Assembly (NCBI RefSeq): GCF_015709515.1
Contig: NZ_JADNQZ010000049.1
Span: 1 to 64,000 of the forward strand
Direction: 5' to 3'
DNA length: 64,000 bases
Source of the DNA: Methylocystis sp. H62
Lineage (GTDB): Bacteria > Pseudomonadota > Alphaproteobacteria > Rhizobiales > Beijerinckiaceae
Made by a program: the position numbers and the translations under genes. The notes under the pieces are model-generated. The model was not told where the DNA came from. It did no database searches and saw nothing but the letters and a program-made list of their open reading frames with translations. This document shows positions 1-64,000 of the stretch, one piece after another (position 1 is the stretch's first letter; every line of letters begins with the position of its first letter).

Positions 1-1654
1 GGCTCTGACTCACATTTGATGAAGTTTGGGCGCCGGCTTGTGTTGGTTCATTGAAGGAATCAACGACATGCCCCGCAGCCTTCGCCTCTCGACTTTTGTG
101 CCACCCGGTTTCCACGTTGAGAATGCTGTCCAGGATGGCGGGGTCGCCATCATCACTGTTCGCCCCACAAGCAAAAAAAGCGGATGCCCGAGCTGCGCGG
201 TGATCGCAGAGCGAGTCCACAGCCACTATCTCCGGCGCCTGGCCGATCTGCCGCTGGTGGGGCGACAGGTTCGGCTCGTCGTCATCGCGCGGCGGTTCCG
301 ATGCGATGTTGCTTCCTGTCGTCGCGCGATTTTCACGGAGCGCTTCAGCGCCGATGTCCTTGCGCCGTGGGCTCGCCGCACGGCGCGGCTGGATTGCCTC
401 GTTCATCATCTCGGTCTCGAGCTCGGCGGCCGTCCCGCCGCGAGCTTTGCTCGCCGATTGATGCTGCCGGTGAGCAACGACACATTATTGAGAGCCGTTC
501 GCCGGCGAGGTTGTCCGCCATTCCCCACCCCTACTGTGATCGGGATCGACGACTGGGCATGGAAACGCAATCAGCGTTACGGCACGATCATTTGCGACCT
601 AGAACGACGACGGCCCATCCGTCTTCTGCCCGACAGGGAGCCCGCGACCGCGCAGGCTTGGCTGGCCGCTCAGCCGCAGATCGCCATTGTCGCGCGTGAC
701 CGCGGCGGCGCATATTCGCTGGCCGCCACCAAGGCGTTACCACAGGCGATACAGGTCGCCGATCGCTGGCATCTGATGGAGAACGCCAGCCACGCCTTCC
801 TCGACGCCGTGCGCAAATCCATGCGTCAAATCCGCTCCGCAATCGGCGCGGCGACCGTCGATCCCGCCCTACTCACCGCCGCCGAGCACATTCAATACGA
901 GGGATATCTGCGTCGGGAGGATGCGAACGCCGCGATCCTTGAGCGCGCCATGAATGGAGCCCCGATCAAACAGATCGTTCGCGAGACCGGGCATAGCCGG
1001 GGACTCGTGCGCAGGATTCTGCGCGGCCAGCGTTCAGACGTATTCCGAACGCGCGAAAGTTCATTGGAGCCGCATCTTCCTTGGCTCGACGCGCAATGGG
1101 CCGCTGGCCTTCAAAATGGCTCCGAGCTTTGGCGGCGTCTGAAAAGACAGGGCTTTCGGGGTTGTTTGCGGGTCGTCTCTGAATGGGCTGGGCGTCGGCG
1201 CCGCGCCGAGAAAGCTGACGCTGGAAGCTTGCGCCGCGTCCCTTCGGCTAGAACCATCGCGCGGCTGATGACGACTGGTCGCGACGCGCTTTCCAAGTCA
1301 GAGGCTGTAACGATCGCAGCGGTAGAAGACGGCGTCCCGCTGCTCGTCGACGCGCGAAGCATCATCGCTGCTTTCCATGCGATGATACGGAAGAAGGATG
1401 AGGGAGAACTCGACGCCTGGATTGAACGAGCGAAAGCAAGTCTCGTCGCGTCCTTAGCTAACGGGATCATGAGAGACAGGGCTGCCGTGCGAGCCGCAAT
1501 CATCGCCGCTTGGTCCAACGGACAGACCGAAGGACAGATCACAAAGCTGAAACTCGTTAAGCGACAAATGTATGGGCGCGCAAAACTCGATCTACTCGAA
1601 GCGCGCCTCATCGGCGCAACCTAATCAGCGCTGCACCAATTGTGCGTCAGAGCC
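1..1654 (+). mobile_element. ISL3-family insertion sequence, apparently complete
   Basis: The element is bounded by near-perfect terminal inverted repeats. GGCTCTGACTCAC starts at base 1, and the complement of bases 1642-1654 reads GGCTCTGACGCAC, a 12 of 13 match. One long transposase gene fills the interior. The left flank lies outside the window, so a target duplication cannot be checked. The right end abuts an IS21 remnant. Confidence 0.85.
68..1624 (+). CDS. ISL3-family transposase
   Basis: The protein is about 518 residues from the ATG at 68 (MPRSLRLSTF). The open frame starts further upstream, but the conserved N-terminus begins here. It has the ISL3 layout: an N-terminal zinc-finger region with paired cysteines (CPSC, then CDVASC), followed by a DDE domain containing the IGIDDWAWK block and a later VADRWHLMEN motif. 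The C-terminal part ends with the typical SNGQTEGQITKLKLVKRQ stretch. No frameshift is visible, so it may be active. It would cut and paste the element that carries it. Confidence 0.9.
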   Translation: MPRSLRLSTFVPPGFHVENAVQDGGVAIITVRPTSKKSGCPSCAVIAERVHSHYLRRLADLPLVGRQVRLVVIARRFRCDVASCRRAIFTERFSADVLAPWARRTARLDCLVHHLGLELGGRPAASFARRLMLPVSNDTLLRAVRRRGCPPFPTPTVIGIDDWAWKRNQRYGTIICDLERRRPIRLLPDREPATAQAWLAAQPQIAIVARDRGGAYSLAATKALPQAIQVADRWHLMENASHAFLDAVRKSMRQIRSAIGAATVDPALLTAAEHIQYEGYLRREDANAAILERAMNGAPIKQIVRETGHSRGLVRRILRGQRSDVFRTRESSLEPHLPWLDAQWAAGLQNGSELWRRLKRQGFRGCLRVVSEWAGRRRRAEKADAGSLRRVPSARTIARLMTTGRDALSKSEAVTIAAVEDGVPLLVDARSIIAAFHAMIRKKDEGELDAWIERAKASLVASLANGIMRDRAAVRAAIIAAWSNGQTEGQITKLKLVKRQMYGRAKLDLLEARLIGAT

Positions 1655-1697
1655 AAATTTGCACGCCGATAAGGGGTCAAACTCCAGCGCCGATTGA

Positions 1698-1895
1698 CAG
1701 CTTGGCGATGGTCATCTGATATTTGATGGAGCGCGCCTGCTTTTCGGCGACCTCGGCGTTGAGAAGATCGCCGACGATCTGCGGCGGCTCATGCTGTCGC
1801 TTGATGCCGGTCGTCATCACTTCATCGTAGGCGTTCCTCATGCCGTAGAGTTTGAGTTCGCCCATCAGATCGAAGATTTGCGTGCGTTCCATCAT
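1698..1895 (-). pseudogene. IstB fragment (IS21 family), N-terminal piece only
   Basis: Translation from the ATG at 1895 gives [20 protein letters not shown] and matches the intact IstB at 30536-31267 almost residue for residue as far as QMTIAKL. The match then stops and the frame runs out. The Walker A and all later ATPase motifs are missing, so this is dead. Confidence 0.85.
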
Positions 1896-2200
1896 CAGCC
1901 TGAACTCCTCAGTTGATCGTATCTTGCGCAATCGGCCAGCGGGACATGCCTCAGCTTCAGGGCGTCCGGCGTGAGGATCGTCAGCGGCGGGTCGGGATCG
2001 CGGCGCCGTGCGAGGATGTTGAGAATGACGTCGGCGGAATGCACGCCCTGATCCATTGCCTCGGCGCAGGCGGCTTCGACCGCCGGCAAGCCGTCATCCA
2101 GAACCGCCGCGAGGATTTTCACTATTTGCCGGTCGCCGTCGGCAGAGCCCGCGAGCTTGCGCCGGATTTTCCCCATGGCCGACGGCAGCACCCAGTCCTT
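1895..2200 (-). pseudogene. IstA C-terminal fragment (IS21 family)
   Basis: The frame encodes about 100 residues from [10 protein letters not shown] to DQLRSSG. They are nearly identical to the C-terminus of the intact IstA at 31267-32766. The stop codon overlaps the istB start as in the intact copy. The 5' side breaks off near 2200, where the homologous sequence switches strand. Confidence 0.85.
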
Positions 2201-2678
2201 AAACGAAGGCGCGTGCGAGCGCGGCATCTACGACAATATGAAGACGGCGGTGGAGACGATTTTTGTCGGCAAGGAGCGACAATATAATCGGCGCTCCTTC
2301 AGATGTGCGGGCATTATCTTGTCGAACCCGTCGCCTGCACGCCGGCGTCTGGCTGGAAGAAAGGCCAGGTCGAAAATCAGGTCGGACTGGTGCGCGAGCG
2401 CTTCTTCACGCCGCGTCTGCGGTTCAAGAGCTATGACGAGTTGAACGCTTGGTTGCTCGACAAATGCGTCGCCTACGCCAAAGCGCATCGCCATCCCGAG
2501 ATTGTCGACAAGACAATCTTCGAGGCGTTTGAGGAAGAGCGGCCAAAGCTCATTCCATTACGCGGTTGCTTCGACGGCTTCCACGCGGTGAGCGTAGAAG
2601 ACCTGCCTGGTTCGCTTCGACAACAATAAGTACTCGGTCAAGGCGAGCGCTGTCGGGCGCCCCGTCGAACTCCACTGA
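2201..2678 (+). pseudogene. IstA middle fragment, inverted relative to its own C-terminus
   Basis: On the plus strand the frame reads [18 protein letters not shown] and continues through [15 protein letters not shown], the DDE-domain part of IstA. The intact copy has this segment on the same strand as its C-terminus. Here it faces the other way, joined within a few bases at about 2200. Against the intact copy an 8-base deletion (gcggtgtc) near 2590 breaks the frame. Homology ends at about 2678. Confidence 0.8.
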
Positions 2679-2944
2679 ATTTCCTCGCACAGGCGCCACT
2701 CCGACCGTATGCCCACGCAATGCCCGACGATCAACATACGGATCATTGGCTCCGGATCAGCCGAATTTTTTCAACGGTGTCCCCGCCATAAACGGACATA
2801 GGCTCCCAATCTCTTCCGATGACGAGAATTTCGGGCGAACTCGACTTCTCCGAGAAGCGCGCTCTTGAGGGAGACGCAGGGGGCTCGTCGCAGAAATTTG
2901 ACTACTCGCGCCGTGAGGAGGCTCATCAATACCGAACCGGAGTT

Positions 2945-3077
2945 GCCGGCGAGCGACGTGCAGTCACTTCGCCGCGGCAACTGCCGCGCCAGGCCTCGTC
3001 ACGCCGGTTGGTGCCGGCAACCGCGACCACTTCCTCGTAGCGCGCCGGCCACACCACGAACTTTACGCAGTTGCCTG
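2945..3077 (-). pseudogene. Subtilisin-like (S8) serine protease fragment
   Basis: The minus strand encodes VVWPARYEEVVAVAGTNRRD followed by EAWRGSCRGE. These are typical of the region of S8 peptidases just before the catalytic-serine segment. No start, catalytic Asp/His or GTS motif is present, and the frame breaks at about 2960. It is on the same strand as, and downstream of, the protease operon at 4.1-10.5 kb. A link between them is speculation. Confidence 0.5.
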
Positions 3078-3079
3078 GT

Positions 3080-3705
3080 CAGGGGGCACTCTCAGGGTCG
3101 ATCCTTGCGCTGACATTCTCGAACAAAGCCGCGGAAGAGATGCGGGAGCGACTATCGGACTCGCATCAGGATGCGGCGATCGAGATGTGGGTCGGAATCT
3201 TTCATGCTTTTGGGGCTGGAGATGGTCACGAAGTGGCCGGGGCGATTAGGGCGAACGCCGGATCTCAAAATCACTCGATCAGACTGATCAGCTTGCACTT
3301 TTGGAAGCCAACCTCGCGCGCCTACCGCTGCGCCACTACCGGAACCTGTTCGAACCCGCTTACGAGTTGGTCTACGTCCTGCAGGCGATCTCTCGCTGCA
3401 AAGATGAGCTGATCACACCGAGGAATATCTCGCCGAAGCAACCGCTACGCTTGCTCAGGCGCGGCCTGATGAGGTCGACTCTGCCGAGAAGGCGGTCGAA
3501 GTCGGAGAATTCTACAAAGTCTACCAAAACGCGTTGCTTGAGGAGAACACCGACGATTTTGGCGATCTCGTCATGCTGCCGGCACAGTTGATAGCGGAGC
3601 ACGAGGACATTCGCACGGAGTACCAGCAGCGGTTCCAACACATCCTGGTGGACGAATCAGGACGTGAACTTCGCGAGCGCCCGACTTCGAAGAAGCTTGG
3701 TGCAG
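3080..3705 (+). pseudogene. UvrD/Rep-type helicase fragment, multiply frameshifted
   Basis: Pieces in different frames line up as one UvrD-like protein. They include ILALTFSNKAAEEMRERL (motif Ia region), MWVGIFHAFG, LEMVTKWPGRLGRTPDLK, DQLALLEANLARLPLRHY, SRCKDELI, DDFGDLVML, and FQHILVDE (motif II). The last continues in another frame as QDVNFASARL. At least four frameshifts separate them. The Walker A region and everything after motif II are missing. The family unwinds DNA in repair and in some defence systems; this copy cannot be functional. Confidence 0.75.
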
Positions 3706-3942
3706 AATAAAGAACAAAATCAGCCTGAACGGTTGATCGGATCAATTCGCCGTGAGTGCGTGGACGATCTCATTGTTTGGAATGAGGCGCATCTGCGCGG
3801 GATTCTGCGATACTACAATGAGATCAGAACCCATCTGTCGATAAGCAAAGATGCGCCGATCTCGCGCGCCGTTCAGCAGATTGGAATCGTCAAGTCACGG
3901 GCCGTTCTCAGCAGACTTCATCACCACTACGTCCGGATCTAG
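3706..3942 (+). pseudogene. Integrase-core (rve-type) transposase C-terminal fragment
   Basis: The frame encodes ERLIGSIRRECVDDLIVWNE followed by YYNEIRTHLSISKDAP and ends LHHHYVRI. This is the usual C-terminal end of a DDE integrase-core transposase. The first two acidic residues of the triad and the helix-turn-helix are absent. It is fused directly to the UvrD remnant, so it marks an old insertion or deletion scar. Confidence 0.75.
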
Positions 3943-4096
3943 TTTTCGATACACACAGCCTGAGATCTGCGAGATGGAGGCGACCTCGTCGATGCGCATG
4001 AAGACACAGCGCTCGCTTGCGCTCGAGACAAAGTCCGGGCGGCTCAGGAGTCACACTGTGTACGCTATTGCGTTGACAATTGACCACGACGCTCAT

Positions 4097-5782
4097 TCAG
4101 TGCACTAGTTTGAGATCAATCAATGCTTCGATTGAACCCGAGGAGCCGTCGTCCGTCATGCGTTGGGTCGTGACGTTGGCGCGGCTCGTCAAACGCGCCA
4201 GCTCGGAGGCGACGGCCTTTGCGGCGGACTCATCCTCTGGTCTAAAGAAGCGGACCTCAACTTTGTTTCGTGCAGAGACCAACTGTTGCGGCGATTGAAC
4301 GACATAGCCATCTGCGATCAGCGCGTCGCGGAGGCGACCGAGCCGATCAAGATCATCGCCCGCGTATTGGATAGAAATCCGCGTGCAGAATGGCCGCGCA
4401 GTCTCCACTTCCGCCCAATATTGCGTCAGCCCGCTCGGACGTTGATAACTTACCGGCGCGCTACGGATCACGACCTCGCTGTTCACGGCGACAAGGCCTA
4501 TCGCCTCGGCCATCGAATAATCGTCCTGCGGTTTACTGGCGCGCAGCCTCATGTCATTGTTGGCGATGACGCTGACGCGATCCCCTGGCTTTAGCTCCGC
4601 AATCGAACCATCTCCGGTGACCTTGCGGTTTTCATCGCTGCCGAGCCAGAGCCATCCATCGCAGGAAAGCGTATCGCGAGTGGTGGGAGCGTTAATGGCC
4701 GGGGGGCGTACCTTGCTGGCGCCCAGCGTCGCTTGCGTTGGCTCTCTAGCCGCCATCTCAATCTGCGCACGTTTCTGGTTATTGGAGGGACGCGCAATTT
4801 CGCGTGAGAGAGCGATCACCGGTTTGGCGTCGCCCGCTTTCAGTGCGTCAACGGCGGTCTGAAGCTGCTTGACCACCTCGGTCGCGGCGGGCGCGTCGTT
4901 TGTCCGAGCGACAATGCTCGCCTGTTCGCTGGCGCCAGCATCGCCATAGTCCTTTACGAATTTCCTCAACGGACCCGGGTCGCCCTTTTCGATCTTGTCG
5001 AGCGCATAGCGGAGCTTTAAAAACACTTCCGCCTGTTCTGCTCGGCGCGCGGTCGAAGCAACCTCCATCTTTTCTTGCTCGTTTTTTGCTTCTCTAAATT
5101 GTTCCCTGACCCTCCAGGCAACCAAGCCTGCTCCCACGATGGTCAAAGATGCCACCATGATGGCGCCTCGCCGAAACAACTTCTCGCGTCCAGCTTTTTT
5201 GTCGCTATCCTCAACGAGCATTCCGATGTCGGGGTCGCGGTCCATGACCGCGCGCGCTTCTTCAAGTGCGGAGCCGGACAGGAGATAGCCTTTTCGCAGC
5301 GGACCGGGATTCGCCTTATATTGCCGGGCCAGCGCGGCGATGCGCAAAGTCATACGCGTCTTGAAGAGTTTTGCCAGTTCGTCTTCGCTCAGCTCGCGAT
5401 CGACGAGCGCAGATGGCCGCACCGGTCGATCGGATGTCAGCTCGATCGTCGGCGTGTCGCCTTTAAGGGGCTTGAGTTCAGGAAGCGCGCAGCGGGGCTT
5501 CGCCCTATCGATTGCTTCCCGTGATCGATCCGCCGAGGGCGCGTCGTCGCGCGCTTCACGGCTCGATCGTTCGGCGGACCAAAAAAATAGCATGTTGCGC
5601 AATCGGTCCCGGTCACGCCCTGCAGGCACACTTTCGCCGGCATCGATCACGTCTGTCGTAAACGATTCAATCTCTTCGAGAGAGACGCGACTTTCCAGAT
5701 TCCGAATCATCAGCGCCTGATGCCGACGGCGCAATTCACGGGCCAGGTTTATCGCAGCATTGGAGCTCGCATCTGCAGACAT
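4097..5782 (-). CDS. One-pass membrane protein, last gene of the trypsin/nuclease operon
   Basis: The protein is about 561 residues. The ATG at 5782 is preferred over the one at 5788 because GGAG lies six bases before it. The N-terminal 75 residues are predicted helical and may be an effector-associated-type domain. A single membrane segment lies at about 206-224 (MVASLTIVGAGLVAW). After it comes a helical, charged region, then an SH3-like stretch at about 400-470 (GDRVSVIANNDMRLRAS). The last 90 residues (GRLRDALIADGYVV through VEVRFFRPEDE) resemble the LytR C-terminal fold. The start lies 14 bases from the previous stop. A sensor or membrane anchor for the operon's proteases is inference. 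Confidence 0.65.
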   Translation of the reverse strand: MSADASSNAAINLARELRRRHQALMIRNLESRVSLEEIESFTTDVIDAGESVPAGRDRDRLRNMLFFWSAERSSREARDDAPSADRSREAIDRAKPRCALPELKPLKGDTPTIELTSDRPVRPSALVDRELSEDELAKLFKTRMTLRIAALARQYKANPGPLRKGYLLSGSALEEARAVMDRDPDIGMLVEDSDKKAGREKLFRRGAIMVASLTIVGAGLVAWRVREQFREAKNEQEKMEVASTARRAEQAEVFLKLRYALDKIEKGDPGPLRKFVKDYGDAGASEQASIVARTNDAPAATEVVKQLQTAVDALKAGDAKPVIALSREIARPSNNQKRAQIEMAAREPTQATLGASKVRPPAINAPTTRDTLSCDGWLWLGSDENRKVTGDGSIAELKPGDRVSVIANNDMRLRASKPQDDYSMAEAIGLVAVNSEVVIRSAPVSYQRPSGLTQYWAEVETARPFCTRISIQYAGDDLDRLGRLRDALIADGYVVQSPQQLVSARNKVEVRFFRPEDESAAKAVASELARLTSRANVTTQRMTDDGSSGSIEALIDLKLVH

Positions 5783-5796
5783 ACGCATCTCCGGGG

Positions 5797-7203
5797 CTAC
5801 GGGTTAGTTAGAAAGACGCTACAAGTTTCGCGCACGCGTTGTTCGAGAAGTTCGTCAAGGCCCACCTGCAATGCGCCAATCAGCGCCAATTCCTCTTTCA
5901 ACGCCTTGTCGACCGCGAGAAATCGCTCGCGCGGCGTCGTCTTGAATGCGCTGAAGGTCTTGACAATCTCCTCGAACGCCTCGTCTCGGGACATCTCGAC
6001 TGACTGGGCATTCTTTGTTTTGAGTGCGCGGTCATATGCGTCGAGCGCCATGCCAACTAGCGCTTCAGCCGAATTGCCGACACTGGGCGCATCGGAGAGA
6101 TAACGAACGAGGCGGCGAATATCCTGCCAACGCTGGACGAAGGGCTTGAGAAAACTGGGATCGCGGTCGCCCAGTATATTTTCGAGCGCGTGTAAGCTCA
6201 CATCGGTGGCCTGCCACATTGCGTGTTCGAGCACGCGCCCGCGCAGCGCCTCGCCAAGCTGCGCCATCGCGACCTGAACGAGATCGAATCCAGCGTAGTC
6301 GGACTGGGATAAATCGTTGATCGTACCGAAAGCGCGGCTAATCTGGCGGATGGGCAAATCACGCGAGAGGCCAAACATCGCGCCGTCGATTTCTTTGGGC
6401 AGACTCAGCAATGTTTGCCGCAATTTTTCGAGACCGGCCGCCTGCGCATCCCGGCTCGCAGAGTTCAGATCATCGCTAATCGCAGACAAGCTTTGAGCAG
6501 TCTGTTGTCCCAGCATCAGATGATCATGTCGCAAGCCGGGTATTTTCTCGGTGACGATCAGTTCGGCGTCGCTCGCCTGTTTCGCCAGCGCGGCAAGGGG
6601 CAGAACGATCGTCTCCGGATCATCGTCATCGTCGGGGTCGGGGTCGAGCCAGTCGGCGCTGCCGACCTGAAGGATATGCAGGGCGTCGTGCAGCCCTTTC
6701 AGCGCCTGCAAATGCGCGAGCGCGTCGCGCAGCTGGACGAAAGCGTCGCGATGGCGACACACCATGTCGAAGGCTTTCTCATCGCCCTGCTTCGCGCCGA
6801 CCGCGCCGAAGCTTGGATTTTTGGCGATGAGATTGAGTAGGCGTGCAACGCCGGTCGACACAATCTGCAACGCGCTCTGAAGTCCGATCGGCGCCAACAC
6901 GAGGTCCGGCATCTTGCGCAATAACGCTTCCTTGAGCGCGTCATTGCGCCACTGATCCTCGATCACGCGGGACAGGAACGGGCGCAACATAACTTCGTTA
7001 TTCACGCCGCGCAGGCAGTTCCGCATATTCTGCGCCGGCGTTAGATTCGGGGACATTGTATCTTCTGGATCGGAAGGACCGGGATAGCGCGCGAAGGCGA
7101 CGCGCATCAATTCGTCTCCACTAAACGGCTTTATTGCGTCGGCGATCGATTCGACGAACGCGGCGTCCTGCTTTTGCGCGAGCGAGAGATCGTAGCGCGG
7201 CAT
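5797..7203 (-). CDS. Helical protein of the trypsin/nuclease operon, unknown function
   Basis: The protein has 468 residues, no signal peptide and no membrane segment. The first 100 or so residues (from KQDAAFVESIADAIKPFSGD) form a small helical unit. Its layout echoes the N-terminal domain of the next protein upstream, so an effector-associated-type domain is plausible. The remainder is helical, with an acidic patch (DPDPDDDDDPET) near residue 200. No enzyme motif was found. It starts four bases after the trypsin gene's stop, so co-translation is likely. It could be an adaptor or switch between the proteases and the membrane protein. Confidence 0.6.
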   Translation of the reverse strand: MPRYDLSLAQKQDAAFVESIADAIKPFSGDELMRVAFARYPGPSDPEDTMSPNLTPAQNMRNCLRGVNNEVMLRPFLSRVIEDQWRNDALKEALLRKMPDLVLAPIGLQSALQIVSTGVARLLNLIAKNPSFGAVGAKQGDEKAFDMVCRHRDAFVQLRDALAHLQALKGLHDALHILQVGSADWLDPDPDDDDDPETIVLPLAALAKQASDAELIVTEKIPGLRHDHLMLGQQTAQSLSAISDDLNSASRDAQAAGLEKLRQTLLSLPKEIDGAMFGLSRDLPIRQISRAFGTINDLSQSDYAGFDLVQVAMAQLGEALRGRVLEHAMWQATDVSLHALENILGDRDPSFLKPFVQRWQDIRRLVRYLSDAPSVGNSAEALVGMALDAYDRALKTKNAQSVEMSRDEAFEEIVKTFSAFKTTPRERFLAVDKALKEELALIGALQVGLDELLEQRVRETCSVFLTNP

Positions 7204-7207
7204 CGCT

Positions 7208-8287
7208 TCACGGTCCTAAAAGAGAGCCCTCATGGGCGTCAACAATGCTTTTGCGAATCAGCCCCGTCGGGACACCCTGATTATATGTCGGCGGTTTGCG
7301 TTTGGGGTCGCCCAGATGGTGTAGCGCCACGAGATCCCACTCAGCCGTGAAACAGGGCGACCCAGACGAGCCGGGATCGGTATTGGTGTTATATCGCAGT
7401 CGCAAACCGTCATGCAGCAGACCGATGACCGCTTCGGTGTCCTGCGCGATCATCGATGGCTTACCTTCAGGATGCTGCACGATGTAGAGTGGCGAGCCCT
7501 TGATCAGGGGCGGCCCTGCAACGAGCCGCACATAGCCGCGTTCCGGCAAAGGCCGCTTGAGTTTCAACAAGGCGTAGTCGAGTTCGTCCGGCTTTGGCGC
7601 CGGATTATCGGGATCAGCGGTGAGTTCCGCTGGGCTACAGGGGCGCTCGACCAGGATCGCCTCAACGTCGATCGTTTGCGACGGAGCAAGGCTCCCGTCA
7701 GCCTTACGTATGTAGTCAAAAGCGCAAGCCATGGCGTTTCCCCCGCCGAGTTTGCGCGCCTGCTCGGCGACATGCCAATTGGTCAAAACTGCCTGTTCGC
7801 CGACAAGGAAGCCGGTGCCAATCGGCGCGCCATTCGCGGTGACGGCGCAGACCTGGCGCAAGATCGCGCCGAGCTTTGCGTACCATGTGCCCGCGTCGAC
7901 CGCGACAAGACTGGGCTTTACGACCTTTTGCAGGCCTGGGCCTTCATTGACGCCGAGGTCCTCGCCGCCTTTTTGCAGGGCGTACAGCGGCCGAATTTGC
8001 GTTGATCCGTCGATGCCTGGCAGCACGGCGCGAATTGTGTTCCGTAGTTCCTCGTTGAATACAGATTCCCTGTAGACGGCTTTGAGCAGCTGATCCGTGA
8101 CGCGATCCTGGTTCAGCTGGTTGAGCACCGTATATACCGCCTGCTTCAATCCAACCGCCGGCCCGACATAATCTCCCAGGCTGTCGCCGGTCGACAGGCG
8201 TAGAAGCCGGTCGAGCTTGGGGTAATCGAATGCGGATTTGATCGTCTTCGCCAGAGAATCGATTTCCTGGGGCGTAAGCTCGCGCAT
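7208..8287 (-). CDS. Effector-associated-type domain fused to trypsin-like serine protease
   Basis: The protein has 359 residues. The ATG at 8287, four bases after the upstream stop, is chosen over the GTG at 8314. It begins right at the helical N-terminal domain (RELTPQEIDSLAKTIKSAF, residues 2-90). That domain resembles the EAD1 adaptors described for bacterial conflict proteins. Residues about 130-345 form a chymotrypsin-fold protease with His172 (TNWHV), Asp238 (LDYALLKL) and Ser308 (DPGSSGSPC). The triad is complete. There is no signal peptide, so it should act in the cytoplasm. EADs are thought to recruit effectors by homotypic contacts; its partners would be the operon neighbours. Confidence 0.8.
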   Translation of the reverse strand: MRELTPQEIDSLAKTIKSAFDYPKLDRLLRLSTGDSLGDYVGPAVGLKQAVYTVLNQLNQDRVTDQLLKAVYRESVFNEELRNTIRAVLPGIDGSTQIRPLYALQKGGEDLGVNEGPGLQKVVKPSLVAVDAGTWYAKLGAILRQVCAVTANGAPIGTGFLVGEQAVLTNWHVAEQARKLGGGNAMACAFDYIRKADGSLAPSQTIDVEAILVERPCSPAELTADPDNPAPKPDELDYALLKLKRPLPERGYVRLVAGPPLIKGSPLYIVQHPEGKPSMIAQDTEAVIGLLHDGLRLRYNTNTDPGSSGSPCFTAEWDLVALHHLGDPKRKPPTYNQGVPTGLIRKSIVDAHEGSLLGP

Positions 8288-8291
8288 AATC

Positions 8292-10523
8292 TCAGCGCCT
8301 CTTGCGCTTGACACCCGCGCGGCGAGCTACTTCCACACCGCGGTCATCGAATTGATCGGCAGCGAATACCTCGGGCGCAAACGCAATGCCGGCCATCTCG
8401 GCGATCGCCGATAAGGGGCGCATGCTCGGAAGGAAATTTTCTGGCACAGCAAATTCGCTCGTGTCGACATCTGAGAGGTCCTGCTCCAGGACGAAGCCGT
8501 AGGCGCCGATTCCCTCTTCCGTGCGGGCGATGATGACTTTCCAGAATTTGACGGGAATTTGCACGACCGCCCGAGTCTTGCCGCCAAAGCGGCCGAGGAA
8601 GCGCGGATCGTCATGCGCCAGCACGGGACCGGCTAAGATAGTGAGCCGCTCGCTTGCCGCCTGTGAAAAGACCGAGTTCTCGAGGTCGCCCCAATTGTCT
8701 TTGCCATTGGCCGAGCGGTTGAACCCAGCGACCTGAGGCGAGCAGTTCGTGACATGATAGGTATCGCCATTGGCGCGCACGACGTCTTCGTAAGTCTGCC
8801 CCCATGTGACGTCCTCGCGGCGCACGATATGGCCCTTGTCGAAGCTGCCGTCGTCATTCGTATAGAAGATGTCGGGCAGCTGCAGTTGAGCGCCGATGCG
8901 GTTGTCGGCGAACCAGCGCTCCTGATCGTTGGGGCCGAGACCGGTGAGCGCTTTGCGCGAGTAGTTCTTCGCCGGATCAGGTTTCTTGAGCTTGGACTCG
9001 GTGGTCAAGTTGGACGCCGCGACGATGGCAAGGTGACGGGCGGCGTGCAGTTTGATCGAGAAATTCTGATAATCGAGGCTGTCGCCGCTTGGCGTCTTCA
9101 CGAGGACGCTTTTATCGGCCGGCTCCGGCATTGGCACGTTTACGCCGAGGAAGTGGGGATCGTAGCCCTTTCGAGACCCGTAGTTCACGTCATGCTGCGG
9201 CTCGACCATTTTTTCTACAAGATCTTCGCCTGCGGCTTGGGCGGCTTCATGCATAGTCGCCGCGAGGTGAGTCGTGTCCCCGAGTCTGATCGTAATGTGT
9301 AGCGGCACAGTTAGGTGAACGGCGCCGTCGATGACGCGTGGCTGCGCCGCTTGCGGCTGAGCCGCCGCTGTCTGAACGGCGGGCTTTGGCGCAGAAGTCG
9401 CTGGCATCGCGTCTCGCTTCTCGTTGGTCGGATTGGCGCGCTCTTCGGCGTCGGATCCCGTCCACCAACTCTGCCAGGGCGTTTGGCTCATGGCTGGGCC
9501 CGCGCCATCGAACAGCACGCCCGCGTCGCGCACGCGTCCGTCTTTCGCCAGTTCGCACATTGGCGCCGCATAATTGCCGATGAGATAGCGGCCCGCGAAA
9601 TGCAGCCCGACTATGGCCCCATCCTTAACGTCGATAACCGCCGAACCCGAATTGCCGCCAAGAGTCGAGCAATCATGTCCGACGGAGCTGACGATCTTCT
9701 TGAAGCTCGAGACGTCCTCGCGACCGCCAAGTCGGCCGGGCTGCAATTGCTTGACGTAGAAAACACCCTTGAAAACGAGCTGCTGGTCGCCGGCGTCATT
9801 GCGCCGGTCGCTCGCGGGATAGCCGATCGCGACAACCTCGCGGTCCAGATAATCCGCCGCGTCTTTCGGCGAAAGAAGAAGAGGCGCCGCATCGGCGGGG
9901 AGCCCTTCAACTTCAAGCACCGCCATATCCCAATAGGGATGAATGAGCTTGACGGACGCGACGCGCAGCATGACGCCTTGGCCGCGATCCGGTGAAAAGG
10001 CAAGATTGAAGCCCGGCGTGACGCCATCGATGAAACTGACGCGTTTATCGCCGAGCCCGCTGGCGAAAAGTTCGGCGACGTGCCGGTTTGTCATGAGACG
10101 ATTTTGTCCCACGACGAAGCCGGTGCCGCCATATGGGGCGTCGATCCCTTTCACCTCAATCCGACCGATGGATTTTTGCCAGCTCCAAATCCGGCTTCGC
10201 GTTTCCGGCGTCGCGAGATGCGCCCAGACTGGATGGCTAATGGTGAAATCAGCGCTTTCGAGCGGAATCGCCGGGCGCTCCTTGGCGTTAATGATAGCCT
10301 CCAAGCCGGCGATCTCCGCCGCCGTCAACGTCTTGCCGCTCGCGACGCTTTCCAGCCCGGTATTCGCGGCGTTCATCAGCTTCTCCGGCGCGCCTCCGGG
10401 GAGTTCAAGGCCGGCTGAAGCGGGCATGCCTTCGGTGATGGGTTCGGAGAGTTTGAGCTCCTCGATCGATCGCTTGCCGATGACCCGTTTGACGTACTGG
10501 GCGACGCGTTCCTCTCTTGTCAT
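8292..10523 (-). CDS. Trypsin-like protease fused to NUC-type DNA/RNA endonuclease
   Basis: The protein has 743 residues. The ATG at 10523 follows GGAGG by six bases and is preferred over an upstream in-frame start. Residues about 115-340 form a serine protease with His148 (TNRHV), Asp199 (PYWDMAVL) and Ser292 (GGNSGSAV). A Pro/Ala-rich linker follows (about 375-400). The C-terminal third is a DNA/RNA non-specific endonuclease: FDKGHIVRR has the catalytic histidine (His565) of the DRGH motif, and NCSPQ, FNRS and WGDLE supply the metal-site region. It has no signal peptide. It is the first gene of a four-gene operon. Nuclease release by proteolysis is inference. Confidence 0.85.
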   Translation of the reverse strand: MTREERVAQYVKRVIGKRSIEELKLSEPITEGMPASAGLELPGGAPEKLMNAANTGLESVASGKTLTAAEIAGLEAIINAKERPAIPLESADFTISHPVWAHLATPETRSRIWSWQKSIGRIEVKGIDAPYGGTGFVVGQNRLMTNRHVAELFASGLGDKRVSFIDGVTPGFNLAFSPDRGQGVMLRVASVKLIHPYWDMAVLEVEGLPADAAPLLLSPKDAADYLDREVVAIGYPASDRRNDAGDQQLVFKGVFYVKQLQPGRLGGREDVSSFKKIVSSVGHDCSTLGGNSGSAVIDVKDGAIVGLHFAGRYLIGNYAAPMCELAKDGRVRDAGVLFDGAGPAMSQTPWQSWWTGSDAEERANPTNEKRDAMPATSAPKPAVQTAAAQPQAAQPRVIDGAVHLTVPLHITIRLGDTTHLAATMHEAAQAAGEDLVEKMVEPQHDVNYGSRKGYDPHFLGVNVPMPEPADKSVLVKTPSGDSLDYQNFSIKLHAARHLAIVAASNLTTESKLKKPDPAKNYSRKALTGLGPNDQERWFADNRIGAQLQLPDIFYTNDDGSFDKGHIVRREDVTWGQTYEDVVRANGDTYHVTNCSPQVAGFNRSANGKDNWGDLENSVFSQAASERLTILAGPVLAHDDPRFLGRFGGKTRAVVQIPVKFWKVIIARTEEGIGAYGFVLEQDLSDVDTSEFAVPENFLPSMRPLSAIAEMAGIAFAPEVFAADQFDDRGVEVARRAGVKRKRR

Positions 10524-10873
10524 GGCAATCCTCCGCTTTCGTGACGGCAATAGACGGATCTGACGCAAGCGCCGAGGCTTTTAAATTGGCCTAGGTTCCG
10601 TGCCTCCTTGCGACAGGATGCAAACAGCACTTCAATAGTTGACGCAGGGCGTTCGAAGCCGGTCCGGTCGGTCGGACGTGAGTCCGTCTGAATGAGTCGC
10701 GGTGAAGGCCCTGTAAAAAGGGTTGACCCGCGTCCTGAACTGCTCTCGGAGCCTGCGCGCAGCTGGCGATCAATCGAAAAACATATCCGAAAGTAGTGAC
10801 CTCAAACACTCAACAACTCTCGGCTTTTCATTTTGTTAGTTTGCCACAATTTTTCCGTGCCGCAAGAAATTCC
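10524..10873. other. Intergenic stretch upstream of the trypsin/nuclease operon
   Basis: These 350 bases should hold the operon's promoter. No convincing -35/-10 pair, operator palindrome or gene could be picked out. The stretch around 10820-10860 is AT-richer than its surroundings. Confidence 0.4.
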
Positions 10874-11575
10874 ATATGGGCTTCGGACTCATAACCAGCA
10901 GCTGACGGAGGCGGCAAGGCATACGGCGGCGAGGAAGTTCGCGGCGAGCCGATCGTATCTTGTTGCGATTCGACGAAAGTTCAGTCGGCCGAACAGGCTC
11001 TCAATGGCGTTGCGATTGCGGTAGAGAAACGGCGAGAAGCAAATTTTCCAACGCCGGTTCGCCTTTGGCGGAATGTTCGGCATTGCGCCTGTTTCCTTGA
11101 CCTGGCGGCGGATCGCTCGCTGTTTTAACCCTTGTCGGTGTGCAGGATCGATGACGGCGGCAGTTGCTCCAGCGAGACGCGCCAGCCGTGCAGTCGGCGA
11201 CGTGTCCGCCGGTCAGTAAGAATGCGATCGGACGGCAAGGGCGTCGGTCAGCGCATGGATTTTTGTGGTGCGTCCGCCACATGATCAACCGATCGCCTGA
11301 TGGCGCTCCCCCTTTACCGCCAGACGCGCAGCGATGTGCCTTCACGGCGGAACTATCGATCAGAACCTGCGCGGGCGGGTCGCCCGTCCACGCGAGGGCA
11401 TGAAAGATTTCGACCCAGACGCCTTTCGCCGACCCGCGGACGAAACGATTGTAGAGCGTCTTGCGTGGGGCATGACGTCCGGCGCAACGGCCTCCAATGG
11501 AAGGACGCGCCGAAAGGCGACGGGCCGCACAAGACGCTTTACAAAGCGGGCAGACCTGCAAACAGTCTTCAGGGG
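10874..11575 (-). pseudogene. IS5-family transposase remnant, frameshifted and partly folded back
   Basis: Minus-strand pieces read KTLYNRFVRGSAKGVWVEIF, QVLIDSSAVKAHRCASGGKG, PIAFLLTGGHVADC, and in another frame NIPPKANRRWKICFSPFLYR with RRIATRYDRLAANFLAAVCL. Together they give most of an IS5-type DDE transposase. The N-terminal part (RRNGLQWKDAPKGDGPHKTL) lies on the plus strand at about 11480-11535 instead, so the 5' end has been inverted. Several frameshifts make it non-functional. Confidence 0.75.
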
Positions 11576-11640
11576 GGGGGATCAAGACGGCGGTGGAGAC
11601 GATCTTCGTCGGAAAGGACCGGCAATATAATCGCTGCTTC
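11576..11640 (+). pseudogene. Short IstA fragment (IS21 family)
   Basis: The frame encodes [18 protein letters not shown]. This is the same IstA segment found at about 2238-2290 and in the intact copy on the minus strand near 32130. It is preceded by a run of G at 11570-11578 and followed directly by a different gene's tail. Confidence 0.65.
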
Positions 11641-12121
11641 CAGTTGTTCCTGGAGCGAGAACTGAATGTCGACGACAATGCAGTTGTGTACTGGGATCAC
11701 GGGCAGTGGAGAGGCCGCTGACTTTATTGTTCTAAAGCCTGCCGCTGATGACGGCGTGAACGTCACTTTATACCATTGCAAGGCCGCTGGCGGCGCGCAG
11801 CCCGGCAACCGTGTCGACCACGTCTATGAAGTCTGCGCACAAGCCATAAAGTCAATTATTTGGTGTGATCTTCCGCGGCTTGTTGATCGTTTAATAGACC
11901 GTATGCAGCGCAGGAAAGGTGTCGGCAAGCTGGTGCGCGGCGACGTAGCCGCCATTCGTGCATTAGCATCGCGCAGGCCTGTTAGGTTTGGAGTGATCGT
12001 GGTTCAGCCCGGTGTGACCAAAAGTGGTTTGGGGCCGCGGCTGGCGGAAGTTTTGGTGGCGGCGAACTCTCACTTAGTCCGTGCCGGACACGACGAGCTT
12101 GAAGTTTCGGGGAGTATCTGA
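11641..12121 (+). pseudogene. C-terminal fragment of a PD-(D/E)XK nuclease-helicase-like protein
   Basis: The segment ELNVDDNAVVYWDHG in one frame continues after a one-base slip near 11706 as SGEAADFIVLKP, then VTLYHCKAAGG and RVDHVYEVCAQAIKS. The pattern GE-x-AD followed by an HCK motif and a YEVC-x-QA-x-KS block is familiar from the nuclease-like tails of large DEAD/DEAH helicases in restriction or defence loci. The helicase part is gone. The family assignment is from memory of the motif and should be checked. Confidence 0.5.
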
Positions 12122-12256
12122 TCAACCGCCGTTTATATGGCGCGCGTCAGGCCGTAGTTATGGAAGCATACATCATTGCTCACAATTATGTGCGCAATAA
12201 CCAGGCGATTGCAATAGATCTGGCCGCAGAATGCTCGTTAGCGCGCGGGGAGCAGG

Positions 12257-13513
12257 ATGAAGAATATCATTGTCTGTTGTGACGGCACGGGAAACGAAAT
12301 CAGCGAGAACATTTCGAATGTGCTGAAGCTCTATCGCGTCGTCCGCAAGACGGGCAAAACCGATCCGCAGCAAAGGGTTTTTTACGATCCCGGTGTCGGC
12401 ACGCTCGCGCGCCCAAATCCCTGGACAAAGCTCAAGCAGGATACGGTCACCTTACTAGGTCTCGCGACCGGTTATGGTCTGGATGACAACGTCCTCAAGG
12501 CTTACACCTTCCTGATCAATCACTACGAAGAAGGCGACGACATCTTCCTGTTCGGGTTTAGTCGCGGTGCCTATACGGTGCGCGTCCTGGCAGGGCTTAT
12601 CCACAAGGTCGGCTTGCTCGCGCCGGAACAATGTAATCTCGCCGATGCCGCGCTCACTGCCTACAAGCAGACAAGTTCAACGCAAAAAAAACCAGACGAC
12701 AAACCTGCGGACGCGGAAAACGAGCGGCAAGCGCCACCATCGACGCGAGATGATCCGGCCTCACAATTCGCGCGCATCGTTTCGACGCGCTGGCCTACAA
12801 TCAAATTTCTCGGCGTTTGGGACACCGTCGCTAGTGTCATCGTGCCACGTCCTGACCGTTTCTACGCTTTCAGTCTCCAAAAACTGGAGTTCACGCAGGT
12901 CAATCCGAGTGTGAAGGTGTTTCGCCATGCCATCGCCATTGACGAGCAGCGCAGGATGTTCCGCCTTGCGCCGTGGCAGGAGTTCCAGACATTCATGCAC
13001 AATCGCTTCAGCGCAACGAATAATGCCGAGCCGCAGGACGCGCTTCAAGTTTGGTTCGCGGGCGTACATGCCGATATCGGCGGAGGTTACGCTGAAAAAG
13101 AAAGCGGTCTTTCGAAGTTTCCGTTACTTTGGATGATCGAGGAGGCGGTCAAATATGGCCTTTCGGTTAGCCGGCAGACCGTCAATCAGTTGGCCTGGGG
13201 TATTCAACGCAAAGGAAGTCCGTTCATCTATGTGGCACCCGACATCATGCGTGATCCACATCAATCGATGACGACGGCTTGGCGCAGTCTGGAATGGATA
13301 CCGAAAGCAGACAAATACAAGGAATGGAAGGATCGCCGGTCGTGGCTTCGCCACTACATTCCGAAAGCGGAGCCGCGTCTAATCCCTCATAACGCCTACA
13401 TTCACGAGTCCGTCCTCAACCGGATGAAGGCGGTGTCAGGCTATCAACCGATCAACCTTCCATCGAGCTATCAGGTGATCCCGCTGCTTTCCGGTCCAGA
13501 TGCACCGCGTTGA
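12257..13513 (+). CDS. DUF2235 alpha/beta-hydrolase (Tle1-like lipase family)
   Basis: The protein has 418 residues, with GGAG shortly before the ATG. It begins with the family's NIIVCCDGTGNE block, followed by YDPGVGT and the nucleophile elbow GFSRGAYTVR (Ser102). A conserved WDTVAS block and an ADIGGGY motif lie further on. DUF2235 proteins include phospholipase effectors of type VI secretion, but many are stand-alone cytoplasmic hydrolases of unknown substrate. No VgrG, PAAR or immunity gene is adjacent, so secretion is not supported. It appears intact and sits among decayed mobile DNA. Confidence 0.85.
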   Translation: MKNIIVCCDGTGNEISENISNVLKLYRVVRKTGKTDPQQRVFYDPGVGTLARPNPWTKLKQDTVTLLGLATGYGLDDNVLKAYTFLINHYEEGDDIFLFGFSRGAYTVRVLAGLIHKVGLLAPEQCNLADAALTAYKQTSSTQKKPDDKPADAENERQAPPSTRDDPASQFARIVSTRWPTIKFLGVWDTVASVIVPRPDRFYAFSLQKLEFTQVNPSVKVFRHAIAIDEQRRMFRLAPWQEFQTFMHNRFSATNNAEPQDALQVWFAGVHADIGGGYAEKESGLSKFPLLWMIEEAVKYGLSVSRQTVNQLAWGIQRKGSPFIYVAPDIMRDPHQSMTTAWRSLEWIPKADKYKEWKDRRSWLRHYIPKAEPRLIPHNAYIHESVLNRMKAVSGYQPINLPSSYQVIPLLSGPDAPR

Positions 13514-14118
13514 GTCTCTGACGATCGAGCAATGCCATCACGAAGAAATGTCAGTCGGCCGGCATAGTTCTTTGGCCATTTCGGGAAGCTCCTCGATCGT
13601 CTTATGACGTTCGTTCTAACCAATCGTCTTGTGAAGTTTCTAACATCCGAGCGCCAGAAGTTAATCACGTCGAACTAAGTATCTGAGGTCGATCCAAGTA
13701 ATTCTGGATTTCGAGATCGCGTCGACGCACACAGGCGCCTGTGAGCGCATCTGTTCTCGGTCGCTTGATCCTGTGACGTCATAACCCACGATTCCCGCGC
13801 AACCTTCCCAAACGATTTTAGCCCGGCCGTAGAGCATTTTGTTTGTAAGCGGCACGAGGACTGGTCCCGCGGCCGGTCGGCCCCCATCGGGTGATCCAGC
13901 AGCGGAACAGTCCTGCCGAGCGTTACCGCGTCTCGGCCGAAAACGAGGGATATTTGTCCTTGCGACGGATAGGAGCGCGAGCGAAGATCGCGAATGGATA
14001 CGCAGTTAGAGACCGGCTTGCGCAAGTCCTCAAATTAGTGAAACAAGCCGAAGAGTTCCCTTGAGCCGCTTCGATTGCGAATTCGTCCGACCGATGTCGA
14101 ACACTGGGAGACAGGCCG
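13514..14118. other. Gene-poor stretch, nothing recognised
   Basis: About 600 bases between the DUF2235 gene and a tiny ORF. Both strands have only short open frames, none with a good ribosome-binding site or recognisable motif. It is probably eroded mobile DNA. Confidence 0.4.
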
Positions 14119-14328
14119 ATGACGAACTACTCAGACTTATTAACGCAGCTGCAGTCGCTGATTGGCGATGATGCGAACGACAATAACTTATATCGACAAG
14201 CATCGAACGCCATTGAATGCCTCTTGGCGCAACAGGAAGGGCTTCAAATTGAATTGCCGCTGCCTGAAGAGCCGACAGATCATGAGGCGGAGGGCGCAAT
14301 GCTCTATGTGATGTCGCGAGGCAAATGA
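14119..14328 (+). CDS. Small hypothetical protein
   Basis: A 69-residue acidic, helical ORF (NYSDLLTQLQSLIGDDAND) with GGGAG about eight bases before the ATG. No family is recognised. It has no membrane segment or cysteine pattern. It is surrounded by non-coding and mobile DNA, so it could be a genuine small protein or a chance frame. Confidence 0.35.
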   Translation: MTNYSDLLTQLQSLIGDDANDNNLYRQASNAIECLLAQQEGLQIELPLPEEPTDHEAEGAMLYVMSRGK

Positions 14329-14456
14329 CCTAACCAAAGCCTTTTGCAAATGTCGGCAGTGCGGGCTGCAGCGCTCCGCGTAAAGCTTGAGGGCGGATGA
14401 TTTAGGATCCACAGCGCGCGAGCGCTTGCCAAGCCCCTTTATCGCATGGGGGAAAA

Positions 14457-14605
14457 ATGAGAATTTTGACTGATTGCTCGTTTCTTTCCAAGAACCAGAT
14501 AGAGAAAATTGAAGAGAAATACTGCGCGAGATATGTCTTCGAAACGCAACTCAAGCTAAGGAGTGATGAGTGGAGTGATTTCTCATCAGCTGTATTTTTG
14601 GCATC
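14457..14605 (+). pseudogene. N-terminal fragment of an unknown gene cut by an IS6 element
   Basis: The ATG at 14457 follows a GGGGG-type ribosome site. The frame encodes MRILTDCSFLSKNQIEKIEE and continues about 50 residues in low-GC codons unlike its neighbours. The putative left repeat of the IS6 element begins at about 14606, after which the frame is IS sequence. No family is recognised. Confidence 0.35.
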
Positions 14606-15362
14606 GTCACATTGGCGGCTTGCCAGCTTTGACCTCTGCCTCTTATCCTGAACGATGACTGAAATCAGCTACAGCGGCTATCGCTTTCCACCCGTAATCA
14701 TTCAACAGGCCATCTGGCTGTATGTCCGCTTCGCGTTGAGCTTTCGCGACGTCGAAGATCTCTTGGCTGAGCGCGGGATCACCGTATCCTATGAAACTGT
14801 GAGACGATGGGTCAATCATTTTGGACCCAGGATCGCGGCTGCGCTGCGCAAGCGCCGGCCGAAACGCACATGACATGGCATCTCGATGAAGTCTATCTCA
14901 AGATCGATGGACGTCTGGTCTATCTATGGCGGGCCGTCGATGGCGAGGGCGAGGTTCTGGACGTCCTGGTCCAGACCAAGCGGAATAAGGCCGCAGCGCT
15001 GAAATTGATGCGCAAGCTCTTGAAGAAATATGGCTTTCTGCCAGAGAACTTGATCACGGACGATCTGCGATCCTACCAAGCAGCGGCGCGTGATCTTGGG
15101 ATCGCGCATAAGCATCGCACTGGCCGATGGCGAAACAACAGGGCGGAGAATTCGCATCAACCGACCCGACGACGAGAACGCAAGATGCAAGGTTTCAGGA
15201 GCGTTGGATCAGCGCAAAGATTTCTCTCCTTTCATGCAGCGGCCCACAACACTTTCAACGTTCAACGTCATCTCGTTTCAGCAAAAACGCACCGAGCTTT
15301 TCGAACCTCGGCCATGTACACATGGCGTTCGGTCACTGCTGCAGCATGAGCGCCATTGTCAC
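14606..15362 (+). mobile_element. IS6-family element, inactivated
   Basis: One transposase gene nearly fills the element. Possible terminal repeats are GTCACATTGGCG at 14606-14617 and, at the right end, the complement of 15351-15362 (GTGACAATGGCG), 10 of 12 matching. The exact boundaries are tentative because no target duplication was identified. Confidence 0.45.
14655..15349 (+). pseudogene. IS6-family transposase with a frameshift
   Basis: The first part (GYRFPPVIIQQAIWLYVRFA through RRWVNHFGP) carries the helix-turn-helix. A frame break at about 14866-14873 follows RRPKRT. The second frame gives TWHLDEVYLKIDG, the DDE-domain LITDDLRSY motif and RAENSHQPTRRRERKMQGF. IS6 transposases are normally a single frame, so the one-base shift should inactivate it. 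Confidence 0.85.
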
Positions 15363-15586
15363 CACGATCATTCGCGTCGATCGTTCGACAACGTGACAAA
15401 GCCTACGGAATATATGACCCGATATATGCCCGACGGGCGCATCGCCTTGACCGATTCCGCTCAAGGCGTACCCTGACCAATAGTTCCCCATGACCCCGAG
15501 AGCTGATCCGCGCGGGCGGGCGGCGAGGCCGTGCGTCCCTCGCCGCCTGCCCACGCAGGACATCGCCACCGCTCGAAGGAGTTTCC

Positions 15587-15850
15587 ATGGCGGAGAAAGA
15601 GCAACCCAAGCAGCCGACGCATCGCGCCTATTCGGTCATCCGTCGCGAGGGCCAGGACGACTTTTGGCGGAACGTCGGACTCGTGTTCCCGCACAAGGAC
15701 GGCGGCGGCTTCAACATCATGCTGCAAGCCTTCCCGCTCGACGGCAAGAGCGTTTGCCGGGAGATCGCCGACGACGAGCGCGACGAAGCGCCGGCCCAAC
15801 AGCGGCAACGCTCGATGAACGGATGCGCGCAAGGATCGCATCGCCGTTGA
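15587..15850 (+). CDS. Conserved hypothetical protein of integrative elements
   Basis: An 87-residue protein with AAGGAG six bases before the ATG. It contains HRAYSVIRREGQDDFWRNVG and FNIMLQAFPLDGK, a compact globular region of the kind often seen next to transfer or recombination genes in alphaproteobacterial islands. Its function is unknown. A terminator follows, so it ends its own transcript. Confidence 0.65.
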   Translation: MAEKEQPKQPTHRAYSVIRREGQDDFWRNVGLVFPHKDGGGFNIMLQAFPLDGKSVCREIADDERDEAPAQQRQRSMNGCAQGSHRR

Positions 15851-15872
15851 ACATGGCGACCCATCAAACTCA

Positions 15873-15900
15873 AAGAGCCGCTTCCGGGCGGCTCTTCTGT
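15873..15900 (+). terminator. Rho-independent terminator
   Basis: A perfect nine-base stem AAGAGCCGC / GCGGCTCTT with a six-base loop is followed by a short T-rich tail. It lies 22 bases after the preceding gene. Confidence 0.75.
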
Positions 15901-16228
15901 TTCGCGGCTTCGATTTTGCTGCCTATTTGCTACCTAGAAAGAAAATCGTCGGCGTCGGACTTTTCATAAACTTTTGATTTAATTGGTGAGCGCACAAGGG
16001 CTCGAACCTTGGACCCGCTTATGAGTCAGGGGTTCCTGGGCCTCCGGCCCACCCACGACAAAGTCCGAAAGGACTGGACTTCGTGGGGTAACAGAGCATT
16101 GCTGTGTGTCACGGCGCCTCCGGATCCTCGCAATCTCGCCGAGGCCACTCCTCCACCCCGCTGGCTGTACGCCGACTGCGGGGTTTGGTCAGTGGCAGCG
16201 CAAGCTGTCGTGACCAAAGGAGGACGAA
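15901..16228. other. Intergenic stretch before the recombinase module
   Basis: This stretch contains a tRNA-like 3' fragment (15984-16030) and a GC-rich leader with several small inverted repeats, for example CCCCG and CGGGG around 16157-16184. No gene was found. The promoter of the DUF3489-DUF2924-recombinase operon should lie here. Confidence 0.45.
15984..16030 (-). pseudogene. 3' half of a tRNA gene, most like tRNA-Lys
   Basis: On the minus strand CTGACTCATAA is followed by GCGGGTCC, a perfect five-pair T-arm (CAAGG TTCGAGC CCTTG), seven acceptor bases and CCA. The wording is close to alphaproteobacterial tRNA-Lys but the anticodon stem lacks three bases. No 5' half is present. Such fragments are typical attachment-site scars of integrative elements. 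Confidence 0.5.
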
Positions 16229-16900
16229 GTGCATAAATTGACCGACGGCCAACGCGTCGTGCTTTCGCGCGCCGCTCAGCGCGATGACGGCACCGCGAAT
16301 CCTGCTGAAATTTTGAAAAGCGCCGCGGCGACCAAGGTCGTCAAATCGCTGATCGCGCGCAAGCTGATGCGCGAGGTAAGGGCGAAGGCTGACATGCCGG
16401 TGTGGCGCCGCGATGCGCAAGGGCGACCGTTCAGTCTGGTGATTTTGAGCGCCGGACGCAAAGCCATCGGCGTTGTTGACCAGGTCGTCGAGAGCGCGAC
16501 TCGAGAACATGTCAGAGCATCTTCGAACGCAGGTTCCCCCAGTCGTCGGAGCGAAAGGAACGGCCGAAAAGGGCTTCCGACTCCTCCAGATTTCGAACAA
16601 CCTCATGCTCCGGTCGTTTCAGCGGCTCACCGCGTGCGCGCGGGCACGAAGAAGGCTCTCTTGATCGAGCAGCTGAGCGGATCGGCGGGGGCTTCGATCG
16701 ATGCGCTGATGGGGGCGACCGGATGGCTCCCGCATACGACCCGCGCGGCGCTCAGCGGATTGCGCCACGCGGGCTTTTCTATCGAGCGGTTCAGAAGAGA
16801 CGATGGCGTCTCAGCCTATCGCTTGCATGGCGGTCCAGTGTCACTGAAAAGCGTCAATCCAATATCAGATCGGCATAATGTCGCGACTGCTCGGGCATGA
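16229..16900 (+). CDS. DUF3489-domain protein of a serine-recombinase module
   Basis: The protein has 223 residues. The GTG start at 16229 is set by AGGAGG six bases upstream. The N-terminal 80 residues look like a small winged-helix unit (GQRVVLSRAAQRDDG). The C-terminal 60 (ALLIEQLSGSAGASIDALM, TGWLPHTTRAALSGLR) match DUF3489, a helix-turn-helix-like domain. Its stop overlaps the next start (ATGA). The three genes always travel together in this kind of element. DNA binding or regulation of excision is inference. Confidence 0.75.
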   Translation: MHKLTDGQRVVLSRAAQRDDGTANPAEILKSAAATKVVKSLIARKLMREVRAKADMPVWRRDAQGRPFSLVILSAGRKAIGVVDQVVESATREHVRASSNAGSPSRRSERNGRKGLPTPPDFEQPHAPVVSAAHRVRAGTKKALLIEQLSGSAGASIDALMGATGWLPHTTRAALSGLRHAGFSIERFRRDDGVSAYRLHGGPVSLKSVNPISDRHNVATARA

Positions 16901-17478
16901 TGGCCATGTCCGTAAACTCCACTGTTCGGGTCGAGGAGGCCGGGCACAAGCCGGCCCAGATCGCGTCCGAGGCCGAACGTCTGCGACATGAGATCGCGCA
17001 TTTGCGCGATCTCGATATCGACAGTCTCCGATTGCAGTGGCGTAACCTGTTCGGCCGTACGGCTCCGAACCATCTGCCGAAGTTCTTGCTGCTGCGAATG
17101 ATCGCCTATCGGATGCAGGCGAATGCCTATGGAGATCTCGGCAAGAACGCTTGCCGGACGCTCGATCGTCTGACGCGCAAGAGGGCAGGGGAGGGCGGCG
17201 CTGAATCGGCCACGCAACCATGTCGAGCCGAGCCTCGGAGCCTCCGCGCAGGAGCGCTGCTGAGGCGAGAGTGGGCGGGCGTCACGCATCACGTCACCGT
17301 CGTTGACGAGGGTTTCGTCTGGAATGGCGCGACATATCCGAGCTTGTCGAAAGTCGCTTGCGTGATTACTGGGACCCGCTGGAACGGCCCGCGCTTTTTT
17401 GGCATGCGCGCCAAACGAGCCGAGTCGCGCTCAGCGCCGGGCGCTTGTGATCGCGTCGAGGTGGAGAGTGGGCCATGA
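16897..17478 (+). CDS. DUF2924-domain protein
   Basis: A 193-residue protein whose ATG overlaps the previous stop. It contains the family's LRLQWRNLFGRTAPNHLPKF and LLRMIAYRMQANAYGDL blocks, and ends with a small globular region (VVDEGFVWNGATYPSLSKVA) and ITGTRWNGPRFFG. DUF2924 proteins are found directly before large serine recombinases in alphaproteobacterial elements. An accessory or directionality factor is plausible but unproven. Confidence 0.8.
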   Translation: MMAMSVNSTVRVEEAGHKPAQIASEAERLRHEIAHLRDLDIDSLRLQWRNLFGRTAPNHLPKFLLLRMIAYRMQANAYGDLGKNACRTLDRLTRKRAGEGGAESATQPCRAEPRSLRAGALLRREWAGVTHHVTVVDEGFVWNGATYPSLSKVACVITGTRWNGPRFFGMRAKRAESRSAPGACDRVEVESGP

Positions 17479-19145
17479 AACGCGCGCGGCCGGAGCGGAG
17501 CCCGACGCAGGCTGACAAAATCCGCCGCTGCGCGATCTACACGCGCGTGTCGACCGATCATGGGCTGGAACAAGACTTCAACTCGCTCGACGCTCAACGG
17601 GAGGCCTGTGAAGCTTATATCAAGAGCCAGGCGAGCGAGGGCTGGACGCTGGTTCGGGCGCATTATGACGATGGCGGCTTCTCCGGCGGCAGTATTGACC
17701 GTCCGGCCCTGCAGCGGCTTCTCGACGCCGTCCGGCTGAATAGGTTCGACATCATTGTCGTCTATAAGGTGGATCGCCTAACCCGATCGCTCGCCGACTT
17801 CGCCAAACTGGTCGAACTGTTCGACGCCCAGGGCGTCTCGTTCGTTTCGGTGACGCAGTCCTTCAATACGACGACCAGCATGGGGCGACTAACCCTGAAC
17901 GTGCTGCTCTCCTTCGCCCAATTCGAGCGTGAGGTCACCGGCGAGCGCATCCGCGACAAGATCGCCGCCTCGAAGAAGAAGGGGATCTGGATGGGCGGCG
18001 TGGCGCCGCTTGGCTATCGGGTCGAAGATCGCAAACTCGTCGTCGACGAGGCCGAAGCCGCGACCGTGCGCTCCATTTTTGAACGTTATTTGGCGCTCAG
18101 CTCGATACTGGCGCTGCTCGCCGAGCTGCGCGAGCGTGGCGTGCGGACAAGACGCAGAACGCTGTCGAGTGGACGCGAGATTGGCGGCGTCTTCTTCACC
18201 AAGGGGCCGCTGGCCCATTTGCTGAAGAACCGCATGTATCTCGGCGAGCTCAACCATCACGGACAGAGTTATCCCGCTGACCACGCGCCGATCATCGATC
18301 GGAAGACGTTTGAAGCGGTTCAAGCGCGGCTTGCGCAGAACCTCGTTGCGCATCGCCGGATCCGCACGCCATCTCACGCTCTGTTGATCGGCAAGATTTT
18401 CGACGACCGCGGCAATCTGATGACGCCGAGTGACGCCGTGAAGTCGGGCGTCCGTTATCGTTATTACGTCTCGCGGGCGATTACCGAGGGGCGCAAGAAC
18501 GAGGCCGGCTCGATCGCGCGGGTCGCCGCCGTCGAAATCGACCGCGTAGTGTGCGACGCGCTGGAGACGGCGATTAAATCGGAGTCGGCGACCGTCTCCA
18601 AAGGCTTTGGCCAGATCGGCGTGGCGATCCCGTCAAGCGCTGGTGAACTCAACGATGAAGATTCTCGGATGCAGATCGCGTCTCACGTTACGCGCCTCAC
18701 TATCCGCAATGATGCGGTCGAAATTGAGCTGACCGAAGCGGGCGAGAGAGCGATTGGAAGAGGATCGATCGTGGTTCCTTGGCGGCGGCGTGCGAGCCGA
18801 CCCCGCCGCGAGATCATTGTTCCGCCGGATTCGGAAAATGGCGACCGACGACCGATCCGATCCGAGACCAGGGCGACTTTGCTTCAGGCCATCACGAACG
18901 GCCGCGCTTGGCTTGATGACATCGTCACGGGCCGCGCCGCCGGCATCGAAACGATCGCTGTGCGTGAGGGTCGCAGCAAGCGCTCGATCGCAATGATAAT
19001 CTCGCTGGCCTTTATCGCTCCCGACATCGTCGAGGCGGCTCTCAGCGGTCGCCTGCCACGCGGCGTCGGCGTCAGACGCTTGGTCGACCTGCCGCCGGAT
19101 TGGAGCATGCAGCGACGGGTGCTGGGGCTATCGGGGCCTCGGTAA
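17475..19145 (+). CDS. Large serine recombinase
   Basis: A 556-residue protein starting in the ATGA overlap at 17475. The resolvase domain has the nucleophile in YTRVSTD, then VYKVDRLTRS and FAQFEREVTGERIRDKIAAS. The recombinase domain follows (GVAPLGYRV, AHLLKNRMYLGE). No cysteine zinc ribbon is visible. The C-terminal 150 residues are a helical extension with a likely helix-turn-helix. Such enzymes integrate or excise elements by double-strand exchange. All catalytic motifs seem present. Confidence 0.9.
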   Translation: MKRARPERSPTQADKIRRCAIYTRVSTDHGLEQDFNSLDAQREACEAYIKSQASEGWTLVRAHYDDGGFSGGSIDRPALQRLLDAVRLNRFDIIVVYKVDRLTRSLADFAKLVELFDAQGVSFVSVTQSFNTTTSMGRLTLNVLLSFAQFEREVTGERIRDKIAASKKKGIWMGGVAPLGYRVEDRKLVVDEAEAATVRSIFERYLALSSILALLAELRERGVRTRRRTLSSGREIGGVFFTKGPLAHLLKNRMYLGELNHHGQSYPADHAPIIDRKTFEAVQARLAQNLVAHRRIRTPSHALLIGKIFDDRGNLMTPSDAVKSGVRYRYYVSRAITEGRKNEAGSIARVAAVEIDRVVCDALETAIKSESATVSKGFGQIGVAIPSSAGELNDEDSRMQIASHVTRLTIRNDAVEIELTEAGERAIGRGSIVVPWRRRASRPRREIIVPPDSENGDRRPIRSETRATLLQAITNGRAWLDDIVTGRAAGIETIAVREGRSKRSIAMIISLAFIAPDIVEAALSGRLPRGVGVRRLVDLPPDWSMQRRVLGLSGPR

Positions 19146-19536
19146 CGGCGTCCGGTTTCTTTGCCATTGGCGGACGGCGTAACCGTAGCCGTCTCGCTCT
19201 TCTTTGAAGCGGCGCATGCCCTGCCGCTATGCGCTTTCCTCTATTCGACCGTCGAGGAATTTCGGCTTCAGAGCGCCTATCGCACTCGCGCATTTTTCAC
19301 CTCAACGACGGACTTGCGAACCAGTCTCCGCTAAACAGCGAACCGGTCTCTGGCAGTCGGCGCGCCGAGCGCCAGGAAACGAAATCCCTCAGACAGAGAC
19401 AAAGAGCCGTCTGACGCCGTATCGGGCTCGATTCGGGTCTCCAACTTGCCGGAGACACGCCGCTCGCGGCGCAAGGCCTTTGATTTTGCGGAACGTTTTT
19501 CAAATGACGAAATGACTGTAAAAACAAGTAAGTGCG
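19146..19536. other. Intergenic stretch between recombinase and tRNA
   Basis: About 390 bases with no convincing gene on either strand. It is a plausible place for the right end of the recombinase element, but no repeat of the 15984-16030 sequence was found here. Confidence 0.4.
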
Positions 19537-19612
19537 TGGTGGGCCGGGCAGGACTCGAACCTGCAACCAGACCGTTATGAGCGGCCGGCTCTAACCATTG
19601 AGCTACCGGCCC
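19537..19612 (-). tRNA. tRNA with CAU anticodon, probably tRNA-Ile2
   Basis: The minus strand folds as a full 76-base cloverleaf including CCA. The acceptor is GGGCCGG/CCGGCCC, the D-loop is short (AATGGT), the anticodon loop is CTCATAA with a CCG.../...CGG stem, and the T-arm is GCAGG TTCGAGT CCTGC. The D-loop and the TGG after the anticodon stem resemble tRNA-Ile2 (lysidine-modified CAU) more than elongator Met. The distinction is not certain. Confidence 0.85.
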
Positions 19613-19775
19613 CGAGACGGGGAGGCCCGTCCTATACCGCAAGCCGGGCGCACGCAATATCGCGGGCTTGCATCACTCGCTCTCACCCTGCGCTCGTGTT
19701 CGCCTGGCGCGGGGGCCATGTGCATGCGCCAGCTTGTCTTGCCACGGCCCGCGCCGCGCCTGTAAGGCTTCTTGT

Positions 19776-20432
19776 ATGGACGAACATGACGCGCGCACGG
19801 CGATCGTTGACGCCGCGCGGGAGATGGAGCGGCTGGGCCTCAACCACGGCTCTGCGGGCAATCTGTCCCTGCGCGTCGGCGACGCCGCGCTCGTCACGCC
19901 AAGCGGCGTTCCCAGCCGCGAACTATCGCCCGAAGCGATCGCGCGCATGCCGCTTGCGAGCGATGGCGCTTTCGACGGTCCGTTGCCGCCGTCGAGCGAA
20001 TGGCGTTTCCATCTCGACATCTACCGCGCCCGACCCGACGTGAACGCCATCGCGCATATGCATTCGCCCTATGCGACGACGATCGCGACCTTGCGGCGCG
20101 ATATTCCGGCCGTGCATTACATGATCGCGGCCTTCGGCGGCCCGACCGTGCGCTGCGTCGATTACGCGCCCTACGGCACGGCTGAACTGTCGCGTCTCGT
20201 CGTGGCGGGGCTCAAAGATCGCGACGGCGTGCTCCTCGCCAATCATGGCGCCATCGTCACCGGCGCGACGATGCGCAGAGCATTGTGGCGCGCCGTCGAA
20301 CTCGAAGCGCTCGCGCAAGTCTTCTACCTCGGCGCGCTCGCCGGCGAACCCGTCGTGCTTTCAGATGATGAGATCATGCGCACGGTGGAGCGCTTCAAAA
20401 CTTACGGAACGCGCGAGAGTTCGCGAGAATGA
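19776..20432 (+). CDS. Class II aldolase, likely 5-(methylthio)ribulose-1-phosphate aldolase type
   Basis: The protein has 218 residues from the ATG at 19776; the longer frame upstream lacks family similarity. It has the class II aldolase/adducin fold with GSAGNLSLRV, VTPSGVPSREL, the zinc ligands in AHMHSPYATTI and the later NHGAIVTG. It is convergent with mtnA, separated by three bases. In some alphaproteobacteria an aldolase of this family cleaves 5-methylthioribulose-1-phosphate made by MtnA (the DHAP shunt). The neighbour favours that substrate over fuculose phosphate. Confidence 0.75.
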   Translation: MDEHDARTAIVDAAREMERLGLNHGSAGNLSLRVGDAALVTPSGVPSRELSPEAIARMPLASDGAFDGPLPPSSEWRFHLDIYRARPDVNAIAHMHSPYATTIATLRRDIPAVHYMIAAFGGPTVRCVDYAPYGTAELSRLVVAGLKDRDGVLLANHGAIVTGATMRRALWRAVELEALAQVFYLGALAGEPVVLSDDEIMRTVERFKTYGTRESSRE

Positions 20433-20435
20433 CAC

Positions 20436-21524
20436 TCAACCAGCGAGGTCCGAGAACAATCCCCTCAGCCCTTGTTCCGTTGCGGCGCAGACGCCGCGCT
20501 CGGTGATCAGCCCCGTGACGAAGCGCGACGGCGTGACATCGAAGCTGAAGTTGCGCGCCGCCGATCCATCCGGCGTGAGCTGAACCTCGAACGTCGCGCC
20601 ATCGGCGCCTCGGCCGCTGATATGGGTGACTTCGCGCGCGCTGCGCTCTTCGATCGGAATGTCGCGGACGCCGTCGGCGATGCGCCAATCGACGGTCGAA
20701 GACGGCAGGGCGACATAGAACGGCACGCCATTGTCATGCGCCGCGAGCGCCTTGAGATAGGTGCCGATTTTGTTGCATACGTCGCCGGCGCGCGTCGTAC
20801 GGTCGCTGCCGACGATGACGAGATCGACAAGACCATGCTGCATCAGATGGCCGCCGGCGTTATCGGCGACGACGGTGTGCGGGATAGCTTCGCCCAGCAG
20901 TTCGAAGGCCGTGAGGCTCGCCCCCTGGTTGCGCGGACGCGTCTCGTCGACCCACACATGAATCGGCGCGTCTTGCCGCGCCGCAGTGTAGATCGGCGCC
21001 AAAGCGGTGCCCCAATCGACGGTGGCAAGCCAGCCGGCGTTGCAATGGGTGAGGATGTTGACAGGACCGTCGCCGCGGCGCGCTTTATGAATGAGTTCGG
21101 CGCCGGCAAGGCCGATGGCTTGGCAGGCCGCGACATCTTCTTCCGCGATCTTGGCGGCTTCCGCATAGGCAAGGTCCGCGCGGACCGAGACCGGCGCCGC
21201 GAAGAGCAGCGCGCGCAGCCGATCGAGCGCCCAGCGCAGATTGACGGCCGTCGGCCGCGTAGCAAGCAGCAGAGCGTGGGCGCTTTCGATCGCGGCGTCG
21301 CTTGGATCGCGCCAGGCGGCGAGCGCCAAGCCGTAGGCGCCGGTCACGCCGATCAGCGGCGCGCCGCGCACCGTCATCGCGCTGATCGCCGCAGCGGCGT
21401 CTTCGCAGCTGGCGAGCGTTTTCGTCTCGAAGCGATGCGGGAGCACGGTTTGATCGATGACATGCACGCGGCGCCCATCCGAATCGAGCCAGATCGTTCT
21501 GTAGTCACGGCCGTTGATTCTCAT
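20436..21524 (-). CDS. mtnA: Methylthioribose-1-phosphate isomerase
   Basis: The protein has 362 residues, the usual length. All signature blocks are present: [31 protein letters not shown] with the catalytic cysteine, [33 protein letters not shown] with the catalytic aspartate, and [12 protein letters not shown]. It converts methylthioribose-1-phosphate to methylthioribulose-1-phosphate in salvage of 5'-methylthioadenosine. No mtnBCD genes of the classical salvage route are near. Confidence 0.95.
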
Positions 21525-21643
21525 GTTGTTCGTTCTTGCCTGCTCAAAAGTCGCGCTTGGATGATGTCGCCATTCGCGCCATGTTAGAGCGCGCGGCGGC
21601 GCTGTGCTAGAAAGCTTTCAAACGCGGCTGCTCCACTGGACAC

Positions 21644-22855
21644 ATGGCGCAAGAATTATCGGCGCAAGAATCGGCGCAAGAATTTTCGGTTCGATACGCC
21701 GAATCGCTCGACTCCGTCGGGGCTGAGGCTTGGGACGCCTGCGCCAATCCGCCCGGCCTGCCGGACGCGGTCGGCGAGCGATATAATCCTTTTGTCTCGC
21801 ACGCATTCCTGCGCGCGCTCGAATCGTCGAAGTCGGTCGGCGCGCGCGCCGGCTGGGCGCCGGCGCATGCGCTCGTCGAGGATTCGCGGGGGCGTCTTGT
21901 CGCCTGCGCGCCGGCCTATATAAAGACGCATAGCCTCGGCGAATATGTGTTCGATCAAAGCTGGGCGCAGGCCTATGAGCTTGCCGGCGGACGCTACTAT
22001 CCGAAGATTCAGGTGGCTGCCCCTTTCACGCCTGTGACCGGGCGCCGGATGCTGATCGCGCGTGATGCGCCGCAAGGCGCGCGCGAGGCGCTGATCGCCG
22101 CCCTGCAGGGATTGCGCAAAGCGAGCGGCGCGTCCTCCATTCACGTCACGTTCTGCACGGAGGAGGAATGCGTCGCGCTGAGCGGCGCCGGATTCATTTA
22201 CCGCGCCGGAGAGCAGTTCCATTTCGTCAATGAAGGCTACGCCGACTTCGAGGATTTTCTGGCGCGGCTCACGGCGCGCAAGCGCAAGGCGATCAAGCGC
22301 GAGCGACGCGAAGCGCTCGGCGACGGCATCACAATCGATCTGCTCACGGGAAGCGACATTCGTCCGGCGCATTGGGATTCGTTCTTCGAGTTCTACCTGG
22401 ACACAGGCGCGCGCAAATGGGGCCGGCCCTATCTGACTCGCGCCTTCTTCGACGAGATCGGCGCGCGCATGGCGGATCGCATCCTGCTGGTCATGGCGCG
22501 ACGTGGCGGAACGCATATCGCCGGAGCGATCAATTTTCTGGGCGACGACGCCATCTACGGGCGCAATTGGGGGGCGCTGGAAGCGCTGCCGTTTCTCCAC
22601 TTCGAGGTCTGCTACTATCAGGCGATCGAATTTGCGATCCGCCGCGGTTATAAGCGCGTCGAGGCCGGCGCGCAGGGCGAGCATAAAATCTCCCGCGGCT
22701 ATGGGCCCGTGATCACCCATTCGGCCCATTACCTGGCCGACCCACGCCTCGCCGAGGCGGTTTCGGACTATTTGACGCGCGAGCGCGCAGCGGTGGCGGA
22801 ATGGGCCGCCGAGCATGCGGCCGAGCTTCCTTACAAGAGCGAAAACGGCGACTGA
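21644..22855 (+). CDS. FemAB-like GNAT-fold acyltransferase
   Basis: The protein has 403 residues. Blocks such as NPFVSHAFLRALE, PAYIKTHSLGEYVFDQSWA, KIQVAAPFTPVTGRRML and RKAIKRERREA match the family annotated as peptidoglycan biosynthesis/recognition GNAT proteins (FemAB-like). A second half has YGRNWGALEALPFLHFEVCY and VEAGAQGEHK. The true substrate is unknown in this family. The first codons contain a tandem repeat (AQELS-AQESAQEFS). It lies just upstream of the proteasome-like gene on the same strand. Confidence 0.8.
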   Translation: MAQELSAQESAQEFSVRYAESLDSVGAEAWDACANPPGLPDAVGERYNPFVSHAFLRALESSKSVGARAGWAPAHALVEDSRGRLVACAPAYIKTHSLGEYVFDQSWAQAYELAGGRYYPKIQVAAPFTPVTGRRMLIARDAPQGAREALIAALQGLRKASGASSIHVTFCTEEECVALSGAGFIYRAGEQFHFVNEGYADFEDFLARLTARKRKAIKRERREALGDGITIDLLTGSDIRPAHWDSFFEFYLDTGARKWGRPYLTRAFFDEIGARMADRILLVMARRGGTHIAGAINFLGDDAIYGRNWGALEALPFLHFEVCYYQAIEFAIRRGYKRVEAGAQGEHKISRGYGPVITHSAHYLADPRLAEAVSDYLTRERAAVAEWAAEHAAELPYKSENGD

Positions 22856-22945
22856 TTTTCCTTCGCTGTGTCCCTGCAGCACTTGCCTCATGGCCCGAAA
22901 CTTGTAAGTCCTGAAGCCGTTTGGCGCGAACCGCTGCGGAATCAC

Positions 22946-23704
22946 ATGACATATTGTTGCGGCATACTGGTGCGCGATGGACTGGTGATGATCGCCGATA
23001 CGCGCACCAACGCCGGGCTCGACAACATCTCGACGTTCCGCAAGCTGTATCTGTTCGAGCGGCCCGGCGAGCGGGTGCTGATGCTTGCCGCCTCGGGCAG
23101 TCTCTCGGTGACGCAGGGCGTCGTGAACCTGATCGGCGACGGGATCGAGCATCCAGAGAGCGGCGTGGTGGAAAGCGTCATGAATACGCCCAACATGCTG
23201 CATGCCGCGCAGCTTGTCGGGCGCGCGGTGCGCCTTTCGCGCGCCCAGATGGGCAACGCCGAGGGAGAGCCCGCGGCGCAGGGCGTCAGCTTCGACGTTT
23301 CCTTGCTGCTCGGCGGTCAGATCGCCGGGGGGCCGCTCCGGCTTTTCATGATCTATACCGCCGGCAACAGCATCGAATGCACGCCCGACACCAATTATCT
23401 GCAGATCGGCGAGCACAAATATGGAAAGCCGATTCTCGACCGCGCCGTCACCTATGACACCGACATTTATGATGCGCTGAAGATCGGGTTAATCTCGATG
23501 GATTCGACCATGCGCTCGAATATTTCGGTCGGGATGCCAATCGATATCGCGCTGCTGCGTCGCGACGCGCTGCAGACGGAGGTCGCGACCAGGATCGGTG
23601 CGAACGATCCGTATTTTCGGGATTTGCGCGTGAGCTGGTCGAAAGCGCTGCGCGAGGCGCATATGGCGATCCCCAAGCCGCCCTACAGCGGCCACGACGC
23701 GTGA
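22946..23704 (+). CDS. Anbu-type proteasome-like peptidase
   Basis: The protein has 252 residues. The start is placed at ATG 22946 so that Thr2 (MTYCCGILVRDGLVMIADTR) becomes the N-terminal nucleophile, as in Anbu and other Ntn peptidases. The following NAGLDNISTFRKLYLFERPG and LAASGSLSVTQGVVNLI blocks are typical. The usual Anbu partners (alpha-E, ATP-grasp and transglutaminase genes) are not next to it. Its stop overlaps the next GTG start. Confidence 0.9.
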   Translation: MTYCCGILVRDGLVMIADTRTNAGLDNISTFRKLYLFERPGERVLMLAASGSLSVTQGVVNLIGDGIEHPESGVVESVMNTPNMLHAAQLVGRAVRLSRAQMGNAEGEPAAQGVSFDVSLLLGGQIAGGPLRLFMIYTAGNSIECTPDTNYLQIGEHKYGKPILDRAVTYDTDIYDALKIGLISMDSTMRSNISVGMPIDIALLRRDALQTEVATRIGANDPYFRDLRVSWSKALREAHMAIPKPPYSGHDA

Positions 23705-24666
23705 CGATTGTCGTGCCGGCGGACGCTGCAGCGATCGCCCGCGCCGCAGCGATCCTGCGCGAGGGCGGCCTGGTCGCCTTCCCGACCGAAACCGTCTACG
23801 GCCTTGGCGCTGACGCCACTCAGGCATGGGCGGTCGCCCGGATCTACGACGCCAAAGACCGACCCTCCTTCAATCCGCTGATCGCGCATGTCGCCGATCT
23901 CGAGGCCGCGCGTCGCGAGGCGGCGCTGCCTGAGCCGGCGCTGCGTCTCGCCGCGGCCTTCTGGCCGGGGCCGCTGACGATCGTCGCGCCGCTCGCGCCG
24001 GGCGGCTTCGTCTGCGATCTCGCCCGCGCCGGGCTGCCGAGCGTCGCGGTTCGGGTTCCCGCGCATCCCGTCGCGCAAGCGCTGATCGCGGCGCTCGGAC
24101 GGCCGATCGCGGCGCCTTCGGCCAACCGGTCGGGGCATGTGAGCCCGGTGACGGCCGCGCATGTCGCGGAAGATCTTTCGGGCAAGGTCGACATGATCCT
24201 CGACGGCGGTCGCACCGCCGCCGGGCTGGAATCGACGATCGTGTCCTTCTGTGAGGAGTCTCCCGTCTTGCTGCGGCCCGGCGCGATCGCGCGGGAGGCG
24301 ATCGAGAAAATCCTGGGTGAGAAGCTTTCGGCGCCAGAGCGGGCTGAGATCCTCGCGCCGGGCATGACGCCGTCCCATTACGCGCCTGCCGCCCGGCTGC
24401 GGCTCGAGGCGCATGAGCTCAACGAAGGCGAAGCGGCGCTCGATTTTGGCGGCCGGCTCGCCGCGCGCGCCGAACCCGGGACCGTGGTGCTCGATCTTTC
24501 GCCATCAGGCGATCTCTTCGAGGCGGCGGCCAATCTTTTCGCCCATTTGCGGGAGTTCGACTCGCGCCAAATCGCCGACGTCGCCGTGGCGCATGTGCCG
24601 GAGAGAGGACTGGGCGAGGCGATCAACGACCGGCTGCGACGCGCCAGCACGCCGAAGCTGGATTAG
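23701..24666 (+). CDS. tsaC: L-threonylcarbamoyladenylate synthase (Sua5/YwlC form)
   Basis: The protein has 321 residues from a GTG overlapping the previous stop (GTGA). The N-terminal YrdC domain has GGLVAFPTETVYGLGADA, KDRPSFNPLIAHV, FWPGPLTIV and APSANRSGHVSPVTA. The extra C-terminal Sua5 domain begins after PGMTPSHYAP. It makes threonylcarbamoyl-AMP from threonine, bicarbonate and ATP for the t6A37 modification of ANN-decoding tRNAs. Confidence 0.93.
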   Translation: MTIVVPADAAAIARAAAILREGGLVAFPTETVYGLGADATQAWAVARIYDAKDRPSFNPLIAHVADLEAARREAALPEPALRLAAAFWPGPLTIVAPLAPGGFVCDLARAGLPSVAVRVPAHPVAQALIAALGRPIAAPSANRSGHVSPVTAAHVAEDLSGKVDMILDGGRTAAGLESTIVSFCEESPVLLRPGAIAREAIEKILGEKLSAPERAEILAPGMTPSHYAPAARLRLEAHELNEGEAALDFGGRLAARAEPGTVVLDLSPSGDLFEAAANLFAHLREFDSRQIADVAVAHVPERGLGEAINDRLRRASTPKLD

Positions 24667-25706
24667 GCCGCGAGCGCCGTCGGCGTGGCCGCGTTCAGAA
24701 CGAAGTCCTGCGTCACCGGGGCCGGCTGGCCTTTCATATAGGGGCACTCGTAGCCGCGCGCGGCGAAGTCGCCGATGCCGACGGCGCACATTTCCACCGC
24801 GAGTCGCGTCAGGCGGTTGAGCACCGGCTCACGCACCCAGGAAAAGCGCGGGGCGTCGGGCGCGACGGCGCGCATCGCCGCCTTGCGGCTCACATTGTTC
24901 TCATAGCTCATACGCGCCTGCCAGCCGGCCTGCGGCTCCTGCCAATCGTTGACGACGATGACCGGTCCGCGCAGCACGCGCGCCTCGTGTTCGGTGCGTT
25001 CGATCAGGGCCATCTCGCCGCGCCTCACCCCCGCCAGGGTGAAGAGAGTTGGACGCGCGATCGGCGCGCCGGCGATAAACTCGACGGCCGCCTCGAAATT
25101 TGCGCAATGTTCGAAAGCATAGCGCAGCACATGGTCCGGCGGCCAACCGCCTTCGCTTGCCAAGGCGTCGCGCAGATTGAGGACGGCGTCATAGGCGAAG
25201 CCGAGGGAGCCCTGGGTGCGCCGCTTCATCGGCGCCTGATTGATCGAGGCGCAAAAACGCCCTGGAGCCATCGCGCTGAGCACGCCAACCGCCCCCGGCC
25301 AGGTGGCGTTGTAAAATTCGCCGGCCCGGCCGGATTGCAACGCGATTTCGACGCCCCTGCCGAGGCCCTGAAAGGGCCAGTCGAGCGTGCGGCGCAGGCG
25401 CGGCAGTCCGTGCTCGTCCTCGTAAGCCTGAGTGGTGCAGGCGAAGAGATAGGACATGTTCAGCGTCATCGCGCCGGGAAAGCCGAGAATGGCGACGATG
25501 CGCTCGAGCTCCGCCCGGTAGGCCGAGGCGGAGCGCTTCAGCCAGTTCGCGGCGATACGGTCTATCGACGGCAGGCACAGGCGGCCGACCGGCGCCGCCG
25601 CGCCAAGACAGGCCTTGCGGAGCGCGGTCGCCGCCTGGACCCGAGCCTGCGCATGTGCGACAGGGCCGCCGTTGCGCACGTCGAGGAAGTGAATCGCGTC
25701 CATCAT
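24663..25706 (-). CDS. Ntn hydrolase of the acid ceramidase / acyltransferase (C45-like) group
   Basis: The protein has 347 residues, starting at one of two adjacent ATGs. The segment LFACTTQAYEDEHGLP followed by RRTLDWPF resembles the cysteine-nucleophile region of acid-ceramidase and N-acylethanolamine-amidase-like enzymes (C-T-x, then R-x-LDWP). FTLAGVRRGEMALIERTEHE and VVNDW match later family blocks. Such enzymes cleave linear amides after self-processing at Cys; here the Cys would be internal. It is convergent with tsaC (four-base overlap). The substrate is unknown. Confidence 0.65.
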   Translation of the reverse strand: MMDAIHFLDVRNGGPVAHAQARVQAATALRKACLGAAAPVGRLCLPSIDRIAANWLKRSASAYRAELERIVAILGFPGAMTLNMSYLFACTTQAYEDEHGLPRLRRTLDWPFQGLGRGVEIALQSGRAGEFYNATWPGAVGVLSAMAPGRFCASINQAPMKRRTQGSLGFAYDAVLNLRDALASEGGWPPDHVLRYAFEHCANFEAAVEFIAGAPIARPTLFTLAGVRRGEMALIERTEHEARVLRGPVIVVNDWQEPQAGWQARMSYENNVSRKAAMRAVAPDAPRFSWVREPVLNRLTRLAVEMCAVGIGDFAARGYECPYMKGQPAPVTQDFVLNAATPTALAA

Positions 25707-25876
25707 CGTCCGGCTGTCAGAAAAGCGTCATGTAACAGATATGGATTTCACATCCCTCTGTCACAATACAGTAAAAATTTAGGGTCCAGCCTCGCGGCGT
25801 AAAGTCGTTGCGCGCCCGCCGCCTAAGAATCGGATACAAATCCCAAAGGAAAACGCGCTTGCTCTTCGAGAAACCA

Positions 25877-27511
25877 ATGTCGGACGCCGTCGCCGTCGCT
25901 TTTGAGGCATTGAAGTTCCACGCTTCCGCTTTGGCGCGGACGCGAACGCTTGATCTTTTCGCCGAGGACCCCGCGCGCTTCAAAAATTTCAGCGTCAAGC
26001 TCGACGATTTTCTCTTCGACTTCTCCAAGCACAGAGTGACGCGCGAAACGATCGCGCTGCTGATTTCATTGGCGCAGACGCGCGATCTCGAAGCGAGGCG
26101 CGAAGCGTTGTTCTCTGGCGAACGCATCAACAACACCGAAAGGCGCGCCGCCATGCATATGGCCCTGCGCGATCTCTCGTCGCGGCCGCTTCTCGTCGGC
26201 GGCGAAAACATGCGGCCTCTGATCGAAGCCGAACGCGAAAAGGTTTTCGCTTTCGCGCGCGCGGTGCGCTCTGGCGACATCCGCGGCGCGACGGGCGCGC
26301 CTTACAGCGATGTGGTCAATATCGGCATCGGCGGCTCGGACCTTGGTCCGGCGATGGCGTCGCGCGCGCTCTCGCCCTTTGCCGGCGAGGGGCCGCGCAT
26401 GCATTTCGTCGCCAATGTCGACGGCGCCGATCTCGCCGATACGCTGCAAAATCTCGATCTGGCGCGCACGCTGTTCATCATCTCCTCGAAGACATTTACG
26501 ACGCAGGAGACGATGGCGAACGCCAGAAGCGCGCGCGCGCGCATCGTCGCCGCGCTCGGCGAGGCTGCGGTAAGATCGCATTTCGCCGCCGTCTCGACGC
26601 GGCTCGACAAGGTCGCCGAATTCGGGATCGATCCGGCGCGCGTCTTCGGCTTCTGGGATTGGGTCGGCGGGCGCTACTCGCTGTGGTCGTCGATCGGCCT
26701 TGCGCTCGCGATCGGCGTGGGGCCGGAACATTTCCTGCAGTTTCTGCAGGGCGGACACGAGATCGACACGCACTTCCTCGAAGCGCCGCTTGAGCAAAAC
26801 ATTCCCGTGCTGATGGGACTGCTCGGCGTCTGGCACAGAAACGTGATGGGATGCTGCGCGCATGCGGTCATCCCTTATGATCAGCGGCTCGCGCGGTTTC
26901 CGGCCTATCTGCAACAGCTCGACATGGAGTCGAATGGAAAGTCGGTGACGCGCGAGGGCGGCCGCGTCAGTTATAAAACAGGGCCGGTCATTTTCGGCGA
27001 GCCCGGCACGAATGGGCAGCACGCTTTCTTTCAGTTGCTGCATCAGGGAACCGACGTCGTCCCGATCGACTTTCTCGTCGCGGCCGAGCCAACCGCGGCC
27101 GACGAACATCATCATGAATTGCTTTTCGCCAACTGCCTGGCGCAAGCCGAAGCTTTTATGCGCGGTCGAACGCTTGAGGACGCGAAAGCGCAATTGCGCG
27201 GGCAGGGGCTGAGCGAGGAGGAAATCGCACGCCTCGCGCCGCATAAGACGTTTCCGGGCGATCGTCCGTCAAGCGTGCTGCTTTACCGACATCTCGATCC
27301 GCGCACGCTCGGGCGACTCGTCGCGCTTTACGAGTACAAGGTCTTCGTTCAGTCGGTGATCTGGGACATCAATCCCTTCGACCAGTGGGGCGTTGAACTG
27401 GGCAAGGAGCTCGCCAATCGTTTGGCGCCGATCGTCGAAAATAAGGACGAATCGACGCAAGGGTTGGATGGATCGACGGCGGGTCTGATTGCGTGGAGAA
27501 GGTCGCATTGA
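25877..27511 (+). CDS. pgi: Glucose-6-phosphate isomerase
   Basis: The protein has 544 residues from the ATG at 25877. Signature blocks are NIGIGGSDLGPAMASRAL, ISSKTFTTQETMANA, FGFWDWVGGRYSLWSSIGL, LQQLDMESNGKSVTREG, GEPGTNGQHAFFQLLHQG and SVIWDINPFDQWGVELGK. It interconverts glucose-6-phosphate and fructose-6-phosphate. It is a single-gene unit flanked by a palindromic repeat downstream. Confidence 0.96.
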   Translation: MSDAVAVAFEALKFHASALARTRTLDLFAEDPARFKNFSVKLDDFLFDFSKHRVTRETIALLISLAQTRDLEARREALFSGERINNTERRAAMHMALRDLSSRPLLVGGENMRPLIEAEREKVFAFARAVRSGDIRGATGAPYSDVVNIGIGGSDLGPAMASRALSPFAGEGPRMHFVANVDGADLADTLQNLDLARTLFIISSKTFTTQETMANARSARARIVAALGEAAVRSHFAAVSTRLDKVAEFGIDPARVFGFWDWVGGRYSLWSSIGLALAIGVGPEHFLQFLQGGHEIDTHFLEAPLEQNIPVLMGLLGVWHRNVMGCCAHAVIPYDQRLARFPAYLQQLDMESNGKSVTREGGRVSYKTGPVIFGEPGTNGQHAFFQLLHQGTDVVPIDFLVAAEPTAADEHHHELLFANCLAQAEAFMRGRTLEDAKAQLRGQGLSEEEIARLAPHKTFPGDRPSSVLLYRHLDPRTLGRLVALYEYKVFVQSVIWDINPFDQWGVELGKELANRLAPIVENKDESTQGLDGSTAGLIAWRRSH

Positions 27512-27548
27512 GTCGAGTGTGATGTGCGCGCCTTTTCGCGCGCCTTTG

Positions 27549-27657
27549 CTCTGGATTCCCGATCAGGCCTTCGGCCTGTCGGAAATGACATCGCGTTGCT
27601 GAACATACGGGGTTGTCATTCCCGACGCGCGCGAAGCGTGCAATCGGGAATCCAGGG
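27549..27657. repeat. Intergenic palindromic repeat
   Basis: An imperfect inverted repeat. The left arm begins CTCTGGATTCCCGAT near 27549. The right arm is its complement, ATCGGGAATCCAGGG, ending near 27657. Inner arms CGGAAATGAC and GTCATTCCCG also pair. A short inner hairpin (AGGCCTTCGGCCT) sits in the left arm. Such units recur between genes in many alphaproteobacteria. Confidence 0.7.
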
Positions 27658-27664
27658 CAAAACC

Positions 27665-28780
27665 TCAAACCGCCTTCGCCGCCAGAATGCTCGTCAGCGC
27701 CGGCAACGCATTGCGCAGGAGTCGGAATTTGCCAAAGCCTGCTTCGCGCAGCAGCGCCTCAATCTCTTCGACGCGGCGCGGCGCGCCGCGACCCATGGCC
27801 AGCGTGTAGAAACCGTAATACGCGTCGAGCGGCTCGGCGCCTTTGATCCCGGACATGCCTTCGATGATGAGCAGCGTCGCGCCGGGCGCGAGCGCCTTGC
27901 GCACGTTGCGCAAGAGTTTTAACGCCGACGCGTCGTCGTGGTCATGCACGATGCGGATGAGCGTCGCGACGTCGGCGCCCTCCGGCAGAGGATCGTTGAG
28001 GAAGTCGCCGCCGTAGATGTCTGTGCGCGCCAGCAGACCAGCCTCTTCGAGCCGCACGCTTGCGCGCGCCGCCACGGCGGGAAGGTCGAAGAGAGCAAGC
28101 TGCAAATGCGGCGCGCGAGCCGCGGCGGCCGCGAGAAACACGCCTTCGCCGCCGCCGATGTCCAAGAGGCGCCGATGACGCGAAATGTCGTAGGCGTCGA
28201 GCGCCTCCTGCGCGACCATCGGCTGCGTCGCAGCCATGAAGGCGCTGTAAGGGCCGACTTGCTGCGCCGACAACGCCTCGGGCGCATCTCCGGCTGAATA
28301 GGGCCAGTAGTCGGCGAGCTTGCCGCGCTTTTCCTGGCGCAGCAGCGCCACGGGATCCGCGAGATCTGCGTAAAGCAGCGGCTGGTGCTCGACGATCGCG
28401 AGCGCCGCGGGATTCCCGGCGAAGGCGGCGCCGAGCAATCCGAGCCCGTATTTCGCGCCGCGTCGCTCGGCAAGGCCCAGCGAAGCGGCCGCCTCGAGCA
28501 GGCGCCGCGCTGCGGGCTCGGAAAGCGCGAGTTTGGTCGCCAGCGCGTCGATGCTCAACGGGCCGTCGCGCAAGACGTCGAAGAGCCTGAGTTGCGTGCA
28601 GGCGACGAGAACCTGGGAGTAGACGAAGCCGGCGGCGAGATCGAGGCCGGCGCGCGTGCCGCGCCGCGCCAAAGGGCGCGTCACCGGGTTTTTCAACGCC
28701 CAGCGCTGGAATCGCGGATTGGCGACGAGCCTGTCGCGCGCGCTGCGCAATCGCTCGCGCCATTGATCGAGTAATGCCAA
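27665..28780 (-). CDS. Class I SAM O-methyltransferase, CrtF-like
   Basis: The protein has 371 residues. The only plausible full-length start is a TTG at 28780, preceded by GAGA. The N-terminal half is a winged-helix dimerisation domain (AGFVYSQVLVACTQLRLFDV, LALSEPAARRLLEAAASLGL). The C-terminal half is the Rossmann domain with LLDIGGGEGVFLAAAAAR and the IRIVHDHDD motif. Overall wording is closest to demethylspheroidene O-methyltransferase (CrtF). No other carotenoid gene is adjacent, so the substrate is uncertain. Confidence 0.75.
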   Translation of the reverse strand: MALLDQWRERLRSARDRLVANPRFQRWALKNPVTRPLARRGTRAGLDLAAGFVYSQVLVACTQLRLFDVLRDGPLSIDALATKLALSEPAARRLLEAAASLGLAERRGAKYGLGLLGAAFAGNPAALAIVEHQPLLYADLADPVALLRQEKRGKLADYWPYSAGDAPEALSAQQVGPYSAFMAATQPMVAQEALDAYDISRHRRLLDIGGGEGVFLAAAAARAPHLQLALFDLPAVAARASVRLEEAGLLARTDIYGGDFLNDPLPEGADVATLIRIVHDHDDASALKLLRNVRKALAPGATLLIIEGMSGIKGAEPLDAYYGFYTLAMGRGAPRRVEEIEALLREAGFGKFRLLRNALPALTSILAAKAV

Positions 28781-28912
28781 AACGGTCTCTCAGCTTAAGG
28801 TCTTACACTTAGGATTCAGGTCTTGGCCTTAGCATGTCGCCGGAACGTCGTCTCGGGCAGACGCCGCCGTTGCGGCGCAACGGTCCTTCCTGTAGAAAAG
28901 CTCTGCGCCTGC

Positions 28913-28959
28913 GCCCGTAGCTCAGCTAGATAGAGCGCTGCCCTCCGAAGGCAGAGGCA
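28913..28959 (+). pseudogene. 5' half of a split tRNA-Arg(CCG)
   Basis: GCGCCCG acceptor strand, D-arm TAGCTCAGCTAGATAGAGC, and anticodon arm GCCCTCCGAAGGCAG with anticodon CCG are followed by AGG. The sequence then turns into island DNA. Joined to 36950-36979 it makes a perfect 77-base tRNA-Arg. Confidence 0.9.
28945..28959 (+). repeat. Left attachment core (attL)
   Basis: CTCCGAAGGCAGAGG, covering the anticodon loop and 3' anticodon stem of tRNA-Arg(CCG). The identical 15 bases occur at 36935-36949, flanking the island. Confidence 0.9.
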
Positions 28960-29050
28960 AGGTCTTTTTGCTGAATTTTGGCGTGTAAAAAATCGACTGA
29001 AAACAAATGCTTGGCGAAACTCGAAGGAAGCAGGAAATCCGCTCCCGAGG

Positions 29051-29071
29051 TCGCGGAAGCATCACGGAAGC
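29051..29071 (+). repeat. Direct repeat near the left island end
   Basis: TCGCGGAAGCATCACGGAAGC occurs here 92 bases inside the left core, with one mismatch to 36782-36802 near the right core. Each copy contains two CGGAAGC units 11 bases apart. Arm-type integrase binding sites are the simplest explanation. Confidence 0.5.
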
Positions 29072-29203
29072 AAACTGAAAGGAGGTTGTAGCGTACGAGT
29101 GGCGATGATCGGCACGGCTAAGGGGCTTGGGTCGTTTGCGCCTATTCGATCGTTGAATTCGGGATTGACCGTTTTCGATCTCGGAAACTATCTTCATATC
29201 GAT

Positions 29204-29280
29204 GCGCCCGTAGCTCAGCTGGATAGAGCGCCACCCTCCGAAGGTGGAGGCCACACGTTCGAATCGTGTCGGGCGCGCCA
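29204..29280 (+). tRNA. Complete tRNA-Arg(CCG) carried by the island
   Basis: A 77-base cloverleaf with encoded CCA. The acceptor is GCGCCCG/CGGGCGC, the anticodon arm CACCCTCCGAAGGTG, and the T-arm ACACG TTCGAAT CGTGT. The D-arm and acceptor are nearly the same as in the split host gene, but the anticodon stem and T-arm differ. It is therefore a distinct gene, not a recent duplicate. It lies 245 bases inside the left junction. Confidence 0.95.
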
Positions 29281-29618
29281 ACTCACTCAAGAGTGTCGGT
29301 TCTCACGAACGCTGACTCCTTTTCTCACGAATCGGACTCCTTTTTCCCAAACTCTTCGTTCGCAATAAGTCGGACTCGTCCATCTCAATAGGCCCGACTC
29401 TACGGCTTAGTCGATTGGAATCGTTGCTTCTACCGCGCCTTTCGCGCCTTAGCAGGCCACCTCGTAGCGCGTCATTGGCTCGCCGAAGGCCGAGATCTCG
29501 CTGATTGAGCGGGATGCGCGTCGGCCCATCCATTAGCGTTCGTAGCGGTGCAAAGAAATGAACGGCATCGGCAACATTGTCGGCTTGATCTAAGTTCGAA
29601 AACCGCTCACAGGGGTGT
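29281..29618. other. Intergenic stretch inside the island
   Basis: About 340 bases without a supportable gene. Two loosely repeated phrases (TCTCACGAA followed by GACTCCTTTT) occur at about 29300-29345. The promoter of the following gene should lie here. Confidence 0.4.
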
Positions 29619-30467
29619 ATGCCCCGCAGCAATCCCTACGCAGACATTGCACCAAGAACCGCTCTCGGACGCGCCTTGGTGGCGCACATCCGCCGGTTCC
29701 GACCGAACAAGCTAAAGCGACTAGGCTACCCTTCGATAGGCACGCTCGATACGATCGCTTCGAGGGCGACGAGAAGCGGGATGGGCACCAAGCTCTCCGT
29801 CGAATGCCGAGCGATGAGGCTGCTACTGATCCAGCCTTACTGCTACGCAGGGTTCAAGGAGCGCTTCTTAGCGGCGTATAATCGCGCCTTCCTTCTGGCT
29901 TGCCCCCTCTATGCCAGGATCGTGCGAGAAAGCCACAAGCTTTCAGGGGTCTCGTTTGACTATACACTGCCGCTCTTCGACCCTGCGCTCGTCCACGCCT
30001 TGGAGGAGGAGGCACCCTCGGACCCGACGATCGAGGCTTTCGTCAAGGACATCGTTAAGCGGCTTGACAAGACCAAGGGGTGGGTCGACACGCGGGCTTG
30101 GCGGCAGGCGTTCGAGATCTACTCAGAGGCGCTGATCTACAGGATGATCAGGGACGCTGGCAGGGGGAAAATCACGATCCGGCGGTTCCCGGAGGCGGAT
30201 GCCTCGACTCCGGACTTTATATGCGAACTGCTGACGTGCACGCCTCCGAAGACTTTCTACATCGAGGTGAAGACGTTCGACATCGTTGACGCCGATCAGC
30301 GACATGACGAGATGATCGACGAGGGCATCCTGACGCAGGACGACCTCGACAAGCACGTCGCCGCGGGTAAGCGCGTAGCGTGTCAAACGCCATTGAATCG
30401 GGACCCCAGTTTTTCATCCAAAAGGGACCCCTTTCCCGATGCGCATTTTCTGCCGTTGTTGGCGTGA
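29619..30467 (+). pseudogene. PD-(D/E)XK nuclease-like protein, C-terminus replaced by IS21
   Basis: The native frame runs from about 29619 to the IS21 end at 30381 (about 254 residues). It then reads into IS sequence (QTPLNRDPSF) until a stop at 30467. The segment TPDFICELL, followed 15 residues later by FYIEVKTFDI, has the Asp...Glu-x-Lys spacing of PD-(D/E)XK nucleases. The N-terminal 190 residues are helical with no recognised family. The native tail after VAAGKRVA is not found on the far side of the IS, so it has been deleted. Confidence 0.5.
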
Positions 30468-30512
30468 CGGAGGGAGGGCGTAGCCCGAACGGAGTTACGC
30501 CAACAACGGCAG
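30450..30512. terminator. Perfect 16-bp inverted repeat beyond istB
   Basis: CTGCCGTTGTTGGCGT at 30450-30465 pairs exactly with 30497-30512 across a 31-base loop. It lies between the istB stop and the element end. There is no T-run, so it may be an mRNA-protecting or blocking structure rather than a classic terminator. Confidence 0.45.
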
Positions 30513-30535
30513 CGGTCTGACCAATCGGGGCAGCG

Positions 30536-31267
30536 TCAGGCGCGGTTTTTGAAGCGCCAACTTTCGTTGCCGGTTTCGACAATGTCGCAATGATGGGTGA
30601 GGCGATCGAGCAGCGCGGTCGTCATCTTGGCGTCGCCGAAGACGCTCGGCCATTCGCCGAAGGCCAGATTGGTCGTGACGATCACCGAGGTGCGCTCATA
30701 AAGCCGGCTGACGAGATGGAACAGCAATTGGCCGCCGGCCTGCGCGAAGGGCAGATAGCCGAGTTCGTCGAGAACAACGAAGTCCATGCGGGTAAGATAA
30801 TCGGCGATGCGTCCCTGGCGCCCGGCGCGGGTCTCCGACTCCAGGCGGTTGACGAGGTCGACGGTGTTGAAGAAGCGCCCGCGCAGACCAGCGCGGATGC
30901 AACTGCGCGCAATGGCGATGGCCAGATGCGTCTTGCCGGTTCCCGTGCCGCCGACGAGAACGATATTGCGCTGCTGGGGGACGAAGCCGCCGCCGGCAAG
31001 ATCGCGCGCCAGAGTTTCGTTGACGGTCGCGCCGTCGAAGTCGAAGTCGTCGATGTCTTTGGCCAGAGGGAGCTTGGCGATGGTCATCTGATATTTGATG
31101 GAGCGCGCCTGCTTTTCGGCGACCTCGGCGTTGAGAAGATCGCCGACGATCTGCGGCGGCTCATGCTGTCGCTTGATGCCGGTCGTCATCACTTCATCGT
31201 AGGCGTTCCTCATGCCGTAGAGTTTGAGTTCGCCCATCAGATCGAAGATTTGCGTGCGCTCCATCAT
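30536..31267 (-). CDS. istB: IS21-family helper ATPase IstB
   Basis: The protein has 243 residues. The ATG at 31267 overlaps the istA stop (TGATG) and has AGGAG upstream, so the longer frame to 31303 is not used. It is a DnaA-like AAA+ ATPase with Walker [18 protein letters not shown], Walker [11 protein letters not shown], and the sensor-like [18 protein letters not shown]. It assembles on target DNA and stimulates the IstA transposase. Confidence 0.95.
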
Positions 31268-32766
31268 CAGCCTGAACTCCTCAGTTGATCGTATCTTGCG
31301 CAATCGGCCAGCGGGACATGCCTCAGCTTCAGGGCGTCCGGCGTGAGGATCGTCAGCGGCGGGCCGGGATCGCGGCGCCGTGCGAGGATGTTGAGAATGA
31401 CGTCGGCGGAATGCACGCCCTGATCCATTGCCTCGGCGCAGGCGGCTTCGACCGCCCGCAAGCCGTCGTCCAGAACCGCCGCGAGGATTTTCACCATTTG
31501 CCGGTCGCCGTCGGCGGAGCCCGCGAGCTTGCGCCGGATTTTCTCCATGGCCGACGGCAGCACCCAGTCCTTGAACGGCGCGCCGTTCCTCAACGCGCCG
31601 GGCTTACGGGCCAGAACCGACACGTAATGCCAGGGATCGTAAGCCGTCTCTTCGCGGCCGAAGCGGCGGCGATGTTCGCCAACGACAATCCCGTCCTGCC
31701 GGATGACGACGCGATCGGCGTAGGCGTGGAGTTCGACGGAGCGCCCGACAGCGCTCGCCTTGACCGAGTATTTGTTGTTGTCGAAGCGAACCAGGCAGGT
31801 CTTCGACACCGCTACGCTCACCGCGTGGAAGCCGTCGAAGCAACCGCGTAATGGAATGAGCTTTGGCCGCTCTTCCTCAAACGCCTCGAAGATCGTCTTG
31901 TCGACAATCTCGGGATGGCGATGCGCTTTGGCGTAGGCGACGCATTTGTCGATCAACCAGGCGTTCAACTCGTCATAGCTCTTGAACCGCAGACGCGGCG
32001 TGAAGAAGCGCTCGCGCACCAGTCCGACCTGATTTTCGACCTGTCCCTTCTCCCAGCCAGACGCCGGCGTGCAGGCGACGGGTTCGACAAGATAATGCCC
32101 GCACATCTGAAGGAAGCGCCGATTATATTGTCGCTCCTTGCCGATAAAAATCGTCTCCACCGCCGTCTTCATATTGTCGTAGATGCCGCGCTCGCACGCG
32201 CCTTTGAAGAAGGCGAAGCCGCGGTCATGCGCGTCGAACACCATCTCTTGCGTCTCGCGCGGATAGGCGCGCGCAAACAGCATGCGGCTGTGGCAGAGAC
32301 GCATATGCGCGACCTTCACCGTCACCGTCGCGCCGTTCAGCACGACGACTTCGTGGCTCCAGTCAAACTGATAGGCTTCGCCCGGCGCAAAGCTCAGCGG
32401 CACATAGGCCTGCGCCAACGCAGCGCCGCGCTCCTTGCGCCAGCCAATCGCGTAACGGCGAACCGCCGCATAGCTGCCTTCATAACCAAAGCCCCGCAGC
32501 TCTTCGAAAAGCCGCACATGCGTCAGCCGTTCGCGGGGCGCTTTCCCCTCGTTCTCCAGCAAAAGCGAATCCAGCCGCTCGCGCCAGGGACCGATCTTCG
32601 GAAGCGGCTGCGTCTCGCGTTCGTAACGGAACTCCGTCGCATCCGAACGGATGACCTTGCGCACGACCTTCCGCGACACATGCAGGTCCCGGCAAATCTC
32701 TTTGATCGGCTTCTTCTGGACAAAATAGGCGCGGCGTATCTTCGCAATCGTTTCCACAACAAGCAT
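31267..32766 (-). CDS. istA: IS21-family transposase IstA
   Basis: The protein has 499 residues. The N-terminal helix-turn-helix has [20 protein letters not shown]. The DDE domain follows with [28 protein letters not shown] and [14 protein letters not shown]. The C-terminal part is present in full. No frameshift is seen, so the element could be active. Two degenerate copies of the same family lie at 1.7-2.7 and 11.6 kb. Confidence 0.95.
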
Positions 32767-32827
32767 TCCAATCTCGGCCTCCCTTGCATCAGGAGGCCAG
32801 TGTGGACCCTTAGCTCCGGGGGCCCGA

Positions 32828-33436
32828 TTGGATGCAAATCATCCCCAAAGCGGGGTTCTTATTCCACGCAACTTCACAAACTGGCTACGCATTGGGGTGT
32901 GTTGGCTGGTTGAGAAGCGCTCGCTTCAAGCATGGCAAACTGCTGAAGCCTTGCTTTCGATTTTGTTCCCCGAAGGCAAAAGCGCCTCGCGCTTAGCCAT
33001 CCGTGCGATCCAGAAGGGTAAATCCACGGAGTTTCGATTGGCGGTCGCAATGACCGGGCTCGCCCACGAATTGGTCAGCGCAGCCCAGGAAGACAGAGAC
33101 CGAGAGCGCCAGATTTCTGCAGGCCTGCGTGATCGACTTGCCGAGACGCGGTCAAAGCTTGAACGACTTCAAGCGGAGCTTACGCTGTCAAAGAGAGAGC
33201 TAGAGCAACGTATCTTCAAACTGGCTGAAGTTGAAACAACGCTCGCCGCCGAACGCCAGCACTGGGGTCACGACCTCTCAGAAGCCAAGGCCGGACAAAG
33301 GGTGCTTCTTAGTGAACGAATCGGACCGCTGCTGCAAGACGCAGTGGACGCGTTAGAGATCGAACCATCCGCTCCCAGCCTTGCATTGAAGCGGATGAAA
33401 GCCGTTCTGTCCATTATTGAAGAGGCCAAAACGTGA
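32828..33436 (+). CDS. Coiled-coil protein upstream of the Hsp70-like gene, N-terminus altered by IS21
   Basis: The frame is open from within the IS21 end. The native N-terminus is lost or uncertain (TTG at 32828, or an internal ATG at 33050). Residues about 85-160 form a strong coiled coil (RDRLAETRSKLERLQAELTL and the following heptads), then ERIGPLLQDAVDALE. Long helix plus short C-terminal unit and position before an Hsp70 gene suggest a GrpE-like partner, but no GrpE signature is certain. The stop overlaps the next start by four bases (GTGA). Confidence 0.6.
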   Translation: MDANHPQSGVLIPRNFTNWLRIGVCWLVEKRSLQAWQTAEALLSILFPEGKSASRLAIRAIQKGKSTEFRLAVAMTGLAHELVSAAQEDRDRERQISAGLRDRLAETRSKLERLQAELTLSKRELEQRIFKLAEVETTLAAERQHWGHDLSEAKAGQRVLLSERIGPLLQDAVDALEIEPSAPSLALKRMKAVLSIIEEAKT

Positions 33437-35337
33437 AGGACGTTGTCTTTGGAATAGATTTTGGCACCACAAATAGCCTAGCTGCCGTGACAGTCGGAGG
33501 GCGAGCGTTGACCTTGGTCGATCAGGTGACTTTGCGACCTCACCCGTCAGTTATCTGGTACCGCGGTGGTGACATAGTGGTCGGTCGCGAAGCCAGGCAG
33601 AACATGGATCTGACCGAGGCCGGTGCGCCTCCGGGATTCGTTCGTTCGCCTAAAATGTCATTGAGGCGCGACGGCCCTATCTTTGTTGACGGTCGACTTA
33701 TTGAACCGACCGACGCTGTCGCTGAAGTTCTGAAGCATCTCAAGAATGATGCCGCGGGCGCGCGAGGATCAGCCTCTGGTAAGAACCTGACGCGCGCCGT
33801 CTTTACCATTCCTGTCGACTTTGGTGGCCCAGAAAGACGAGCGCTACGACAAGCCGCAAGAAAGGCCGGCATCGGTGTTGTGCAATTTGTGCATGAGCCC
33901 GTTGCAGCGCTTTATGCCTATCTTCGTTTGAGGCCTGATCTGGGCCGCGAGCTTGCACGCCTGGAAGGACGCTCAGTGCTTGTTTTCGACTGGGGCGGAG
34001 GCACTCTGGACCTGACCCTCTGCCGAATTCAAGGGGGGGCCATTATGCAATTGGCGAACCTCGGCGATAACGAAGTCGGCGGCGATAGGTTCGATGAGCG
34101 CCTCCGAAATCACCTAAGATCCAAGCATGCGACAGCTCATGGCATTGAGGATATTACTGCCCTCGAGCAACCAGGCATGGCCGCGAAACTGTTGCATCAG
34201 TGCGAAATACTCAAGATCCAATTGTCTAATCCAAAGACAGATAGCGAGGAGGTGATCGTCCGGAACTATCTCAAGATGGACGGACCCAGTAAGAATCTCT
34301 TGCAGTCAATTAGTCGCGACGAACTTGATAGCCTAAGTTCTAGTATCGTGGCGAAGGGCTTGGCGAGAATCGACGAAATTCTTGGGCAAGCGCATCTTAC
34401 CTACCAGGATATTGAGCTGTGTCTCGCCACCGGTGGGATGGTCAATATGCCTGCCATCCGTAATGGTCTGACAGAGCGCTTCATCGGAAGAGTCCCGAAA
34501 CTCGACAATGGAGACCGAATTATTGCCGAAGGTGCGGCTTGGATTGCCAACGATGGGCTTCGTCTCACACTCTCGAAGCCGATTGAAATTCTGGTCGCAG
34601 ATACATCTGGGCGGGGGACTTACCATTCCCTTGTCGATGCAGGCTGGACGCTGCCCCTCGAGAACGAAACACAGAACGTGGCCAATACACGCCTCTTCTG
34701 CATTGACCCGCGAGAAGGAAAGGCCGTCGTCGAGGTAGCAAAGCCTGCAAAGCTCGGAAAGGTACTACCCAGCGACCCACGGCGGACACTTTGTATTGCG
34801 AAAGTCGAGGTTGATGCAAACGCGCAGCCACTCCTTGAGCGGATCGAATGTCACCTGCAGATCGATCACGATTATATCGCACGTGTCACACTCCGGTCGA
34901 CAGGGCGTGGAGCTAGCACTTGTGAAGAATTTCATGATCTTGAGTTTGGACTTTCCCTCGCCGGAGTCGCTCCACCGGGTGTCAGCACAGATGAGGGAAA
35001 GGCCGGGTCTCTTCGCGGTCCGGCGGGAGAAGCACGGGCTCTCGCAAACAGCAATTTGCTCCAGCGCACAAACGTTGCCCGATACGACGAGCGGAATAGC
35101 TCTGATGGGGAGGCTTGGAGATATGTTCCGGGAGATTTAGTCGCAAAATGGCGCTCCGGTTACTTTGACACGAGGAACGGTGCTGCATCAGGCAGACAAC
35201 TTGAGGAACGAAATTTCTACGTTCCCTGCGCCCGCTGCAAGCGAAAGACAGATAAAAGCCGAGGGGCCTGTCATTGGCTGCAGCGGCGCGTGTGGTGCCC
35301 GGACTTACCCCGCCAGCCCATCGGTGCACGATGCTGA
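33433..35337 (+). CDS. Divergent Hsp70/DnaK-like ATPase
   Basis: The protein has 634 residues from a GTG start overlapping the previous gene. The nucleotide-binding domain is clear: GIDFGTTNSLAAV (phosphate 1), FVHEPVAALYAYL, VFDWGGGTLDLTLCR (phosphate 2), and CLATGGMVNMPAIRNGL (adenosine site). The part after residue 380 does not look like the DnaK substrate domain. Near the end CARCKRK suggests half of a zinc ribbon. A second half (IGCSGACGARTYP) lies in another frame, so a frameshift near 35245 is possible. Base composition is lower in GC than core genes. Island Hsp70s of this kind are suspected defence components; the role here is unknown. Confidence 0.8.
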   Translation: MKDVVFGIDFGTTNSLAAVTVGGRALTLVDQVTLRPHPSVIWYRGGDIVVGREARQNMDLTEAGAPPGFVRSPKMSLRRDGPIFVDGRLIEPTDAVAEVLKHLKNDAAGARGSASGKNLTRAVFTIPVDFGGPERRALRQAARKAGIGVVQFVHEPVAALYAYLRLRPDLGRELARLEGRSVLVFDWGGGTLDLTLCRIQGGAIMQLANLGDNEVGGDRFDERLRNHLRSKHATAHGIEDITALEQPGMAAKLLHQCEILKIQLSNPKTDSEEVIVRNYLKMDGPSKNLLQSISRDELDSLSSSIVAKGLARIDEILGQAHLTYQDIELCLATGGMVNMPAIRNGLTERFIGRVPKLDNGDRIIAEGAAWIANDGLRLTLSKPIEILVADTSGRGTYHSLVDAGWTLPLENETQNVANTRLFCIDPREGKAVVEVAKPAKLGKVLPSDPRRTLCIAKVEVDANAQPLLERIECHLQIDHDYIARVTLRSTGRGASTCEEFHDLEFGLSLAGVAPPGVSTDEGKAGSLRGPAGEARALANSNLLQRTNVARYDERNSSDGEAWRYVPGDLVAKWRSGYFDTRNGAASGRQLEERNFYVPCARCKRKTDKSRGACHWLQRRVWCPDLPRQPIGARC

Positions 35338-35399
35338 TGGTCGTCAGGCATGATCTGCAGAGGACGTGATTTGGAAGCGCTTTGTCCACAATGCTTAGT

Positions 35400-36749
35400 C
35401 TATGCCGCCATATCGTCTTCCGTGCGCGGTCGCTCGTCAGCGGCTTTTTCTAAGAATCGGTTTAGAGCAACCTTCCTGGAAGCCCGATCGAGCGAATAGG
35501 CAGTCTGCTTGAACTCCTTGCCGTCCAGCAGGCCCTGGATGTAGCCGGCAATCGCGTCCGCGGCCATGATCAGGGCTGTGTCGAGCGGATGGATGTATTT
35601 GCTTGTAACCGTGCCTCTCGAATGGCCAACCAGCGCCGCGATCGTGACCTCGGTGAACCCGAGATCGTTAGCGATGCTGGCGAAGCTGTGCCGCAGGGCG
35701 TGCGGAGTCACATCTGCGAGCGGCGATTTCCGAAAAATCTGCTTCCAATGGTTCGGGAAGCTGCCGAAGGCGTTGTCGTCGCCTGATCCGGGAAACACAT
35801 AGGTTTCTGCGTGGCTGTTCCTGTGCGCTTCTAGAGTCTCAATCACAGGGAGCCCGATGGGACGTATCGAGTCGCCCTCCTTGCTGTCGGTAAGTCGCAG
35901 GCAGCTTCCATCGATATGGGCTTCGCTCCATTTGAGACCGACGATCTCACTTCGGCGGCAGCCGGTCAGGGCGATCAGACGAATGATCTCGACCGCGATT
36001 ACATATTTGTCGTTCCGGGACGCGTTCCGAAGCATTTCTCCAAGGATGCGATATTCGGCTTCCGTGAGGCGGCGGGTTCGCACATTGTCCTTCGGCTTTC
36101 GAACGCCATGGGCTGGATTGCGCTCGATGATCCCGGATTCGACAGCATAGGTGAGAATGCCGCCCAGCAGCCCGACGGTGCGTGTCGCAGTGCCGGGGCC
36201 GCCCCGCACGATCGCCTTGCCCCGTAGTTTCTTCGTCTTGACGGAAGCGCGCGTCAGCCCCGCCATGATGTCCTTTAGAACCTTGTTGATGTCGGCCTTT
36301 GTGAGGTCCTTGACGCGCCGGGTGCCGATGAGCGGGATGATGTGTCGGTGAATACGGCCAGTGTCGGTGCCGATCGTAGTCGGCTTCTTCGGGCGACCGC
36401 CTTTGCCGAGGATCAATCCGGCTTCCAGATCGCGCAAATACAACGCGCAAAGCTCCTTGACCGTGATCGCCTTGTGATCGAGCTGCCGCTCTTCCGCAGG
36501 GTTGCCGCCTTTGGCGATGTGGCCGAGTTGAATCTTGGCTTCCTGGCGGGCCGCTTCCGGTGTCCATACCCCGTGCAGGCCGATAGTGTAGCGACGCGTT
36601 CGGCCACCGGCACGATACTGGAGAAGGTAACTCCGCTTGCCCGAGGTGAACATGCGCAGGCCGAAACCTGGAAGCTCGTCGTCCCAGATGAAATAATCCC
36701 TGTCGCGACTAACCGCAGCGTCGACGACTCTCTTGGTCAGCTTGGCCAT
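35400..36749 (-). CDS. Tyrosine recombinase (island integrase)
   Basis: The protein has 449 residues. The N-terminus is the DUF4102-type arm-binding domain (TKRVVDAAVSRDRDYFIWDD, LPGFGLRMFTSGKRSYLLQY). A SAM-like core-binding region follows. The catalytic domain has Arg in LTGCRRSEIVGLKW, HALRHSFASIANDLG, LVGHSRGTVTSKY with the final Tyr. All catalytic residues are present. It sits 186 bases from attR, as expected for the enzyme that inserted the island in tRNA-Arg. Confidence 0.95.
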   Translation of the reverse strand: MAKLTKRVVDAAVSRDRDYFIWDDELPGFGLRMFTSGKRSYLLQYRAGGRTRRYTIGLHGVWTPEAARQEAKIQLGHIAKGGNPAEERQLDHKAITVKELCALYLRDLEAGLILGKGGRPKKPTTIGTDTGRIHRHIIPLIGTRRVKDLTKADINKVLKDIMAGLTRASVKTKKLRGKAIVRGGPGTATRTVGLLGGILTYAVESGIIERNPAHGVRKPKDNVRTRRLTEAEYRILGEMLRNASRNDKYVIAVEIIRLIALTGCRRSEIVGLKWSEAHIDGSCLRLTDSKEGDSIRPIGLPVIETLEAHRNSHAETYVFPGSGDDNAFGSFPNHWKQIFRKSPLADVTPHALRHSFASIANDLGFTEVTIAALVGHSRGTVTSKYIHPLDTALIMAADAIAGYIQGLLDGKEFKQTAYSLDRASRKVALNRFLEKAADERPRTEDDMAA

Positions 36750-36781
36750 AAAGCGCTTCCGGAATGATTCCTACCCTGCGT

Positions 36782-36802
36782 TCGCGGAAGCACCACGGAA
36801 GC
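36782..36802 (+). repeat. Direct repeat near the right island end
   Basis: TCGCGGAAGCACCACGGAAGC, 20 of 21 identical to 29051-29071 and in the same orientation. It lies between the integrase start and attR. It is likely an arm site or part of the integrase promoter region. Confidence 0.5.
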
Positions 36803-36934
36803 GGGCCGAAGGAAAATCTCGGTTGGTGCAGCGTGCTCTCGGCGATGGTCTAATTCAAGAAAAACTAGCAGTCGTAGTATGTTAGAGGAGCTTTTCGTAT
36901 CGCCGGATACCGCAGCGAGAGGCAGGTTAAATAA

Positions 36935-36979
36935 CTCCGAAGGCAGAGGTCAGGGGTTCGAATCCCTTCGGGCGCGCCA
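36935..36979 (+). pseudogene. 3' half of the split tRNA-Arg(CCG), with attR core
   Basis: The 15-base core CTCCGAAGGCAGAGG (36935-36949) is followed by TC, the T-arm AGGGG TTCGAAT CCCTT, CGGGCGC, G and CCA. Appended to 28913-28959 it restores a full tRNA-Arg. Alone it lacks the D-arm and 5' acceptor strand. Confidence 0.9.
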
Positions 36980-37133
36980 CTTGCCTAAAAAACCGCGAAC
37001 ACCCTTGCCGATTTGTTCTCCGGCGATGACCGCCCGACTGGCCTTTGAGCCGTGGATACGGATGACCTTGTCGTCCCCTTCGATGTATCTCGTGGACCGA
37101 AGAAGAGTTCGCCGCATCATAAGCATCCAGAGG

Positions 37134-37164
37134 AAAGGCGGCGCAATGGCGCGCCGCCTTTGAA
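37134..37164 (-). terminator. Terminator hairpin after the TonB receptor
   Basis: AAAGGCGGC...GCCGCCTTT forms a nine-pair stem, extended inside by GCGC/GCGC pairs, and is followed on the minus strand by TTTCC. It lies 20 bases after the receptor's stop. Confidence 0.6.
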
Positions 37165-37179
37165 AATAGAGCGTCGCGG

Positions 37180-39606
37180 TCAGAACCTCACGGTCAGCCC
37201 GGCATAAAAGTTCCGACCCATGCCGGGCACCTGACGCACGCTCGCAAGACCCGCATTGCGTCCGAAGAGGAACGCGTTGCGCGAATAGTTCGTCAAGTCG
37301 AACCCGCCAAGCGGCAGCGAGTAGAGCGCATCGGTGACATTGTCGACGCCAAGGTCGATGCGCATATTGCTCCAGTCATAGGCGGCGCGGAGATTGAGCA
37401 GCGCATATGCCGGGGTCGTGAATTCGCCCTTGTTCGCCGACACGTGATCCTTGGGCGCGACGAGTTGCGTTTCAGCGGCCATGCTCAATCCGCCGATCTG
37501 GTGCTCGAGCGCAATGCGCGCATTGGCCGGCATCAGGTTCCACAGACCGTCGCCCTTCTTGACCAGGAACGACGCGACGGAGCACAAGCCGTTGCCCGGG
37601 GGACAATACTGCGGATTGCCGATGTCGAGATTTCGTCCATAGACGAAACTGACGACGCCGACCGCCTGCAGCCTGCCGTATTCGGGCGATTCATGCAGCT
37701 TCACTCTGCCCGAGCCGTCGACGCCATAGAGCTCCGCATTGAAATTGCGGAACTGCATGATCTGGAAAATATAGGAATTCGCCACCGGAAACGTGTTGAA
37801 GGTCCCGCCGGTTCTCGCGCCGTCGATATAGTTCTCGACATAGGTGTAGAAGGGCGAAATCCGCGCTTCCCAGTTGTTTGCGCCGGACATGTCGCGCCAA
37901 GCGCCGGTGAACGCGACATTGTGCGCCACTTCCGGCTTCAGATTGAGGTTGCCGGTATAGCCGTTGCCGTCGCCGAACCAGTTGAACATCGCCGTGAACG
38001 GGCCGGCGACCGGCCAAGTATAGCGTTCATAGAGATTGGGCGAGCGCGTCTTGCGCGAATAGCCGAACTCGTAAAGGCTGCCAGGATCCGGCTCATAGCG
38101 CGCCAGAGCGGTCATGTCGAAATTGATGTCGGTGCGCGCGCGATTTTGCGCGTTGAAGATATTGACCGCCAAATTATTCGCGCGCGCGAGCAGGGGTGAG
38201 TTGGGGAAGATAAACGGCGTGTAGCTCTGACCAGGACCAGTGTCCATCCAGACGATGTCGTTACGCACGCCGATCAGGCTGGACCACTGAGGCGTCCAGC
38301 GGCGCTCCCATTCGACATAGGTGCCAAACCGATTGCGCTGGCCGCCATTGATGTTCACATTCGCGAAAGGTCGGCTCAGACTGCCGGGCGGCGTGGCGAA
38401 ACCCTGTGCCAAGCCGGTGAGATCGGAAGGCCAGTAGTCCTGCAGTCGGTAGCCGTGGAACTCATTGCCGATGCGGAAAAGATCCTGATCGCTGTATGGA
38501 ATTTCCGCTTTGACCGAATAGCCGAAGTCACGGCCGAGCGCGATCATCGGGTGATTGAGCCAGAATCTGTCCTCCAGGAATCCCATTTTGTGGAAGACCT
38601 GATGCCAGTACGCGCGCGCTTCCAGCGTGCCCCATTCGAAGGCGCCCTTGTAGAGGGCGTCCAGCGAATAGGAGCGATTGCGCGTCATGTCCATGCGCTG
38701 GTTCGGAAAGCCCTGATAGGGAATATTCTGATAGGCGCCACGGAAGGTGAACAGATGCCCCTCGTTCTGGTAGCCGAGCGTGACCGCGTGATTTTCCGAC
38801 ATGAAGTTCGTCGAGAGAACTTTGTCGCCATTGCCGCCGGCGTGATAGTCGGTCGCCCGTTGCCATGACCCGTTGTAGAGCAGGCTCCAATGGTCGTTGG
38901 CCATGTTGATGTTTGCTGAAACGCCGACGCCGTTGTTGTTGCCTCGGAAGAACGCGGAAACTGTTCCCGTCGCCAGCACTTCGTTGTTCGGGCCAAATCG
39001 CAGCGTCCCGGGAACTGGCAGCGGCAGATAGGGAACAGGCGGGTAGGGACTCGCGGCAAGAATCGGCGACACCGGCGCGCCGCCCGGACCGACGACCGCC
39101 GGCGCGACGACGGGCGTTGCAAAGACCGGCGATTTCGGAGTGACCAGAATAGAGCCGCCGATCGAATCGCCGCCTTTGCTGACTGACGAGACCGCGGTCA
39201 CGACTTCAACGCGGCCGATCGTGTTCGGATCGGTGTAGCTCAACGGCGAATTCATGTGATTGGCGCAGGAGGACGTGGCCTGCACGCCGCCGACGACAAT
39301 CTTCAGGCGATCGTCGGCGAGGCCACGGATCGCCGGGAGGCCGGAAACGCCGCCGCCGGTTTGAACGCTCACGCCCGGCTGATGCTCGAGAAGCTTCGCC
39401 GTATCCGTTTCGGGAGGTTTTTCCTCCACGATTTCTTTTTGTGTGACGACCGTCTCGTTGGCCTTATCCAGCGGCGGCGGCGTTGGCGTCCCCTGCGCGG
39501 CGCCGACGACGATCTGCGGAAGAGAGACTTGGGCCTTGGCGGTCGCAAGCGAGGCCAGGATCAACGCGCAAGCGCTTGCGCCGCGCAGTAGGGCGGGACG
39601 GTACAT
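37180..39606 (-). CDS. TonB-dependent outer-membrane receptor, OprC/NosA-like (copper)
   Basis: The protein has 808 residues, with a signal peptide to about residue 26 (ATAKAQ). The plug domain has TDTAKLLEHQPGVSVQ, IRGLADDRLKIVV, and SSCANHMNSPLSYTDPN. The barrel ends with the usual aromatic-terminated strand (FYAGLTVRF). The plug carries a C-x-x-x-M motif (Cys114, Met118). A barrel loop carries His339-Lys-Met341 (WHQVFHKMGF). These match the CxxxM and HxM copper ligands described for Pseudomonas OprC. The protein would import copper across the outer membrane with TonB energy. A DUF2946 gene precedes it by about 60 bases. Confidence 0.85.
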   Translation of the reverse strand: MYRPALLRGASACALILASLATAKAQVSLPQIVVGAAQGTPTPPPLDKANETVVTQKEIVEEKPPETDTAKLLEHQPGVSVQTGGGVSGLPAIRGLADDRLKIVVGGVQATSSCANHMNSPLSYTDPNTIGRVEVVTAVSSVSKGGDSIGGSILVTPKSPVFATPVVAPAVVGPGGAPVSPILAASPYPPVPYLPLPVPGTLRFGPNNEVLATGTVSAFFRGNNNGVGVSANINMANDHWSLLYNGSWQRATDYHAGGNGDKVLSTNFMSENHAVTLGYQNEGHLFTFRGAYQNIPYQGFPNQRMDMTRNRSYSLDALYKGAFEWGTLEARAYWHQVFHKMGFLEDRFWLNHPMIALGRDFGYSVKAEIPYSDQDLFRIGNEFHGYRLQDYWPSDLTGLAQGFATPPGSLSRPFANVNINGGQRNRFGTYVEWERRWTPQWSSLIGVRNDIVWMDTGPGQSYTPFIFPNSPLLARANNLAVNIFNAQNRARTDINFDMTALARYEPDPGSLYEFGYSRKTRSPNLYERYTWPVAGPFTAMFNWFGDGNGYTGNLNLKPEVAHNVAFTGAWRDMSGANNWEARISPFYTYVENYIDGARTGGTFNTFPVANSYIFQIMQFRNFNAELYGVDGSGRVKLHESPEYGRLQAVGVVSFVYGRNLDIGNPQYCPPGNGLCSVASFLVKKGDGLWNLMPANARIALEHQIGGLSMAAETQLVAPKDHVSANKGEFTTPAYALLNLRAAYDWSNMRIDLGVDNVTDALYSLPLGGFDLTNYSRNAFLFGRNAGLASVRQVPGMGRNFYAGLTVRF

Positions 39607-39666
39607 TGGATGAGTTCTCCTGATCCGCCGGCGAACGGCGGTTGAAACGGTGCGTGTTTTGTTTCG

Positions 39667-40077
39667 TCAGGAGAGCGCGGGAGGCGCGCGCGAGCGCGTT
39701 TCGCCGGGACGGCGTCGTTCGCGCGGTTCGAAAGGCCAGGAGTCGAAAAAGACCAGGGCGGTCGGCGGCTGTTCGAGCCGTGCGATCGGCGGCCTTTCGG
39801 AAATGATCGGCGGAGTTCCGATCGGGCAGGCGCCGCAGTGCGCGTGCCAGCCGTGCGTTGGCGCGCCGTTCGGCGCCGTCTCGTCCGCAGCGGCGTGACT
39901 TGTGACGCAGAACTCTGGCGTCGCCGACAGGGCCGAATGAGGCGCGATCGTCGCCTGCAGCAATGCCGAAACGACGAAAAGCGTCGCAGCAAGAAAGGCG
40001 CGCAGGCCTTTCCGCCTTGCGTTCGTCTTTGCTGTCTTCGTTGAAGCTGGAGGTGACATGCCGCGACGCCGATTCAT
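39667..40077 (-). CDS. DUF2946-like small secreted protein, putative copper-linked
   Basis: About 136 residues from the ATG at 40077; a TTG three codons earlier is possible. An N-terminal membrane or signal segment (AFLATLFVVSALLQATIAP region) is followed by FCVTSHAAADE and a metal-like cluster HGWHAHCGACPIG. The tail is Arg/Pro-rich. The layout fits DUF2946 proteins, often found next to copper receptors. It is likely co-transcribed with the receptor downstream. The function is unknown. Confidence 0.6.
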   Translation of the reverse strand: MNRRRGMSPPASTKTAKTNARRKGLRAFLAATLFVVSALLQATIAPHSALSATPEFCVTSHAAADETAPNGAPTHGWHAHCGACPIGTPPIISERPPIARLEQPPTALVFFDSWPFEPRERRRPGETRSRAPPALS

Positions 40078-40327
40078 TTCGTGCAACTTAGCCGCTACGT
40101 TTTCTTCCGTTTCCCCCCGATCGGGAGGGCGCCGCTCGGCAATCGCGTAAATTCTTGTCCTTGTTGCAGATGCGCAACACAGAAGCTAAGGTGCGATGGA
40201 TTGACGCCCTGGTGTTTCTCCAGGTTCTTCTAGGGCTCCAGGGCAGTGTGACGTTCGCTGCGCGGCAAGCGCCATCGCGAAGACCGGCTTTGCGAAGGTG
40301 TGGCGAGAGGTCGCACCGGGTGAAGAC

Positions 40328-41494
40328 ATGACCATGACCTTGACGAAAGATGCGGATGCGCGCGTCATCGTGGCGATCAAAGCCGCGGGCGCGGAAGCGC
40401 AGCACTGGCCCGATACGCTCGACGAGATTGCGCGCTTGCTGGATGCGCGCTTTGCAGCGTTGCTGTTCGAAGACCGTTGTTCGGCGCTTTTGGAGCTCAA
40501 GCATTCGACACGCGCCGAGAAAGCGTGGATCGTCGAATATCTGCGCAATCATCGCAAACTCGATCCGGTCAAGGCGCGCGTCCTGGCCGAGATTGGCGTC
40601 GGTCGGGCGTTCTCGTCGGAAGACTTCGTCTCTCTGGAAGAGCTTCATCAAAGCGGCGCCTACCAGCGCTGGATGGCGCCCTTCGGCCTGGCCGATATGA
40701 TCGGGGGAGTCATTCACCGATCCGAGACGGGCGTCTGCCTATTCGTCGCCTTTCGCGATGAGGCCGCAGGTCTCGCCGACATCGAGGCGAAGAGGCGGCT
40801 TGACGCGCTTCTGCCGCATCTCGCGACGGCCATCGCCAGCCACAAGCCGGCGTCTGACACATCGGCTCTCGTCGAATTGTTCGCGGAGCTGACGTCGCCG
40901 GTGCTCGTCGTCGACTGCAGGATGCGCGTCGTCCATAGGAATCGCAGCGCCGACGAGATGCTCGGCGAAGGCGACGCGCTGGCGATCTTTGGCAATACGC
41001 TGACGGTGCGCGATCCGCACGCGAAGGAGGCTTTGGAGCATGCGCTCGCCCAGATCGGCGGCGCTGATGCGGAAGCCTTCGCGATCATGGTGAAACGCGG
41101 GGAGTCACGCTGCTGCGTGATGCATGTGCTGCCGCTGTCCAAGGGATTGTCGGCGCTGTTTTTGCGCAGGCTCGCGCTCAATTCCAGCGAGGGTGGAGCA
41201 GTCGCCGCGGGCGTGTTCGGCCTCACCGCCCGCGAGAGTTCGGTGCTGCTCGCCATCGCCGAAGTGGGCGGCGTCCCGGCGACCGCGCGCGCGCTTGGTC
41301 TGAGCGAGGGAACCGTCAAAGGTTATCTGAAAAGCATTTTCCAGAAGACCGGCGCGACCCGCCAGGCGGATCTGGTCAAGCTCGTGCTTGCTCTGGAATC
41401 CCCCTTCCGCGCGCCGGAGCGCCACCGGCTGCCGACGGAGACGCTAATCGCCGCGTCGCCGGCGCCTCTTGAACGACGCCGCAGCGCTTCTTAA
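40328..41494 (+). CDS. LuxR-type helix-turn-helix regulator
   Basis: About 388 residues from the ATG at 40328; a GTG at 40298 is the alternative. The N-terminal two thirds have no clear receiver or autoinducer domain, but VLVVDCRMRVVHRNRSADEM suggests a PAS-like region. The C-terminal helix-turn-helix is typical: FGLTARESSVLLAIAEVGGV, ALGLSEGTVKGYLKSIFQKT. It is divergent from the copper-receptor operon with a 250-base shared upstream region, so it may control it. That is inference. Confidence 0.8.
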   Translation: MTMTLTKDADARVIVAIKAAGAEAQHWPDTLDEIARLLDARFAALLFEDRCSALLELKHSTRAEKAWIVEYLRNHRKLDPVKARVLAEIGVGRAFSSEDFVSLEELHQSGAYQRWMAPFGLADMIGGVIHRSETGVCLFVAFRDEAAGLADIEAKRRLDALLPHLATAIASHKPASDTSALVELFAELTSPVLVVDCRMRVVHRNRSADEMLGEGDALAIFGNTLTVRDPHAKEALEHALAQIGGADAEAFAIMVKRGESRCCVMHVLPLSKGLSALFLRRLALNSSEGGAVAAGVFGLTARESSVLLAIAEVGGVPATARALGLSEGTVKGYLKSIFQKTGATRQADLVKLVLALESPFRAPERHRLPTETLIAASPAPLERRRSAS

Positions 41495-41585
41495 ATCGTT
41501 GCCAGCGCGGGCCGTAACGGACGCGCTAAGAGGCGCGGCGCGATAACGCTAGCGCGCCGCATGTCGCTCAACTGGAGGATATGTC
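41495..41585 (+). promoter_or_regulatory. ROSE-like RNA thermometer in the hsp20 leader (putative)
   Basis: The leader has a perfect eight-pair hairpin (GCGGCGCG / CGCGCCGC, loop ATAACGCTAG). A final short hairpin follows in which ATGTCGCTC can fold on GGAGGATAT around the ribosome site. The UCGCU-type sequence opposite GGAGG is the hallmark of ROSE elements that control small heat-shock genes in rhizobia and relatives. Confidence 0.45.
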
Positions 41586-42050
41586 ATGCGTCAGTTCGAT
41601 CTCTCTCCGCTGTACCGCCAGACCGTCGGCTTCGACCGTCTGTTCAACCTGCTCGATCAGGCCAGCGGTTTCGAGACGTCTCAAAGCTACCCGCCTTACA
41701 ATATCGAGCGCACGGGCGAGAACGCCTATCGCGTGACCCTCGCGGTCGCGGGCTTCTCGCGCGAGGAACTGTCCGTCGAGACCAAGGAAAACACCTTGGC
41801 CATCAAAGGCTCGAAAGAGCCGGCGCAGCCTGCGGAAGGTCGCGAGGTCCTGCATCAGGGCATCGCCGCGCGGGCCTTTGAGCGTCGCTTCCAGCTTGCC
41901 GACCATGTGGTCGTAACTGGCGCCAGCCTCGTCAACGGCTTGCTGCACGTCGATCTCGTGCGCGAGATTCCGGAGGCGCAGAAGCCACGCCGCATCGACA
42001 TCGGCGTGACGACGCCGTCCGCGACGATCGTCGAGTCAAAGGCTGCGTAA
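41586..42050 (+). CDS. Small heat-shock protein (Hsp20/IbpA type)
   Basis: The protein has 154 residues, with GGAGG nine bases before the ATG. The alpha-crystallin domain spans about residues 35-130: YPPYNIERTGENAYRVTLAV, AGFSREELSVETKENTLAIK, AFERRFQLADHVVV and the NGLLHVDLVREIP tail. It is an ATP-independent holdase that binds unfolding proteins. It is a single gene between a likely thermometer leader and a strong terminator. Confidence 0.95.
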   Translation: MRQFDLSPLYRQTVGFDRLFNLLDQASGFETSQSYPPYNIERTGENAYRVTLAVAGFSREELSVETKENTLAIKGSKEPAQPAEGREVLHQGIAARAFERRFQLADHVVVTGASLVNGLLHVDLVREIPEAQKPRRIDIGVTTPSATIVESKAA

Positions 42051-42075
42051 CGGCGAAAGTTCCGAAAGAACTGCC

Positions 42076-42105
42076 AGAGGCGCCCTTTCGGGCGCCTCTT
42101 TTCTA
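42076..42105 (+). terminator. Rho-independent terminator, probably bidirectional
   Basis: A perfect ten-base stem AGAGGCGCCC / GGGCGCCTCT with a TTTC loop is followed by TTTTCT. It serves hsp20 and overlaps the end of the convergent gene. Confidence 0.9.
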
Positions 42106-43545
42106 TCCGCCGGTCTTTGGCTTTGCCGCGCTGTCGGGCGTCTTCGCCGTCGCTGAACCTTTAGGGACGGAAGCCGCCGGCGTGGACGCCGTCGGGGTCA
42201 CGACAGTCGTGCCGCTCGAACCTGACGGCGGAACGATCGCCCGGCGCGAAGAGCCTCCGGCGGCGCGGGCGGCCGCTGCGCGCTTCGCAGGGGTGGACGC
42301 GCCAGGCGACGGGGCTGACTTTTCGGCGATCTGCTCCGTTGGAGGCGCGGCGCTTGGCGCATGTTCAGCCGAGACCGGCGCCGGCGGCGTCGGAGCGCTC
42401 TCAGGGCTTTGCGGCGCCTGCTGCGTCGCTTGCGTTTGCGGCGCGCTGGCGGGATCTGCTTTCGGCTCCCCAGACGCCGAATCCGCCGCCGGCTTGTCGG
42501 CGGGCGTTTCCTTGGCGGCCTGCGCCGAAGGAACAGCGCCGGAGTCCGGCGCCTTGTCAGCAGAGGCTGGCGCCGGCTTATCTGAGCTTTCGGCGTTTGG
42601 CTGCGGCCCCTGGGCCGCTTGCGCCGGCGCAGGGACGCTGGCTTCGCCGGACTTTGGCTCTGGCGGAGCCGAAGTCGTGGGCTTTTCGCCGCCGCTATTG
42701 GCGGTCGCCGCCGGAGGCGTAGCCGTTGCATCGGCGCCCTTCTGCTCCGTGCCCGGCGCAGGCGGCGTCTCAATTCCCTGTGCGGACGGCGTCCTGGCGC
42801 TCTGAGCGTCAGGCTTGGGCTCCTGCGACTGGGCGGCGGCCGGCGCGGTCTTTGGCTCGATCGGCGTAGCCGCGGACGGGGCAGGGAGGGCTGCAGCAGG
42901 CACCGTCGCAATCGGCGCGGCGGAGCGCGTCTCGGGCGTCGTGGTCGGGGCGATTGCGCGCGAACTCTTCGGCGCCGCGGTTTTCTGAGCCGCCCGAGCG
43001 CGCTGTTGACTGGCGCTGTTTGACGACTTATCCGCCAAAGCTGCGCCGCCGGGCTGCTGGCGTCCGCGATCCGCCGCCGGGCCGACAGCCCCGGGACCGC
43101 CGGCGCCCGGGGGCGGGTATGGAACTCCGCCGGTCGACGGGGGCGCGCCGTAAGAATCGCCGCCGGAGGGACCGTAATCGCCCCCGTAGCGCGGTCCCCG
43201 ATCATACATAGGCCGAGGCCCAAGTCTCACCGCGCGCAAAATACGGCCCTCGTAGGGGTCGATGATAAAGCGCATCTCGCCCTCGCGGCGACTGACGCCG
43301 GTGGCGACGATCTGATCGCCTCGGCGACCGAGCGGTCCGACCAATTGAAAGCCGGTGCGCCCGAGGATCGAAGCGACGGCGGGACGGGAGGCGAAGGCCG
43401 GCGGACCCGCGTCGGGAATTCGAGCGCGGAAGATGTTGGCGAATGGCCGAAAGAAAAACTGCGCGAAGGCGTGCTGCGGAACGGCGGCGCTTGCCGCCAG
43501 CGCCAACACGAACGGCAGAACGGCTTTCCCCTTGAATGACCGCAT
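42103..43545 (-). CDS. Secreted Pro/Ala-rich hypothetical protein
   Basis: About 480 residues. The ATG at 43545 (GGGAAG upstream) starts a clear signal peptide (MRSFKGKAVLPFVLALAASA, cleavage near AFA). Residues about 30-90 form a small globular unit (GRTGFQLVGPLGRRGDQIVA, RFIIDPYEGRILRAVR), somewhat PepSY-like. The remaining 380 residues are low-complexity Ala/Pro/Lys/Glu with many short repeats, likely unfolded and wall-spanning or periplasmic. No enzyme motif was found. Confidence 0.7.
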   Translation of the reverse strand: MRSFKGKAVLPFVLALAASAAVPQHAFAQFFFRPFANIFRARIPDAGPPAFASRPAVASILGRTGFQLVGPLGRRGDQIVATGVSRREGEMRFIIDPYEGRILRAVRLGPRPMYDRGPRYGGDYGPSGGDSYGAPPSTGGVPYPPPGAGGPGAVGPAADRGRQQPGGAALADKSSNSASQQRARAAQKTAAPKSSRAIAPTTTPETRSAAPIATVPAAALPAPSAATPIEPKTAPAAAQSQEPKPDAQSARTPSAQGIETPPAPGTEQKGADATATPPAATANSGGEKPTTSAPPEPKSGEASVPAPAQAAQGPQPNAESSDKPAPASADKAPDSGAVPSAQAAKETPADKPAADSASGEPKADPASAPQTQATQQAPQSPESAPTPPAPVSAEHAPSAAPPTEQIAEKSAPSPGASTPAKRAAAARAAGGSSRRAIVPPSGSSGTTVVTPTASTPAASVPKGSATAKTPDSAAKPKTGG

Positions 43546-43993
43546 TGTTTCTTCCCTGTTCAAGCCCTCTCGGCGCGCGCGGATGCTCGGACAACATTGC
43601 GGCGAGCATTGGACCGGCAAGCGCCGAAAGCCCAAGCGATTGCTTGTCATATCAGCGCAAATCTGGCACTAACATAGCCCGCAAATATGTCAGCCTTGCT
43701 GACCTTAAGGCGGCGCTCGCTCTTGGAAGCTCTGTTTCATTTTCATGGTCGCCGCTCGACACGCGCCGCGGCCAACGTAAATGAGAGGGCCTGCAAAGTG
43801 GCGCGTCTCTTGCCTTGCGCCCGAGCGCGAGACGAGGACGCGCAGGATTCGCAATCATTGCGAAACCTGCGTTACGGGAATGCGAGAGTCGGGCTGCGAC
43901 GATTTAGGTCACGCCTACGACAGTTTTATGGTTCGATGAGCGGGCGGGAGGGGCGCAGGAAAAGGCGCGCGGTCCTGTCGAGGAGACGCCGAA
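43546..43993. other. Divergent intergenic region before gltB
   Basis: About 450 bases between the Pro/Ala-rich gene and gltB. It must contain both promoters. No RNA gene, operator palindrome or convincing small ORF was found. Confidence 0.4.
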
Positions 43994-48688
<4,695 letters not shown>

Positions 48689-48819
48689 CTTGGGCGACGG
48701 ATGAGCGGAATGCTTGAACGTAGCCTTTGCCTTTGTCAGTAGCGATTGTTAAAGAGAGGGAGTCGGGCTAACCTGCTTTAAACTCGGCGGTTTTTCCTTG
48801 ACGGCGGCCAGGAAGCCTG

Positions 48820-50025
48820 ATGCGAGACGACTCCAGAGTGTACAGCCTGCCGCGCTGGCCCGCGATGCGTTGGCTCGTCAACCCGGGGCATGGCGCAACT
48901 CGCGATATCCAAGTGGCGTTGATTGGCGGGTTGTTCGGAACCCTGCCAGTCTTCTTTGGCGGCGTCATCAATACGATTGTCGTGTCGGGAGCGATTGCGG
49001 CGCGCGAACAGACGCTCCCTTTCGTCGCTTGGTTCGTCTTTGAAATCGTGCTCGGAGTCGTGCGTCTGATCGTGCTGAGCATCTCGCGTCGCGAGGCTCT
49101 CGCGCATCGCGAGACGCCGACCGACGTCTATCTCCTGCTTCAGCTTTTCTGGAGCAGCGGCGTCGGTTACGGCGCCTTCATAAGCCTCGCGGGCGGCGAC
49201 TGGGTGTCCGCGACGCTCGCTTGTCTGTCTGGGACCGCCATGGCCGGCGGCATTGGATTTCGCAATTTTGGCGCGCCGCGTCTCGCCGGCGCAATGATCC
49301 TGACGAGCCTCGGCCCGTTTCTGCCGGGCGCCGCCCTCTCTGGCGAACCGTTGCTTTATCTCGTGTTTCTTCAGATTCCCCTCTATCTCGCCGCCATGAT
49401 CGCCGCCGCCTACAGCCTGAATAAAATGCTTATTGCGACGATGCAGGCCGAACGTTTGAACGACCACCGGGCCAAGCATGATGCGCTCACCGGCCTGTCG
49501 AACCGCGTCGGTCTCGCCGCCGCGGTTGACGCGAACCTGAATGACGCGCCGACGCAGGGCGGCGATTTGGCTGTCCTTTTTCTTGATCTCGACAACTTCA
49601 AAGCGGTCAATGACACCTATGGACACGCCGCCGGAGACAGGCTGCTCAAATCGGTCGCGGAGCGCTTGCGCCAATCTCTACGCGCGACCGACGTGGCGGC
49701 GCGGATCGGCGGCGACGAATTCGTGGTGCTCGCCAGGAGTTTGACGAGCGAGCAGGCGGCGGAGCTGAGTCACCGGCTGACCAATTCCATATCGGCGCCT
49801 TACGACCTCGGCGATGGCGCTTGCACGACGATCGGAGTCAGCGTCGGCATCGCTCTGGTGCCGGAACACGGCGCGGACGCCGAGGCGCTTCTCGCGGTGG
49901 CCGACGAAGCGCTTTACGAGGCGAAGGCTCAGCGGCAGGTGAAATTGCTGCACACCCTCGTTAAGGAGGATCAGTCTCGCCGCATGCCTCCCACGGCGCG
50001 CGGCATGAGCCCCAGCACGCGATAG
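48820..50025 (+). CDS. Membrane diguanylate cyclase (GGDEF)
   Basis: The protein has 401 residues. About six membrane segments lie between residues 25 and 205 (first FGTLPVFFGGVINTIVV). The GGDEF domain follows (DALTGLSNRVGLAAAV, LFLDLDNFKAVNDTYGHAAG, ARIGGDEFVVLAR). The active-site motif is intact, and RATD five residues earlier is an inhibitory I-site. There is no EAL domain. It would make cyclic di-GMP with product feedback. Its place between gltB and gltD on the same strand is unusual. Confidence 0.93.
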   Translation: MRDDSRVYSLPRWPAMRWLVNPGHGATRDIQVALIGGLFGTLPVFFGGVINTIVVSGAIAAREQTLPFVAWFVFEIVLGVVRLIVLSISRREALAHRETPTDVYLLLQLFWSSGVGYGAFISLAGGDWVSATLACLSGTAMAGGIGFRNFGAPRLAGAMILTSLGPFLPGAALSGEPLLYLVFLQIPLYLAAMIAAAYSLNKMLIATMQAERLNDHRAKHDALTGLSNRVGLAAAVDANLNDAPTQGGDLAVLFLDLDNFKAVNDTYGHAAGDRLLKSVAERLRQSLRATDVAARIGGDEFVVLARSLTSEQAAELSHRLTNSISAPYDLGDGACTTIGVSVGIALVPEHGADAEALLAVADEALYEAKAQRQVKLLHTLVKEDQSRRMPPTARGMSPSTR

Positions 50026-50228
50026 TGCATGCTGGCGACGGTCGGCTCATAACGCCGAAGCTTCGCGGCTTGACGGCGAGCCCTCGAAAGCGTTTAGAAA
50101 ACATCCAAGATTGCAGCGGCTCAGGGCGCGCGGAGCGGTAGGCGAGTTCGCCTTTCGGCGCGAGACTTCCGCGCCAATGAGAAATGCCGTTGCGGCCGCG
50201 AGGCGCGGCGCGAGAGGTGCGCGATACG

Positions 50229-51647
50229 ATGGGTAAGGTGACCGGGTTTCTCGAGATTGACCGGCATGACCGCAAATATAAGCCGGCGGCCGACCGCATT
50301 CGCCATTATCGCGAATTCGTCATTCCGTTGTCGGACGAGACCACGCGCAGCCAAGCCTCGCGCTGCATGGATTGCGGCATTCCATTTTGCCACAACGGCT
50401 GTCCGGTCAATAATCAGATTCCCGACTGGAATGACCTCGTCTACCATGGCGAGTGGCGGCGCGCGCTCGTCAATCTCCATTCCACCAACAACTTCCCGGA
50501 GTTCACGGGCCGCGTCTGCCCGGCGCCCTGCGAAGCGTCGTGCACGCTGAATCTTCAGGACCAGCCGGTCACCATCAAGACCATCGAATGCGCGATCATC
50601 GATCGCGGCTTCGAGCAGGGCTGGGTGGTTCCAGAGCCTCCCAAGCGCAAAACAGGCAAGAAGATCGCCGTCGTCGGCTCCGGGCCGGCGGGACTTGCGG
50701 CGGCGCAGCAGCTGGCGCGCGCCGGCCATGACGTGCATGTCTACGAGAAGCAAGCAAAGGCTGGCGGCCTGCTGCGCTACGGCATTCCCGACTTCAAGAT
50801 GGAGAAGCACCTCATCGACCGTCGCGTTCAGCAGATGGAGGCGGAAGGGGCGGTGTTTCACTGCGGCGTTCATGTCGGCGTCGATCTGTCCGCCGACGCG
50901 CTGGTCGCGGGCCATGACGCCGTTGTCCTCGCTGGCGGCGCCGAACAGCCGCGCGATCTGTCGATCCCGGGCCGCGAATTGCGCGGGGTTCACTTCGCGA
51001 TGGATTTTCTGCCGCAGCAAAATCGCCGGGTCTCGGGCGAGCCGCTCTCGACCAACGAGCCGATCCTCGCCACCGGCAAACATGTCGTGGTCATCGGCGG
51101 CGGCGACACCGGCTCGGACTGCATCGGCACCTCGGTGCGCCAGGGGGCGCTTTCGGTCACCCAGCTCGAAATCATGCCGCTTCCCCCCGAGAAGGAAAAC
51201 AAGCTGCAGACGTGGCCCGACTGGCCGCTGAAGCTGCGCACGTCCTCCTCACACGACGAGGGGTCGTCGCGCGAATTTTCGGTGCTGACGCGCGAATTCG
51301 AAGGCGCGGAAGGCGCGGTGAAGGCGCTGCGCTGCGTGCGCGTCGACGGGAAAATGCAGGAGGAGCCCGGGAGCGACTTCAGGCTTAAGGCCGATCTCGT
51401 GCTTCTTGCGATGGGCTTTGTGTCGCCGGTGCGCGAAGGCCTGCTCGAAACGCTCGGGGTTGATCTCGATTCGCGCGGCAATGTCGCAGCGGACACGCGC
51501 GCCTATCAGGCGTCTCGGGAGAAGGTCTTCGCCTGCGGAGACATGCGGCGCGGACAATCGCTCGTCGTCTGGGCCATTCGCGAGGGACGCCAATGCGCCC
51601 ACTCAGTGGACGAATTCCTGATGGGCGAAACCAATCTGCCAAGGTGA
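50229..51647 (+). CDS. gltD: Glutamate synthase, small subunit
   Basis: The protein has 472 residues from the ATG at 50229; the longer frame upstream is not conserved. The N-terminal iron-sulfur region has [17 protein letters not shown] and [11 protein letters not shown]. The FAD site is [20 protein letters not shown] and the NADPH site [14 protein letters not shown]. The C-terminal FAD block is [16 protein letters not shown]. It passes electrons from NADPH to GltB. The next small gene starts seven bases after its stop. Confidence 0.96.
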
Positions 51648-51653
51648 GAGTAA

Positions 51654-51863
51654 ATGGTCAGTGAAAAGCTAAATCTCTGGTATTGTGATACCTTCGTCAG
51701 CACGCCCTGGCAGTTTTACCTTCTCATCGTCCCGCTCATAGGGGCCTTCTTCTATGGCCGCGGGAAATACAAGCTCGCCTGGTCTCTGATCGGCGTTTGG
51801 CTCGTCATCCAATTGATCTTTTCGGCGCTCACCAATCTCGTGTTCACGTGCTCGCTCGAATAG
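51654..51863 (+). CDS. Small two-pass membrane protein
   Basis: The protein has 69 residues starting six bases after gltD, with a GAGAG-type ribosome site. Two membrane segments (FYLLIVPLIGAFFYG and SLIGVWLVIQLIFSALTNLV) are joined by a basic loop (RGKYKLAW). No family is recognised. It is followed by a strong terminator, so it is the last gene of the gltD transcript. Confidence 0.65.
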   Translation: MVSEKLNLWYCDTFVSTPWQFYLLIVPLIGAFFYGRGKYKLAWSLIGVWLVIQLIFSALTNLVFTCSLE

Positions 51864-51874
51864 GGCGCAAATGA

Positions 51875-51906
51875 AAAGGCCCCGGCAAACCGGGGCCTTT
51901 CGTTTG
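51875..51906 (+). terminator. Rho-independent terminator
   Basis: A perfect 11-pair stem AAAGGCCCCGG / CCGGGGCCTTT with a CAAA loop, followed by CGTTTG. It works in both directions and separates the gltD unit from the convergent L,D-transpeptidase gene. Confidence 0.92.
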
Positions 51907-51919
51907 ACAGAGAGCCGGC

Positions 51920-52648
51920 TTACAGCACGACGACCGTGGCGCCCACCTTCACGCGGCTGAACAGATCGGTCACGTCATTGTTCAGCATGCGGATGCAGCC
52001 CGACGAAACCGCCTGTCCGATCGTCCAGGGCTCGTTCGAGCCGTGGATACGGAACATCGTGTCGCGATTGCCCGAGAAAAGATACATGGCGCGCGCGCCG
52101 AGCGGGTTGTCCTCGCCGCCAGTCATGTGGCGCGGCAGATCGGGACGGCGCTTCAACATCGCCACCGGAGGCGTCCAATCCGGCCATGCTTCCTTGCGGC
52201 CGATGTGCGTCCGGCCTTTCCAGGTGAAGCCCTGGCGGCCGACGCCGACGCCGTAGCGCACGGCCTGTCCATTCGGCATCGACAGATAGAGATAGCGGTT
52301 GTTTGTGTCGACGGTGATGGTGCCAGGACGCTCATTGGTCGGGTCCTGCACGATCTCGCGCGTCGTGGTCGGATATTCGCGCGCGAGCCGCGCGTCTTCC
52401 TGGTCCCCGTAATAGGCCTGCGGGTCCTGCGCAGCGTAATTGGCCTGCTGATCCTGGCCGCCATAGTAAGCTTGCTGCTCACGCGCGTCATAGTAGGACG
52501 CGGTCATCTCCTGCGCGCCCGCCCGAGGATCAAACAGCGCCATGAAGGAGTTTTCCTGAGCGCTGACGGCGGAAGACGAAAGTCCCGCAAAAGCTGTGAC
52601 GGCGGCGACCTTCAGAAAGCGGCTGGCGGTGAATTCACGGCGGGACAT
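51920..52648 (-). CDS. L,D-transpeptidase (YkuD domain), exported
   Basis: The protein has 242 residues from the ATG at 52648, with GGAG eight bases before it. The N-terminus (MSRREFTASRFLKVAAVTAF) has a twin-arginine-like motif and a hydrophobic signal. A Tyr/Gln/Asp-rich linker with repeated QAYYG units follows. The YkuD domain contains TITVDTNNRYLYLSM, FRIHGSNEPWTIG and the catalytic SSGCIRMLNNDV. It would form 3-3 peptidoglycan crosslinks or attach proteins in the periplasm. Confidence 0.93.
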   Translation of the reverse strand: MSRREFTASRFLKVAAVTAFAGLSSSAVSAQENSFMALFDPRAGAQEMTASYYDAREQQAYYGGQDQQANYAAQDPQAYYGDQEDARLAREYPTTTREIVQDPTNERPGTITVDTNNRYLYLSMPNGQAVRYGVGVGRQGFTWKGRTHIGRKEAWPDWTPPVAMLKRRPDLPRHMTGGEDNPLGARAMYLFSGNRDTMFRIHGSNEPWTIGQAVSSGCIRMLNNDVTDLFSRVKVGATVVVL

Positions 52649-52730
52649 GACGGCGGCTCCACAATTTCTCTGTCGTGCAGAGAGAATGCAGAACCCCCGA
52701 AAAGCGTTCCGTGCGCGAACGCACAAATCG

Positions 52731-54047
52731 TTAGCGCGGCTGAGAAGGCGCGTTCGCCGCCGGGCGCCAGCTGTAGTCGTCGGCGCGATTGCTGCGCGGA
52801 TTTTGGTCCCCGCCCTCGACGAAAACATGCCGCGCGAGCGCCTGCGCGGGCGTGCCGGCGTCCGCCGCCGCTTTGCCGGCCGGGGTTCGCCTGGCGAGCT
52901 CTGTCGCCGCTCCGGCGCCCGTCAGTTGCTGCGTCGGGCCGACGGCAGGTCGTTCGGGTAAGCTCGGCGCCGCCGACGGCCCGCCGACGGGCGAGCGGAA
53001 TACGATCGGCTGACCGTCCGCTGGGGCCGCCGCCACTGGTTGCTGGGGCGCAGTCGCGCCCGCCGACTCAGGCTGGGGAGTCGCCGGCGCGCCAGCGACG
53101 GGCGCCTGCTGGCGAGAGGCGTCGTAATATTTCTTGATCTCGCCTTCGACGAAATGGGCGACGCTGCGCGCGCCGGCATCGGTGAAGTGCACGCCGTCCG
53201 CGGAGCGCAGCTTAACGATCTGGCCGTTGATGTCCGGCCCGAAAGCGCTGTACTGCCCATGTTCGTCGGTCATCGCGTCCCAGAGATCGACATAGGGAAC
53301 ATTGGCGTGCGCCGCGCGCGCCTTAAAGATTTCATTGAGCTGCGCCATGTCGGCGGACAGCCGCTCGTTCTTCATGACCGGCAGACCGACCCAAATGACC
53401 GGAATATTCTTTTCCTTGAAAGCCGCGATCACCGCATCGACCCGCGCTGCGTAGATTTCGCGCCATCGCGGCGACAGCGGCTCGATTGATTCTTGACCCA
53501 GCTGGATCGCTTGACGATCATTGCTGCCGAGCATGACGACGGCGACATTGATTTTCTGCGGGTCGGCGGCGATCTCTTTCGCCGCCTTGGGCCAATCGTA
53601 GAAGTCTTCGCGCACGAGACCGCTGCTTTCCCGGCCTTTTCGAAGGATGGCGACGTCGGGGCGATCCGAAAACCCGTCTTTCAGGCCGTTTGCGAGAAGC
53701 AGTCCCAGAGTGTCGCCAATCGTCGCGACAACGAATGTTGGCTGGGTGACGGTCGTGTTCTGAGCCTGGTCCGGGGCGGCGCCGTCCGTACGCTTCGCCG
53801 CGCGTCGCGGATTGTCCGTCTGGCCGTGCCAGTATGTCGGGGCGCGATTCTCGCGGTGCGGCATAATCCGTCGCACTCTCGGCTCGCCACGAGGCGCCCA
53901 ACCATGCTGCGGATGGCCGCCAAAGATGCCGCCAAAAAATTCCGTAAAGGGGTCCTGCGCGAAGGACGCGCCGGGCGTCGCGCTCGTCAACAATGCGCCA
54001 AGAAAGAGCGCCATAACACGGCGCAGGGTCTGTACGCTCCTAGACAT
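52731..54047 (-). CDS. SGNH/GDSL-like hydrolase (DUF459), nucleophile Ser replaced by Thr
   Basis: About 438 residues from the ATG at 54047; ATGs at 54056 and 54083 are alternatives. A signal peptide runs to about AQDP. The SGNH fold is clear from VVMLGSNDRQ (block III), the ESSGLVREDFYDWP stretch, and DGVHFTDAGAR (catalytic Asp/His). Block I reads IGDTLG where the family has GDSL. The tail is Pro/Ala-rich. DUF459 members are periplasmic and may act on peptidoglycan or glycans. A TATAAT lies seven bases upstream of the chosen start, suggesting a leaderless message. Confidence 0.8.
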   Translation of the reverse strand: MSRSVQTLRRVMALFLGALLTSATPGASFAQDPFTEFFGGIFGGHPQHGWAPRGEPRVRRIMPHRENRAPTYWHGQTDNPRRAAKRTDGAAPDQAQNTTVTQPTFVVATIGDTLGLLLANGLKDGFSDRPDVAILRKGRESSGLVREDFYDWPKAAKEIAADPQKINVAVVMLGSNDRQAIQLGQESIEPLSPRWREIYAARVDAVIAAFKEKNIPVIWVGLPVMKNERLSADMAQLNEIFKARAAHANVPYVDLWDAMTDEHGQYSAFGPDINGQIVKLRSADGVHFTDAGARSVAHFVEGEIKKYYDASRQQAPVAGAPATPQPESAGATAPQQPVAAAPADGQPIVFRSPVGGPSAAPSLPERPAVGPTQQLTGAGAATELARRTPAGKAAADAGTPAQALARHVFVEGGDQNPRSNRADDYSWRPAANAPSQPR

Positions 54048-54054
54048 GGACGCC

Positions 54055-54060
54055 ATTATA
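54055..54060 (-). promoter_or_regulatory. Possible -10 element (TATAAT) of the SGNH gene
   Basis: The minus strand reads TATAAT with ATGCCA (four of six to TTGACA) 17 bases upstream. Transcription would begin at or next to the ATG at 54047. Confidence 0.35.
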
Positions 54061-54186
54061 GCGCGTCCCGAACGTCTTGGCATCCTTGTTACGATTCTTC
54101 GCTAAATAGTGTGCCGCATAGCCTTGACGCATGGAGCGGTTTTGGCGTCAATCGTCAGCAATCGAGCGGGATTTAGGAGAAGCGAG

Positions 54187-54663
54187 ATGCGGCGCCGTAA
54201 CCGGAGGTCTGGCGAAGTTTGGACGCGAGCCGCTGCGGCGGCGCTTTTCGCGCTTGCTGCGGCCACGGCGGCCGCCCAGCCGGCGCGCGAGGAAAACCCG
54301 CCGGCGGAATTTCGAATTCTGCCTTACTCAGGACTGACGCCCTACTGCGTCGATCCGACGATTCTCAACGAAGTCGTCAAGGGTTTTGCTGCAAGAGAAG
54401 CCTGGTTCTGGAATTCGCCTCTGGTCATTGTGGCCTTTGACGGCGTCGAGGACATCGGCGCCCGCAACAACGGCCTGAGCTATATTCCCCGTCGCTATTG
54501 TCGCGCACTGGGGCTTTTTAACGACGGCGTGAGGCGCGAGGTCGTCTATAATATCGGAGAATCCTTGGGCTTCATCGGCGCGGGACCTGGCGTGACATGG
54601 TGCGTCGTCGGGCTCGACCGTAATCATGCCTTCAGTCCGAATTGTCGAGCCGCAGGGCCTTAG
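54187..54663 (+). CDS. Secreted hypothetical protein
   Basis: About 158 residues from the ATG at 54187, chosen because GGAG lies seven bases before it. The signal peptide (AAAAALFALAAATAAAQP) is followed by a globular domain with four cysteines (PYCVDP, RRYCRALGLF, TWCVVGLD, SPNCRAAGP), likely two disulfides. Blocks AREAWFWNSPLVIVAFDGV and NIGESLGFIGAGPGV recur in many uncharacterised alphaproteobacterial proteins. It is just upstream of an RNase T2 gene on the same strand. Confidence 0.7.
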   Translation: MRRRNRRSGEVWTRAAAAALFALAAATAAAQPAREENPPAEFRILPYSGLTPYCVDPTILNEVVKGFAAREAWFWNSPLVIVAFDGVEDIGARNNGLSYIPRRYCRALGLFNDGVRREVVYNIGESLGFIGAGPGVTWCVVGLDRNHAFSPNCRAAGP

Positions 54664-54687
54664 CGTCCTTTTGCAGAGTCGTTTGAA

Positions 54688-55395
54688 ATGAGAAGAGTTT
54701 TCGTTCGTTGCGCCGCATGGGCGCTCATTGTTGGCGTGCTGGCGTCGGGCGGATTTTTCGGCGCTGTCGCGAAGGAAGGCGACTGCACGGGAGAGGATTG
54801 CGCCACTCGCGCAGCCTCGCGGTCCGGCGCGGCGCGCGACTTCGACTTTTACGTGCTGGCGCTCAGCTGGTCTCCAGGATTTTGCGAAAGCGTCGAGGGC
54901 GCGCGCGACCAGTGCGAGCCGGGAAAGGGACTTGGCTTCGTCGTTCACGGGCTCTGGCCGCAATATGAAAGCGGCGTCCCGAACGGATGTCCGGGCGCGC
55001 CTTCCCCATCGCGCGTCGCGCTCGAAAAAGCGGCAGGCTTGTTTCCCGACGAGCGGCTGGCGCGCTACGAGTGGCGCAAGCATGGAGTCTGCAGCGGCAA
55101 AAGCCCGAGCGACTATTTCGCCGACGTGGCGCGCGCCCACGCCGCCGTGGCCATCCCGCCGCTTTTCGTCAAACCTGCCCGCGACCAGACCTTTACGCCG
55201 ATCGACGTCGAGCGCGCCTTCTATGAAGCCAATCCACGGCTGCGGCCCGGCATGATGGCCGTGTCGTGCCGGCGGGGCGTCATGGACGGCGTGCGCATCT
55301 GCCTGTCCAAGGACCTGCGCGAGTTTCGCGCCTGTCCTGCCGTTGCGCAGCGCGGTTGCCACGTTCGAGAAATCAGCGCGCCCGCGCCGCTGTAG
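54688..55395 (+). CDS. Secreted ribonuclease T2
   Basis: The protein has 235 residues with a signal peptide (ALIVGVLASGGFFGAVA). Both catalytic segments are present: GFVVHGLWPQYESG (CAS I) and YEWRKHGVCSGK (CAS II), each with its histidine. Several cysteines (SPGFCESV, DQCEPG, GCPGAP) should form disulfides. It would degrade single-stranded RNA in the periplasm or outside the cell. It ends six bases before rlmJ starts. Confidence 0.93.
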   Translation: MRRVFVRCAAWALIVGVLASGGFFGAVAKEGDCTGEDCATRAASRSGAARDFDFYVLALSWSPGFCESVEGARDQCEPGKGLGFVVHGLWPQYESGVPNGCPGAPSPSRVALEKAAGLFPDERLARYEWRKHGVCSGKSPSDYFADVARAHAAVAIPPLFVKPARDQTFTPIDVERAFYEANPRLRPGMMAVSCRRGVMDGVRICLSKDLREFRACPAVAQRGCHVREISAPAPL

Positions 55396-55400
55396 CGCCT

Positions 55401-56246
55401 ATGAACTATCGCCACGGGTTTCACGCCGGCAATTTCGCCGACGTCTTTAAACATGCGCTGCTTGTGCGCCTCTTGGCCTATCTGAGACGCAAGGAAACGC
55501 CATTTCGCGTGATCGAGACGCACGCAGGAGAGGGCGCCTATGATCTTTCAGCGGAGGAGGCGGCGCGCACGCTCGAGTGGCGCGGCGGCGTTGGACGTCT
55601 CGCCGATCTCTCCGGCGCGAGCGCCGAAGTTCGCGCGCTGCTTGCGCCCTACATCGATTGTCTCGGGCCGCGCGACCACGAGGGAAAGCCCGCGCTCTAT
55701 CCAGGTTCGCCGTCGATCGCGCAGAAACTGATGCGCCCGCAGGACCGCGCGATTTTCTGCGAGCTGCGGCCCGACGCCTTCGCTGCGCTGCGTCGCCGGT
55801 TCGCACGCGACGAGCGCATTAAGGCGATTCATATCGACGGCTATTTGGGGCTTGGCGCTTATGTTCCGCCCAAGGAGCGGCGCGGGATCGCGTTGATTGA
55901 TCCGCCTTTCGAGCGCGAGGACGAGTTCGAGGCTGCTTTTGACGCCTTCAATAAATCATATGCAAAGTGGAATTCTGGAATTTACGCGCTGTGGCATCCC
56001 GCAAAGAGCGATCGCGACATTCGAAAATTCCACAACAGGCTGAGGGAAAGCGGCATACGGCGCATCCTGCAGCTTTCATTGAGCATTGGCGGAGACGGTG
56101 AGGGGTTGCGCAGCTGCGGAATGGCGGTCGTCAATCCGCCATTCGTGTTCGAAGCAGAGGCGCGCACGCTCCTTGCCTTCCTCGCTGCGCGGATGGCGCA
56201 AGCCGAAGGCGCTGGCTGCGAGATTGCGTGGCTCGCAGGCGAATGA
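55401..56246 (+). CDS. rlmJ: 23S rRNA (adenine-2030-N6)-methyltransferase
   Basis: The protein has 281 residues from the ATG at 55401. It begins with the family's MNYRHGFHAGNFADVFKHAL. Further blocks are VIETHAGEGAYDL (SAM site), CELRPDAFAALRRRF, and the catalytic LIDPPFE. It methylates A2030 of 23S rRNA before ribosome assembly. It directly follows the RNase T2 gene. Confidence 0.95.
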   Translation: MNYRHGFHAGNFADVFKHALLVRLLAYLRRKETPFRVIETHAGEGAYDLSAEEAARTLEWRGGVGRLADLSGASAEVRALLAPYIDCLGPRDHEGKPALYPGSPSIAQKLMRPQDRAIFCELRPDAFAALRRRFARDERIKAIHIDGYLGLGAYVPPKERRGIALIDPPFEREDEFEAAFDAFNKSYAKWNSGIYALWHPAKSDRDIRKFHNRLRESGIRRILQLSLSIGGDGEGLRSCGMAVVNPPFVFEAEARTLLAFLAARMAQAEGAGCEIAWLAGE

Positions 56247-56320
56247 GCCGATCAACTTTTCCGAGCCGACTTTGGCCGGCCTTGGAAGAGTAACTCGAAC
56301 TCAGGAGCGTAGTGTCGCGC

Positions 56321-56557
56321 TCACCAGCGGCGGCGCCAATACCGACGCCGAGCTCGCCGCCAGTATCGACGGCGGCGCCACCAGCTTTTTTCGATCGTTG
56401 CGTTTTCCATGTCTTCGGGCGTGGCGACGCCGAGTTCGGGGCGCGCGGGAGTCAACCCTTCTTGCGGCGCCAGCCCAGGAAGCGCCTGCGCTTGCGACAC
56501 GACGACAGTCGCGCCAAGGCCGGCGAGCAGCGCCGTAATGAATGTGCGTCGTTCCAT
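56321..56557 (-). CDS. Small exported Arg/Trp/Tyr-rich protein
   Basis: The protein has 78 residues from the ATG at 56557, with a GGAG-type site. A signal (MERRTFITALLAGLGATVVV) starts it. A short acidic middle part (GVATPEDMENATIEK) follows, then a tail of SWWRRRRYWRRARRRYWRRR made almost only of Arg, Trp and Tyr. Several related small proteins occur in this group of bacteria, some misannotated as protamine-like. Nucleic-acid, polyphosphate or membrane binding would suit the composition, but no function is known. Confidence 0.7.
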   Translation of the reverse strand: MERRTFITALLAGLGATVVVSQAQALPGLAPQEGLTPARPELGVATPEDMENATIEKSWWRRRRYWRRARRRYWRRRW

Positions 56558-56728
56558 TTTAACTTCTCCCTGCCAGCAGGACTCAAACTGCTGCGCCGTC
56601 ATGCATGTCGGTCTTTCGACATCTGGCCCAATATGCGCGCTTATCAAGTCCATCTGGCGGAGCCGTAAAGGTTCACGGGCGCGCTACGGCGCCGTTGTGG
56701 GTTTCCTGCACGGATGATAGGAGCGGCC

Positions 56729-57325
56729 ATGCTCATCTTGCGTTATTCTCCCGCTTCGCCCTACGCCCGAAAGATCCGAATCGCCGCCGAATTGCTCGGC
56801 TTGTCGGAAAGGATCGAAATCGCCCCCGCCGATGCGGCCGATCCCGCCGACAGTCTGCGGCGCCAGAACCCGCTCGGCAAAATCCCGACGTTGGTTTTGG
56901 AGGACGGCTCAGCGCTCTATGACAGTCGCGTCATCGCCGAATATCTGGATCATCTCGCCGGCGGCGGGCGGATCATTCCGACCGAGCCGACGGCGCGCTT
57001 CGCGGCCCTGCGGCTGCAAGCGCTCGGCGACGGGATCAACGACGCCGCTCTATTGATCCGCTATGAAACGTTCAATCGCCCGGAAGCCATACGCTACGAT
57101 GCGGCGATCGCGCTTCAGCAAGGCAAAATCGATCGGGCGCTCGGCGCGCTCGACGCCGCCCCCCCGACCGGTTCGGTCGACATCGGCCATATCGCGGTCG
57201 CCTGTGCGCTTGGCTATCTTGATTTGCGTTTCTCTGGCGCATGGCGAAAGAACCACCAGCGTCTCGTCTCGTGGTTTAAGGAATTTGCGCACGCCGTCCC
57301 CGCCTTCGACGCGACGAAGGTCTAA
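56729..57325 (+). CDS. Glutathione S-transferase family protein
   Basis: The protein has 198 residues; the ATG at 56729 has AGGAG five bases before it. The thioredoxin-fold domain has LRYSPASPYARKIRIAAELL (active-site Ser near residue 7-10), NPLGKIPTLVLEDGSALYDS and RVIAEYLDHLAG. The C-terminal helical domain ends VSWFKEFAHAVPAF. It may conjugate glutathione to toxic compounds; the substrate is unknown. Confidence 0.9.
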   Translation: MLILRYSPASPYARKIRIAAELLGLSERIEIAPADAADPADSLRRQNPLGKIPTLVLEDGSALYDSRVIAEYLDHLAGGGRIIPTEPTARFAALRLQALGDGINDAALLIRYETFNRPEAIRYDAAIALQQGKIDRALGALDAAPPTGSVDIGHIAVACALGYLDLRFSGAWRKNHQRLVSWFKEFAHAVPAFDATKV

Positions 57326-57390
57326 TTCGGCCCTAGCGCATATGGCGCCGGTCCGGGAGATCTGCTCTGCCAAAAAGCGAAACTGTCAGC

Positions 57391-57741
57391 CTATTTGCTG
57401 GCGATTTCGCTTGGAGGCTTCCAGTCGCCTCCGGCCGAGGGACCAGTCTGTGCGGCCGGGATGCGCAGGCGTTGACCCGGCTGGATTTTGTCGGGATCCG
57501 TCAGCATCGGCCGATTGGCCTCGAAGATCTCCATATATTTGGCGCCCTTGCCGGCGCCGTAATGCGCTTCGGCGATCTTCCACAGCGTGTCGCCAGGCTT
57601 CACGACGTAGAAGGTCTCTGTCGAGGACGCCCCTGCGGCCGCGGATTCGTCGGCCTTAGGGGTAGCCGCGGCCGTTTTCTTGAGCGCGTCTGGGGCAGGC
57701 CCCGGTTTGCCTTTTCCGGTCAGAAAATCCAAAAGTCCCAT
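57391..57741 (-). CDS. LysM-domain protein
   Basis: The protein has 116 residues from the ATG at 57741, with GGAG nine bases upstream. The short N-terminus ([14 protein letters not shown]) is followed by an Ala/Lys-rich linker. One LysM domain is at about residues 43-95: [19 protein letters not shown], then [17 protein letters not shown]. LysM domains bind N-acetylglucosamine polymers. No signal peptide is clear, and it resembles the cytoplasmic YgaU/KbpA C-terminal half. Confidence 0.85.
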
Positions 57742-57948
57742 GCTGGAGTCTCCTTCGTAGGTCCGGCCATTCACGCCGGATGCGACTGATCTATTGTAGC
57801 GCTCCGCTCGCAACTCGCGAGTGTAGGCGTGTCCGAAAGGCAGCGCCAGGGTGCCGCTTCCGGGCAATCGTCGCCGGCGGGCGGCAGGTTCTGGCGCGAA
57901 GGCGCGCACCGTCTCGCGGAACCGCGGAAAATCTCTTATACCCGTGCG

Positions 57949-58473
57949 ATGATCGCCACTTCCGCCACCACCGCGCGTACGGCCCTCTACCCCGGCACGT
58001 TCGACCCGTGGACCTTTGGCCATCTCGACGTGATGGCGCAGGGCGGGGCGCTCTTTGACAGGATCGTCGTTGCGATCGGCGTGCACCACGGCAAGGAGCC
58101 ATGGCTCTCTTTCGACGAGCGCGCGGCGGTCATTCGCGAGGCCTGCGCCGGCTTGGGCGCGTCTTGCAGCTTCGAGGTCGCGGGCTTTGACGGACTTGTC
58201 GTCGAGGCGGCGCGCCAGCACGGCGCCTGCGCCATTCTCCGCGGTTTGCGCGATAGCGCCGACTTCGACTATGAGATGCAGATGGCGGGGATGAACGGGA
58301 CGCTCGCGCCCGACATTCGCACGATTTTCCTGCCTGCTTCGCCGAGGCTACGCCATGTCAGCGGAACCTTCGTGCGCCAGATCGCGGCGCTTGGCGGCGA
58401 CGTGTCGGCCTTTGCGCCGGCCGCCTCCGTCGCCGCACTTGAACGCGCCATAAAAAAGCGCGGCAATACATAG
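57949..58473 (+). CDS. coaD: Pantetheine-phosphate adenylyltransferase
   Basis: The protein has 174 residues from the ATG at 57949; the longer upstream frame is not conserved. The nucleotidyltransferase HxGH-type motif is in [15 protein letters not shown]. Later blocks are [17 protein letters not shown] and [16 protein letters not shown], equivalent to ISSTxVR. It makes dephospho-CoA from phosphopantetheine and ATP. Two peptidyl-prolyl isomerase genes follow on the same strand, the first ten bases downstream. Confidence 0.96.
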
Positions 58474-58482
58474 GGAGGCTTC

Positions 58483-59034
58483 ATGAAATTTACGCGCCGT
58501 CTCATCCTTGCCGCCGCGGCCGTCGCCGCGCTCAGCGCCACGCCCGCTAGAGCGGCAGACGATCATCTCCTTTATCTCGACACGAAGGATGGCCGCGTCA
58601 CCATCAAGCTGCGGCCTGATCTCGCGCCCAAGCATGTCGAACGCATTGAGAAGCTGGCCAAGGAGCATTTCTACGACGGTATTGTCTTCCATCGGGTCAT
58701 CGACGGCTTTATGGCGCAAGCTGGCGATCCAACCGGCACCGGAATGCAAGGTTCGCGCTATACGGATCTGAAGGCCGAGTTTACCGATACGCCGTTCAAG
58801 CGCGGCACGCTTGGAATGGCGCGCGAAGGCGGCGACGTCAATTCCGGCAATTCGCAGTTCTTCATCGTCTATGCAGACGCGCCGCAGCTCAATGGCAAAT
58901 ACACCGTATTCGGCGAAGTCGTGTCGGGAATGGACGTCGTCGACAAGATCAAGAAGGGTTCGAAGTCCAATAACGGCATGGTCGACAATCCGGACAAGAT
59001 CATCAAGATGCGCGTCGCGGGCGACGAGAGCTGA
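58483..59034 (+). CDS. Exported cyclophilin-type peptidyl-prolyl isomerase
   Basis: The protein has 183 residues, with GGAGG six bases before the ATG. A signal peptide (RLILAAAAVAALSATPARA) precedes the cyclophilin domain: FYDGIVFHRVIDGFMAQAGD, GTLGMAREGGDVNSGNSQFF and VFGEVVSGMDVVDKIKKG. It would speed proline isomerisation in periplasmic proteins. A cytoplasmic paralogue follows after a hairpin. Confidence 0.95.
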   Translation: MKFTRRLILAAAAVAALSATPARAADDHLLYLDTKDGRVTIKLRPDLAPKHVERIEKLAKEHFYDGIVFHRVIDGFMAQAGDPTGTGMQGSRYTDLKAEFTDTPFKRGTLGMAREGGDVNSGNSQFFIVYADAPQLNGKYTVFGEVVSGMDVVDKIKKGSKSNNGMVDNPDKIIKMRVAGDES

Positions 59035-59090
59035 GACTTAATGCGTTATGTCCGCGCTTGCTGGGCGTAACGTCGCCGCCCTCTTCGCAA

Positions 59091-59113
59091 GCAGCCGGGC
59101 CATGCCCGGCTGC
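59091..59113. terminator. Hairpin between the two cyclophilin genes
   Basis: GCAGCCGGGC CAT GCCCGGCTGC is a perfect ten-pair stem with a three-base loop and no T-run. It probably stabilises or attenuates the transcript. Confidence 0.5.
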
Positions 59114-59158
59114 AGCGCATGAAGGACCGGCTTTTAGACAAGTGGAGAGGGAACCAGA

Positions 59159-59614
59159 ATGACCGAAGCCGCCGACACCATGACGCTTGAGACGACGAAG
59201 GGACCGGTCGTCATCAAGTTTCGTTCAGACCTCGCGCCCAATCATGTCGCGCATATCAAGAAGCTCGTCTCGGAGAGCTTCTATGACGGCATCGTCTTTC
59301 ACCGCGTGATTGACGGCTTCATGGCTCAGACGGGGTGCCCGCGCGGCACGGGCACGGGCGGATCGCAATATCCAGACCTCAAGGCGGAATTCAGCAGCAC
59401 GCCGCATGTGCGCGGAACCTGCTCGATGGCCCGCGCGCAAAGCCCCGACAGCGCCAATTCGCAGTTCTTCATCTGCTTCGATGATGCGCGCTTCCTCGAC
59501 AACAAATATACGGTGTGGGGCGAAGTGGTCTCCGGCATGGAGAATGTCGATAAGATCAAGCGCGGCGAACCGGTGAAAGATCCCGACAAGATCGTCAAGG
59601 CGACGTTGGGTTGA
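59159..59614 (+). CDS. ppiB: Cytoplasmic cyclophilin-type peptidyl-prolyl isomerase
   Basis: The protein has 151 residues without a signal peptide. Cyclophilin blocks are FYDGIVFHRVIDGFMAQTGC, GTCSMARAQSPDSANSQFFI, and VWGEVVSGMENVDKIKRG. The active-site Arg, Phe and Gln are present. It shares about two thirds of its residues with the exported copy upstream, so the pair looks like an old duplication with one copy gaining a signal. Confidence 0.95.
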   Translation: MTEAADTMTLETTKGPVVIKFRSDLAPNHVAHIKKLVSESFYDGIVFHRVIDGFMAQTGCPRGTGTGGSQYPDLKAEFSSTPHVRGTCSMARAQSPDSANSQFFICFDDARFLDNKYTVWGEVVSGMENVDKIKRGEPVKDPDKIVKATLG

Positions 59615-59781
59615 TCGACTGACGCGACAGGGTCGAGCCTTGGGTCAAGCATGCGCCCCGGCCTTGGGCGCATGTGCAGTAAAGACCTGAGTTGGACGCA
59701 GGATTCGGAACTATCTCTCCAGACGCTGGTTGCAAAGTATCGTTCGCCGAGACGGGCGAGCGGAACAGTGGAGAGTATCCG

Positions 59782-60498
59782 ATGAAATCGCTCAACTTGT
59801 TGATCGCTACAGTAGCGGCGATCGCGCTTTCCGCCAGCGTGACGGCGAATGCAGCGCGCGATCGCACGGGCGCGAGCTCGAGCAAGAATCAGACTCAGAC
59901 TCGCAGCACTCAGCAGGAGAAGCCAGGTCAAGCAGCCAAGGATGCGGAGGATACGACATCTCGCAGCGGCTGGCGCGAAATGGGCCGCGACGACGACGCT
60001 TCGCAGACCTGGCGAGGCAGCGCCGCGCGCGAACGAATGCGCGATCAGGACCAGCCGGGCATGGACCGCACCATGGAACGCACCATGGACCGCACGGGCA
60101 TGGATCGGCAGACGACGAGAGGACGATCCGCAGCTGAAATGCGCGAACTGGATCAGCTCGGCTCCGCCCGCGTGATTTTCTATAGGCTCGGACCCACCGA
60201 CATGCGCATGTCGCAGCTGATCGGCAGCGATGTCCGCAACCTGCAGAATGACGACATCGGCGAGATCGAGGACGTCATCTTCGACAATAACAGGAATTTG
60301 CGCGCGGTCATCGTCAGCGTCGGCGGTTTCCTCGGCATCGGCGAGCGCCATATCGCGATTGACCCGTCATCAATGGTCGTTTCCCGGAACGAAGATGGCG
60401 ACGTCGAAGCGGTTGTGAACTCGACTCGCGACGATCTGCGGAACGCTCCGGAGTTCCGGTTCGACGAGCGTCGCCGACGCGTCGGCTCATACCAATAA
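59782..60498 (+). CDS. Exported PRC-barrel protein
   Basis: About 238 residues from the ATG at 59782, preceded by GGAGAG. A signal peptide ends near TANAARD. A disordered Arg/Asp/Met-rich part contains the tandem units MDRTMERTMDRTGMDR. The PRC-barrel is at about 140-215: SQLIGSDVRNLQNDDIGEIE, DVIFDNNRNLRAVIVSVGGF, HIAIDPSSM. PRC-barrels act as structural or binding modules. A role in the envelope is likely, but no partner is visible. Confidence 0.8.
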   Translation: MKSLNLLIATVAAIALSASVTANAARDRTGASSSKNQTQTRSTQQEKPGQAAKDAEDTTSRSGWREMGRDDDASQTWRGSAARERMRDQDQPGMDRTMERTMDRTGMDRQTTRGRSAAEMRELDQLGSARVIFYRLGPTDMRMSQLIGSDVRNLQNDDIGEIEDVIFDNNRNLRAVIVSVGGFLGIGERHIAIDPSSMVVSRNEDGDVEAVVNSTRDDLRNAPEFRFDERRRRVGSYQ

Positions 60499-60505
60499 GC
60501 GCTCG

Positions 60506-60540
60506 CAGCGGCGCCGGTTGATCGGCAATCGGCGCCGCTG
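60506..60540 (+). terminator. Strong hairpin after the PRC-barrel gene
   Basis: CAGCGGCGCCG (60506-60516) pairs perfectly with CGGCGCCGCTG (60530-60540). There is no T-run. It is likely a terminator or 3' mRNA-stability structure. Confidence 0.55.
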
Positions 60541-60588
60541 ACCGTTCTGGCTTGACCTGACGGAGCTTATGGTTTTTGCAAGCTCCGT

Positions 60589-61650
60589 ATGCGCGTTGAT
60601 CTCTTCGACTTCAACCTCCCGCAAGATAGCATCGCTCTTCGGCCCGCCGATCCCCGCGACAGCGCCCGCATGCTCGTCGCGGGGATCGGCGGGCTTTTCG
60701 AAGATAGGATCGTCCGCGACCTGTCGAATTACCTTCGTCCGGGAGACGCGCTCGTCGTCAACGACTCGCGCGTCATTCACGCGCGGCTTTCCGGTCGGCG
60801 CTTTCGAGATGCGTTGAGCGCCAATGTCGAAGCGACGCTGATCGAACGGCTGGACGCTTCGCGCTGGCGCGCGCTGATGCGCCCGGCAAAGAAGCTCGCG
60901 ATCGGTGATCGCATATGCTTTATGGGCCACGGGCGTGCAATTGACGCCCGCGTCGAAGCGAAGGGCGAAGACGGCGAGATCACGCTCGTTTTCGAGCTTC
61001 AGGGACCCGCTCTGGATATCGCAATAGAGCAGGCGGGCGTCATGCCGCTGCCGCCCTATATCGCCGGCAAGCGTTCGGCCGACGCGCGCGACGAAAGTGA
61101 CTATCAGACGATCTTCGCGCGCGAAGCGGGCGCCGTCGCCGCGCCGACGGCCGGCCTCCACTTCACGCCGCAGCTGCTCGCAACTCTCGAGGCGCGCGGC
61201 GTTCGTCTTCATCGGGTGACGCTGCATGTAGGCGCGGGCACCTTTCTTCCCGTGAAGGCGGAGGACACGGATCTGCACAGGATGCATGAGGAATTCGCGC
61301 GGCTTGACGCTGAAACGGCGCAGGCGCTGAATGACGTGCGAGCGGGAGGCGGGCGCATCGTCGCGGTCGGCACCACCGCGCTGCGCGTGCTGGAAAGCGC
61401 AGCCAACGACTCCGGACGGCTTGCGCCTTACGCTGCGCGCACGCGGATCTTCATTACGCCCGGCTATCGTTTCCGCGCCGTGGACATGCTGCTCACCAAT
61501 TTCCATCTCCCGCGCTCGACGCTCTTCATGCTGGTCGCCGCATTCGCCGGCCTCGAGCGCATGAAGGCCGCCTATGCGCATGCCATCAAAAGCGGGTATC
61601 GCTTTTATTCCTATGGCGACGCGTGCCTGCTGCAGCGTTCCGAAACATGA
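60589..61650 (+). CDS. queA: tRNA preQ1(34) S-adenosylmethionine ribosyltransferase-isomerase
   Basis: The protein has 353 residues. It opens with the family's [20 protein letters not shown], followed by [72 protein letters not shown] and [18 protein letters not shown]. It adds the epoxycyclopentane group from SAM to preQ1 in tRNA. Its stop overlaps the next start by four bases, in an operon with tgt. Confidence 0.96.
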
Positions 61651-61979
61651 GCGAGCCTGGCGACATGCGCATCCTCGCGCTCTGGCGTGACGATCCGCGA
61701 GAGGCGCCGATGACCATTGACGCACGGATTGACGATGCGCGCATCGTTTCGACATGGGATCTTTTCGGCGCATTCGCGCTCGATGCCGACGGCCTGCGTC
61801 CGTTTGTCCTTCGGCGAGACGGACGAATCGATTTTGGTCTTGGAGAGAGCTGGCGATCTGATCTGCGCGAAGCGACGATAAAGGTCGGGTCAGAGTTCTC
61901 TGTGTGGTTCAATGAAAGCGACAGCGGCCGCTATCGCATCGTGAAGCTCGCCGTACTCGGCGCGAAGGACAATAAGTGA
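61647..61979 (+). CDS. Uncharacterised protein between queA and tgt
   Basis: About 110 residues from the ATG at 61647 that overlaps the queA stop; an internal ATG ([10 protein letters not shown]) is possible. It has [20 protein letters not shown] and a final [20 protein letters not shown], a compact beta-rich protein with no catalytic motif. The overlap on both sides (ATGA, then GTGA into tgt) ties it to the queuosine operon. A role in queuosine synthesis is guilt by association only. Confidence 0.7.
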
Positions 61980-63100
61980 CGCAGGCTTTTTCCTTTTCCG
62001 TTCTCGCGATCGACGGTCTTGCCCGCCAGGGTGAGATTCAGACGCCGCGTGGAAGCATCCGTACGCCGGCCTTCATGCCGGTCGGCACCGCGGCGACGGT
62101 GAAAGCGATGTTCGTCGAAGACGTGCGCGCCGCGGGCGCCGACATTCTGCTCGGCAATGTCTATCATCTCATGCTGCGGCCGGGCGCAGAGAGGATCGCG
62201 CGGCTGGGCGGGCTGCATGAATTCATGCGCTGGCCCTATCCAATCTTGACGGATTCCGGCGGCTTTCAGGTGATGTCGCTTGCGAAGTTGCGCAAGCTCG
62301 ATGAAAGCGGCGTGACCTTTCAGTCGCATATCGACGGTTCACGCCATCATCTTTCGCCCGAGCGTTCGATGGAAATTCAGGATCTCCTCGGGTCGGACAT
62401 TCAGATGCAGCTTGACGAATGCGTGCGCCTGCCATGTTCCGAAGGCGAGGCCGAACGCGCCATGCGTCTTTCGCTGCGTTGGGCCGAGCGTTCACGCAAG
62501 GCGTTTTGCGAACGCCCGGGCAGGGCGGTGTTCGGCATTGTGCAAGGCGGCGAATCGAAGCGGCTTCGAATCGAAAGCGCCCAGGCGCTCGCCGGCATGG
62601 ATTTCCATGGGATCGCGGTCGGCGGTCTGGCCGTCGGCGAACCTCAGGTCGTGATGCTCGACATGCTCGAGACGACCGCCCCGCATTTGCCCGAATCAAA
62701 ACCTCGTTATCTGATGGGCGTGGGCGCGCCGGATGACATCGTTGAGGCCGTCGCGCGGGGAATCGACATGTTTGATTGTGTGATGCCGACTCGCGCCGGC
62801 CGCCACGGCCTTGCCTATACGCGCCACGGACGGGTGACGTTGCGCAATGCGCGCCACGCCGACGATCCGCGGCCGCTCGACGCGCAGTCATCCTGCCCCG
62901 CCGCGCGCGACTATTCGCGCGCCTATCTGCATCACCTCGTCAAAGCGGGGGAAATCCTCGGGATGATGCTGCTGACGCAGGCCAATGTCGCCTATTATCA
63001 GGAGCTGATGGCGGGCCTGCGCGCAGCCATCGGCGCCGGGCGCCTCGCCGACTTCATCGCCGAGACGCGCGCCAAATGGATCGAGGGCGAAAGCGCTTAA
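61976..63100 (+). CDS. tgt: tRNA-guanine transglycosylase
   Basis: The protein has 374 residues from a GTG overlapping the previous stop. Blocks are [45 protein letters not shown] (catalytic Asp), [32 protein letters not shown], and [20 protein letters not shown], then [17 protein letters not shown] with the second Asp. It exchanges guanine-34 for preQ1. The usual Cys-x-Cys-x-x-Cys zinc site reads SSCPAA here, leaving only one of three cysteines, though the downstream His (YLHHL) is kept. Confidence 0.95.
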
Positions 63101-63318
63101 GTCACATCAGCCGAGTTTACGGCCGAGATAATATGGTTTACGAAAACAATATTCGGCGGGGGCGGAGCATGGGCCGCTACCATGAAGAGCTCACCAGAAG
63201 ATTTTTGATCGGCGTTCGGCAGGAAGCGCCAGCAAATGCTCGTCGGCAGACGCATCTGGGACGCGAGAGCGTTCGCGCGCGCCCGTCAAAATCCAAACTG
63301 GCGTCGATGGAGAATGGG

Positions 63319-63603
63319 ATGTCGCATCCTGGCGAAATTCTTGCCCGTCATCTGCAGGACCTCGGTCTGACGGCGTCGGATCTGGCGCGTGATATCGACG
63401 TGCCGGTCAATCGGGTCACCGCCATTATCAATGGCCAGCGAGGCGTCACCGCCGATACGGCGCTGCGACTTGGACACTGGTTCGGCGTCCAGCCCGAAGA
63501 TTGGCTGGAGCTGCAGACGCAATATGAGCTTTCGCTCGCGCGCCGCGCGGCCGGAGCGAGGATCAAGTCATTGCCAAGCCTCGCCGATCGTCAGCGCGAC
63601 TGA
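63319..63603 (+). CDS. HigA-type (addiction-module) helix-turn-helix protein, without HigB
   Basis: The protein has 94 residues from the ATG at 63319, which has GGAG six bases before it. It begins MSHPGEILARHLQDLGLTAS, then a Cro/C1-type helix-turn-helix (DLARDIDVPVNRVTAIINGQ) and ADTALRLGHWFGVQPEDWL. This is the HigA antitoxin family. The 215 bases upstream contain no RelE-like toxin frame, so it is an orphan regulator or a remnant of a pair. Confidence 0.85.
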   Translation: MSHPGEILARHLQDLGLTASDLARDIDVPVNRVTAIINGQRGVTADTALRLGHWFGVQPEDWLELQTQYELSLARRAAGARIKSLPSLADRQRD

Positions 63604-63606
63604 GGC

Positions 63607-64000
63607 ATGGGCGCAGTTCAAAAGCTCGCGGAAGCGGAATTTTTTCAGGACCTGCTTTGGTCCGCAGAATTCGGCGCGGCGACCCGCGCCGTTGTCGCTG
63701 AGGGCGTTCCTTATTACATCAACGCCTTTTGGACCGCCGGACAAAGGCGCGCGCATCCGCTGCATGAGATCAGCTATCGCGCCTGTTTCAAGCCGCAGCT
63801 CCCGGCCTTTTTCATCGATCGGCTGACGCAGCCGGGAGACGTCGTCTGCGATCCGTTCATGGGCCGCGGCACGACCATCCTGCAGGCGGCGCTGATGGGG
63901 CGGAGGCCCATCGGCTCCGACGCCAATCCTTTGTCGCTGCTGCTGACGCGGCCGCGGCTGCGGCCTCCTGCGCTTTGCGATATCGAGGCGCGGCTCGCGG
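63607..64000 (+). CDS. DNA methyltransferase, cut off by the window end
   Basis: About 131 residues are visible from the ATG at 63607, three bases after the HigA-like gene. The SAM-binding motif is clear: VVCDPFMGRGTTILQAALMG, then RRPIGSDANPLS. The N-terminal part (HEISYRACFKPQLPAFFIDR) resembles N4/N6 DNA methyltransferases of the site-specific type. The catalytic (D/S)PPY motif must lie beyond base 64000. It could be a solitary or a restriction-linked enzyme. Confidence 0.75.
   Translation, partial: MGAVQKLAEAEFFQDLLWSAEFGAATRAVVAEGVPYYINAFWTAGQRRAHPLHEISYRACFKPQLPAFFIDRLTQPGDVVCDPFMGRGTTILQAALMGRRPIGSDANPLSLLLTRPRLRPPALCDIEARLA

Follow-up and report, generated by a model that had tools for sequence, protein, structure and literature searches.

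A genomic island that splits a host tRNA-Arg(CCG) gene and very probably replaces it with its own

tRNA-dependent lysogeny has been described for actinobacteriophages, including Fionnbharth, LeBron, Gaia, and others (Guerrero-Bustamante and Hatfull 2024, PMC10865867), and experiments with mycobacteriophages demonstrated that the carried tRNA makes integration survivable (PMC10865867). Prophages of other bacteria behave similarly. In Sinorhizobium meliloti, Lo5R7ANS-like prophages, for which two strains are named, break the tRNA-Leu UAG gene and carry a tRNA that resembles that of another species (PMC11476347, PMC12429752), and the Lj965 prophage of Lactobacillus johnsonii encodes a cognate tRNA and does not rebuild the one at its junction (cited in PMC10865867). 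According to PMC10865867, the relation of tRNA-replacing to tRNA-rebuilding systems is unclear, and the prevalence of the former beyond actinobacteriophages needs study. Here, these systems are compared with a locus from Methylocystis sp. H62, contained in a stretch of 64,000 nucleotides (the window). The element at this locus is very probably a genomic island that integrates in a tRNA-dependent manner, its own tRNA replacing the one that it splits.

The split host gene and the island

An island of 8 kb cuts the tRNA-Arg(CCG) gene of the host in the anticodon region (Table 1). The halves, 28911-28957 and 36935-36979, have 15 bases in common, as the earlier note on this DNA had claimed; apart from its copies at 28943 and 36935, this core has no further match on the + strand of the window. 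The same note had placed the start of the left piece, which is 28911, 2 bases late. It had also called the rejoined gene a perfect 77-base tRNA. Indeed, ARAGORN reads the joined left and right pieces as a 77-base tRNA-Arg(CCG), but the word perfect does not quite hold, since position 18 of the 5′ half is A. This position is G in all 80 complete tRNA copies and in 66 of 67 split 5′ halves, the sole A being that of the window; the 67 include two complete genes that run off a contig end (the second copies in G158 and G207) and leave out G159, G176, and G185, whose 5′ halves miss the search pattern.

Table 1. Features of the island and its junctions in the window
Feature	Position	Strand	Basis
attL: 5′ half of host tRNA-Arg(CCG), shared core included; has G18A	28911..28957	+	sequence, ARAGORN
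Left core copy, 15 bases, CTCCGAAGGCAGAGG	28943..28957	+	sequence comparison of both ends
Left pair of arm-type repeats (form: GCGGAAGCA-N4-CGGAAGC), probably arm sites of the integrase	29044..29071	+	repeat; related ones in relatives
Likely promoter of island tRNA: TTGACC, 17 bases, CTATCT	29165..29193	+	sequence; TTGAC in relatives
Complete island tRNA-Arg(CCG), replacement gene	29204..29280	+	ARAGORN, RF00005, covariation
Cargo ORF, 282 aa	29619..30467	+	adjoins IS21 genes
IstB, IS21-type helper ATPase	30536..31303	-	profile matches
IstA, IS21-type transposase	31267..32766	-	profile matches
Cargo ORF, 202 aa	32828..33436	+	weak DjlA match, 20.6 bits, far below cut-off
Cargo ORF, 634 aa, Hsp70-like	33433..35337	+	profile matches
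Tyrosine integrase, 449 aa, N-terminal arm DNA-binding domain	35400..36749	-	profile matches
Right pair of arm-type repeats	36775..36802	+	same repeat as left pair
attR: core and 3′ half of host tRNA-Arg(CCG)	36935..36979	+	sequence; 3′ half recurs in relatives

At the left junction, the core is followed directly by CAAGGTCTT, and ARAGORN detected no tRNA at either the left or the right junction, in agreement with the proposal that the left junction does not restore the gene. The region 28911-28985 scored 29.3 bits against Rfam RF00005, barely above the cut-off of 29. In many relatives, the part shared at the left junction comprises only about 10 bases, CTCCGAAGGC. A complete target tRNA regenerated at one junction, as in islands of the Islander type, was found at neither end.

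The complete, diverged tRNA-Arg(CCG) that had been noticed inside the left end is confirmed. It begins 246 bases inside the left junction, scores 67.4 bits (RF00005), and agrees with the rejoined host gene at all but 12 of 77 positions. Among the 20 distinct sequences of carried tRNAs, 8 of 21 pairs covary, with unpaired cells in 0 of 420 compared to a shuffle mean of 47; by this measure, the carried tRNAs covary as functional tRNAs do. Among the long-leader islands, 44 of 45 have a TTGAC box, and the island tRNA of this subtype likely has a sigma-70-like promoter of its own; in the window, the promoter may also be read with a spacer of 18 and TATCTT. Such a promoter does not account for expression in the short-leader islands, 15 of 16 of which lack the box. 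We infer that the island tRNA is expressed and needed for host survival.

The integrase, which contains Phage_integrase and Arm-DNA-bind_3 domains (Pfam), starts 186 bases from attR. The 282-aa cargo ORF matched no family in Pfam, NCBIfam, PADLOC, or PHROGs. Of the four island ORFs scanned, two gave PHROGs matches, namely the integrase and the Hsp70-like one, and none matched a PADLOC defence model. An integrase match was found in 484 phage records, in every one at less than 60% identity to the window integrase. A phage as carrier was rejected on these grounds, i.e., the absence of phage structural genes from the four ORFs (PHROGs) and the distance of the phage integrases. A cargo function common to the islands was likewise rejected: when the ORFs downstream of the integrase were compared among the named loci, no ORF family other than the integrase occurred in more than 18 of them.

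Recurrence among relatives and the host tRNA set

The 80 best integrase matches were taken as the sample of relatives, of which 79 could be placed, in 78 genomes (L180 was left out). A split half together with a complete tRNA was found in 62 of the 78. In 56 of them, a split half followed by a complete tRNA 165-312 bp away was read directly; the other six involve contig ends (G158 and G207), diverged 5′ halves (G159, G176, and G185), and an extra contig (G198). The remaining 16 of 78, in which the pair was not shown, comprise drafts, tandem or attP-like junctions, other sites, and loci with no pattern match. Beyond these 62, the pair also occurs in the window and in four further genomes of the family. 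Of 84 related loci, 81 have the core upstream of their integrase, and in 72 of the 84 a tRNA 3′ half follows it. A class-wide sample of 385 genomes added three genomes at E <= 1e-130: G365 (80% identity), with coordinates identical to those of the named G166; G268 (70% identity), which likewise has the split/complete pair; and G490 (51% identity), with one complete CCG tRNA at its only close match. As for plasmid relatives, the right side of that from Bradyrhizobium septentrionale (78%) carries the tRNA 3′ half, and the right junction of that from A. tumefaciens (60%) is not a tRNA. Four virus-collection records with a related integrase (L225-L228, 29% identity or more) gave no tRNA pattern match. 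The arrangement of a split and a carried tRNA is recurrent and not a one-off.

The window genome, a draft of 59 contigs, yielded 46 RF00005 matches, i.e., 45 with an anticodon read and the broken half, and the only intact CCG tRNA among them is the island copy. The check for another tRNA-Arg(CCG) in the genome that had been called for thus revealed no other intact copy in this draft. A further CCG gene may nevertheless exist, because the expected tRNA-Ile(GAT) and tRNA-Ala(TGC) are also absent from the 45 anticodons read. The genome has a tRNA-Arg(TCG), which might decode CGG through wobble; loss of the CCG tRNA would therefore perhaps be tolerated here. In Gluconacetobacter diazotrophicus PA1 5, a single 3.9-Mb record titled complete, the sole CCG tRNA among 49 tRNA matches is that of the island, and no tRNA-Arg(TCG) was found among the 49.

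A comparison of the empty site in relatives had also been suggested beforehand. In the stretch compared, 5 of 5 same-genus genomes have one intact tRNA-Arg(CCG) and no second copy, and in 4 of 5 the intact copy is flanked by the pgi and methyltransferase neighbours, i.e., it occupies the syntenic place. A native second tRNA gene or a duplication was rejected, as these relatives have one copy. Neither of the two outcomes that the earlier note had named as refuting its idea was thus observed. At the level of sequence, the split, the lack of repair, and the replacement gene are all established, as are its standing as the only intact CCG tRNA found here, the presence of intact sites in relatives, and the recurrence of the layout in many genomes.

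Proposed mechanism and alternative explanations

In the proposed mechanism, the tyrosine integrase would recombine a short attP core (about 10-15 bases) with the host tRNA-Arg(CCG) gene at its anticodon region, where the strands are presumably exchanged. Because the rest of the tRNA does not adjoin the core of the element, neither junction would hold a working copy of the split host gene. CGG decoding would then pass to the complete tRNA-Arg(CCG) that the island carries near its left end, so that the cell survives integration. With precise excision, the two host halves would be joined again.

The earlier note had explained the same structure as an addiction-like retention strategy, in which loss of the island would take away the only tRNA-Arg(CCG) of the host. 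It is true that the island copy is the sole intact CCG tRNA found in the window genome, that the window host half carries G18A, and that in Rhodoblastus sp. SSC7 (G185) one base is missing from each host half. However, the rejoined host halves were read by ARAGORN as tRNA-Arg(CCG) in 54 of 59 genomes, including the window with its A18, so precise excision should restore the host gene, and addiction is not supported as a general rule. Both halves were required for this test, which left out G136, G144, G173b, G183, and G203 for want of an attR, and in genomes with several left ends (e.g., G200) the joined halves may stem from different islands. The five failures comprise attP-like right junctions (G172, G187, and G201), a contig end (G202), and a missing attR (G214). 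Even the rejoined halves of G185 still read as a tRNA, 75 bases long and weakened in its T stem. In addition, the integrase reading frame of the window island is open, and a change at position 18 of the host half is rare (1/67). Addiction is thus an improbable explanation overall, and the carried tRNA is better read as making integration survivable. The part of the idea that may stand concerns the window genome, in which dependence may be real because the host half has lost the conserved G18; this host is perhaps locked to its island for good, unless its tRNA-Arg(TCG) can read CGG.

It is considerably less likely still that the carried tRNA serves some other use, such as codon supply for the cargo or resistance to tRNA-cutting defences, its match to the target being secondary. 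Phage tRNAs acting against tRNA-degrading defences are discussed in PMC10865867, and G178, from the same assembly as the family genome G056, keeps a second, carried tRNA in spite of a tRNA rebuilt at attL. Yet the carried isotype in the 62 genomes is that of the broken gene, and the carried gene lies beside attL. Of the 56 pair genomes that were read directly, 44 have no third match to the CCG 5′-half pattern, and 12 have further ones. The relatives with a rebuilt tRNA have one CCG match in G084, one in G100, and two in G014, their complete tRNAs being presumed, from position or pattern, to be island left ends. Moreover, the tRNA is constant and the cargo variable, with the integrase alone recurring in more than 18 loci. 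Finally, chance or artefact, i.e., a native second tRNA beside an unrelated island or a misassembly, is hardly conceivable: the genome is a draft, but the whole structure lies within one 144,892-base contig and recurs with narrow classes of spacing between split half and complete tRNA in more than 60 genomes, the same-genus genomes have no second copy, and assembly error is practically excluded by the recurrence.

On the integrase tree, the replacing members group together in a single set, and the relatives with a rebuilt tRNA, among them G084 and G014 (60% identity), fall just outside. This tree was made by a quick method, several of its outer branches are long, and the replacing set of 86 rows includes 25 that are unclassified. 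Under a simple replacement model, the second tRNA of G178 is superfluous.

Possible lasting replacement and comparison with known systems

It is conceivable, and put forward tentatively, that this island family drives a lasting exchange of native for foreign tRNA genes across orders and even classes, in which the host halves decay, the island is lost, and its tRNA stays. A candidate end state, with the island gone and the tRNA kept, is family genome G126: decayed island arm sites lie upstream of its sole CCG tRNA (among 44 tRNA matches), no related integrase was found at E <= 1e-30, and a DNA comparison of the region with three genus-mates aligned only the tRNA itself. A candidate class jump is the Burkholderiales bin G159, in which the native gene is split beside a tRNA of alphaproteobacterial type; this gene is intact in 10 of 30 relatives. 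The decay of idle host halves would be exemplified by G18A in the window and by both halves in Rhodoblastus SSC7. The family would offer a concrete route for swapping a housekeeping tRNA gene between distant bacteria, and it warns that the sole copy of a tRNA may reside on a seemingly dispensable mobile island. It also bears on both questions of PMC10865867, with one replacing set, rebuilders just outside it, and one genome doing both.

Compared with islands of the Islander model (PMC4383910), the window island shares a tyrosine integrase, a tRNA target, and a direct repeat at the ends; however, those islands rebuild the target at one junction, whereas the window island rebuilds none. Like the Lo5R7ANS-like prophages, it belongs to Alphaproteobacteria and brings in a tRNA of the same isotype, but it is not a prophage, and its target is tRNA-Arg(CCG) instead of tRNA-Leu UAG. 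Lj965 is a prophage too, in a different phylum.

The actinobacteriophages are closest in workings. In both cases, a tyrosine integrase acts on an attB within a host tRNA gene through a short common core (8-17 bp in the actinobacteriophages classed as dependent, 15 bases here), the tRNA is not rebuilt, the element supplies one of the same isotype, and related elements exist that rebuild their target. The features of tRNA-dependent lysogeny found at this locus are an arm-domain tyrosine integrase at the att site, an attB that lies in a tRNA gene and shares too little core sequence to rebuild it, a complete tRNA of the same isotype at 29204-29280, and a broken gene that is the sole one of its isotype in this draft. 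Since the carrier is no temperate phage, the island resembles tRNA-dependent lysogeny without being classed as lysogeny. Indeed, none of the four ORFs scanned is recognised as a phage structural gene, and its integrase is less than 60% identical to that of any matched phage record. Furthermore, the family occurs mainly in Alphaproteobacteria, its target tRNA-Arg(CCG) is absent from Table 2 of PMC10865867, and its tRNA has a near-fixed place by attL, where it either has a conserved promoter box or immediately follows the arm sites. No non-phage island family replacing tRNA-Arg(CCG) appeared among the matches listed in the open-access literature. The replacement principle is already known from actinobacteriophages (2024) and from prophage cases elsewhere; what is new is a non-phage island family with a new target tRNA and a fixed layout.

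Island Structure and the Only Intact CCG tRNA Found

The earlier note had described the island as splitting a host tRNA-Arg(CCG) and carrying a separate full gene, and the features collected in the table bear this out. Measured between the two cores, the insert is 7,992 bp long. The 202-aa and Hsp70-like open reading frames, for which PADLOC returned no match, possibly constitute a two-gene cargo.

Features of the island and its junctions in the window
Feature	Position	Remarks
Host tRNA-Arg(CCG), 5' part	28911-28957	Broken off past the core
Core CTCCGAAGGCAGAGG, left copy	28943-28957
Paired GCGGAAGCA-type repeats	29044-29071 and 36775-36802	Flank the would-be attP on both sides
Complete tRNA-Arg(CCG)	29204-29280	Left end of island
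Cargo ORF	29619-30467	282 aa; no match in Pfam, NCBIfam, PADLOC or PHROGs
Inverted repeat	30450-30468 / 30494-30512	19 bases; border of 282-aa ORF and istA/istB
IS21-type istA/istB pair	30450-32766	Adjoins 282-aa ORF; includes border repeat
202-aa ORF and Hsp70-like ORF	32828-35337	Cargo; 4-base overlap
Tyrosine integrase		449 aa; arm DNA-binding domain; right end of island
Host tRNA-Arg(CCG), 3' part	36935-36979	Opens with second copy of core CTCCGAAGGCAGAGG

The Methylocystis sp. H62 genome (4,540,521 bases) contains 46 RF00005 matches. Anticodons were determined for 45 of them, the 46th being the broken left half of the host gene. The Arg anticodons are TCT, TCG, ACG, CCT, and one intact CCG, which is the island copy. 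No other intact tRNA-Arg(CCG) occurs among the 46 matches of this 59-contig draft, which is incomplete for tRNAs, since Ile(GAT) and Ala(TGC) are absent among the 45 anticodons. The genes of these two tRNAs are usually located in rRNA operons. In relatives, the stretch fetched holds just one CCG tRNA, intact, in five of five same-genus genomes, and in four it adjoins methyltransferase and pgi genes of the window type (69–86% and 76–90% protein identity to the window, respectively). Because of this single, mostly syntenic tRNA, the integration site was very likely empty formerly, and the second tRNA very likely arrived with the island.

Recurrence and Relationships of the Replacing Islands

Integrase matches at E ≤ 1e-30 were found in 50 of 149 sampled Beijerinckiaceae genomes. 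Nine family genomes besides that of the window encode an integrase at least 77% identical, and in seven of them (G005, G035, G082, G088, G092, G123, and G064) a complete tRNA comes after a broken half. Of the remaining two, G056 rebuilds the tRNA and adds another, and G055 has its element at a different site. In G055 (loci L117, L126, L127, and L102), the right junction on contig C3 is a core without a tRNA 3' half, and a complete CCG tRNA remains on contig C1; the C3 site occupied by the element thus appears not to be a tRNA gene.

A scan of 84,980 species yielded 303 integrase relatives, the best 80 of which, all at least 76% identical, were analyzed. Seventy-nine of these 80 were placed in 78 searchable genomes, some being the same assemblies as family genomes. 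In 56 of the 78, a complete tRNA-Arg(CCG) lies 165–312 bp inward of a split 5' half. According to record titles, these belong to Hyphomicrobiales (34), Sphingomonadales (11), Rhodobacterales (3), Acetobacterales (3), Caulobacterales (1), and Rhodospirillales (1), with three lacking a named order. Six further genomes, with contig ends (G158 and G207), diverged 5' halves (G159, G176, and G185), or a later-fetched contig (G198), raise the total to 62 of 78. The pair was not shown in the other 16: four gave no tRNA pattern match (G164, G188, G194, and G204), four have attP-like, tandem, or non-tRNA junctions (G149, G156, G163, and G190), one is cut by a contig end (G203), one both rebuilds the tRNA and adds another (G178, whose assembly is also that of G056), and six fell into none of these classes (G161, G171, G206, G209, G212, and G226). 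The core lies upstream of the integrase in 81 of 84 related loci, followed by the tRNA 3' half in 72.

Several loci deviate. In L239, L233, L311, and L312, the right arm is fused straight to the left arm in an attP-like junction, which suggests tandem islands or circular forms. In L275 (G219, contig C93), a second split 5' half stands 166 bp from the first and a single complete tRNA comes after them, as though by duplication of the left end. L200, whose record title names Streptomyces sp. AcH 505, combines a 77% identical integrase with an alphaproteobacterial-type island tRNA and is probably contamination. In a bin titled as Burkholderiales (G159; L385, contig C12), the island splits a native-type tRNA-Arg(CCG) and carries an alphaproteobacterial-type tRNA. 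Ten of 30 relatives, but not G159 itself, contain the rejoined native stretch uninterrupted, and in nine of the ten it matches without mismatch; mis-binning is possible.

In a quick tree of 99 integrases, every classified replacing member falls inside one 86-row set (support 96), 25 rows of which are unclassified. Its outermost member, G268 (70% identity), has the pair in its genome. Outside it are G084 and G014 (60%) and G100 (49%), in which the presumed left end bears a complete tRNA. Within the set, G178 (the G056 assembly; L243/L111) rebuilds a complete tRNA-Arg(CCG) at attL and has a second one 437 bp further inside. G178 could be a bridge between rebuilding and replacing or a recombinant; the tree does not discriminate.

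Carried tRNA and Fate of the Host Gene

The carried tRNA gene looks functional from its sequence. Among 61 pair genomes (the 56 and five from the family, window included), 20 distinct carried tRNAs have standard pairs in 420 of 420 cloverleaf pair cells, with changes on both sides in 8 of 21 pairs; a partner-shuffled control gave a mean of 47 non-standard cells (minimum 36). Leaders are long (281–312 bp, n = 45) or short (165–209 bp, n = 16). TTGAC stands at −35 distance in 44 of 45 long leaders vs. 1 of 16 short ones, and the putative promoter in the window is TTGACC-17-CTATCT. In most short-leader islands, the tRNA begins directly after the arm sites. We infer that short-leader islands would be transcribed from the promoter of the host gene they broke.

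Gluconacetobacter diazotrophicus PA1 5, whose record is titled complete, has 49 tRNA matches. Its Arg anticodons are TCT, ACG, and a single CCG, the island copy, 282 bp inside the split 5' half. Since no TCG tRNA was found among the 49, CGG should have no reader besides the CCG tRNA under standard decoding rules. This need is less certain in the genome of the window because a TCG tRNA is present there.

The earlier note had proposed addiction-like retention. The rejoined host halves, however, read as tRNA-Arg(CCG) in 54 of 59 genomes (ARAGORN), window included; in the other five, the right junction is attP-like, at a contig end, or not found. Precise excision is therefore expected to give back the host gene, which fits compensation for integration harm rather than a hostage strategy. 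In the window, ARAGORN calls the joined halves a 77-base tRNA, but it is not quite perfect as claimed: position 18 is A, whereas G stands in 66 of 67 split-class halves and 80 of 80 complete copies. G18 is a near-universal base contacting the T loop; with this base changed, the joined halves may make a poor gene. One base is missing from each host half in Rhodoblastus sp. SSC7 (G185), and the join is still called a tRNA with a weakened T stem; one of the two losses may be a homopolymer error. Change in host halves is thus rare but real.

Of the 44 tRNA matches in a family genome, G126, only one is CCG (L388/L436, contig C1 near 55304). The 70 bases upstream of this tRNA align to short-leader arms with a score of 44, compared with 17–22 for ten native upstream regions and, after shuffling, a mean of 18.9 and a maximum of 36. 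The 10-kb stretch read contains no split half, and the genome has no related integrase at E ≤ 1e-30. These arm sites may be decayed island remains, a candidate fossil of a finished tRNA replacement.

Comparison with tRNA-Dependent Lysogeny

Only the integrase and the Hsp70-like frame match PHROGs among four scanned island frames, the integrase is less than 60% identical to all 484 matched phage records, and similar integrases (74–79%) occur on three Bradyrhizobium plasmids. On the conjugative plasmid pBs162S2a of Bradyrhizobium septentrionale (L354), an IS66 element stands between a 78% identical integrase and the tRNA-Arg 3' half to its right. In tRNA-dependent lysogeny, as described by Guerrero-Bustamante and Hatfull (2024; PMC10865867), the core is short, the tRNA is not rebuilt, and a same-isotype tRNA is carried, which was experimentally needed. 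In Table 2 of that paper, phages with a non-rebuilt tRNA target Lys, Ile2, and Leu, with Arg not among them; Lj965 is named as a possible case elsewhere, and a wider look is called for. Lo5R7ANS-like prophages of S. meliloti replace a broken tRNA-Leu(UAG) (PMC11476347). Given its few PHROGs matches, its distance from phage integrases, and its relatives on plasmids, the island operates like tRNA-dependent lysogeny, yet is not lysogeny. The replacement principle is already known in phages; the variant in which a non-phage carrier targets tRNA-Arg(CCG) appears to be new in the open-access literature searched.
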